From positions 7,310,869 to 7,374,868 of the forward strand of contig NC_088711.1 in the NCBI RefSeq assembly GCF_963576615.1: 64,000 nt of DNA. The letters run 5' to 3'. The notes beneath the pieces were generated by a model. That model was not told the DNA's origin. It made no database searches and was given only the letters and a program-made list of their open reading frames with translations. Of the stretch, positions 1 through 64,000 are shown one piece after another (within the stretch, counting starts at the first letter, position 1; each line of letters starts with the position of its first letter). This stretch comes from Watersipora subatra (taxonomy: Eukaryota > Bryozoa > Gymnolaemata > Cheilostomatida > Watersiporidae). The position numbers and the translations under genes were made by a program.

Positions 1-1416
1 CAGAACTAAGGACTATACTTTTTAACGTGGCAGCAACTTTCCTGTATAAAACGGAACAGTGGAGAACGGCACCGTTTCGTATTATCCGACGCTTTTTAAC
101 TTAGTGCCTAACGGGACAGTACCGTGAGGCATTGTTTCGTATTTTCTTTCACCGCTAGAAGCCACTGATTGGAGATTCCCGTTAGTGCGCCCTAGCGGTG
201 AAAGAAAAAGCCACAGATTAGCCGCACCCTTATATAAGCCGCATAGCTCAAATCATCAGAAAAAATTAGCCGCTAATAGTCCGAAAAGTACGGTAGTTTT
301 TATTTGTGAACCACAGGTAGAAATGTGTAGGCGATATCAATAATACAATTTGATCGCTTGCTGCCATTTGTTTCCTGGACTATCAATGACATCAAGGTCC
401 CTGCCGTAGTGACCTATGTGGTACCGATATTAGAATTCAAGTATTTATAGCACGCGGTGGCCATGGCTCCAGGTTGTTATTGCTTTTGGCTGGTAATAAA
501 ATTCATCACCACAATAATTATTATTCAATTTTATGACTTTCCCTATTAGACTGTCATCCTCATCAGTTACAAATTCAATGACTAAACTAATATCATCATC
601 TTCCTAATTTGTCTAGGCTTTTCCAAAAAAACTTATTATCCTAATTTGTTTTGCCATGCTGCTCAGTCGGTGTATTAGCTATAATGAGTTTAGCAAAAAT
701 TACCCAATGAGCCAACCACACACGAAACTTGCCTGCATTTCTAATATGACGATTTTATTGTGAATATCAATGAACAAAGCCATTTAATTTCGCGTTTTCG
801 CTCGTTCGTTATGATAGTTTAGTTTCGCTCATGAAATTTTCGCGAGAGTATGTTGCCGCGAAAATGCGAAAGTTAGATGCCGCGAATACATAAGTGTCCA
901 AGGGTAGTCAATCACTACGACTGACTAGTACAAAAAAGGGGCGTGGCCTAAACGCTCCTTGTTGGCACCGAAAACGCTCGTGTAGTTATCACTCTAGGGG
1001 GAGATAACTCTATGGATTGATCATGCAAAATACAAATACCAGTTTGCCTGCTTTTTAGCTGGTTTCTTATGAATTCTTATGGTTTCTGAATGAATGAAAC
1101 CGAAGGTGGAGAATACTCTTCAGTGCTCGCACTTGTGCTGATTGCAGTAAAGGGTTTGATGTTATAATGTTATGTAACAGTTACTACTTCACAATTAATG
1201 CTGCTTTGACGTTTACTGTGGTATTTTCAGCGCTATAAGTTGCTCCACAAAACATATATAAGTTGAACTGGAGTATAAGTTGCATTTTCTTGGAAAGATT
1301 TATGCAGTAAAATCCAACACGAAGAATAGATATGCCATAAAACATTTAAACGACAAGAAATTTAACAATATAGTAGATCATATATATATACAATATATAC
1401 AATATAGTATGTAGAT
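1..1416. other. No gene seen; repeat-like AT-rich sequence
   Basis: I find no convincing coding exon here. Positions 150-215 hold a partial inverted repeat (an arm with CACCGCTAG and a returning arm with CTAGCGGTG), which suggests a transposon end or a folded repeat. Related words (a run with CGGGAATCTCC) recur near 34990-35010 inside the Helitron, so part of this stretch is probably old mobile DNA. The remaining exons of the DLGAP5-like gene would be expected on the minus strand in this direction, but none could be recognised. Confidence 0.4.
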
Positions 1417-2649
1417 CAGGGGTTTCAAACTCATTTTCACCAAGGGCCACATCAGCGTAATGGCTGTCCTCAAAGGGCCAGATTTAGCTTATAATTGTAA
1501 CGAAATGTAATCGAATAATGTAAAATAACTTTAACTAGTCTTTGATATTAAATAACTCTGACTTTACTACTTAAAGTTGTAAACAAACCAGTTGCGCAGC
1601 AAAACATGCAGAACACTTGCTTTCGAAAAAGAAATCAGAAAAATTACACAACACCCATTAACATGGGCATACTTTTAGTAAAATCAAAAATTGTGAGCTG
1701 CTAAGAACATGAATTTGTTTGCATACACACATTAAACCTGCAAACACTAAATTTGCTATTTGCTGAAACAAAGTCAGACTTGCACCAAAAAAATGGCAAA
1801 GTATACAGCATTTGATTAAAATTACTTATTTATTACAAAAAAAACAAAGTTATGAATATTATTTATACATAAACAGTTAGTCATGAACATGAAAATCACG
1901 AAAATCTAATTTCAAATTTTCCCTTGTGAGTATTATCCTTCAAAGCATAGCAAATCTACATCCCAGTATAACTCAAATAAACTATCATAAACATGTTTCA
2001 AATAATAAAAATATGTTCAGTAACTCTGTTCTTGACTTTTCATACTTCAGGGGCAGCTCTAAGAATCAAAATGATCCTATCGAGATTGAATAATAACTGT
2101 AGTCTGACTACGGCTGACAGCCTAAATAGTGCATTTTTATTCGAGCATAACGCTTCAAATTGACAAAATTAAAAGTTAGTGAAAACTTTGAAACATTAAA
2201 AATAATGTTTCGATTTGATTTATGCAGTTTTTCACTGTCTTACCCCTTCTGAATCTGCATATTTACTTCTAGAGTTGAAAAAAACTGATCGCGAACGATA
2301 ACTTTTTAAGCGACAGCGATGATTTTCGGTTTAGCTAGATGTCGAAATAAGTGTAGTATTTTAGTTGAGACTTTTGCCAGAGAGATCATTGAGGCATATT
2401 TGTACGTTTGTTTGATTAGCCAGAAAATTTTCTTTCTGACTAATCAAAATTATTCTTCTGTAATTTAAAAATAACGATACAAGGAATAGATGAACTTCAG
2501 AAGCAAGATAACTCACGTTGGGTGCCTAGCAACGTTATAAATACGGGAGTTAACCCCGTCCCGTGCGAATGAGTAATTAAGCTCTCGCGGGCCACATAAA
2601 ATGACATGGCGGGCCACATGTGGCCCGCGGGCCATGTGTTTGACACCTG
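1417..2649. mobile_element. Non-autonomous hAT-type element
   Basis: The left end begins CAGGGGTTTCAAACTC and the right end closes with GTTTGACACCTG. These are inverted copies of the end signature common in hAT elements, and both are followed by copies of a GGGCCACAT word. The interior has no transposase frame. The flanks share only TGTAG, so an 8-bp target duplication is not clear. The family assignment rests on the ends. Confidence 0.7.
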
Positions 2650-2742
2650 TGTAGTAGACGAAACAGCAGGCTGAACGGTGGGCTTGCGCTACATGACAAC
2701 TGAGAACGTGACTGCTCTGTTAACATAACATGTTAGGAGTTA

Positions 2743-3652
2743 CAGTAGATGCTCCTATAATATATACATCCTATAATGTAAATTTCAAATAATGTAAAAA
2801 AATTATGCAAAGTTTTTGCTTCGTACTATGAAAAAGATTCCATTTAACGTAAAGTGTCAGGTAAGGGCAATTTCTCAAATTCGATTGGAATGGTAACACA
2901 TTTCGCCGTGCTTGTGAGAAGAACTGACGTACATATAGCGTTATATCTATTATTATACAATTTCCATGACATTTTAGTTCGTTGTGATAGATTGTTAGAG
3001 AGAGATTGTTGGTACAAAACAGAGAATAGGTAGGTAGCTGCGCAATTTTTAATAAATACTTAGAGGCAATCGATTGGTGCTGGGGTTATAGCGTTGGTCT
3101 ACCAATCTGAATCTCACAAGTTGAGAGTATAGCTGAAAGTTATATTTTATACTAACTTTGAGCCCTAGATACCGATTCATGACGAACAGGTAGACACTGT
3201 TCTTTTTGTAGTAAAATATATTTTTGCTTTGCTTGATTGTAGACATACAAAATATTTTTTATTAGTTTCACTTTCTAGACTAGATTTTCATGTCTAGGAA
3301 AAATGAACAAATCGTTGCAAATGGATGTAGAATATGTGGGTTTTCCCTCAAATTATTGTAGAATTACTGCGATCATAGTCTACAAAACCTGTAAAATTGA
3401 TCAGAAAAAGGAGATATTGTTGATGCGAACTAATAATATTACAGTTAAACATAATATTATAGTTACGATAAACAGCCAACAAATTAAAAAGTTAAGTCTA
3501 GTTTTTTCTTTCTGTATGGCCAAAGGGTGAGCTTAAAAAGATCTTGGAATGGATAAGGCAATTTACATGTATTTTACTGTTCGTATAACGTAAAATCCCT
3601 ATAACATAAATGTTTCTGGAATGGATTATTTACAGTGTAGGGGCGTCTACTG
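2743..3652. mobile_element. TA-flanked MITE (Tc1/mariner/pogo type)
   Basis: The left end reads CAGTAGATGCTCCTATAAT and the right end, in reverse complement, CAGTAGACGCCCCTACA. Both ends are flanked by TA (2741-2742 and 3653-3654), the target duplication of the Tc1/mariner superfamily. Related TATAATGTAAAT words recur just inside each end. There is no transposase; short frames at 3049-3246 and 3303-3530 look like noise. Confidence 0.7.
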
Positions 3653-3654
3653 TA

Positions 3655-4404
3655 TTTCGATAATTATAGCATAAATAACACGCTAATAAATTTACCAAGA
3701 CCATCTGCATCACTCAAAATAGGCGGTAGCTAAAATCCAATAAAATCTTCATCCACGGCATTACTTGTCAACTATGGTAACACTGGAGATAAAAGAAACG
3801 GCCACCTAGCCTTTAGACCGCAATCGGCATCTTTTCTTCATTTCAGTAAGGGTAACCTCCGCTTTTCATTGGTCCCTCACAAAGTCTGGCCAATCCAACT
3901 TTTCTATCGGCTGCTCGATCACCGTATTCGGCTGCATATTTTACTATGTTTGCTACTTGTAATCTGCAGAATATGAGTTTCTTTTCTGTGCTATCGTTGT
4001 GAACTTCTCAGTTGTTTTTAAAAGTTACCGTCATGGTAAAAATTATCAACATAGGCCTTAATGATTTAGCCCTAGTTTAAAGGTCCTTCGGTAACATGTT
4101 TTTGTGCCAACCCTCACTAGATGTACCATAATAGGCGAAATACTTTGAGGATTTGACATCAGCAAGTCTGTACTCCTGTGAGGCATCAGTGTTATGAACT
4201 AGTCAGCCCTTGGCCTTAAGACTATATTTACATTCAATTCAACAAAACTGCCTTATCATCCTTATAGGATGCCATTCTTCACATACATCTATGGAAGTAA
4301 AATAAATCATGTTTATAACTAATAAAAATGTTTTTGCATAGAAAATTTATTTTTAATTGGCTGATTCTTTTTACCCAATGAATTTAAGTAACTTGAGCTC
4401 TTAT
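3655..4404. other. No feature recognised
   Basis: AT-rich sequence between two transposons. Neither strand shows an exon with good splice sites, an RNA gene or a clear repeat. Confidence 0.4.
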
Positions 4405-4408
4405 TTAA

Positions 4409-5828
4409 AAGTTGACTTGCAACAAAATTCACATTACAGTTATTTGGTATCAAAAGATTCACCATGTCTTACTCTGCTGTGTTGTAAGTGCCAAATATGT
4501 GGAAATGTGCTTACAAGCTCTTAAAAGCTCAAAAACGAACAGTTAATCGCAGCCATCACAAAACCGCAGTAGATCGAAATCAGATTATTTTTCTGACGAA
4601 AACACCGTAGATTGGAAGTATGGGTCCCATGATCAGATTACGACTAGATGATTAGACTAAGCTGAAATGAAACTGTAAAGTAACGAGCGTCTATATTTGA
4701 TACGGGATTTGCGGTAGAACACGAAGTGTTTGTCATAAACTAGTGCTACAAGACGTTTTAAATTGAGCCTTTTCAATTCATGTGATAACATAACGTGTCA
4801 AACCCATAACCACGTCGAGTTGAATACGTCATCGACATGAAGGGATTCCAATCTACGGCATTTCCGTGATGGCTGCGATTAACTGTTCATTTTTGAGCTT
4901 CTAAGAGCTTGTAATCACATTTCCACATACAGTGAAACTCGGATAACTCGCCCTCAGATAACTCGAAAACAGGGTTAACTCAACGTATTTGTTTGGTCCG
5001 TTCCCACGCAATGATAAATGGCTTTAGATAACTTGACCGAAACTCCGTTAACTCGAACAGTTTTTTGCCAAACGGGTCCGAGACGGTTGTTACTATCGCT
5101 TTAGAATATCACTTTATTCCAAGCCATAGAGATAAACATCGACTTTTAGTAGTTCTTAGGCCTCGTTATTACCAACATCGGCAAAATATTTTCATTAACA
5201 ACTTTTCTAAAGGTTTGCAATAATCAAATTTTACCAAACATCCGCTTATCGATAACCCTCTGAAAGCAAGAAAAGCGAGGTAAAATTCGGATAAATTTGA
5301 AGTAAAATCGGCAAAATTGATAATGGGTTTTTAATAGTAAAGCAGTTTTGTAATAACTGACTTACTGCAAAATTGATCTTGGTTAAAACGCTCGGTAGGA
5401 AAATACGTATGTATTTTTTCTGAGCATTTTAACCGCGATCAAGTTTTGCCAATTTTATTCTGAGAACGTCCTGGCAGTCACATCACCTAAAACAACAAAC
5501 AAATCTCAAGTGATAGAAAAATATCTATACTTTCTGATTAAAAATATTTAAAACTTCACACGAGAGACCCTTTAACTTGCAACAAGCAATCTGTGCTTTT
5601 GATTTATATATAGTTTGTATATGTACATGTATCTACTGATAAATACGTGAACTTATGACTGTCCTGATAACTTGAACGCTCTAATAACTCGAAAACTTTT
5701 GCTCGGGCCCTTGAAGTTTGAGTTATCCGAGTTTCACTGTATTTTGCAACTACAACACAGCGGAGTAAGACATGGTCAATCTTTTGATACCAAATAACCG
5801 TCATGTGAATTTTGTTGCAAGTAAACTT
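4409..5828. mobile_element. TTAA-flanked MITE with long inverted repeats, copy 1
   Basis: The element starts AAGTTGACTTGCAACAAAA and ends in the inverted form TTTTGTTGCAAGTAAACTT. It is bounded by TTAA on both sides (4405-4408 and 5829-5832), the target site of piggyBac-type transposons. Long subterminal inverted repeats contain the word AAACGAACAGTTAATCGCAG and its complement. It is interrupted by a second element at 4930-5739. Two other copies lie at 16781-17688 and 35267-36129. It is non-coding and presumably moved by a piggyBac-type transposase supplied in trans. Confidence 0.82.
4930..5739. mobile_element. TA-flanked MITE nested in the TTAA MITE
   Basis: The ends are CAGTGAAACTCGGATAACTCG-type inverted repeats, with the right end reading GAGTTATCCGAGTTTCACTG. 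They are flanked by TA at 4928-4929 and 5740-5741. The host MITE copy at 16781-17688 shows the uninterrupted site (CATTTCCGCATATTTTGCA), which fixes both borders. Tc1/mariner/pogo type by target site; no transposase is present. Confidence 0.82.
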
Positions 5829-5869
5829 TTAACAGTTGTTTGACAAAGTTTGAAAACCTTTACAGTTGT

Positions 5870-6030
5870 TTTTATTTTCTCTCTTAATTTATTTGAATTA
5901 CACAAAACAGTTTTCTCATGATATGTAGTTTGAAAGTTAGAATGGCAAATGTTGTTATATGTAAAATACAAATCAATCTTCTGACCAAATACTTTTTTAT
6001 TACCCGGGTAACGCCGAGTAGCACAGCTAG
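5870..6030 (+). mobile_element. Helitron 3' end fragment
   Basis: The sequence ends with a CCCGGG...CCGAG near-hairpin, then GCACAGCTAG followed by T. A hairpin, a short gap, CTAG and a T target base is the Helitron 3' terminus. The preceding ~150 bp match the 3' parts of the copies ending at 24762 and 37218. The 5' end is not recognised, so this is a fragment. Neighbouring bases are TATATA repeats. Confidence 0.7.
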
Positions 6031-6324
6031 TATATATATAAGAGCCAGTTTTAGGAAAAAATATTGTGTCATGCTCTTTAAGAGTGCGTCCAGTTATTGC
6101 TATAACTGGACACATGAATGACATACAAACATTTGAGATTTATATGGATGTGCTGGGACGTCAATTTGTAATCTCATTGAAATTCAAATACTTCTTCTAG
6201 ATAGAAAATACAAAATAATATTATCACTTAATCCCAATGTATTTCTTATAAAACCACTGGCAGTTCTTCCCTCATCTCAAATGACAGCTGAGAGCTAACA
6301 TATACCCACTGAATATAGACATAC

Positions 6325-9300
6325 CCGATTCATCTACATCTATGAGGGAATCATTGACTGCATCCCAGTAACATGCCATCTTCTCCAGCTTCTCAGTATT
6401 TTCCACAACAATGTCTTTGAAATATTTAACATTCTTCAATACCACCTCGTCCTCTGTCAACATAAACCATAGGCTGAGCTTAGCCAACCACCAACTTCCA
6501 TCCCTTTTCTTTGATGAACCATAATGATAATGCAATAAGCACGGCTTGCAAGGATGCCATATTGGCTAGTCATTTGCTACGTAAGTTTAGTTACCTTTTG
6601 CTTGGTTTTCTCCTGACTCTTGCTTAGAAGGTAGGCGAGATGCAGGCCTTGACCTAAAATAAAGACTTAATTGCTAACGATACTGTTTACTGTCAGTTTA
6701 GTAGGGCTTAAGCATTATCAGGTGTCAGTTTAGCTAGCATGATCAGATGTCAGTTTAGCTAGGATGATCAGATGTCAGTATAGCTAGGATGATCAGATGT
6801 CAGTTTAGTTAGGATGATCAGATGTCAGTTTAGCTAGGATGATCAGATGTCAGTTTAGCTAGGATGATCAGATGTCAGTTTAGCTAAGATGATCAGATGG
6901 CACACACTTGTGGCCAGTACTATTAGCAAGTTATCATATTTAAAACTGAAAATAATCCCAATTGAATGGTAACATGCCAGATTTGGAGTCTGTGTTAGAT
7001 GAATACACAAGTGTTACTGCAATAAAATGTCTAAATTGTGTAAGAAATAAACATCGCACAAATTCCTCTCATTAATAACCATGAAGACTTCTCACCCCAA
7101 GGAAAATTTGCACTTAACGTTGCATCAATATAAAATGGAAGATAAAAACAGAAGCGAAACATTTAGATCTACTAAATACCCTAGCAAATATAGGCCTACG
7201 GCTAATGTTCTGTCAGCAGTATGCTGCTCTCTACTCATCCTTATCAAGCTCACCGTTTTCGACTCAACTCAATCATAGGGCTTTGTGACAACACCGCTAT
7301 CTTTTCTCCTGGGCTAACTACTCGCTGTAACTTCTCCGACAAGAGCCTCTGTCGGAGTGTATGCACCTTGGAGTATCGGTCGGGTTCTGAGGATTCTAGG
7401 AAGACTGGGGAGTTTGATATAGAATTAGAGGGTGACTCTTTAAAATCAATCGGCATTGCAGAAACATCCGATTCTCCAGCAGCTGATCTAGCTATGGTCA
7501 CAGTGCGACGAATTCCCGGAGTCTTTACACGAGTTGAAGCCTTTCGAGGTTTTTTGGGAGACGAAGCTGTTGAAAAAACCTCATCACCAGCACCCACAAA
7601 AGCTGTTTCAGCAATAGACTCTAAGGAACTGCTCCTAAAATTACAAAAAGCAAAGTAAAGGCAGCAGAAAGTAAAAACTCCAGACAACAATACTAAACAT
7701 AATTGTCTATTTTGTAACAGTAATTAATGATCCACTATAAGGAGACAGATTCCGTAATTATCGATATATTTACACCTGCATTGTTGCAACTTGAGAATTA
7801 AAGAATAGAGAAAGCATAATATTTTTATGCTTTATTATTTATCTTGAGGTGTTGACTGATGTTCTAAAAAAGAATCAATGAGATTGACCAACCAGAAGCT
7901 GAGATATAGCCAGCCAAACACAGGTCTACCAAAAAACATAAATGTTTTGGTAATCATCAATATATGACGTATGAAATCGACTTGTGTGCCATTGGTCAAT
8001 TAAGCCAACTAATGCGCTCTCCTATAACAATCACGGCGTTTTAATTGGTTTAATCCCTGGAAGTATAGACCAATCAAATTGGGCCTAACAATCATTGCTC
8101 TGAGAATTCCGAACCAGTCCCTTTGACGTGTAGATTAGTTTTAGAATAAAATAATTACACGCATCTATTATTTCGCAACATTCTGCTATCACTTTCTACA
8201 AATTATATTAGTTACATCATTTATTCTATCCGCAGTTATATTATTATTTTGTATAATATGCATTATGATTATTATATTAATCATAAAAAATAATCATAGA
8301 TAAAATAACAGATCAATAGAAAAATCAAATCAAAAGTTATCGTTTTCTTTTCTTACAGCAAGAGCAGCACGGTCAAGTTATTCTTTTTAAGATTATGGCT
8401 GTAGTGAACTTACAGTCTGTTAATAGTGACGATAATCATGAAAATCAACTAAATGCTGCAGTAAATACACAATAGAAAAATGATGAATGAACAAAAATTC
8501 ACATTCTCATTTCTTATTCTAAACGAACTGCAATCGCGGATGTCGCATATAGACTATACACGCGCCGTTTGTTGAACAGAGGATCTTCGGAGCATATCCG
8601 TGGAGATCGAGTTAAAATTTGAAGCACAATACTCAAAATCTGCTCTTCTGTTTTGAAAAATCACGGCGAGGGGTTGTGGGCAAATACCTTTACCACACAA
8701 TGTTTGCTTGATTTTCCTGAGAAACCAGAGCTAGTCTGTAAATTATTTACTATCGCGAGAAGCGTTTCACATCTCGTAACAAAAACAATCATTATACGTA
8801 ACGGCGGTGAGGGTGCACAACTCCGGCACATAAACATTAAGTGGATTTTATACGTCACAGTTTTCGGGATTTTCGAAGGGTTTTCCTCCGATTCTTTATT
8901 AGGTAGACCTGTGTTTGGCTGGCTATATCTCAGCTTCTAGTGGGTCAATCTCCTTGATTCTTTTTTTAGAACATCAGTCAACACCTCAAGATAACTAATA
9001 AAGCATAATAATATTATGCTTTCTCTATTCTTTAAGGAGAGAATACCGGGATTATTTTTAAATCTGTCTGATTGGAGTGTATATAACAACCAATGGCAAC
9101 ATTGATTGTTATACACACCTGTAATTCAAGTGGTTATCACAGGTTCTTTTTGTCACAAACAACTATGGCCATTGCTATCTCATAACTGTTGGTTGATTAC
9201 TCCTATAAAGTATCTCTACATATTCCATCCTTGATGAATAACATGTATCCGGAATAGCAAATGAGAGAGGTCAGGGGTGTCCTAACTATGGCTTGCAGGC

Positions 9301-12300
9301 CAACTGTGGCCAGCAAGACAACTGCGGCCGACGGGTTAGTTTTTATTGCTTCGCAGCAAATTCTGAAAATGTAATTGAATAAGACCGCACATCGCGCTTG
9401 AGCTCAACCCTGTTACACTTCTCAGTTTTAACACTAAATATAGCGAGTCACAGAAAAGGTGCTTCTACACTAAACAAAATTAAGCAAAGAAAAACATTTA
9501 CCACCAGTGACTAGAAATGGCAGCACCGAAAAACACAAGATAGCGAGTGCAGAAGATATCAAACACGGTGGGAAAAAAATATTTCTTCAAATAAATTAAT
9601 GGAAAGTGTGTCTGTTTGCAATAAAGATGTTGCTGTGATGAAGGTATATAATGTTCGTCGGCACTATGAGTGCCACAGATACGTACACAGGTGCCAAACA
9701 AGCAAAGAAATTCAAGCAACTGGCAGTTAGCCTGCAAGCTAAACAACAGTTTTCTTTGTGATAACAAAATACAAAAAAGTAAGCTATGAAGTTGCTAAAC
9801 TTATTGCTTAGCATGGCAAATTGTTGTCAGACGATGATTTCATGAAGCAGTGCTTCAAAGTCAATGAAGTACATAAGGTGACCGGAAAAAGTGCAGGATT
9901 TCAACAATGTGAGCTTATCCAGAACTATTGTGGTGCGGAGAATCGAGAATTTGTTACCTAACCTAAAATTTCAGCTTAAAAAACAAAGGTTGTGCTTGAT
10001 TTTCACTCGGTAGCATATGATGAGAGCACAGACGCCACAGACACAGCACAGCTATTAATTTTTTGCAGAGTCAATGATAATTTTTACTGTACGAAGGAGA
10101 TGCTTGATATGATGAGCCTACAAGGCATGACGGATCAAAATATTTTTGGCGCTATGTCAAAGGCAGTTGAAAAGATAGCGCTTAAATGGGAAAAGATCTG
10201 TGGAGTAACAGTGAATGGAGCTTTGACCATGACGGGTGAGCGCGAAGGAATGTCATTCATGGTTTGTGCCAAGATGACAGAGCAGAAGTGAGGCTTTTAG
10301 GAAGTACTGCATAATCCACCAAGATGTACTGTGTGCCAAGACTGTTAAACCAGGCGATGTGATGAACGCTTGTAAAAATTAACAACAGGACTCAAGCTCA
10401 AGGACTCTGTTTTTTCTCTCTCTTTCTCAAGGATCGCAGTTTTTTGCTGCAGCGATTTTATTCGCGGAGATCAGAAATCGACAGGCTTTTAAAAGAGAAG
10501 AGCTGACCACTTCGTGAACAGAGTGACCCTCTGTGGCTGGAAGACCTGGCATTTTTAGTTGATCTCACTCATGATCTAAACACACTCAACAAAAACCTAC
10601 AAGGCAAAGAGCCGCCGGTGTCACACCTGCATGGGGACATGAAAGCCTTTTGCGTAAATCCCCGCCTGTTTGAACTACAACTAGGAAATTTTCATGCTGT
10701 ACAGTTCCCAGCGCCATCTGAAATCAAGTCTGCTTTTCCAAAGGCAGACCTTCCTGCCAAACAGGAGAAATAGGTCTCTCTGATAACATCTCTTGTGACA
10801 GAGTTCAACCAACATTTTCAAACTTTTTTGTTTTTGAAAAGTAAATCAAGCTGTTCTCGACCCCCCTCCATAGTGGATGCAGAAGGAGTGGAGAAAAGTC
10901 TGCAATTAGAACTGATTGAAATGAAATGCGATGATTCTGTGAAGAGCCAACATCAGCTTTTCTCCCTCCCTGACTTCTTTCAGCATTTGGATAATGCCAA
11001 GTTTTCTCTGATGAGACGCCATGTAAAAATAATGAGCCTGTTCAGCTCAACAAATACATGTCAACAATCATTTCCTCTGTTAAATCAGAACAAAAGCAGA
11101 CTGATATCCAAAATGACGGATAGCAATCTCCATGAAGTCTTTGTGTAACGACCACCAAACTTTCTCCTGACATCACAATCATCCTTCAGTCCTAAGGACA
11201 GCATCACTGCTCCCGCTGAGAGCAATATTCTTTACGTTATAGGTGAGTTAGAAATACACGCAGCAAGCAATCATGTGTCAATATGCCTTTCTAGTTTGTG
11301 CCCTGGGTCTTTGCTTATTCATTTGTATTTAGCCCTCACACAAAAAAACTTTGGAAAACCCTGGTATATGTTGATGGCGGCAGGTGGAGCAAAGGCAAGT
11401 AAAACGTGTCTGAGTATGCGATATGAAATATGAGAGGAAGCATTTACCAGCGAGCCTTAGCTCCATTGACCAAACCCTTTTTAACATTGAACATGAACAG
11501 AACAGAAAAAAGTATTAAAAAATCTTGTCCTTCACAACACACCACATTGCTCTAAAGAAACTTAAGAATAAACAAGCAATACCATCCAACATGATGCCGG
11601 AGCCGTGACCTAAAATTAATTATGATGCAAAATAGAACTGGTACACAGTCTATATAACAGATCATTGTCTCAGAATTTCCATTTATCTTTCTGCCACCCT
11701 GAGAAATGAGGGTATTTGCATATACTTCACAACTTTCCATATCTGGCTCATATAAGCATTGTGAATATTTTAATATCCCTAATTTTTCTTAGTATAGCAC
11801 AACAAAAAGTGGCAGAATACAGCTTTAAGGTTCTTGAAAGGTTTCTAGTTTGGCAGGAGCTATAGATCTGTTGGAGCAGAAACAGCAGTATATAAACGTA
11901 TTTACATGAATGCTCCAGAAACAGTAGTTAATACTTCTTTGACTCACCCACTGGTTGAATCGGCTCGCAATGAAGTGCCAGGAATGCTTTTGTGAAACTC
12001 AAACTGAGTATTGGCTGGCGCAAAACTCTTTCGTGACTTCTGCAAAATTAAATACTTAACCAATGTGGCTATCACTGCAGAATATGAAGCAGTGACCCAT
12101 AAACTATTCCTGCACCACCCGTTGAAGACATTCCATACACATACTAGCAGCACAAATTTACTTAAGCATACATCAAAGTGACTAACAGACTTGCTTCAGC
12201 TCAGAGGTACGGTGTAAACATTAAGTCACTTCTAACTTCACAAGAAAGGTTAATAGAAGCAATGTCATTGACTAAAGCATTAGACTAACAAAGTACCTAT

Positions 12301-15300
12301 GAAACACATACGCACAGGATATGAAAAGCCAAGTACTAGTTGCAGAACTTGCAGACACATTAGACCCCCTTCCCAACACTTGTTTTTGCAAAATTTTCCT
12401 AGCAGATCATACTAATTACCTTTATTGTGACATTTAATTTTGGGGAAGCTCCATTATCTACCTCTTCTGTACCAACATCAACGGAGGCCTCTCCTGGCTG
12501 AACACTCTCCCCTATCATACACAATATTGATCTTCTAGGGAGCAGAGCATGATACAAGGCATGATACGTGAAGACTAACAGTCATAGTATTGTAACTGCA
12601 ACAAGCTATAACCATTTACTCAAATGACCATGAGCAGACAACTGCAGTTTTAAGTTGACCAATTTACTCTCAAAACAAAATTTTAATTAGTAGCACCAAG
12701 TATTATCTGTTAAAGACTTCATTAGACTTTTTACAATTAGTATGGATGATGGGTGCACAGAGTGCACAGAATCGGTCACGAGCGATTCCCAAGACAACTA
12801 CAGTCATACTTCGACTTACGAGCTTAATGCGTTCCGAGACTGAGCTCGTATGTCAATTTACTAGCATGTTGGTGCAATTTATTTATATATAGAACAATTA
12901 AATATATATTGATTGGTTTCCATACTCTAGAAAAAGCAAATAAAACACTCAAAACAAGATATTGTAACAGAAAGAACATGTTGGTTAATGTCCTAACTTA
13001 CCACATGCTTTCAAACAACAAATAAAAAATAATGCAAGGAAATGTGATAAATTAAAATGTAAAATTAAATACATACAATAGCAGCTAACGTTAACATTTG
13101 CCAGAGAGGGAGATATAAGTTATCCTTCATTACAACAGTTGACTGATAAATTTGGATTTTATCAAAGTCTCAAAAGACACACTTAGAAACAAATCTAAAA
13201 GCAAACTTTCAGTTTTAACTTAACGTACCCTAATTAAAATTTCTTCGGTGTTCATAGTTTGAAGTTTCTCGCTGGTTAGCTAATTTTTCCTTTGTTTCGC
13301 TTTCACGACTAGCCGGCCATTTTAAGATGAACCTATCTAAGGACGTTTGCCTTTGTCGCCCTTTCAACATGTTGCGATTAGGACGAACACAGGTGTCGTC
13401 ACAAAATTTAATGCATGACCACTAGCCAACTTGTCCGAATGTCTATCTTTATAGTTTTAATAGATAGCGCCGGCCTTTTCAAATAGCGTCGTTTCAGTTA
13501 CGCTGTCACCGGCCAATTGTTTATCTTTTATCCAATGCCTGAGCGGTCTCTCCATCAGCGGTCGTGAAGATCGCCGCGCCGTTTAGAAACTACGGTTAGT
13601 CCTTTTGCGAGCTAAATGCCCTGAATATAATCCTTCTGTTTGATAATTGTGGATGTATTTCTGTCATATCGCTGAGCTAGCTCAATCACGCATATTTTTC
13701 AATAATTTTTCGTTTAATATCAATTGTTATCCTTTGCTTTTTCTTTGCATTATTTTTCATTTTACTGGCAAACTTTCGGTCTACGCACAGTACTTTTAAT
13801 TCACATAATTCTGCACTGAAAAGCGCGCACAAAAACACGGTACAAAAGTATAACCTGAGCAGTTGAAAAATACAGATTGATGCTGTTGTCATAAAACACC
13901 TCCGGCATACTTGGCAACTGACTCGCGTGGTCGTATCTTAAACATGGCTCGTATGTAAGTGCTAAAACTTGCTTAAAAGCTGGCTCGTATCTCAAGTTTC
14001 TCGTATGTTGGAGCACTCGTAAGTTGAAGTATTACTGTATTACATGTATAATCACAACTCTACGAAGGAAGGAGGAATCAAGGCAGACCTGAAAATACAG
14101 ATCAATACCTGAAAATACCAAGGCAGGACTGAAATACAAAGATGTAGCAAAGCGTAGCATGAAGTTTGAGAGAACTAGACACAAACCAATGGCAAAAGGC
14201 CAAGAATGGAGCTGCAAGCAAGTGATTAAGCCTAAAGTGTCAGTCATTGTCAAATTGAGTGACTGCAAGAGAGACTAACTGTGGCTATAACCATAAAGCT
14301 TGTTATGAGGCTATTGCAACAAATAAGAACTTTATGTACATCAGCTCAGTCTTTAATAATTTCTAAATGAACGTGTTTAACTACTAAGCCTAAACTTTAT
14401 CAGGACTGTATAGAAGCTTATGTTTATTGTAACTGCTCCCTTACATTAAAGACGGGTGAGCGGAGAGTTACCCTGCTCCATACAAAAGAGGTATGAAGAT
14501 ACGAAGCTACTTCAACTTAGAGTAATTCAACTGAAAATTAACACAAATTATTTCCATCATGTCTTTTTTATATTTCATATGCTTTTACATTTTATTTAGT
14601 TATCATCGCAGCCAGGCTATCCAGTTTCACCTGCTTCAGGCTTGCTATTGTCTCACTTCCACTCTTCCTCACGACTAATACCAGACAGCTTTAGAGATTT
14701 TTAAAGAACTGATCCTACAACACATGCTCATTTGTTTATAATTGCTTGGTTTATTTCAACAAAGATATTCCCTCCATTTTCACCGCTAGTATCACTAGCG
14801 CTATTATTTTCGCCATCTTTTTACCGTCCATGATTTGACAACTAAAGAATAAAGGTATTAAGTTCTGCCTAATAATATTCCATATAACCAGAACTTTGTA
14901 TGAGAACTACATACATTTTCACTCATGTACAAATACAGAACTACATGTACCAAAAATGTCATATCAGATGCGTACAAATTTGCAAATTATCCAGATCATA
15001 AAACAAAGTTTGTCTGTATTTGATTGCAATGTCTATGAACTAGTGTATAGGCTATTGTAAAAATGATAGTCAGCCGCGATTAAATGTATGCTTGCGCGAA
15101 TGGCAAGAGGAAACATGTCAAATCGAGTTGTAATCTAAAATAAGAGGTAAGCTTATTGCTTGTTGAAAGTTGCTAAATACTCCTCTCACACCTATATTAA
15201 AGACACTATGAAGAAACTCACTCGTAGCTGCTGAGTTTGGTTCATCTAAATCTCCAACTCTACGTCTTTTTGACACAGCTCCATCTGGTGACAACTGCTC

Positions 15301-16399
15301 TCGCTTTACTGGCTTTTTAGCTGACAAAAGCTGAAAATGGAGTATGAGAACATTGTCATTGACATAGTGACACTTTTTGCCTTTCAACTAAACTATTCTA
15401 GAAATATTGTGCTGAATTAAAATGCAATAAATAAGTTTGTCCATGAGTAGCAACAAACGGAAAACATAAAAACACAAAACGAAACACGATTTCAAGGCAC
15501 AAAATACATTTGGTAATGTGATAACAGATCTGTGACAATTTATCAACTGATTAACAATCAACTTTATTCGAATTCTAACTAGACACGTGAAAAGCGCAGG
15601 AGTCTACAAACGCTACTTGTAGATTTGCTAACAACTGACAATTCAGTGACTTGTGGAAATCCCCTAATCACCTTTTGATCTAAAGATGCCTGTCTTTTAG
15701 TCTTTCGAGTCACTTTCTTCCTTTCCTTCACATGTTCACAGGATGCTGAGACAGGCTTTTGTTCAAATGTTATATTCTTCTCTAAGTGAACTTTTGTAAC
15801 ATTTTGTGGTTGAATGCGTTTTAATGGTGTACGCGTTTTAGGCTTCGTTTCTCGCATGTGACGTATATTTTGCTTGGGCCTGGCAGGTCGAGCTTGAGCT
15901 GTAAAACCAAGATTGTTTGGTCAGTAAGATTTCCCACCAAGGAACCAGATGTACATATGAAAAAAATCAATGATTAATGTTATTAATACTGCTTGTATGA
16001 AACAAACCTCCAACGCTCTTGGCTGCAGGCTTCCCTTTTGTGTTTCGCTGCCTCAGCATGGCCTGTCAAGCAGAAACATGGGAGCAAATAAATAGCACAA
16101 AGCTAATTAAAAGACCAAATATATTTATTATGCATCAACTGCATAAGAATAGCTAAAACACAAGAAAGTAAGGCAGTCTTCTGTCATATATAGCCACAGT
16201 CTAGTCAAATCACAATATAATTGTATACATGTACATACAGATTCTGTTAGTTTCATATAACTCGGAACTGATGCCGATGATGCTTTTGAGCTTGAAGCCG
16301 ATTTCGGCCCTTTCAAGTTCTCATGACTCTGCAATACTTTCGTTTTTTTCTCTTTCTGCCATTTCCAAAGGGCTTCAAGCCGCTCCATTCTTGTTTTGT
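6325..16399 (-). CDS. DLGAP5: DLGAP5/HURP-like mitotic spindle protein, partial
   Basis: Nine exons are read on the minus strand, 5' to 3': 16399-16239, 16062-16008, 15898-15672, 15330-15222, 12534-12420, 12039-11948, 7634-7254, 6653-6595 and 6453-6325. Splice phases agree everywhere except across 15222 to 12534, where at least one exon is missing from my model. Three stretches fall in the order seen in human HURP: a basic helical RMERLEALWKWQKEKK segment, an SFAP box (KSRKSFAPANTQF), and VKYFKDIVVENTEKLEK...YWD, which starts the GKAP-type domain. HURP is a microtubule-bundling, Ran-regulated spindle protein that stabilises kinetochore fibres. The linkers are Lys, Arg, Ser and Pro rich, as in the family. 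The N-terminus upstream of 16399 and the rest of the GKAP domain past 6325 were not found; a final exon is probably left of the window. Introns hold a Tigger element, a hAT relic and a TTAA MITE. Family assignment good, full structure incomplete. Confidence 0.8.
6725..6899. repeat. 25-bp tandem repeat, seven units
   Basis: The unit is TCAGTTTAGCTAGGATGATCA plus GATG, repeated seven times with one or two changes per copy. It lies in the DLGAP5-like intron about 70 bp upstream of the acceptor of exon 6653-6595. Confidence 0.9.
7802..9031. mobile_element. TTAA-flanked MITE with ~140-bp inverted repeats
   Basis: Both ends begin AGAATAGAGAAAGCATAAT in inverted orientation and are bounded by TTAA (7798-7801 and 9032-9035). 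Similarity between the arms runs for about 140 bp, including GAGGTGTTGACTGATGTTCT and the word CAGCCAAACACAGGTCTACC. The interior has no transposase; a 95-codon frame at 8653-8940 runs into the right arm and is not a credible gene. The TTAA duplication points to piggyBac-type mobilisation. It lies in a DLGAP5-like intron and is a different family from the 4409-5828 element. Confidence 0.82.
9269..11373 (+). mobile_element. Decayed hAT transposon, GTF2IRD2/ZBED5-like transposase
   Basis: The left end CAGGGGTGTCCTAACTATGG and the right end ...AAACCCTG are inverted hAT-type termini. Between them the plus strand carries pieces of one transposase: a broken N-terminal part around 9509-9900, a frame at 9992-10291 with the SVAYDESTDATDTAQLL motif and the ICGVTVNGALTMTG motif of the catalytic core, and a C-terminal part at 10795-11148 ending in the dimerisation-like NKSRLISKMTDSNLHEV segment. 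These match the hAT family related to GTF2IRD2 and ZBED5 proteins. Stops and frameshifts separate the parts, so it is inactive. It lies in a DLGAP5-like intron on the opposite strand. Confidence 0.85.
12801..14037 (-). mobile_element. Tigger/pogo-type DNA transposon remnant
   Basis: The ends CAGTCATACTTCGACTTACGA and, inverted, CAGTAATACTTCAACTTACGA are near-identical and flanked by TA (12799-12800 and 14038-14039). A minus-strand frame at 13686-13892 ends with MKNNAKKKQRITIDIKRKII, like the start of the CENP-B/pogo helix-turn-helix DNA-binding domain. The catalytic DDE region is missing, so it is internally deleted and non-autonomous. It sits in the DLGAP5-like intron where my gene model lacks an exon. 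Confidence 0.85.
14040..15200. other. Intron of DLGAP5-like gene; possible missed exon
   Basis: Intronic by position. A weak minus-strand candidate near 14680-14620 (preceded by TATTAG, reading VRKSGSETIASLKQ) has the right entry phase for the upstream exon. It does not leave in the phase the next exon needs, so it was not added to the model. I see nothing else. Confidence 0.3.
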
Positions 16400-16780
16400 C
16401 TACATCAAAAACATGTTGGCATATTTAAAACGGATTGTGGAAACGGACCAAACGTCTTTTATGGGTTCCGAGGTGAAACAACTTTAGCATCATTGTTGGT
16501 GGAAATTTATTAAGCTGTCGCTTAGTAACAATAAATAAAGGATATGAACGTTAATAAATCCTAAATGTTGTCGGTAAGATATTTATTAATTACAGAACAC
16601 CCTCAGGAAACGATGTTGATCCGTTTCAGGGTTGGCATCACATGGGGAAAAAATCGTATGTAGGGATATAGAAACCATAGTAATTATATAATGCAAACAT
16701 CCCCTGGTGGAAATCGTCAAAATTTTATATTTATGTAAGTGCTGTATGTATTGAAAACTAGTAACAAAATAGTACGTTAA

Positions 16781-17688
16781 AGGTTGACTTGCAACAAAAT
16801 TCACATTAAAGTTATTTGGTATCAAAAGGTTCACCATGTTTTACTATGTTGTGTTGTAGGTGTAAAATATGTGGAAATGTGATTACAAGCTCTTAAAAGC
16901 TCAAAAACGAACAGTTAATTGCAGCCATCACGAAAACATCGTAGTTTGGAATCTCTTTATTTCGATGACGCACTCAGACATTGTGGTTATTGTTTTGACA
17001 CGTAATGTTATCACGTGAAATAAAAGGCCAATAAAAAGCTCAATATAAAACGTTTCGTAGCACTGGTTTATGACAAACACTTCAGTTTTACTAAAAATCC
17101 CTTATCAAATATAGATGCTCGCTACTTTAGTTTCGCTTCAGTTTGGTCTAATCATCTAGTCGTAATCTGATCATGTGACCCAGACTTACGGCCACATGAC
17201 GCGAACAATTTCTGCAGCATTTTTCGACTATTGCAGGTGACCAATAGGCTCGTCATGTTTATCAAAGGATGATATGCACTCCTTCAAGCTAAGGTTAAAA
17301 AATTAAACAAATTTTTACAGTAGATTTTGAGATATCATTGTTCAAAGTGACAGCATTACAATGGTAATGAAATAGACGTGTAAGGACAATAGACATGGTT
17401 TTATTGAATGCGTGAAGTATATTTGTGAAAATATTTCGACGAATGAGGTTGCATGAAAGTGTAAACAGAAGTCATCGTGTTCAATTACATTCCAATTGAG
17501 CGGTTTTGGAAAGGAATTCTTATCTACGGCGTTTTCGTGATGGCTGCGATTAACTGTTCGTTTTTTTAACTTTTAAGAGATTGTAATCACATTTCCGCAT
17601 ATTTTGCACCTACAACACAGCAGTGTAAGACATGGTGAACCTTTTGATACCAACTAACTGTAATGTGAATTTTGTTGCAAGTCAACCT
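16781..17688. mobile_element. TTAA-flanked MITE with long inverted repeats, copy 2
   Basis: AGGTTGACTTGCAACAAAA at the left and TTTTGTTGCAAGTCAACCT at the right, with TTAA at 16777-16780 and 17689-17692. This is the uninterrupted copy of the family at 4409-5828 and 35267-36129, about 0.9 kb long. It provides the empty site for the element nested in copy 1. No coding capacity. Confidence 0.85.
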
Positions 17689-18246
17689 TTAACCTTAGTA
17701 ACTATAGTTATCTACAGTAACTTCATTATATTTAGTAAATTTAGTATTATATTATTAGTCATTATATTTAGTAAATGTAACCTTACAATGTCTATAAGCA
17801 GTACTACGTATGTACCGTAGAAAGTTCTTACCTTCAATACAGACGTATGTATAAGAAAAGCTTTGAATTCACTTTAAATAAGTTTACCTTACTAAACACA
17901 CACTTAAGCTAGGTATTAGTATGTATTTTTAACTATTTTACTGAATTTCCACTTTTTATCACTAAAATTTTGTTACTTATCAGTTTCGGTCTTTGCTTTG
18001 ACAATAACTTTAGGCGGGATAGTTTAAAAAAATTTTATAATTATTTTGGCAAGAGAATCCAACGATGCTGTTTTCATAAAGAAATGGACTTTCGGTAGCA
18101 GGTTAAGCGAAGTTGTCTGACCACTACACCTTCTGTATGAAGGAATCGCAACTCCAACTTTGCTACTGGTTTTGAAGGAAAAATATTACTGTTTAACAAA
18201 CCAGAATTTCTGAACTGAGAGAAATCGGTCATCATGTCTTTTTTAA

Positions 18247-18929
18247 CCCTTTGGCTGAGGAAACGACCAAAATGTCGTTTACTGTTTGCGTGGGAAAACG
18301 ACATTTATGTCCCTTTCGGTAGACGTTTATAAAGCTGTCGCCTAGTAACGTTAAACAAAGGATATAAACACTAGTAAGTTTTAAATATCATCAACAAGAT
18401 ATCGGTCAATGATTTACAATATGAAACCATTATCTGAGAGGCGTTGCTTTGTGCTAAAAGCTAAACAAATCGCGCATCCTTAGAAAAGATAAAAGCATCG
18501 GCTCGACTTTCAAAACGGTAAAATAAAAGATTATTTGATCTTGCGATCGTTAGTGATTTTTTGTCTGATCAGAATAAAAATAATTCAAATGATAGAGGTG
18601 ATGTAAACTTTTTGGACTTTTAATATACTTGGAATATACAGAGAACACAATCGTTATGGTGGCTCGAATGGCTACGTTGTGGCGTTTAACTCTACCAAAA
18701 GAAAATGCTTCCAAGCATTTCATACAGGGACATTTGCACATGGTTGTATTTTTTTTGAGTAATATATATATATATAAATGAATGTTTCTGTACAAAAAGT
18801 TCTGTTCATAGAAATAAATTTTTAAGATTTGAGCTATGCATGTTCATAAAATATTGATTTTATTGAATTTTCGAAAATATATTACACGAGTTTCGGATGT
18901 TTTTGGGGGACTTATACCTGGTCAGAGGG
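18247..18929. mobile_element. piggyBac-type MITE
   Basis: The ends are CCCTTTGGCTGAGG and, inverted, CCCTCTGACCAGG, flanked by TTAA (18243-18246 and 18930-18933). This matches the piggyBac-type terminus (TTAA then CCC). Its interior and right part match the ends of the larger piggyBac relic just downstream (for example TTTTATTGAATTTTC and the ATGAATGTTT site), so it is an internally deleted relative. Confidence 0.82.
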
Positions 18930-20397
18930 TTAAGGCGCTGTGAAAATATTTTCAGCGAACAGCAGTTCCGGTGTCTTTGCTATTTTGAAATACGTGATAA
19001 GTGCACCGACTGCCAAATTTGAACTCGCGCAAAAGTTTTGTTGAATTTGTATGGTGAAAAAAGATTCATATAGTGATGTGAAAAAATCATTATGTTCCAC
19101 TGTGTAAGGTGAAAAAAATGATATACCTGAGTAAATCGTATCCTGAGAGTGCACTGTAATTACGATATCTAACGATTATCTAAGAGGCATTGCTTTGTGC
19201 TACAAGCTAAAGAAATACAAAAATACGATTCCATGAATAAAATGGAAAATGGAAAAACTAGTCAGCATGTGACTCAGCGTTTAGAACAAAAAATAATTGT
19301 ATTTGGTCCCGCAGTTGCCAGCGATCTTTCGACTGATCAATACAATGATAATTCAGATGATGATAGCGATGTAAACCACGAAGACTGAATATATATAGAG
19401 GAAAGTGAAGGTTATGGCAGCTCAGACAATGATAATGCTATATCCATTAGTGCCACTGTTGCGAGTACTAGTAAAGTGCCTCATAATAGCAACTCCAATA
19501 CAAGCAATACCTTGGCTATTAGCTCTAATACACCGGTTATTACAACTGAGAGATCAGAAGATGGAACATATGTAACCACACAGACTTTTAATGGTTGGAA
19601 AAATGTTATTGATTTAGATGGTGATAAGTCTTCATCAATCCACAATGTTTCCTCTCACTCAGTGCTCAACTTCACACCACCTGCTGATACATACCACGAT
19701 AGAATATTTTGATTACATCTTCCTTCCTGACCCAAGTGGGAGTAATTTGTGGAAGCTTATAGTAGCAGAATCTAACAAGTACTACGAGTATTATACACAT
19801 GTGAAGATGGGAGTTCTTAAACAACTATCCAAATTGCATTTATGGGAAAGTGTTACACAGGAGTGATTACGGGCATTTATTGGACTGTGTCTAAACAAGG
19901 GTTTGTGGAAAGCTTCAAACAATGCGACTTACTTTGATAAAAAGTATCACAGCCAAAACCATCTGGTATTTCGAGAGACAATGAAAGAGGACACCAATTT
20001 CATTTTCAGGAAACCAACCTCATGGTCAGATTCATGGTCACACTCGAGCAGAAGTAATGATCCTCAATACAAGTTTAGGAAAATTCAAGAACATTTGACA
20101 GCTAAAAGGCAACAAGGTTATGACCAGGTCAAAACCCTATCAACTGTAGTGGCAGAATACAATGCTGGAATGGGTGAAGTTGACATAGCTGACCAGATGA
20201 CTAAAACCTATGCTGATGTGAGAACAATGAAATCCTGGAAAAAATATCCTTCCATATCCTTGACAGAACAATGACTAATGTATACAGTCTATATAAGCTA
20301 AACCCCAATGGAACAGAGCTAATGGAACATAACTTTACTGTTGAGGTAATCGAAGGCCTGATCAGTGGTTACCAAGAGTTTCGTAAGCATGTTGGTA

Positions 20398-20600
20398 GAC
20401 CAAGCCTAGGAAACATGCAGTCTAGATGTAAATCTAGACCGCATGTCTAGATTACTACAACTGAGTAACTAACATGCAGTCCTAGACATGTCTGCATGTC
20501 TAGGACTGCATGTTTCCTAGGAAACATGCAGTCTAGATGTGTTCAGATATAAGTCTAGATGTGTAAATCTATAAATGTTTAGATTTACATCTAGACATTT
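20398..20600. repeat. Compound inverted and direct repeat with perfect hairpin
   Basis: Positions 20471-20514 form a perfect inverted repeat with 20-bp arms and a 4-nt loop (arm word CATGCAGTCCTAGACATG). It is flanked by direct copies of CTAGGAAACATGCAGTCTAG near 20406 and 20517. More TCTAGA-type words follow to 20600. It lies at the 3' side of the piggyBac transposase remains and may be a small folded insertion. Confidence 0.75.
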
Positions 20601-20783
20601 CTGTAAAATAATCCCGGTCAAAAAACGTAAAGTCTACGCTTTTTTTAGCAAGAGCATGGGCAGTGGCCACAAAAGAACAGGGATTTCTACATGGTGTGAG
20701 AGCTGTAGCGTTGGACTCCGCCTAAGAAAAAGTTTCCAAGCATTCCATACAGTGATCTCACATGTGTAAATGAATGTTTATGT

Positions 20784-21810
20784 TAGAGTTGCCCCGATTT
20801 TGGTATCGGAATCGGTATCGGTGCCGATATGAGTGTCAAGTATCTGAATCGGTATCGGCCGATCTTTTCTTAAAAAATCTGAACCTTCCGATACTTTTTA
20901 CAGATCAACCATTTAGCAGAAAACTGTATTTTAGCCTGCTATACTAATAAAAAATCATCAGCTGTAAGCTTCTTACTTTTACTTAATGAATTTCAGGCCT
21001 GCCGCACAATTTATTTCATGTCTATAGCCTGATCAACACAGCGAAGGAAACTTTTTAGCCAGAACGTAAACAAAAAGTGTGGTATTTCCCAATTACAGCG
21101 ATAGGTTTTATTGCAAGCAATCACGAACAAGATAACAAAAGTGGGAAACAAGAACGCAGTGTAATATTTCTATTTACTAGCATTACGAAAGTAATTTAAA
21201 CAGTCGACGCATAAAGTTATCCATCACTCTCTTGATCCTGACGATACAATGGATCGTTTGTATTATACAAAAAACAGTAACCCCAGTGGCGTATTGGTAT
21301 GTAGCCTGTCCTCCAACATCTGTTGCAAGGGAATTCCCCTTCAGTACGCTCGGCTACATTGATAATGATGGAAGAAAAGAGACGTCTTACTGAGATAATT
21401 GAATCACTAACGGTTTTTAAAAGAAACATTGATTTGCTCTAAACTTGTACAGGCACAGCAGTTCATTCAACAATAGAAGAGGGACTTCGTTATCACAGAT
21501 AGAACTGTACCACTAACAGTAATTACCTTTATTTACAAATTACAAGAAACATGGACTGTTTTGTTACTACATGCACGGTATGTCAGTATGTGAATATGTA
21601 TATATTTTTTTCCATAAATGCAAACAAATAAATACAATAATATTCATGTTTTCTTTGCATTATGTTTGTATTTGCATAATAAAATGAGCTACTATCTATG
21701 CAACACAAAAGATCTGAATCGGTATCTGAATCGGATTATTTTTCAATTAGGATCGGTATATCGGATCGGTATCTGAATCGGCTGGTGAATTTAGAATCGG
21801 GGCATCTCTA
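20784..21810. mobile_element. Non-autonomous hAT element nested in piggyBac relic
   Basis: The left end TAGAGTTGCCCCGAT and the right end, inverted, TAGAGATGCCCCGAT are hAT-type termini. Subterminal regions are packed with GAATCGGTATC words, the usual site of transposase binding. The flanks GTTTATGT (20776-20783) and GTTCATGT (21811-21818) form an 8-bp target duplication with one mismatch. The related MITE at 18247-18929 has this place uninterrupted. There is no transposase frame. Confidence 0.87.
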
Positions 21811-21965
21811 GTTCATGTACAAAAGAACATGCTAATAAAAATCAGTTCAAGCCACGTATGTTCATAGATATTAATTTTATTGAATTTTCAACAAAAATTT
21901 ACACGAATTTGGGTCCTTTTTGAAACCTAAATTCTCAAGGACTTTGACTTGGGGAAAGGGTTTGC

Positions 21966-24202
21966 TGGCACCACAGCATTGTCGCATGAGCCAACAGATG
22001 ACAAAATAATTCTGATGCGAATTTTTCAAAAACGTGAGTTCATTCTTTCCAGTGTGTTAAACATACATATTGAGGGCCAATTATTAGGCTTTTCCCAACT
22101 GCATTGTTCTCATTCGCCGTGGTACACGTGTTGATAGCGCTTCATGTCATTCCTCTTATCTTCAGCCCATATTGCCACGAAATTGTATTTGTAAAACCCT
22201 AGTCTACCAGCATCTCATCAAACTACAAGTTATTGTATGATTATAGGACTAAAAGTGTGGGTAACTGGCTAATGTTCTGATATTTTGGTGAAATTGCCAA
22301 ACTAGCAATGTATGTTCGTATGAAGTATAAGTTTGTCATTTACTGTGTTGTGATGGTACGACAGGTTTAGGTTTCTAGCAGCATTAAAAAATAGGTGTGA
22401 TTTAACACTTGAAATAACTTTAATCAAGTTTAACCATGAATTATGAAAAGGTAAGAATCAGTAAGTTATAATTGACGACTATGCAGCATAAAGTTGATAT
22501 ATTTAATCACATCAATTATATCAGTACTTTTATCATATATTTCAATCTTTAGAGTCTTGGCTTTCGAATGAGCCTATATTCAATACACAAAGACTAATAG
22601 AACTATGAAAAACAGGGTGTCAAAAGTATGTCCTGCAATAAAAAAAACACTTGGTTGCGGTTCCCACAATGTGATGTCATAATTATCATTTAGCCTTAGG
22701 TTGTCGATCCCTTTCGCTGCCGTTGAGGCTGCGCTTTTCTGTGACAATCGGTGCTCTCAAACCCAGTGAGCGATAATAATAAACTAGGATTCTAAATAAT
22801 CAACAATGCCCCGGGATCGTGCTAACGCCCGACCAATACAAACACATGTTCTGGGTTAATAGATTTCGAGTGATTGTTAGAATTTGCTTTTTTCATCCTT
22901 TCGTTCATTTTAAACATTTATAGTAATTATTATCACATTGTTTTATATATATGATTCTAAATGCTTTCTTAGTATGAGTAGGCCTTATGCTTCAATAAAT
23001 ATACTGTCATTAATAACGGTAATGAAATCACATCGATTAAATTGTGACCTGCAGTGGCATGACCCTAGGACTATGTGTAAATTGCACTTTCGCAAGACCA
23101 CGCAATGCTTGAAATTAGCCTCAGTCGTGCCTCTCAACATCACAATAAAAAGAGAGCAAGTGCATAATATCATCAGGAGAATATAGTATGGTGCTTGGAA
23201 TCTGAGCTATTTATCATAGAAATAATATGTACATGGAGAGCTAATGACACTGATTCCTTTGTCATCTTCATTGGTTTTCTTGAGCTGTGCTACCTTCGCC
23301 TGCCACTAGCGTCATTATTGTAGTTGATAAATAAGCGATAAGAACACAGAACACCGAATATGAAAATTGTGACGTCATAATTTCTGAGCCTATACCATTG
23401 AAAATTTCTGCGGTAGAGCTCTGGGGAAATCCTATAAACACCAACCAATGTCTGTCTCACCTTGTCAAACAATGGCTCAATTGAAAGCCAAGATATTGAA
23501 GAACCTGAATAAGCTGAAGCAGTACTTATGTAATTGATGTGCTTTAAGCAGTAATAAACTAAGCCTTGCCAACTTAAGTCTTTTAAAAGTGAACAGTGAC
23601 TGGTTGAAATATTGTTGTATGGAAATATCACGAAAACGACATACCAACAGGGAATGCAGCAAGACAACAAGATAAGCATATAATACATGCAAGCAGCAAG
23701 ATGCCGAAAGGCATCAAAAGATCTAATATTTAAAAACGTCAAAAGCAAATTAGAAACTTCAAAATTGGAGGAATCAATCACAGGAATTGCGTCCACACCA
23801 GCTGGAGAAACTGCCAAAGGGATGTAGAAGCAATGAAATCTACCAACCACCACCAGAAAACCACTACCGAAACATTGGAGAGGAATCAAATGATTACAAG
23901 TACAGTATACAGCATACGGATTAAACCAAGCAGTTTACACAGCCAAAAAATATATATTTTGGGAAAAAACATAATTTAAGCTCCTAGACATTCCTGTGTG
24001 GTAGAAATGCAATTCTATGTAATTATCAGCTGTGGAAGTTTATTTGGCGCATAGTAGTAAGGTGGTGGTAGAGCTCAAGCTGCAACTACATGCAATCCTA
24101 GCACAACAATGAATTAGTGATTTTCATTTTCAATTGCTTTTATTAAGTGATATGATGATCTCTTTACCGGTAAAATATGAAACCGTGTGAAATATGCCAT
24201 TT

Positions 24203-24241
<39 letters not shown>

Positions 24242-24300
24242 TTCTCAAAGTATGTCTCTGTTATTCCAGCCATAGCTATTAAAATCTTGATATTAAAATT
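21966..24300. other. No gene assigned; AT-rich with one long minus frame
   Basis: The longest frame is on the minus strand at 23290-23889 (199 codons). It has hydrophobic stretches but matches no family I know, and the same stretch on the plus strand also looks like a broken frame. No splice sites of good quality tie it to a gene. A TA microsatellite lies at 24207-24238. I see no other feature. Confidence 0.3.
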
Positions 24301-24307
24301 CTGCATT

Positions 24308-24379
24308 CTGATGGATTTAAACTCATGACGAATCCATCGACAAGTTTCTTATCCGGATTCTCTACCACTGAGCTACCTA
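24308..24379 (-). repeat. tRNA-derived SINE head
   Basis: Read on the minus strand, the sequence begins TAGCTCAGTGGTAGAGAATC, a good RNA polymerase III A box. About 40 bases later comes GAGTTTAAATCC, a slightly decayed B box. Spacing fits a tRNA, but the acceptor stem and anticodon arm do not pair, so it is a tRNA-derived SINE or pseudogene rather than a tRNA. Confidence 0.65.
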
Positions 24380-24599
24380 TTGATCAATGACTGTTTTCAT
24401 ATACGGCATATCCCATGCGCTACTAATTATTTTAGCAATGCACCCATAGGTTACGATGTCCCTGTTAAGAACTATTTTTCATATTCAATTGCTATATCTG
24501 GGGTCAAGGCCAAATCTTCTCATGTGGACAATTATAACGTGGTATTCAAAGTTTTGATAGATTTTCCTCATGATACCAGTATGAGGAAATATGAATAGT

Positions 24600-24762
24600 T
24601 GTTTTCATTTTCTGTCTCAATCTATTTCAATTATACGAAACACTTTTCTCATGATATGTAGTTTGAAAATTAGAATGGGAAATGTTGTTATATGTTAAAT
24701 ACAAATCAATTTTCTGAATAAGACTTATTTATCACCCGGGCAACCTCGGGTAGCACAGCTAG
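24600..24762 (+). mobile_element. Helitron 3' end fragment
   Basis: The end is a CACCCGGGCAACCTCGGGTAG hairpin region, then CACAGCTAG followed by T. It matches the 3' parts of the elements ending at 6030 and 37218. No 5' end (TCTACTATATAAAC) was found upstream, so this is a truncated copy. Confidence 0.72.
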
Positions 24763-24779
24763 TCATCTCTAATAATGAA

Positions 24780-27700
24780 TGAAAACTTTCTCAAGTCTGG
24801 CCAGTGAAAGAGGATTGCTTTTAAGTTTTAATTAGAAATTAATTCAATAAAATCCTTTTGGGCAAAAGCTTTGTTTGCTAATATTTCATCTAGTAGACAC
24901 AAGCCAAAGTAGTTGGATTGTTAGAATTCAGTTCATCAAGTTTTTGTGTTTCGAGAAATCAACTTTAGTGCTAGCATCGAGCGAATATTCTCAACATTTG
25001 GGTTTGTCCATTCAAAAGTCAGAAATAGACTGGGCACAGAAAAAGCTGGGAAACATTTATTTAGTTATCGTATGACTGATACCTAAGTATATTCACATAA
25101 CCCTATATCTACATAACCCTTACAGATTTTTAAATTTTGTTGCTTCAATTTCAGCAATTGTAGATCATTACGCTCTGCTCTTTACTACCACACAATTAAT
25201 CACTGCGATTAAAATTTCTACTTATACATAAAGCTGTATGTAATATATTCACTTTATGTGATAAGATTTATGCTCTGTATTTCTTCATTCATGTTTGATT
25301 AAAGGTTCATTCTGAAATTGCCATATATGTTTTCTTTAGTTTTCCTCATAACATTTCTCCCAGTACAATCTTTAACAGATGATTCCCCATATGTATGTTC
25401 AATACTCAATCATGCAGCTATATGATGAATAATTAGACTTGAAATTGCAAAAAACCTTGGTCAAATCATATCAACCACAAAAAACAGGTTCAAACCATAA
25501 AAACCGGTTAGATTCAAACTATAAAAACTGGTTCAAACGATAAAAACCGGTTTCAAAAAAACAAGTTGTCGATTTTTTCATAAAAACCATGGGTTGTTCC
25601 AACTCTGCAGATCTGCCATTCTTTGTCAGATATGACCTAGATACTAGGAGTAAATCACAAGCTCCATCTTAAATGTCTACATTACGTACACCAGCTGAAG
25701 ACTTACACAAACAAGATATCTCCGCACACATGACATAAAGCGTGGAGCCTCAACACTCAACCTACTTCCACAGGCTAGCCTGCTAACACGCGAGACAGAC
25801 ATCTACAAAAGAGAACAGCTGCAATGACTCAGCCCCTTTCCCCGAGTGCTTGCTTAGGCGATCACTCCTCTGCCTGCTAAGGAGCCTCTTTTTCTCTCCT
25901 GTCTATAGAGTCTCATTGCACCACCACCTGCCAAAACTCCCTACCTATGAACTGTCACGGCTCTTGGTTGACTGTCGAGACTCGCAGCCGTCCAGGACTG
26001 AGCTAACAAGCATGGACAACAGTTCGAGTAAGGAGGTAACTTTCATTAGCTATTTTAACCTTTTTTCATTAATATTTTGGTTTAGAATTTCGAGTTGTGC
26101 ATTTTAATTGTTTGGCTTATAGAATAGAAAAGTAACCTTTACTAGTAAATATCAGTATTGCTTACAATAGCTTACCACCTTCACTAGTACCTCAAAAGCT
26201 CACAAACTAATCATAGTCAAAATAAATAAAATGGCAAAACAAATTCAACAATGATGGTGTGTGGATTCGGATTAGTTATGCGTAACATATTTCTTCCATA
26301 AACATATAAGATTGCTAAACTTATAGAATAAAGAATTAACTTTTACTGGCAAATATCAGTATTGCTTACAGCAGTTTCTTAAGACCTTCACTTGTGCCCA
26401 AACCAGTAATAATCAAATTAGCTCCCACATGACAAAGCAAAAGTACACAAACTGAACATAGTCAAAGTAGAATGAAATACAAAGAAAATTCAACACTGAT
26501 GTTGTGTGTGGATTCGGATTATTTATGCATAACATAATTTCACCTTTTACACCCATAACAGGATTACTAATAAAATTTCTACGGTTACGAAATGAACACT
26601 TTTTGTAAATATACAGATGTTGAATATATTTGTATACCCAACACATTAGTTTACAATAATGGTGTTCTTACCACTAAGATTTGGCATTATTGCCGATTTA
26701 TAACGCTAAAACGCTAAAGAATAAAAAATTTTAAATCGTCTAGAACGTTTTGACTTTCGAATGTTGCGCTCTAGAGTCCCCGATTTGCAATAACTTTACG
26801 ATGTGTCAATGAGGGAGAGACCGGATTTGTCGACAAGAAAGCGACGGAGCCTTTAAACTCGGTAGTAAAAAAGATCGTACCGACAACTCTTTCATCAATT
26901 TATTCGTTTGAGTATGCCTTTTTCAAATGTGTAAAGGCCCGAACAAGGCAGACTTCAACGAACTTAAACAGGCGTACTCAAGCTCAATTCTTCACAGATT
27001 GCAAAGCATTTATGCTATGCAAACTGTACAAGATTTTATGTGTCTCAGCCATGAACTAACTCATATGTATAAAAGTCATTTACTCACTTCATCTACTCAC
27101 TTATTGGTAGCCACCTTTCTCACTATCTAGGTTTGGTATATATAATCAAGTAGGCTAGACTTCTACATTTATTTTATTTGGGACTTTTATGAGCAACCGT
27201 TAATCTGTGCTTACATCTACCCATCTCCTATTGAGGTCAGTGTCAAGCCACAGAGTGGGCACTTGTTGTCATTCTTTGTAGATAAATAAAACCAGGGAAT
27301 GACCAGCCTACTTTCTCTTACAAAACATGTACCAGCAAAAAAGATCATGTACATTAGCACATATAACTGAGCTTCATAGTAGACTATCTCACACCAACAA
27401 TAACTCCATCGCGCACTAGCAAGCCTTTGCAGCAGCAGTTTAATCAATTGCACCAGCAGGCAGCTATCCCAGTCGTTGGTTGTATTAGTATAGCGACACT
27501 CATTGCTTTTACTAGCTGGCCTGCAGTCTTGGTTATTTCGTCCTGTCAAACCCAGGAGACAAGAAATATTCTCAACAATATATCAGTTAATTTGAAATTG
27601 CCTTCTCTCTCTGAAAGATGATAGCTGGCAAGCTATAGAGAATATACATGTTAAGTATACACAATCAAATGTTACATATTTAATTGGCGCTTAACGGTGT

Positions 27701-29040
27701 AATTTTTTGAAAGCAAATTGACTGTGCTACTTGGTGAGAAGGTTGAAATTATTTCTTGTACCCTGCGGAACATCAATGAGTGATTTAAATCCATTATATG
27801 GCTTTAGTACCTAGCTTTCCATCGACTGATACTGGCAATAAACAAGAGGTGAAAAGCAGTACCATTCTAGAACCATTAGAGATTTTGCTGTCAGTAGTAC
27901 ACTCTAGATGCATTCATAAAAAATGTTACTAGTATCGAAATCAAGATGTTTGAGTATCCAAAAGAAACAATCCATATAGCCTTAACATTTACTTCTCACG
28001 TCTGCTGACCAGCTGTATGAGTCAGCATCAACATACCCTATGTCATATATATGGCCTCATGATCAGAGTTAGAGCTGGTCAAGTTTGTGATACAACTAGA
28101 GCCCAATAGCAAGCATTATCTTCAAGACTAAAATAAAAATCCCTAAAGAGATTTGTTGATTAAAAACTCTGAAAAGGAGGCTCCGATCAACACTTTGGAG
28201 GACTTATAGAAATGACTTTTTTTGAACACGATAACCTTGTGTACAATTCTCAACCAAAGTGAGTGTTGCGGTGCCGCGCATGATTGTCAGAACCTCAATC
28301 ATTTTTAAAACTTTTCACCGAGAGCTGTGGACTAAGATGAATTTTATTCCCGTTTCATAATCTTACTGTTCTACTACTTTTAGAATTTGATACTTTGCAT
28401 AAATGTTTACTCTCAGCCGTGTGTAGTAGTTTTTTAAACAGGCAAAGGTTAACATGTGGACTATTTGGTGTATGGGCAGATATAGCTGAGAAGCAGTAGT
28501 CTTAGCGACTTTGTGGTTCTTAGCATTGTTGCTTCCCAAGCTGTCGCGCAGCGCTAGCTCTCATATGAGTTGTTTACTCATTTCATCGTTTGCAGAAGAT
28601 AGAACAACTCCTTTGTCATTCCAGACATTATTTGTGGGAGAAAGGCTATAATATGTACCTATCTTACTATTATATTAGACGAGTACCCTGGCAGTATAGT
28701 GTGCTGTGAGAGAGAGCATCAGGTGTACCGATAAAGAACAGAGAATAAGTATGTACACAATTATTCACAATTAGGTGAAAACTAGATAACTTGAAGGTCA
28801 AAAGTAAAAATTGTATAAGAATCTTCTTCCTTTTCTGGTTTTTCTCATTTAGGGGTCACCACTGCAAACAGTATATCAGTGTACAGAATAGATTGTACCA
28901 TTTGCACATAAAGTTTGGCATAGGAACAATTGCTGCTGGATGCCCTTCCTAACACCAATAATAATAACGCCCTTCCTTCCTAATAATAATAAATGCATTT
29001 AGAAACATTGAGTGAGCACCAGATGCAAATATTAGCGAGT
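24780..29040. other. Intergenic; possible single plus-strand exon
   Basis: No gene is assigned. At 25911-26035 the plus strand has one exon-like block: a strong pyrimidine tract and TATAG acceptor, an open frame reading SLHHHLPKLPTYELSRLL, and a GAG|GTAACT donor. No partner exon was found, so it is unconfirmed. Positions 25470-25570 hold short AAAACCGGTT-containing repeats. Positions 26130-26290 and 26325-26530 are a diverged tandem duplication of about 200 bp (shared words AATATCAGTATTGCTTACA and GTGTGTGGATTCGGATTA). Confidence 0.35.
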
Positions 29041-29051
29041 GTTTTTCGAGT

Positions 29052-32000
29052 TTACTCTTCCGACATTGCCGGCAGGCCCTTGAACAAGTCGCAGTACTTC
29101 TCTTTGGAAATTATGCGTTTCAGGAAGTTAGCCACACCTTCTATCTTTGTTTTGTCCATGTCAGCCAAATAATTAACATCACTGTTGAAATGCAGAGGCA
29201 GCTGCTGAGACTGCAGAACTCCTTGAATGAGAACAATCATGTCTTTGAACCTGTTAATGAGATATATTCAACTTGTAACGGAAATGTGACAGCAGTGAAT
29301 GTATTGTGGGAAAACGACCATCAGCAGACAGTTTGACTTTAATTGGAACTAATTATGGAATATTTTATACGTGGTTTATGATACTTCAATATTAACCACA
29401 AAAACAAAACTAATACATTTATAAGTACCTTTATAGGGCCTTTATAAGTACATTTATAAGTACCTTATACCCTAAGTAGAGGTACTTATAGCCTAATTTT
29501 ACAGATATGCAGTGATAAAGAGTTCAAGTCCATGATATGCCACTGTTTATCATTACAAGCAATTTTATATAAATACAGCAATAGTTCACAAATCAAAGAA
29601 GTGTTTAACATTTGTCACTGTCACGCCTTTAACTAACCAATCAGCAAAGAGATCTATCTAACCAGGATGTCTTGCAGTGTAACATTAATCACCGAAAAGT
29701 GAAGACAACTCCCTCAGTTATTAAGTAATGCTAATTATTATCATAACGATAATTGTTATTAGTAACAATAATAATAATAATAGTTAAGTGCATTAAGCTT
29801 GTAAATCAAAATGGGACAAATAAAAATTTCTGTATTAAGCGAATACAAACGCGGAGTGAGATTGTCTCTAAGAAATGAACTGAATGGAGGTGACATGATA
29901 AAAGCTATCAATATTTGGACTGTGTCTGTATTCTGATAAACTGTTGAAAATTGCACAAATAAGAACTACAAAAAGTGAATAAAGAAACAAGGCAAATGAC
30001 CAATAGGTTGCTTTACCCAAAAACTAATGTAGTCAGGCTGTAGGCTCACTTGATAAAGGATGAGGTTAGCAGGGAACTAATATTAACGGAGAGCATGTTA
30101 AGAGCAAAAGAGCATAAATTATCAAACTATGTCAAGAACAAACAGAACGGTTGCAACAAGGTCCTACTTACGATCGAAAAAAGAGAACAAGACAAGACAG
30201 TTACAAAACAAACAGTACGAAAGAATGACTAAGAATAGAAAAAAGAAACCACCGCATGGACAGTACCTCTAACTGGTGCTTGACAAAGACCCAAACAAGA
30301 TCTACAATAGATAATATGTAGATATATAAAAAGAAAGACTGAAGGGATGATAATGGGAGACCAAAAAAAGACACTACTTGCAAGAGGATAGCATGTGGAT
30401 ATATAAAGAAGGAGACTTAAGGGTCGATAAGACTTGATTGAAGACTTGACTGATTGATAAGAGAGATTAAAGGGATAATAATGGGAGACTAAGAACAGGC
30501 ACTACTTACGAGATGGATAACATATGGATATATGAAGAAAGAGACTGAAGGGGTAATAATGGGAGACTAAGAACAGGCACTATCTATGAGATGGATAACA
30601 TGTGGATATGTGAAGAAAGAGACTGAAGGAATGATAATGGAGACAAAGAGAAGACACTACCTATGAGATGGATAACATATGGATATATGAAGAAAGAGAC
30701 TGAATGGGTAATAATGGGGGACAAAGAAAAGGCACTACCTATGAGATGGATAACATGTGGATATATGAAGAAAGAGACTGAAGGGATGATAATGGGGAAC
30801 AAAGAAAAGGTACTACCTATGAGATGGATAACATGTGGATATATGAAGAAAAAGACTGAAGGAATGATAATGGAGACCAAGAGAAGGTACTACCTATGAG
30901 ATGGATAACATGTGGATATATGAAGAAAGAGACTGAAGGAATGATAATGGAGACCAAGAAAAGGTACTACCTATGGGATGGATAATATGTGGATATATGA
31001 AGAAAGAGACTGAAGGAATGATAATGGGGGACAAAGAAAAGGTACTACCTATGAGATGGATAACATATGGATATATGAAGAAAGAGACTGAAGGAATGAT
31101 AATGGAGACCAAGAAAAGGCTCTACCTATGAGATGGATAACATGTGGATATATGAAGAAAGAGACTGAAGGGATGATAATGGGGGACTAAGAAAAGGCAC
31201 TACCTATGAGATGGATAACATGTGGATATATGAAGAAAGAGACTGAAGGAATGATAATGGGGGACAAAGAAAAGGTACTACCTACGAGATGGATAACATG
31301 TGGATATATGAAGAAAGAGACTGAAGGGGTAATAATGGGGGACCAAGAAACGGCATTATCTATGAGATTGAGAGAAGTAAACATGGTAAAAGTAATGATA
31401 GTACATGGAAAGGGGAGACCACGGTGTAAGATGTGTACGAAGGGACAGGAAATGATACTTTATATAATGAGTGAAATGCCCTAAACTGGCGAGTACAGTG
31501 TATAGAAAGCACCATGATGGTGTAGATAGACTGGTGTATTGGAATCTCTGTCAAATATATGGTGTTCTAATGTGTAACAAATGGTACGATCATCAAACAG
31601 AGACAATCATAGAAAATAAAAGTACAAAGACTTTCTGGGATGTGACAATACAGATGGACCATATGATTGTTGCTAGAAAACTAGATATTGTACATATAGT
31701 AAAATATAGCTTCTAGCTCATATACAGTCGATTGCTGAAACAGCACCATAAGATGAAAGCGTAAAATGTAAGGAGTTAAAAACAGTAGAGAAATATCAAG
31801 AGCTGTCGATGGAACCAAGGAAACTGTGATACCGATTGCGATTGGAATGCTTGGTATGGTTGAGAATTTGGAGAAGTTGACCACACTAGACAGAGAAGAA
31901 TAAGATCCCTAAAATGCAGTCTGCCGCTACTAGGGTCAGCAAGAATTCTGAGAAATGTGGACCTCTTAGGTTCGTTGTTTCAGCATGAGGTCCCAAACAC

Positions 32001-35000
32001 TAAACAAATCCGCGAAAAAAGTGGTGTGAAAAACCGCAATGATGATCATAAGAGTTAAGGCTTACTAATCAACAAGGTAAGTTTTTGAAATTACATTATT
32101 TTGTTTGATTTCATGCCACTGTACTTTTTGGTATCATCCTAAATGCACTATATAGTTGATGAATGCTCTCACCTGGGTGCTAGATCAGCTTTTGTATCCC
32201 AGTCAGCGAAGGGGTCCTTTTTGACCATCAAGAATAAGATGTTTTTGTAGAAGTAACTTGGAAAAATTCTAAGCTGTGAGTGGTGCTGTTTAATCAACTT
32301 CATGATACGCAGCAAAGTGTTTTTACGTCTAAACATAATCAGAAGACATGTTTAGTTACACTACTAGCTCAGTTTGCAATAGCTGAGAGTTATATAGAAG
32401 CATAACAATGTTATGTCTCACATTATGTCACGTTTGCTGTCCAGCTTTGCCAATATTTTAATTCTAAGAGAAAACCATTTCATTTATTTCTATTTATTTC
32501 CAACTGATCAATACTAGAACACAGCATTAGCAGTAGAATTTGAACTTTACTTACATTATCATAGACAATAAATAATAATAATTCAAACAATGCATTACAA
32601 AAACACCTGGATAATTGCCAGAAAAAGGCCGGGTAAAGTGATGTCAATGCGAATAGGAGACTTTCATTTGGGTTTCGACATTTAGTTGAGTTTCATTGTA
32701 AGGATGAGCATTTATTACTATACATTTATTACTATACATTTATTACTATACATTTATTACTATACATTTATTACTATACAGCGATCAATTTGTCACTATT
32801 TTTGTTATTTTTTACTAAATCATCAAAAAGTTATCCCATTTAAGTTGAGTTGATAAAAAGTAGGGCTAAGCAAATAACTTTTCCCCTATTTAAGAGCAAA
32901 GTTAGCATTAAAATGAAGAGGTTGATAATTATTAATCTTTAGCCATTGAAATGAAGTTTTGAGAATTCCAGTTTCAAGTACAAATGAGTAAATATCCTGT
33001 GTACATGACCATAGCAAGCCATTGCAAAGCTATAGCAAGCCATTGCAAAACATGCTGTTTACCTACACTTTGTTGGTCCGCGAATTAAAGGTAACAACTT
33101 CGAAACTTTTCAAGATAAGTTTTATAATTTGGGAAGAACAGGCTTGTCATATTTGTTTCAGCTTGAACAACTATAAACAAGCCTCTTTCAGCTCACAAGT
33201 AGTGAATATTACTTAGCAAAATACTGCTAAAAATTAATTAATTACAACATAACTTTCTAAAATTGTTTATTTTGAAGTGGGAAGATGTAGTGCTGATGCT
33301 CGCTTATCTGAATGTATGAGAGTATTTACTCACGGATGCTTAGAATGAAACTCCCGTAGCAGCTTAAGCTCATGGCTTGAATATGAAAGTCTCCAATATC
33401 TGTTGGCCAGAGTTGTTGATGATTTGGCATAGGGTTTAGCCACAAGATCAAACTTACTAAAATACACAGTAACTTACTAAAATACACAGTAACTTACTAA
33501 AATACACAGTAACTTACTATAATATGCAGTAACTTCATAAAACACACAGTAACTTACTACAATATGCAGTAACTTCATAAAATACACAGTAACTTACTAA
33601 AATACGCAGTGACTTACTAAAATACGCAGTGACTTACTAAAATACACAGTAACTTACTAAAATACACAGTAACTTACTATAAAATACACAGTAGCTTACT
33701 AAAATACACTGTAACTTACTAAAATACACAGTAACTTACTAAAATAAACATTAACTTACTAAAATACACAGTAACTTACTAAAATACACACTAACTTACT
33801 AAAACACACAGTAACTTACTAAAATACACAGTAACTCACCAACATACGCTGTAACTTACTAAAATACACAGCAACTTACTAAAATAAACAGTAACTTACT
33901 AAAATACACAGTAACTTACTAAAATACACAGTAACTCACTAAAATACGCTGCAACGTACTAAAATACCAAGTTGTATTAGTTTGGACATATTCAACAGAA
34001 GCTTAGAGAAAACCAACATTTATTCCTAAAGATAGAATTTTTGTGCTATTCACAATATTATGTACATGTACTTCGAGATTTAAAATTAAACAATTGATAT
34101 ATACCCTACATGGAACAATCCAGAATATGGATGCTACCTGTTTTTCATGTCTGCAGCTTTTAGACATACAACAATATCAATGCTGACCGTCTCTCCTCTC
34201 CACTTAACGTTGAGAGTTATTGCTGGACCACTAGTTGATCGTGTGATCTCAACGGTGTCACCTTTAAACTCTAGTCTCACGCTAGACATCTTTAATGCTT
34301 TGTCAACTGTACTCAGTACCAGTTTGCGGGTCTGTGTGTAGTGAATAAGAAACTATTTTAAGCAGTGCTATAAAGTTTGGGTAAATCTCAGGTATGTTTC
34401 CATGCATGTACTCGCAATAAAGGCATGTTAAATATACGGTTATCATCTTTCACTCGAGCAGCCCTTTCCTAACATACCTTTTCTGCGGAGAGGTATCCAG
34501 CTTCATCGAGCAAATCGACCGGTCCTCCTTTTACAAACTTCCACGCCGCATCATCGGATTCTAACACTTCAGCATCTCCAACCTTTTTACCATTGTGCTT
34601 TGAAATTGGAAGTTTAACAAAGAATTGGATATCAAAGTCAGACTTGCCAGGCAAAGCCGTAAACTCATATGTACTTCCCATGTATGAAACACCTGACCTG
34701 CAGATCTCCAGAGAGGGCAGGATAAACTTCTCTCCCACAAATTGCACGAGTGCTGCAAAATTGTAGTTGGATACATTGAATGTCTTATTAGCTAAATGAG
34801 CACATATTGGCAGTCAGTATGAACTGTCTTATTAGCTAAATGAGCACATATTGGCAGTCAGTATGAACTGTCTTATCTACTATATAAACGGCAATCGTTG
34901 TCTGTCTGTCTGCGTGTGAGATTGAGTGTCCGCCTTATAGATTACCGTACTTTTCAGACTATTACCCGCTACTAGGTATCTAGGGCGCGTTAACGGGAAT

Positions 35001-38000
35001 CTCCGGTTAGTACACACCTCTATACATGACCTATTCATCGTTTGCCGTTTTCACACAAAAATGACGTAATAATTACAACTCTATGGCTTTCTTTTAGCTT
35101 CATGACACGCGATGTTTTTTGTCCTCGACGTATTAGGGCTAATTTGTTTTCAGCAAAACGATATCGACAATAGACTCTTTCGATATTAGAACTTGGCGAT
35201 TAATTTTTACTAACTCTATGAAACACGATGCCGTTTTTGTGAACCTCTATTTCTGGCTTTTCTTAAAGGTTGATTTGCCACAAAATTCACATTACCGTTA
35301 TTAGATATGAAAAGATTCCCCATGTCTTACTCTGTTGTGATGTAGGTGCAAAATATGTGGAAAGGTGATTACAAGCTCTTAAAAGCTCAAAAACGAACAG
35401 AAAATCGCAGCCGTAGTTTGGATTCCCTTTCCAAAACGGCTCAAATGTGATGTAGTTGTGAGAGATGGTTTCTGTTTACACTTTCTTGCAACCTTATTCG
35501 TCGAAATATTTTCACAAATATACTTCACGCATTCAATAAAACTATGTCTATTGTTTTTACGTGTCTGCTTTATCGTCATTGTAATGCTGTCACTTTTAGC
35601 ACTGATATCTTATAACTTACCGTAAAAAATCATTAAACTTTTTAACCTTAGCTCGAAGGAGTACATATCATTGTCTGATAATCATGACGAGCCTGTTGGT
35701 CACCTGTGATAATCGAAAAGTGCTGCAAAAATTATTTGCGAAGTATTGGGTCACATGATCAGAGAACGACTTGACGATTGAATAATGCTGAAACAAAACT
35801 GTAAAGTAGCGAGCATCTATATTTGATAAGGGGTCTTCGGTAAAACCCGAAGTGTTTGTCATAAACTAGTACTACGATAAGTTTTATATTGAGCTTTGTA
35901 TTGGCCTTTCAATTCACGTGAGAACATACGTGACAAGACGATAACCAAATTTCGTGGTTACGTCATCGAAATAAAGAAATTCCAATCTACGGCGGCTTTT
36001 CGTTTTTGAGCTTTTAAGAGCTTGTAATCACATTTCCACATATTTGGCACTTACAACACAACAGAGTAAAACATGGTGAATCTTTTGATGCCAAATAACT
36101 GTAACGTGAATTTTGTTGCAAGTCAACCTTTAAGGTTTAATTGCTAAATCGCTGTTAAGGTCACTAATTTTCATGCAAACAATTGCATTATCTCGAGTAG
36201 GAATAGCATCCAGATTCCCTCACCTTCCATCAGACAAAGACATTACAATATTTTATTTTTTACATAACATATCGTCATACTGGTATCGTCGTATTCAGAG
36301 TTTTGATGTATAGCTGTTGGTGGAACAGTAACTTTTTTATACACACACTTCTATGCAAGAATTGTTATTATTAATTCAACATATTCACAAATTTTATTTT
36401 GTTTTCTCAGTTCGTATTAATTGTATCATTACCGAAGCATCTCATATTGTAATTGTAGCAAAACAGACTCAATTTAGCTATTGCTTGCTAATTATTTTAC
36501 TGTTACATCTAAACCATTTTATAGTCGTCTTATTCTTAAAATTTATTTGACCTGCACGAAACATTTTTCTCATGATATGAAGTTTGAAAGTTACAGTTGT
36601 TTGACAAAGTTTGATCAACTTTACAGTTGTTTTTAATTTCTCTTTATTTCAACTACACAAAACACTTTTCTCATGATACGTTACCTATTATGTTTTTTCA
36701 TGTTACCTATGTAGTTTGAATGTTAGAATGGCAAATGTTGTTATATATATTAAATACAAATAGATTTTCTGTGCAAAGACTTTTTTATTACCCAGGTACA
36801 AGTACAGTTTATGGTGTCAAATGTTGAAAAAATACTTTACCGAAGTTGTTTTCTCGCCTTGGAGCGGAGTAAAATTTACATTATTTTATTTTAATGGGAA
36901 AAATTGTTTCGGATCTCGAACAACTCGGTTTTCGAACTACCTTCTGGAACTGATTATGTTCGAGAACTGAAGTTCAACTATACGTTATCAAAAGATATAG
37001 GTCGCTGAAAGTTATGAAATTTTAAATTTACATTGGTTTGAAAACCTTTACAGTTGTTTTATTCTCTCTCTTAATTTATTTCAACTACACAAAACACTTC
37101 TTTCATGGTATTTAGTTTGAAAGTTAGAATGGCAAATGTTGTTATATGTTAAATACAAATCAATTTTCTGTGCAAAGACCTTTTTTACTACCCGAGCAAC
37201 GCCGGGTAGCACAGCTAGGGTTGGGGCCGTGGCGTCACTCGGGGATGAACGGGAGACCTTCTTTGCCCCGAGTACAGCGAGAGTTTCCAAGGGTGGCTTT
37301 CCGGATGAATGAGTTGGCGAGTGCGAGGCAATTGATTGCAAAGCGATAGAGTGCTAGGCAATTGGTTGCGAGACGATTGGTTGCAAGTGCAAGGTGATTG
37401 ATTTCCAGGCGAGTGCGAGGTGATTGATTGCAAGGCGAGTGCGAGGCGAGGCGAAGCGAGGCGAGGCGAGGTGAGGCGAGTGCGAGGCGATTGATTGCGA
37501 GGCGAGTGCGAGGCGATTGATTGCGAGGCGAGGCGATATATTGCGAGGCGATTGATTGCGAGATGAGTGCTAGGCGATTGATTGCGAGGCGATTGGTTGC
37601 GAGAGGATTGGTTGCGAGTGCAAGGTGATTGATTGCGAGTGCGAGGTGATTGATTGCAAGGCGGGTGCGAGGCGACTGATTGCGAGGCGACTGATTGCGA
37701 GTGTGAGGCGATTGGTTGCGAGGCGAGTGGGAGGTGATTACAAGGCGAGTGCAAGACGACTGATTGAGAGGTGATTGATTGCGAGGAGAGTGCAAGGCGA
37801 TTGATTGCGAGGCGGTTGCGGGCCGATTGATTGCAAGGCGAATGATTGTGAGTGCAAAGCGATTGATTGCGAGGTGAGTGCAAGAACGCGATTGTCAACT
37901 GCTCGGCGGGTAAAGACAGGTCAGCCGAGGCGGGGCACAGCGGCAGAAGTGCGTGATCGTCATCTACAAATATAGACGAGGGTGAACGGATGCATGAATC

Positions 38001-41000
38001 TAGAATATTTACGAGATTTTACACTCGTCTAGCTGTAAGACACATTGCAGATTTCCATTGTTCTCCCTAACATTGACATGTATATGTGCATGCATTCTCT
38101 GATCAGTACAATTTCAGTAGACTGCACATTTGGAGTTGTTTTACAGTATGAAAGACAACTCTCAATAAACTTTATGCTGCTCGTGAATCTTTTCCTGTAG
38201 ATGGGTAATGCAGCTAGTTAGCTATATAAGCACATATTGGCAGTCAGTATGAACTGTCTTATTAGTTGTATGAGCACATATTGGCAGTCAGTATGAATTG
38301 TTTTATTAGCTACATGAGCACATATTGGCAGTCATTATGAACTGTCTTATTAGCTATATGAGCACATATTGGCAGTCATTATGAACTGTCTTATTAGCTA
38401 TATGAGCACATATTGGCAGTCAGTATGAACTTGGCTACATAAATGTATGCTTAAAGAAATATTCACCAACAAATATCTGTACCGATGTGACTCGGCGACC
38501 TATAACATTACAAGGTGAATGCTCGGCATTGCACGGGTAATAAAAAAACGAACAAGAACATATAATTTATTTTTACTCAACCGGTACAACATTTACCATT
38601 TTAACTTTTAAATGAAGGTGTTTGTTTATTTTTGTGTACTGTGTTTATTTCTGTGTAATTCATAGTGCACAAGCTGCAGTGCCTACTACAGATCTATAGT
38701 AATTGCAAGTCCTGTTGACCATGTGAGCTTAAGCATTTTTCTTCAAGTATGGGCACACATTATTTTTTGGTATAACTTCATGCATAACGCGAGCTGCAGT
38801 GTTAAGTGTGAAGTCATGAAATTTTGGCATGTCTAATAAGTATTTACCAAATTTAATCCATAGTATAATCAATTGGACAGCATAGAGCATTAGATAAAGG
38901 CATGTCTGCAGAACTGGAGGTTTTGAGTTCAAATCCAGTGCGCAGTAGATTTTCCATTCGCAAAACTTCATAGGTATAGCTGAAAACGTGGACAGGCTTA
39001 GAAACAGACAAACATTAAAATTCATATACATTATATAGATTAGCTGAATTTCCGGCAGTAATAAAAAATCTTTGCACAAAGAATTTATGTTTTTTTAATA
39101 TATACAGCATTTACCATCATAACTTTAAAGCGTCATATCATGAGAAAAATTTATTGTGCAGTTCAAATAAATTGAGAGAAAGACTAAAACAAGTGTAAAG
39201 ATGTTTAATTATGAAATAATTCGCAAGTAATGGCTAGATAAAACCTGTTTTGTTACCATGATTGCAACGAAAAGTGATTTGATACTGATACATCTACAAA
39301 TAACTGATAAAACAAATTATAATCATGAATATGTTAAATTAATAATAACAATGAGTGCATAGAAGTGTGTATAAAAAGAGTTACTGCTGTTGCAGAATTT
39401 ATTCATAAAAATTTTGAATACGCCGATACTGGTACCTCTCAATAATGGCACAAACTCGGTAGGCTGTGTTGCATGAGCAACACTGCCTCAAAGTTTGTAG
39501 AGCTTTTTCCGATAGGGAGAAATATATTCCCAAGCTCGGTTAGCTGCGCTGCATGAGCAGCCACCGCCTAGAGCTCAGCGAGTTTTTCTAAATAAAATAT
39601 GCATGACCGATGCTCAAGGAGTGTGGACCAAGAGACGGACCAACTGGCAGAGGTTTTTGAATGGCTGTCAATGGCACCCGGACTCAGGTCCCGGCTCACC
39701 AGTTCAAATCACCTCAATACTCAGATACTGGAGATTTGGAGTGTTTCAGCCAAAGCCAAGTGGTAGCCGTAGCCAATGTCTGGACTGAGGAAGCTGGCTT
39801 GCTACACTTCTGAAGGGCCTTGAAGGAAGAGGCAGAGAACTGCGGACAGGCCGACTAGGTGTAAGCCATCTTGGATGCGCTTCGCGCCTGGTTTGGCCTC
39901 TTGCCTAGGCAGGCTCGCAACAAGCTGAGCACCCTGAGTCACGCATAGCAACCTCTCTTCAGGAGCATGTCTGCCAGGTGGAATCTGAATGGCATATGGC
40001 AATCTGCTGGGTCTCTATAGGACCGACATGGCCAAGAAGCTGTGTTGCAGCTCGGTCAACCATGTCGACCTGCAAAGACACCTACTAGCTATGCTCACAG
40101 TTACTTTAACAGAGACTGTGCATGCCAGCACGGAGTTCCTACAAATGAAGCCCAAGGGCAAGGGGTTCACTGACATCCGGACTGTAGAGAAAGTCTCAGA
40201 GAAACAGGCAAATGTGGTGCGTGACCGTGCAGTCAGTCAATTGGCCCGGCTCATGCAGCAGCTGACACAACAGGTGTAGCAGCTGCGACAGAAGAGAAAC
40301 CGGCCCTAGAAAAAAAGTCGAAGCTTCAACAGTGCTGTGGCTGTAGGGGTTCTGGTACATGTGCCAGCACTGTTCCAAGAAGCTATTACATCGGAAATAT
40401 GGCAACGAGCCGCAACAGTTACTGTAGTGCCGACTACTGTTGGACTAAGTACCTCAAACCCGTGTTTCTCCGACAAAAGAAATTCAGCCAGCCCTGTGTT
40501 GTGGCCCCATCGTAACAACCAGCCTGGCCAGGCCATGACTGAGGGAATACGGCCAGGAAAAACTTCAGCCCAGAAGGACTGGCGCTAAGATGGGAAGCTG
40601 GAAAAGAAAAGGTCTCCTCCTGCCAGGTTGGCTGTAAAAAAATACACTCACCATGGCTCTCCAGAACCACTATCAAGCCCTGAAAGATCTGAAGTCCGGA
40701 TCCACGAGGACGGGCCCAACATGCCAGCATGTTCAAGTCAGACTGCACCTAGCTGCCCAGCTTGAAGCCTGTTTGAGAACCAGTGGGAGAGGAACTGGTC
40801 GGTGCAACGTCAAAATCCCGTCATTACGGTCGGACTGACGTGTTTCCCTTTGTTTACCCCTACTGATTTAGCACTTCAGGAGCTCGCTCCAAGTGTGTGG
40901 GTCTCCAGGTTGCATCCCAGAGAGGGTAAGGAGAATGACAACTCAATACGCCTTCGGATGCCTACCTTGAAGGTGGTAGGGCCGACTCATGGTACACGGA

Positions 41001-44000
41001 CTTGTCAGACCTCGCAGACACCCCAGAACGCCGCTTTGACAACTTCAAAAAGGTTCAAAGGAGATGGGTCTGCTTGGCTTAGCGGCAGTGGTACTTAGCC
41101 AATCCAGGTGCAAGCACTGAGTTGGCTTCACTCCACCAGCTACTTCTTCTTCGGGAAGTTGGAGTAGGGACCCATTCAGTTTTTGCTTGACACCTAGTGT
41201 ACTTCAAACCTGCTGAGTAAGCATATGTTCAACAAGCTTCCTCAGGCCACGAAGGGCTTGTTGGAGAAAAAGCGACAGTCATGGGCTCATGACCAATAGG
41301 ACTGAGCTGTCCTTTTACGGAGTTGTACGGCTACCTATACGACTTCGAGATGTAAATGCCGAGGAAGTCTTTGTGGTGAGTCAGGTTAGCAAGGACACTA
41401 TATTAGGAATGGCCTTTCTGGTGACACACCAATATGCTATGGAGTTCCAGCAGCCCATGCTATCAGTGAGCAATCGTTCGTTGACCTGTATAGACAGATA
41501 CGGTCGGTTGCTGCTCAATCAAGTCCAGGTAGTACTCGACCTGGTGGTGCCAGCCAGAAGCGAGATGGCCATACCGTGCAGAGTAAGGAACGTAAATTAC
41601 TGCCTATTGGGAGCGATTGAGAGATGTTCGAATGTGCCGCTGCTGGCTGCAAGCTTAATCCGGTCTGGGTCAAAGGGAAGCCTCGTGGCACAGTGTCTCA
41701 ATTTTATGAATCTGCCTCTCCACCTCCAAGCTAGCACTACAGTAGGCATGTACATAAGGATAGAGTACATTACCAGGTAGATGATCAACCATCTATCCCC
41801 GGCTCGGAGTAGGTGCAGGTGCAGATATGCCGGTGCAGATATGCCGAAGAGAGGTGGGCCGGCCCTTCTGACAGACCTTTATGTGGCAGCCCATTGCAAC
41901 TGCACAAAGCCAAAGCAGGTTGAATGACTGGCATGGCTATTGACACGCTACCACAGCATGTTCAGTACCAGGGATGGGGATATGGGCCAGACATTTGAAG
42001 TGAAATATTCCATTCCACTCATGGAAAATACCCGCTCTATTTGCCAGCCACCACACCAACTGGACTTGGACAATGAGGCAGAGGCTGAGCGTCAAGCTGG
42101 AGAGCTATTGGACAAAAGGCTCATTGAGCTGGCTGGTGGCGCATGAAGCTCCCGATGGTGTTTGTTTGAAAAAAAGGATGGAAAGTGGCGCTTCTGCACT
42201 GATTACCGGTGGCTAAATGCAGTCACTAAGCAGAGCGCCTACTTTCTTCTCCAGATCAATGACAGCCTCGATAGACATAGACGCACAAGAAAAGCCAGCT
42301 TTTATTATCCGCTCCAATTTCTGGTAATGGAAGGACCTGCTCTTTGGGTTCGCCCCGGCACCAGCCATCTTCCAGAGGTTGATGGATTGAAGTGTTACAC
42401 GGCTTGCATTGGAAGACATTGCTGTTCTACATAGATAACATCATAGTCATTGCTCCCCAACCTCGACACCCACTTAAAGCGGTTAGAGGAGGTATTCCAG
42501 AGATAGAGCTAGCTTAAAATTAAAGCCGTCCAAGTGTGAGCTCCTCCGGTTGCAGGTCCTGTATCTAAGTCATGAAGTGAGTGCAAGAGAGATAGCTGTT
42601 GAATCAGACACAACCCAGGCAGTCCATCAATGGCCAACCTCTAGGGAATTCCAGTAGGGGTAAGCAAAGAAAAACACGTCAGTCCGACCATAAGCTACAG
42701 AGCTTTTTGGGAATGGTACGGTATCACAGACAATACATTCTCAGCTTCACTGCTATAGCCCGGTCTTTGAACCGGCTTACGAGCAAAAAAGAGGAGTGAA
42801 TGTGGGGCCAGAACAAGCAAGCAGCCTTTGACACATTGAAGGAGCATCTTTCCTCGGCTCCTGCGTTGAAGTACTCAAATTCGAGTCTACTGTACCTCCT
42901 GAATACGGATGTCAGCAGCTGCAAAGTGGAAGTGGTACTATCCCAGGGGCAAGAAGGGGCTGAGAGAGTGATAGCCTTTTTCATTAAAACACTGACCGCC
43001 GGAGGAGAGGAATTACTGCGTGACCCGGAGAGAGCTGGTTGTCGTGGTAAACTCTATGAAACATATACAGCACTGCGTGTTGTATAGGTATACACACGTA
43101 GTTTTTCCTACGCATGGATCTAGCCTCTCCTGTATTGATGGGAAGAGCTCTTAAACCAAGTAATCAGATAGTTGGATATCTTGGCCAAATTCTAGTTTAC
43201 ACTTGAGCACCAAGACAGTCTCCGTCAAAGAACGCTGATAGACTCAGTCGACAGACCTGCAAAGACTGTTGGCAATGCGAGCTCATTGAGCTGAGATATG
43301 GAGTACCGACTTGCAGAGAACTTGCTCTGGAAAGCCAGCCTCTCTCGATTGGACTCAAGAAAAGTCCACTCACCATCTCGGGGTCGCCAAAGCCGCGTGC
43401 GATATGGTCGGTCGAATGGGCCTGTTTACTGCTACTACAGCTAGGGAGCCAGCCCAAGTCTGATCGACGCCACTCTGAGACACGGCACGAGTGAAGACTC
43501 GAGAAACCACTAAAAAGGAGCTGGTGCAGATGCAAATCATTAGCCAGGGACTGGTGGCTACCATGTACTACACTGCCCCGTGAGCTGAGGAGCTGACTCG
43601 GGAGTAGTTAGAGCTTGGAGGCCAAGAACTCTGCCACTCGCATAAAATTCATTCATTCCTCAGGCTACGATCTAGCGGGTTACTGGAGGCTCGGACTTCT
43701 CTTCATGGCCAGTCACCATGGTGCACGGTATGTCCACAAGCCATCATGAAAACAGCCATCTGGCGGACTTTATGCCCTTGCTCACTCTGGGGTGAGTAGG
43801 ATGATTAGCTGGCTGCGACTGATCTGGTATTGACCAGGGATGACAGCCATAGTGAGAAGAGTGATCAAGAGCTGTGAGGTCTGTCAGGTAACGAAGCACA
43901 GTAGCACCAAATCAGCCGGCGGCAGGCATAGGCTCTATGCCAGGCACTCCTGGCAGAAGGTGGCTGTTGACCTGGTGGGGCCGATGCCGGAGACTCTGAG

Positions 44001-47000
44001 AGGGATTAAGTGAATCCTAGTGCTGACAAAATACTTCACAAGGTGGTAGAATGTCAGTCTCCTGGGGGCCACAGCTCTAGTGGTGGCAAATGCGATAGGC
44101 GACCAGGTGTTTTGCTACATAGGATTACTAAAGCAAATCTACATCGACCAGGGTGCACAGTTTGCGAGTCAACTGATGACTGAGCTGTGTCGAAGCTGAC
44201 TGGTAAAAAAACTCACAATTCACCCTAATACCCCCAAGCTAATGGTATGGTCAAGTGCAATAATCAACAGCTGGGCGATTTTCTGTGAGCCCTACTGCTG
44301 ACCTGGGGTCCGGAGGAGTGGGACAGGTTACTCCCTCAACTGATGCAAGCGCATCATGAAACGCCCCAGAAGAGATGGCCAACTTGCTGATGCTCAGACG
44401 AGAGTTACAACTTCCAGATCAGCTAAAGTTCAAGTCCCCACTACCAGAGGTTCAGTACTTGCATGAGTTGGTAGTGGAGACGTTGAAGAGACTAGATGAA
44501 GCACACATGGCTCTCTGAGAGAAGTAGATGGCAATAGGCAAAAAGCCCAAAATAAGCCTCCAATGTATATACTGGGAGACTGGGTCTGGCTCCTAATTAA
44601 AAGGAGAAGGCAAGGAGACAATCCTGAACTGCAAGCAAAGTTAGTAAAACTTTTCCTAGTTAAAAAGCTCTGGCTAAGCCATACTTGTCTGGTAGAGCCA
44701 CAGACAGGACCAGTCCTCAGTGCAAAGTGAGAGCAGGCTGAAACCCTTTCATGCCTTACCAGAGGAGCTTGGTCTGGCACCGGTCACCATAGAGCCACAA
44801 AGAGGGCCCAAAATGAAAGGAGCAAGGGCTAACAGACAGAAAAAAGAAGTAGAGTTAGAGCTAGTCAGACAAAGGACCGAAGCCTACACCTCCCCTGCTT
44901 TCAGCAAAGAGCTGTAAAGTTGACTGCAGGAGCTAAGAAGGTGACAAGAACCGGAAAACAGCAGAGATGGCAGAAACAAGAAATTCCGAGAGCTAGCCCG
45001 GCTCGCGAGTGCAGCACCTGCCCAGTTTCCTAGCCCAGAAAAAAAGCTCCTAGGGTCACTAGGCATAACCTCCAGCTAGCCTGAAGCATTCGGCCACCTG
45101 CCCGTTTTGGAGAGTAGGAGTGGTTAACCATGATAACAGCTAATCAGGATTTTCACAGGCGTAGTGCTGCCAGAGTCCCAGTAAGCAGAGGTGCTGAGAA
45201 AAAGGTGCTATAAGGCATTTTGTTTCTGCACTTTGAAAAGAATCAGTCAAGCTCAGCATTCCTCTTACATATAAAACTAATGAAAGTTTTCAAAAACTCA
45301 TTTAAATGTTAAAAAACTCAGGCAAAAACCTACACTCCCTGGCTGAGATGCTGAAGTCACTAGGGTCCACAAAAGAGGAGTTGCTGGAGGTTTTGCTGGA
45401 GTCAGAAGAGGAGACTGCATCTGTATGTCAGAGCCCGGGCCCGGCTGCCTCAGAGAGTACGACTGAGCTCTCTGGCAACTCAAAAAAGTACTTTGAGGAG
45501 GCTGTTTCCTTGGACCAATATGTTATCAACTGAAAGGCTCGAGTTGAAACACACTTGGTCGACACTCTAGCCACGATATTTCTGAGCACTATGTCAGCGA
45601 TGGTATCTGGGAACGAATAGAAGACAACTAAGGGAGCCCGGCACTTGTGGCATATATGGAGTCACTATGAGCGCATGCAGGAGCAAATAACATGCGGCAC
45701 AGCATTTCACTGTGTATGTCTGTCCCTGCCGCTATCAACATGTCCCTGGGATCATCTGATGGTTCGGGGAAAATCCTACTGAGCTACCAAGTGCAGCAGC
45801 GCGGTATACCTGGTCAACCGGGCTCGCTGGTAATCCTTTCTGCGTGCCAGAGGGTGGACGGTTGACCTGGAGATTCTGCCCTGCCAACCAACATTGATCA
45901 TGGTCGACTGCCCTGCCAAATGGCAAGCAGCCCAGTCTGCTATCACCCAAAAACAAAAGAACGCTGGTTGAGAGCCTCACGCCGGCCTCGCAGCACCACG
46001 TCTTTGTTGAGCCCATCACCACTGGGAGCTCATGACTCCCCACCTAAAAAGAGGGTGACCAGGACTACAATGCTGCCAAAGAAGCATAAATCTGCCCCCT
46101 TCCCTTTGATGGCAATGGAACCATAGAGCAGAACAGATCGACTGACTCGCCTTGCAGGCGTTTCACCAGCAGGCGAGGCTTTGTATTGACACAAAGAAAA
46201 CGGGGCCCAGCAGCTGCTTAAGGATAGTCGGCAATTACAGCAGATGGCAATGCAGACTTGCCAACTTATCAAGAGCCGGTGCCTTAGAGGAGCTGATAGA
46301 GCAATTGCTAAGACCAAGGTAGCCAGGTTGGAGTTTGTTATCTGGCGGCAGTGGTTCTGGTCATAGATGATTTTTTCTAGCGCAGAGTGGACAGCCCTAG
46401 GGCAGGAATTGGGGAAAAGTGTTACCGCAGAGCCCCGTGACACGTAGCGATTGACCTCCTGGCCTCCACCGTCACCGGGCCAAGCTTTTCGGTCACAGGA
46501 AAAGGCTCAGTCTCTATTGAACATGCCCGGACACCCGTACTAGAAGACCGAACATAAAACAAAGAGATAAGTTGGCAGAGCCTACAAAGGAGAAAATGTA
46601 TAAAACGAGCACAAAACAGTCGTTTCAGCAGTTTTAAGCGCACACTCTCTGCATGTTTGCATATAATGTATAACTGCTTATCTTACATGTATGCTGATGT
46701 ATATTTATTTATTTAAATAGAGATGTCATTGGAGTTTAACACTTAATGTTATTGCTTGACTGTCTTGCGGAGAATAAAGAGAATCTTTTACATGTAAAAC
46801 TAAGACATCTGTGTTTGGTTAAATCAAGTTTGTTATTCAAGTTCAGGTGTATTTGAACTACTGAATAAAAAGAAACAAGTAGGCATAATGTCAATATGGA
46901 AACTAATTATAAAACCGAAGCACACGTGTTTGGTTAAATCAAGTATCAGTGTGTAGGACAGTTATCAGCAAGGTCATAAAACATCAGCTAATTATAACCA

Positions 47001-49119
47001 GTAGGCTACATATTTTAACAGAATAGACTAACAGAAACCTGAAAACATAAGTTCAAAGTCAGGTACCTGGTTTTGTTTTTTCATTTTCAGAAAGCTCAGC
47101 AGAAAGATGATGGTGCTCAATGCTTCTTAGCATCTTGCCCAACTCCGAGTCATCACCGCTTGGACGGCTCAGCAACTTTCTCTGCTCTGTGTAAAATGTT
47201 TGATATTACTACATCAAAGCATTGTTAGAGTATGGTTAAAGTATACTACAAGGGTCCTAAAAAAGTTGATATTTTTTTTTAAGGAGATTTTTATGTAGGA
47301 GAGTTTGGTGCCTTTCAGCACCAGAGGCTTAGCATGTTAATAGGTATGTGAATGTGATACCATGATACTCATTAATGGTTGAGACAGCCAAACTGGGTAA
47401 AACTTGGAAGGCCTATATAACAGATGATGATCAGTAGGATGAACTAAACACCTATAGAAGAACAACGCAAAGCTCTATTCAAGTCATTCAAGCAGTCAGT
47501 TTAGAGCTATGTTATGAGATGCAGTTACAGCTAGACTCCAAGCCTTATGCTGCATAATCTATGCAGACTATGTTATGAGATGCAGTTGCAGCTAGGCTCC
47601 AAGCCTTCTGCTGCATAATCTATGCAGACTATGTTATGAGATGCAGTTGCAGCTAGACTCCAAGCCTTCTATTACATGATCTATGCAGATTTCAATATCA
47701 TACAAGGCCTTTTCACATTGTTCACCCTGAAATTAATATATGTGATACAGGGAATTATTGGTTGGCAGTTGCCATATCCTTTTGTCTAGATGTGATTTTT
47801 ATAACAAACCCTTGTAGATCTAACAACTTGTGGAACTTTATATTTGTAAGCCTTGTTTGTTGTAGTATCATTTTTGAATGTAACATCTTGGTTTCTTTGA
47901 CTAACCTTGAGTTGTCTTGACTAGCTCTGAGTTACCTTGACTAATGTTGAGTTTTCTTAACTAACCTTGAGTTGTCTGACTAGCTTTGAGTTACCTTGTC
48001 TAACCTTGAGTTTCCTTTGATAACCTCGAGTTGCCTGACCAGCTTTCAGTTACTTTGACTAGCATTGAGTTACCTCGGCTAACCTTGAGTTACCTTGACT
48101 AGCATTGAGTTGCCTTGACAAGCCTCGAGTTACCTTGACTACTATTGAGTTACTTTAACTAGCTTTGAGTTACCTTGACTAGCTTTGAGTTACCTTGACT
48201 AATCTTGAGTTACCCTGACTAACCTTGAGTTACCTTGGCTAACCTTGAGTTGCCTTGACTAGCCTTGACTAACCTTGAGTTACCTTGGCTAGACTTGAGC
48301 TTTTGTTTCCTTGACTACCTCAAGATTTTCCAAATAACTGTTTTCATGTTCTGAACTCTTCTATGAAATAGCTAATGATATACTCTCTTCGAGCAACAGT
48401 TACAAACTAAATTAAAAATAAACTATTGCCACTGAGTTGAAGGAACTATTATGGCCAACTATTAAGGTAACATCTCCTTAGTTTAAGATATACATGTAAT
48501 ATTACTTATAAACATACTTTGTTCTCTAGTTTGAAACTATTCTGAACCTACCTTCATGACCACAGCTCACTTTTATCAGAACTGTACATCTAAACAAAGC
48601 GGTGCGGCTAAATATCTTTGAGTATTTATCATCTAGCTAAAGTTAGAACAAGTAGTAGAAATTAGTGTGGTATATGTGGTATATAGTAGACTTACCGGGT
48701 CTACTTGTTGCTTGAACATCACCTTTCTGTAAACCATCTGGTTGAGAGGCTGAGTTCTTTCCTAGCGTTTGCTTTTTGATTTCCTTCACATCCACTTCCA
48801 GGTTTTCCAGCCGATCCTTTATTCGCTTGAGAGTAGTGAGAATCTCATCTACACGTGACTCCATGATAGTTATAGTGTGTTCCTGGTGTACGAGTGTAGG
48901 GATGAAATAATTACATATATTACTACCTTGTTGATTTATTTCTGCCACAGACTGTTCCCTACTGAAATGTAGCAATCATGTATGTATGTATATATTGTGA
49001 CTCACCGCCAGCTTTAGTTCCTCAATTAAATTGATTTTGTTGACTGTCTCAAGTGCTACAATGATATCACTATCAGTGAAACCTGATATTTCAAACAAGT
49101 ATGGTATCAATTTCATCAT
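29052..49119 (-). CDS. cGAS-like receptor (cGLR), Mab-21/cGAS nucleotidyltransferase
   Basis: Eight coding exons on the minus strand: 49119-49006, 48882-48696, 47186-47067, 34752-34478, 34331-34138, 33456-33334, 32328-32173 and 29250-29052. All seven introns are GT-AG with matching phases, giving 455 residues and a TAA stop. Residues 1-38 are helical and about 44-77 form a coiled coil. The nucleotidyltransferase core follows: G166-S167, D179-F-D181 (the same 12-residue step as in cGAS) and D284 in VSIDIVV; GPAITL at 267-272; W318-R-L-S; then the helical C-lobe with SYFYKN and QQLPLHFNSDVNYL. In animals such enzymes sense nucleic acid and make a cyclic dinucleotide that acts through STING; this role is inferred. 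The zinc-thumb His/Cys cluster of vertebrate cGAS is absent (FHSKHPRKN). The start is the first Met after an in-frame stop, with A at -3; an extra upstream exon is possible. Introns are loaded with repeats and transposons. Confidence 0.93.
30380..31365. repeat. 78-bp minisatellite, about 12 units
   Basis: The unit includes GAGATGGATAACATGTGGAT, then ATATGAAGAAAGAGACTGAA, GGGATGATAATGG and a GAAAAGGCACTACCTAT tail. Because 78 is divisible by three, frames stay open on both strands and repeat every 26 codons. The array lies in the last cGLR intron, between exons 32328-32173 and 29250-29052. It is not regarded as coding. Confidence 0.92.
32705..32780. repeat. 14-bp tandem repeat
   Basis: ATTTATTACTATAC is repeated about five times. 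It lies in the cGLR intron between exons 33456-33334 and 32328-32173. Confidence 0.85.
33451..33965. repeat. 20-bp minisatellite that includes a cGLR splice acceptor
   Basis: About 25 units of AACTTACTAAAATACACAGT with scattered changes. Read on the minus (gene) strand, each unit gives TGTGTATTTTAGTAAGTT, which holds both an acceptor-like TTTTAG and a donor consensus GTAAGT. The final unit supplies the AG at 33458-33457 used by the catalytic-core exon 33456-33334, whose first bases TAAGTTT come from the repeat. Confidence 0.93.
34788..34875. repeat. 44-bp minisatellite, left part (split by Helitron)
   Basis: Two full units of a 44-bp repeat containing AGCACATATTGGCAGTCAGT. The array stops at CTTA (34875), where the Helitron begins, and resumes in register at 38218. 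It lies about 35 bp upstream of the acceptor for cGLR exon 34752-34478. Confidence 0.92.
35267..36129. mobile_element. TTAA-flanked MITE, copy 3, nested in Helitron
   Basis: AGGTTGATTTGCCACAAAA at the left and TTTTGTTGCAAGTCAACCT at the right, with TTAA at 35263-35266 and 36130-36133. Same family as 4409-5828 and 16781-17688. It inserted in the Helitron or was carried with it. Confidence 0.85.
37300..37890. repeat. G-rich satellite with strong strand asymmetry
   Basis: Irregular repeats of GCGAGGCGATTGATT and GTGCGAGGCGA words. The plus strand is rich in G and poor in C over nearly 600 bp. Because the words repeat, long frames (227 and 186 codons) open on the minus strand, but they encode only a low-complexity Asn-Gln-Ser-Pro-Arg pattern and are not genes. 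It lies between the two 3' ends of the Helitron. Confidence 0.88.
38218..38432. repeat. 44-bp minisatellite, right part
   Basis: Nearly five further units of the 44-bp repeat, beginning TTAGCTATATAAGCAC exactly where the left part broke off. Confidence 0.92.
38873..38945 (+). repeat. tRNA-derived SINE head (degenerate)
   Basis: A B box GAGTTCAAATCC at 38925-38936 is preceded at tRNA spacing by AGCATAGAGCATTAGAT, a decayed A box. The stems are not maintained. Probably a fossil SINE in the cGLR intron. Confidence 0.5.
39420..46680 (+). mobile_element. Decayed Ty3/Gypsy LTR retrotransposon
   Basis: Domains lie on the plus strand in the Ty3/Gypsy order, in many short frames broken by stops and frameshifts. 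A possible gag remnant spans 39600-41100. A retropepsin-like part is at 41289-41780 (around SKDTILGMAFL). Reverse transcriptase is near 42160-42430 (KKDGKWRFCTDYRWLNAVTK), RNase H near 42800-43087, integrase zinc finger and core from about 43770 to 44200 (CEVCQ; WQKVAVDLVGPMP; YIDQGAQFASQL), and a C-terminal part to about 44720. Positions 44720-46650 have no recognised domain. I could not identify LTRs; a ~50-bp repeat (CTCGGTAGGCTGTG / CTCGGTTAGCTGCG) lies at 39450-39575. It is inactive and sits antisense in the third cGLR intron. GC content is clearly higher than in the surroundings. Confidence 0.88.
47508..47690. repeat. 61-bp tandem repeat, three units
   Basis: The unit starts TATGTTATGAGATGCAGTTG and ends CATAATCTATGCAGAC; three near-identical copies lie in the cGLR intron between exons 48882-48696 and 47186-47067. 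Confidence 0.88.
47890..48300. repeat. 20-bp minisatellite
   Basis: About 20 diverged units of TTGAGTTACCTTGACTAGCT in the same cGLR intron as the 61-bp repeat. On the gene strand it is a purine- and AG-rich array. Confidence 0.9.
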
Positions 49120-50222
49120 TGTTATCTTAACAAAAGACGTGGGACATGAGCTTATCAAGGGAATTCCCCCTGACTAGCACTATCATTGACCTGACAGAAT
49201 GTTCTAAAAAGAAATTTAGTTGGACCACCATTATTATAATAAAACTGACTTTTCTATTTCGTGATATTGGAGCTTTGGTGTTCTATACTAATTTACATAA
49301 GGATTCTCTGCAATGAATACTTGCACTGCGTAAGAGTGTCTCTGAATAGATATGACTGTCATCTATTAGACTGACTGGCAAATTTCCTACATAACTTCTT
49401 TTACCAACTATCACACAAAATTGTATAGATTTTGCAGAACCTTGCATATTTTTCAGATATATATACAAAACTTGAGATATTTCTAAAAGTTAACCACTAA
49501 TAATAATAGCACCTCTAATGACTGCAGTTTTTACCGGTGACCCACTCTGGCACAAAGCCAAGTCAATCAAAAGGACCTGTTCAAAGTCTATTGTCATGTC
49601 TATTTGATAAAGAACCACCTGCTGGCCTCTGCCATACAGTAAGTTAGACAAGCCTTGTCTGGTTAGACCATCCTAGCCTGTCTTGACAAACTGTTGTTTT
49701 TGCGGAGTTGTCCCCCGTCGAGCAGGCGAGCAACATGTTCAAGACAGGCTAAGACCATCCATGCTGATTAATTGATGACAATAACGCTATGGCAACTAGA
49801 AAATATACATATGCGTGTATATATATATACATGTATATATACTTTTCAATATAAAGAATTATCTATAGAGTTTAAAATCATTAATTATATTGACATATCT
49901 TGTAGTATTTTATAAAAAAATACATACATGTACAGTGAAATCTATATGGCAACTCTGGTAATTAACATCAAAAATGATAAATGTGAAAACTGTGAAATGC
50001 CATGTAAACAACGATAGCTCAACATAATCTAGCTGGGAGAATACGCTGCCAAACCAGCATATTATTATTTACTTTGTATCCAAAAAAACAAAAATGCAAA
50101 TATTACTGCATCTGTTACCATAAAATTAATAAAGAATGATTTGTAATGAAGTTGTGCACATAATAAGGTTTACAGTTGTTTCTTCTAAAAGCGTCAAAAT
50201 CGGTCAGAATCATAACTATGTT

Positions 50223-56373
<6,151 letters not shown>

Positions 56374-57872
56374 TCTCCATTGGGTAACGCTTGTGAAGGG
56401 CTGCGCACTGCCACTCGAACAGCCCTGATAGGGCTATAAATCAATACACCATTTGATAATCATGACTGCACCATGAACGTCAAGAGAAATAAAGCAACAA
56501 AGGCTATGCTCAAAGTCCATCCAAACCTGATCATGTGTCAAGTTGTGTACCTCATTGGACTATGCACTGATAAGCAGACGCTAGCAGCTTGTATACATCT
56601 ATACAAAGAAAGAACTGGCCAGATACAACAATGTCCTTGGCCCAGAATCACAAAAAAATATGAGAAGTCTACAAACAAACATGATTTACAAAACGGTGCT
56701 ATAGTAAACTTTTGCATACCAGGTGACAGTTTTGGCAAACTGCAAATCTTAGCCAGTCCTGTGTAAACATTGCTACAATTTACATACTAGAAAGGGAATG
56801 ATACCATACCTGTAAAGCAGTAGGTCTTTTCATCTGTAATATCAATAGCTATGTGACTACCACGCCCAAAGGACATTAGCAGTAATGTTAGGCAACACGA
56901 TGGTCAGTTTTTAACTATTAAAGGCAGTACACATCGATAACAAACCGCTATTCAATATTACATTGTTTGCGCGAATTAAAAGGCATCATAAAGATAAAAA
57001 CTGCCTCAACAAATAGCCTCACAAACTGTGCCCTCGAATCAGTACTATGAAAACTCATCACTGATGTATTATATGAATAGCTAATAACTCAAGGCGCATC
57101 GACGCACCAAATAGGTAAAGATCAAAAACATAAATTAAGCTTGTATCCGGCAAAATTAAGTTATACCCACCTTACCTACAATTTGAATATGTTTTACCAA
57201 CCATTATACCCGGTTGAAGGGTTTGGTGAACATTACTCTTTGGTAAGAGTGTTGGCGGCCCGAAGGCCAAAAAATTAAAGAAGCGGAAAGAAAAAAAATA
57301 CAGATGAAAAAAATTATAATCGAAGGCAATACAAGTATGACAAAAGCATTAATTGATGTAGCGAACAAACAAGTTCACTTGAACAAGGTAATAGGTTATG
57401 TACATGCACAGGCAACAATACAGCAGGATACGCCGAGCATCTGCTGGCACTTGCAAAATAAAAAAAAAGATTGTTAAGTATTATAGATGTAACACAAAAT
57501 CTTCTCTAGTTATGAAGTTATAGAATATGTATACTTTTCTCAGCAAAGTGCAACAGTTATGCGGAATAAAATTCCCTGTGAAACATAACTCACTATGTAT
57601 CAACAATATTGCCGATTGCACAAAAATCCTTAGAATGACCATTTGAGCACCAATGTGATCAATTGAGGGATGATCAATGCTCTAATCTGATTGGTGGTCA
57701 ATAGCCTAATAATGGTAATAGAATGAGCAAATGGTAGTTACAAGTCTGATACACTAAGTACATAATAGCTGATGCAAAAACATGAATATAGACCATGCCT
57801 AAATAATATCCGCGGATGACCCGCAAAATCTAGGCTGGAATGTGCCATCAATGCTCACTGGATTTGACAGGT

Positions 57873-58448
57873 TTAGCTTTGAACTTTCAACAATGTTTTG
57901 AGCTCAGTTGAAAATCGATCAGATAAAACTGGGGATGAGCTTGTCGAGGAACTAAAGTCGCTTTCCCAGCTTGATGAACTACTTGATTGCATCCAGTGAG
58001 TGGGTGGCTTCGGCAGAGACTTGGGCGAAGGAGCATCGTTAAACTTCGCACCCGCAAAAAGAGACTGGCTTACACCCATCGACTTCTCAGGTATAACAAC
58101 AGGTGAGCTCGACTTGAACTGATGCAATGGGGAAATAGACTTTGCTTTTGGCGTTGTTCGAACATTTTCTTTGGTCTTGTTCGGAGCTTGCGATCGCTTT
58201 TTATAATTGCGATTTGATATGTTCATACCCTCAGATGATAGGTTACGGGCAGGACTTTTAGCTTGCTAAAAACAAATAATTAGAAAAAAATAGCTCAATT
58301 CATTTATAAAAGTTAACTAAATGAATCTAAGCTTTAAAAATCACCATCAGCAACAACATCGTAGGCAAGAATACATTGCACTGACCTTTTTGCTGAAAGC
58401 ATGGATACCTCCAAACTGAAGCATCGGAGACTGATAACTCTGCTGCAT
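57873..58448 (-). CDS. PNRC2: PNRC-family proline-rich nuclear receptor coactivator
   Basis: Two exons on the minus strand, 58448-58386 and 58265-57873, join in phase 0 to give 151 residues (human PNRC2 has 139). The C-terminal half has the family signature FAGAKFNDAPSPKSLPKPPT followed by HWM. The chain ends ELKTLLKVQS, which holds an LxxLL nuclear receptor box (LKTLL). In vertebrates the SPxxLPKPP stretch binds the EVH1 domain of the decapping factor Dcp1a and SH3 domains, and PNRC2 links UPF1 to decapping in nonsense-mediated decay. Conservation of both motifs here argues for the same two partners, by inference. The N-terminal part (QAKSPARNLSSEG, basic, Ser-rich) is poorly conserved, as usual. 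PNRC1 versus PNRC2 cannot be separated in an invertebrate. It is transcribed away from the RNF38/44-like gene. Confidence 0.92.
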
Positions 58449-59319
58449 AATGTCAGTGCCTTTTATAGTGCCACAACAATTTAGCTTTCGTGTAGAGGGC
58501 TTACACATTAAAATGCAAGTAAGCTTCTTATAGCACAGATTTTGGCTGAAAATATAATATGGCATGCATTCTATAGGCTGTGTTGAACAGCAAATAATTA
58601 CCAACTTTAAAATATCTAATCCTATTCCAACATAATATAGACATAATACAAACAATTCTGAGAAAATATTGCATTAAATAAAGTAAATATTATGAATTGT
58701 GCAAAAAAGCTGTATGTTTCATGATATTAAGCGACATAGAAGTAGGACGACACAGTAGACATAGATAGATATATAACGTGTACTCATTTGTTTTCTACAC
58801 ACGTATATAGATATATACATGTGTAGAAAAGAAATGAACGCAAATACACAGTGTTACGGTCGACAAAATGTATAACTAACAGCTAATACATCACAATCAA
58901 GACTGAATATCAGTGGTAGAACTAGAGCAGCAACGTATTGTCAAAACTCAAAAAATTGGACTTCGCTCATGTCGTTTCTACTAAATTAACAACATATTAA
59001 AACACGTAATTTAACATAAAAAGAATAGGTAACTGATCCATATACAACTAGCAACCACAAAGGTATAACTTATACGCAATATTTATACCAGTTCACATTC
59101 AAACCAACAAATTTTGTTGTTGATATTTTACATAATAGGCAGTCAATTACCTTCTAACTGAATCAGTTGTTTAAGCAAAGTAAATAGTGCTTCGTACCAG
59201 ACGGAACGAACATATGATACAGTTAAAGATTGCTGGTATAGCACAAATAATAATAGTGTTTCTAGTAGCTAACGACTAGCTGTGGTCTTCTCTCTTCTTC
59301 GACTGTCAACAAACTATTT

Positions 59320-59420
59320 CTACTGGAGCCAATGACAGCGAACAATTACTTCTCTAGCCAATAAACGACAATTCACGTGATGTTTTCATTCTTATCGGAA
59401 ACACGAGTACGTCAATTGGA
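59320..59420. promoter_or_regulatory. Probable divergent promoter region
   Basis: Between the PNRC gene (minus) and the RNF38/44-like gene (plus). CCAAT motifs lie at 59329-59333 and 59358-59362, the palindromic E box TCACGTGA at 59373-59380, and a reverse CCAAT (ATTGG) at 59415-59419. These clustered motifs suit a shared, housekeeping-type bidirectional promoter, but no transcription start can be read from sequence. Confidence 0.4.
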
Positions 59421-59599
59421 TGTGCTATTTTAGGAAAGGTTCATGACATCATGAGCTCGCATAGCCTTCGCAGCTAAGACTTTTAACCTAATGAGAGTTA
59501 CTAAGAGAATCCGAACATAAGCACGCATAGTTAGAACACATAATATGCGCTAAGGCTGAGTAGCTTTTGCGATAGACAACTTCAGCGTTTTTGCTAACG

Positions 59600-59647
59600 G
59601 CCTTCTAGCTCCCATTGAGTGCGAGAAGCAAGTTTACGCTTGTCGAG
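59600..59647 (+). other. Possible 5' untranslated exon of RNF38/44-like gene
   Basis: A strong donor, GTCGAG|GTAAGAACG, follows at 59648. The matching acceptor may be TTTAG at 60062, just upstream of the first coding exon. The position, shortly downstream of the promoter motifs, fits a non-coding first exon. Confidence 0.4.
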
Positions 59648-60084
59648 GTAAGAACGTTTTTCGTCGAAGAATATGTTTGGACGCTTAGCTATTGAACTAA
59701 TACGTTAAAAAATTATTTTACTGTTTTTGAAAGCGTAAACTATTATGTTTAAAATGTAAATTATATGAGCGTAATTACACATTAATTTTGTTATTTGTCC
59801 TTTTATTTTTTACGATTGCAAAAACCAGTTATTTTTTGCCAACTTTTTGAATAACTCTGTCCTTATGTATGTGACATCGATTGGTAGTCTTTTAGTGTAT
59901 CTGGATTAAAATATTTCTTACCGAGGTAACTCTGTCAACAAATTAGGTTGAATAGATTAATCAGGTATAAGAACAGAAAATGATACTTCATGTACTATTA
60001 TACTGGCAACTGGAAATTATATATATTCTACTGTACGCAATGTGAATATTTGTATGGTTTAGCAACTCTCACAAGTAGCGAGAC

Positions 60085-63000
60085 ATGCCAGTAGCTACTG
60101 CTGATGAATTTGTTGGAAGTTCAGAAAAAAAGTCCCAGATGCCAACACGACAGAAAAAGAAACCTGCAACAATAAAAAGCAGTGCACCAGAAAGGGACGT
60201 CATGTATGGACCAACTTCATACCATCATACACACAGAGACAATACGCCTTCCGCCAGTTATCTACCTCGACACTCACCTCCCATCTTAAATCTTAGTCCA
60301 AACTTAAGCCCTCAGTCACGCACAAGCTCTTCATCACCCATATTTGATATGTTGGCGTCCAATCAACGACATACAGTTCAAGGTACGTTACTAAGCAAAG
60401 TGAACATATACGACTTGCAACATAGCGATCAATAGCTTTCATCCAAGTCTATCATTACTTGTGTGCACATTTACTATTTATTCATACAGATATCTGTAGT
60501 ACATGGACACATCTTACGCAAGACCTCGTTGACATGGTACATGAAGATAAGTCTGAGGTAAAGTATTTGCCTCTACCCTATTGCTTAGGGTTTTATTCTA
60601 AATGTATTGTTCAACTAGGGAGGGTTCAGTCACTATTAGGAAGCTGCCCAAATTTTATGGCTCACCAATTTATGACAAGAAAATATAAGAATAGTAATAT
60701 TTAACTGGAAGCAGTTTATTGCAAAATGTTTGTTAAAAAGTTAAAAGTGGTTGCATCGTACATTAGTTATCATCCTAACTGAAAATAGCCTCCGTTCTGC
60801 ATCAATGAAGGGTCAATTTTTAGTTAAGGTTTATTTGCCTATAAAATTGGTCTATATACAAATCTTATGTTGCTAGTGTTGAACCTTTTTATTTATTGCC
60901 TAGACCACTTATTATATGCATTTTATTAGCCAAGTGTACCAGTAGCCAAGAAGCGTAAAATGGTGGATGATGCCTCAGTCGTATCACAACTCAGCGATAC
61001 CAATCGGCCGAAGTCTTTGCGGCAGCGTCGCCCACGAGATAGTTTGGGTAGCTCACATTCTCGGCACATCTCCAGCAAGTATGTATTTCATGTTGTTTTG
61101 GATTTTGGCTAGCCGCGTTACTGAGGATCTTTATCAATAGTAATATATATCTTTGCGGTTTCAGCTCGAGTTCTGGGTTAAGGCATGCAAAAATGCCTAG
61201 TACAGCCCCAGAATCACTCTGCCACCCACAGCCAATGAGTCAGTCCAGTCAGATTCACCCAGCATATCAACCTGCTCCTATCTCATCCTTCGCCTACCCA
61301 CAGCACATTTTCCATTCTCCTGGTTCATTTCCCATAGATCTTAGCCGGGTGAGTTGTTCATATGTTTATTGCTGAGTGATGGGAAGGGTGATAAAGGGTG
61401 GCCTTGCTAAACGCATGAGCCAAAGTGTGTGTTATTTGTCTAATGACTAGTTCGATCCTTACATGTTGCTTAACTTGCCATTGGAACGGCATTATAACAT
61501 AACATCATTTGTGCCAAGTAACTATGCTGGAATCCTAGTAACGATTCGGCCTCAGGCTGCTGCCAGTATGGCTGACTCTATTGATTCTCGTAAGCTGTTG
61601 TTGCGCTCTCTCCCTCCCTTTCTCCCACCCAGCGAGCTCCGTCTATTCAAAAGCATAATAATAATTCATGGATATCTACAAGCCTGCCTTATGATTGGCT
61701 AGCTTTTCTTGATTGTAAGCCACAATCTGTGGAGGACTGCTATTGATACGAGCTAGTGATTCAGTGAGAGACTATGCTGAGCTAATCACTGAGACTCTAG
61801 CCAGCGTTAAATAGCAGTGTAATGAGCACTTTGCTACGCTATACTTGGTCTCCTTGCTTTTCGCTCTGAACTCTAGTAATATTACTTAGCCTTATATATC
61901 CAGTTCACTTAACATTCTTTCTGTCCTGCATCTCGCTTTCTCATACGCTGGGTCTCATTAAGTGTGCCAACTCGCTTCCTACTAATCCGTTGTCGCAGAC
62001 TCTTGCTTTGCCGTTCACCTTTGAACTGAAGCGAGTGAGAATGGCTGGGACAAGTGTTGCTGGTGGTTCCTCTCACGGATTTTCAAATAAGTGCAAATAC
62101 ACGACCTCCATAAACATACACCAATGTATATGAGAATCCGAAACCATTACGTGACAGAATTGCAAGATGTAAAACTCCTCGTTCACTTTTGTTGGCTATG
62201 AGATTATTACTTTCTCAATGCCTTACTGCAGAAAATCAACTATCATCAGCCAGCATGCGTGCACTAAGTACAGGCACCAGCAATGCTAATGTGCAACTCT
62301 TTACATAGTATGATCACATTATTGTAGTCCTCGACAACCCATGCGCCTTTAGCACCGTCTCAGCTTCAGGGCTGCATGGCGCCAGCTGTTGGAGCCACTC
62401 TCGAGAGAGGAGAAGTTCCCAGTTCACTCTCCTACTCACAGGAGTGCAACAGACCAGACATGTTCTCAACAAACCCGTATCAGAGGCATCCTTCACAGGT
62501 CAGTCCTGGCGAGCAGGTATCAGCATGGTCAAATTTTGCTGAAGATTTCAGACTCTAGAAATGGTACGGATGGATGTTTGCCAATATTCATCTCAGCACA
62601 CTCTATTGTTTTATTACACATATATTATACTTATTAGCCTGCAAGTGTGCGGTGTAATCATGTATTTTGTGAAATAACATTATCGAGTCATCCAAGTTGG
62701 TATTTCAAAGTTTCATATATTCACATACGCTGCACTCTCGCATCTTGCCTTATGGAAAGTTACAATTAGTTAATTTTTTATAGCCTTCAATGAATGGTCA
62801 ACACCCAGGTATACCTATGGCTCATCAGACACGCCTCTACGCTGGACACCAGCCTTCTTACTCCCAGCCTAGGATGGAGCTCGGTGCCTCTGCCCACCGC
62901 ATCCACCATCTTCAACAACAGTACCCTCGACTCATCAATCATATCCCTGAGATGGTTGGCACTGTAAGTGTTACATCTATTTGAAGCACAAAGGCTAGTG

Positions 63001-63899
63001 TGATCTGTTACTGACGAGGACTATGCTAGGCGAGGACTATGCTAGGCCTGTCTTACCGAGTCATACTCAACATTTGCTTTCCGTTCATTATTGCTGAATA
63101 TTAACCTCTATCGTTGCTGGTTTGTATATTCCTGACTCAGTCCTCTCTGTCACTCTATGTGATTAGTCTAATAATGGATGCCAGGCTTGCTCTCGTTAAT
63201 ATTCCCTCGATTAGCTGGGTGGCACACTAGACTGAGTACACTTTGTCCCTAATCAGTCACTGTTCTATCATTGAATAGGGCGTTTCATGTGGTGCTTCTA
63301 TGAAGTCTGTTTAACGCGGCTGAATGACTAGATTTGCGTGCTGGCCAGCTGGCCGTGTTATACAGCTGCTAACTAGTTGATCTAGTTGAAACTAACTGGA
63401 TGGTTAGATGCACGAAGGCGAGTTCTATCTAATAGTCACTCAGCCATAATCCATGCATTGCTTAACTGTAGCCAACCACTGAGAACCTTGCGCAAAGGGA
63501 CCTGTCTCAAGGTGTCACCTTGCATCCGCTTGCTAGACAATTTGACCAGAGGCTTGCCAAAAGACATTCCCTGAGGCATATACCACCGACGAGCAACAGC
63601 CCATACTTCAACAATCCCTCGTACTGTTCGAATCTCCTCTTTCAATTATGGTACGTCGCTGGTCTATTATTTCCCTTTTTATAAATGACTCTCGCTTGGC
63701 CTCGCCATTATGTGTCTCCTATTTGTTCTAGGAGTGTTATAGGCAGTCATGGTTCTGGCAGTCCCTACAGATTAGATTTACCTGAAGATATTCCTGATGT
63801 TGGAAACTATGAGGAGTTGTTGAACCTAGCTGAGAGACTGGGAGAGGCCAACCCGAAGGGCTTGAGCAAGCTGGAGATCGAGCATCTTTTATTGTATAA
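60085..63899 (+). CDS. RNF38: RNF38/RNF44-like E3 ubiquitin ligase, 5' part
   Basis: Seven coding exons on the plus strand: 60085-60382, 60943-61078, 61165-61348, 62328-62516, 62784-62963, 63472-63650 and 63732-63899. All phases agree and a stop precedes the first Met in frame. About 445 residues are present and the gene runs off the window. The N-terminal part is Ser, Pro and His rich, with basic patches (VAKKRKMVDD; RPKSLRQRRPRDS) that may act as nuclear signals. The middle is Pro, Gln and His rich, as in RNF38. The last exon has NYEELLNLAERLGEANPKGL then SKLEIEHL, the conserved block that precedes the RING-H2 domain in RNF38/RNF44. The C3H2C3 RING should begin in the next exon, outside the window. 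The protein is expected to transfer ubiquitin to substrates with an E2. Exon 4 has a second donor at 62498 that would drop six residues in frame. Confidence 0.92.
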
Positions 63900-64000
63900 G
63901 TAAGTGTTTTAGGCCTGAACTTTCTGTAGACCAGTCATGTATAGCTATGAGAAATGCTATGAAACAGGCACAAGGCAGGCTGCTGTTGGAACTCAAATGC

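Follow-up and report, generated by a model that had tools for sequence, protein, structure and literature searches.

The 64,000-nucleotide stretch analysed here (the window, C4:7310869-7374868 of a 784-Mb assembly) carries on its minus strand a predicted gene for a cGAS-like receptor (cGLR), in eight exons between positions 49119 and 29052. This is the window's own gene, designated copy A; three paralogues, copies B, C and D, lie elsewhere in the genome. Exon 1 (49006..49119, residues 1-38), proposed and doubtful, is an open frame with a good donor, and exon 2 (48696..48882, residues 39-100) specifies a predicted coiled coil. These are followed by exon 3 (47067..47186, residues 101-140), exon 4 (34478..34752), which encodes the nucleotidyltransferase core with its G-S and D-x-D motifs, exon 5 (34138..34331, residues 233-296), exon 6 (33334..33456), which carries W318-R-L-S at 33395-33384, exon 7 (32173..32328), coding for the Mab-21_C helical lobe, and exon 8 (29052..29250), which includes the stop codon. 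All seven introns are GT...AG and the phases agree across every join, and the eight exons and 455 residues described in an earlier note, made from the letters alone and naming no strand, were exactly reproduced. Its description of the gene as complete goes too far for residues 1-38.

Several repeats lie within the gene. A tandem array of a 20-base unit (25.8 copies, 33451..33967, minus strand) runs up to the acceptor of exon 6; each unit resembles that acceptor, copies B and C have similar sequence at the corresponding position, and the array lends itself to studying how the genuine acceptor is selected. A 44-base tandem repeat unit just before exon 4 (34777-34876) occurs again 3.3 kb away (38218-38431), and intron 7 contains a 78-base tandem repeat of 11.7 copies (30462-31368). 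Within intron 3, antisense to the gene, are plus-strand open frames that by eye resemble an LTR (gypsy-like) retroelement (approximately 41217..44515); one of these frames was scanned and gave no Pfam match. Pfam searches of ten of the 91 frames in the window yielded two matches that barely exceeded the cut-off, a PNRC motif and a transposase, and nothing related to cGLRs; the transposase match, to DDE_Tnp_1_7 (1.4e-6), is in the frame at 19867-20271.

The further copies were found by searching the same genome with a 428-residue model as the query. Copy B (7264983-7282702) lies on the plus strand of the same contig, 57 kb from copy A and inverted relative to it, and likewise gives 455 residues, from exons identical to those of copy A in length and phase; only the donor of exon 1 has been lost. 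Copy C (7293103-7297154) has six exons, equivalent to exons 3-8 and in the same phases, while copy D (13299417-13294293) consists of six pieces that share the borders of exons 3-8 and read through without a stop. The borders of exons 3-8 are common to all four copies, and exon 3 and the acceptor of exon 4 can be regarded as settled in copy A because copies C and D show them. They also rule out the 428-residue model itself, a seven-exon structure with an exon at 48632-48552, where copy B has an 18-base insertion and no donor; the 455-residue model was restored. The genome search with the 428-residue model found no match to exons 1 and 2 near copy C or copy D.

Over exons 3-8, the comparison of copies A and C gave a dS of 0.72, a dN of 0.198 and a dN/dS of 0.28. 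The dN/dS of B-C was 0.32, that of A-B was 0.48 with a dS of 0.054, and comparisons with copy D were saturated at synonymous sites. The shared exon borders, the A-C ratio and the Pfam cut-offs passed (see below) confirm that the gene is real and not a product of chance.

Copies A and B are unevenly similar, with identities of 100% in exons 3 and 5, 98.5% in exon 4, about 93% in exons 7 and 8, and 87% in the 5' flank. This pattern suggests sequence exchange between the inverted copies over the middle of the gene, with unequal constraint as the alternative. Intron 3 and exons 3-5 (34138-47566 of the window) are mostly 97-100% alike, the outer blocks 84-93%, and exon 2 96.8%. Copy B is without about 2.2 kb of the intron 3 of copy A (45272-43062).

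Copy A might be a recent, non-expressed duplicate, the function being carried by copy B (or C), as could be argued from the low A-B dS of the core, the dN/dS of 0.48 that accompanies it, and the 12.3 kb, repeat-bearing intron 3 of copy A. Its frame and splice sites are nevertheless intact, and it is copy B, not copy A, that has lost the exon 1 donor, so we consider a silent copy A quite unlikely.

Two other relatives were seen in the genome. At C4:13283905-13261073 (locus E, L015-L017) are pieces matching exons 4, 5, 7 and 8, together with a W-K-V-S piece; G-S is kept, while the first acid is replaced by Gly and the third by Asn, and these cGLR-like pieces, which may belong to one gene, likely mark a dead relative. 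A separate Mab-21 gene (L022, C2:23097916-23098230) is a long single open frame, with MB21D2 as its nearest PDB chain (4.9e-14). It was the one place returned by a PF03281 family search of the genome, and since this search missed the window's own gene, it gives no count of cGLRs in the genome.

The protein of copy A matches two Pfam models above their cut-offs: Mab-21 (PF03281, nucleotidyltransferase domain) at residues 179-331, with an E-value of 1.2e-15, the core with G-S and D-x-D lying in exon 4, and Mab-21_C (PF20266, helical domain) at residues 341-433, with an E-value of 7.3e-9, in exons 7 and 8. Homology therefore spans both the nucleotidyltransferase core and the C-terminal helical lobe, as membership of the cGLRs asks, and the assignment to the Mab-21/cGAS family proposed from the sequence is upheld. 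A profile of copies A-D was compared with PDB chains, and the top match among the 49 distinct sequences listed was 8gjy, 'cGAS-like receptor 1' (7.7e-13). It was followed by 4jlx (1.4e-10), a chain listed as 'Uncharacterized protein' which we take to be pig cGAS, by 7lt2 (2e-9), and by other cGAS chains from about 8e-9. MiD51 scored about 1e-6, and MAB21L1 was last among the 49 listed (0.0084). On placement relative to the MAB21L clade, the profile search, a ranking rather than a tree, scores copies A-D nearer to cGLR/cGAS than to MAB21L1, with a gap of roughly ten orders of magnitude in E-value between cGLR1 and MAB21L1. Since the MAB21L1 chain is present in the library, its low rank is not an absence; in a single-sequence search with the 428-residue model, it was not among the 19 PDB matches at E-values up to 10. 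The matches differ in what they cover. That to 8gjy is good over the helical lobe only, and its G-S/D-x-D stretch is unaligned, the corresponding part of the 4jlx match is weak when taken alone (i-E 0.012), and 7lt2 alone gives an unbroken alignment across the active site. We take 7lt2 to be the cGLR of Tribolium castaneum, in keeping with PMC8410604.

The catalytic residues expected of a cGLR, G-S and three acids, are all present in copy A. G166-S167 (34673..34678, minus strand, as are the positions that follow) is invariant in copies A-D, as are the acids of D179-F-D181 (34631..34639), which are aligned to E-F-D of 4jlx and 7lt2, and the third acid, D284 (34176..34178), which is aligned to Asp in both chains. 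W318-R-L-S is likewise invariant in all four paralogues, and thus every element of the catalytic layout listed in the earlier note was recovered, including its cGAS-like spacing: 11 residues lie between S167 and D179, and G-S and E-F-D of 4jlx are equally spaced. The cGLR motif of Li et al. 2023, h[QT]GS-X8-20-[DE]h[DE]h-X50-90-h[DE]h (PMC9980059), is departed from at two places, since M165 precedes G-S and 100 residues lead to I-D-I, while the remaining positions fit. The 7lt2 chain breaks the motif at the same two places, with G ahead of G-S and 118 residues in the gap, and the Tribolium enzyme has been reported to be activated by dsRNA (PMC9980059). Failure of the literal pattern is therefore no argument for inactivity, and the gene is classed as a cGLR by its catalytic residues rather than by the pattern. 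Nor does an intact site mean that activity will be measured; of 140 cGLRs purified in the same study, 15 were selected as active enzymes, although products were made by 'many' (PMC9980059).

It is also conceivable that the protein belongs to the Mab-21 family without still making a second messenger. MAB21L1 and MiD49/51 are thought to act as nucleotide-binding or scaffold proteins, and the departure from the published motif, along with the loss of two catalytic acids at locus E in the same genome, would fit a similar role. Against this, the catalytic residues are kept in four of four paralogues, A-C divergence shows a dN/dS of 0.28, and cGLR1 and cGAS outrank MiD51 and MAB21L1 in the profile search, leaving a non-enzymatic role unlikely. 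We prefer to read the gene, with good confidence, as an intact animal cGLR, probably from an invertebrate and probably active. The family is large and has expanded in several invertebrates, and since 3,020 cGLR enzymes have already been catalogued (Li et al. 2023, PMC9980059), the gene is a further member of a known family.

The coiled coil that had been proposed to lie ahead of the enzyme is well predicted. It occupies residues 49-76 (48769..48852, minus strand), comprises four heptads, and scores 7.4 on a home-made heptad score, a value that none of 2000 shuffled versions of exon 2 reached. Exon 2 of copy B, in which the donor is kept, has the same score. A scan of the copy A locus picked out exon 2 and one lower-scoring segment, probably due to chance, and the same heptad scan found no coiled coil in the stretches scanned upstream of copies C and D.

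Exon 1 is less secure. Of the claim for a 38-residue N-terminal segment, the open frame and good splice sites stand in copy A, but the donor is lost in copy B (GTGAGT to TTGAGT). Pfam gave no match for this exon, and a possible likeness to the latter part of a death-effector fold is speculation. A set of 29 PDB matches to TAL-effector repeats was dismissed as an artefact, because many weak repeats were summed and no single stretch passes. An alternative start, M45, is found within exon 2 at 48864 and would give 411 residues; its context, ATCATGG, is strong by the Kozak rule. It is slightly better than an even chance that the enzyme core is right and the N-terminus is not, exon 1 being non-coding and translation beginning at M45 or in an unseen upstream exon. 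The lost donor and the M45 context point this way, as do the identities between copies A and B, which are no better in exon 1 (91.2%) than in intron 1 (91.1%) and reach 96.8% in exon 2, and the end of A-B similarity at 49272, just upstream. On the other side are the good donor and acceptor in copy A and the ten A-B substitutions in exon 1, of which six are synonymous and four non-synonymous (P ~0.02 under neutrality, assuming that 75% of changes are non-synonymous); this excess is the only positive sign for exon 1 beyond its splice sites. Translation of exon 1 in the modelled form is a little less likely than not, and a non-coding exon 1 is compatible with an intact cGLR.

If the gene is an intact cGLR, as we favour, its charge and its lack of a zinc ribbon may hint at the ligand. 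The calculated pI is 8.92 for the whole protein and 9.33 for the core, while residues 1-140 are acidic (5.62); nucleic-acid-sensing cGLRs are given pI values above 8.5, by another pI method than that used here (Li et al., PMC9980059). The zinc-ribbon cysteines are absent, as there is no Cys between W318 and C443, the sole Cys after W318, and insect cGLRs are also without the ribbon (PMC8410604). Because the core is basic and without a zinc ribbon, dsRNA would be a likelier ligand than DNA. The nucleic acid would bind the basic groove of the enzyme and order the active site, where the three acids would coordinate metal ions and a cyclic dinucleotide would be formed from two nucleoside triphosphates. 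The product most often detected in the family is 2'3'-cGAMP (PMC9980059). The dinucleotide could then be read by the genome's own STING: the STING ligand-binding domain has two matches on C10 (32856410-32863661), 7 kb apart (1.0e-9 and 6.6e-4), the open frame of the first resembles STING on visual reading, and the presence of STING exons is supported at the level of sequence. In copies A and B, the predicted coiled coil is likely to allow pairing or clustering of the enzyme. A bolder scheme, in which A and B represent a coiled-coil class of cGLRs whose activation threshold depends on prior assembly into a dimer or oligomer and not on ligand alone, the inverted copies exchange sequence over their catalytic block, and a catalytically dead locus E competes for ligand or assembly, strikes us as very unlikely.

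The gene model is well supported, its relatives include intact and probably dead copies, and STING exons are present in the same genome; the picture of the cGLR family is left unchanged. Together these form a small natural set in which to follow how ligands and products are shared out among cGLR duplicates, and any effect of an N-terminal coiled coil on activation. As published, 87% of cGLRs are without an extra domain, while known fusions include those with ankyrin, TPR and death domains (PMC9980059). No coiled-coil cGLR was among the matches listed in literature searches on extra cGLR domains, although one may still exist in print. Only the predicted coiled coil makes this family member a little unusual.

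Compared with known systems, the closest likeness is to the cGLRs (8gjy, 7lt2), with which copy A shares both lobes, the lack of a zinc ribbon, and G-S and acids that align to those of 7lt2. It differs from them in the Met before G-S and in the predicted N-terminal coiled coil of copies A and B, and from 7lt2 in having W-R-L-S in place of W-S-L-S. With vertebrate cGAS, it has in common the catalytic residues, W-R-L-S, the spacing from Ser to the first acid and, in the helical lobe, S-Y and K, but not the zinc-ribbon cysteines. MiD51/MiD49 and MAB21L1 belong to the same fold family; the former score below cGLR1 and cGAS, and the latter stands at the foot of the profile matches listed.
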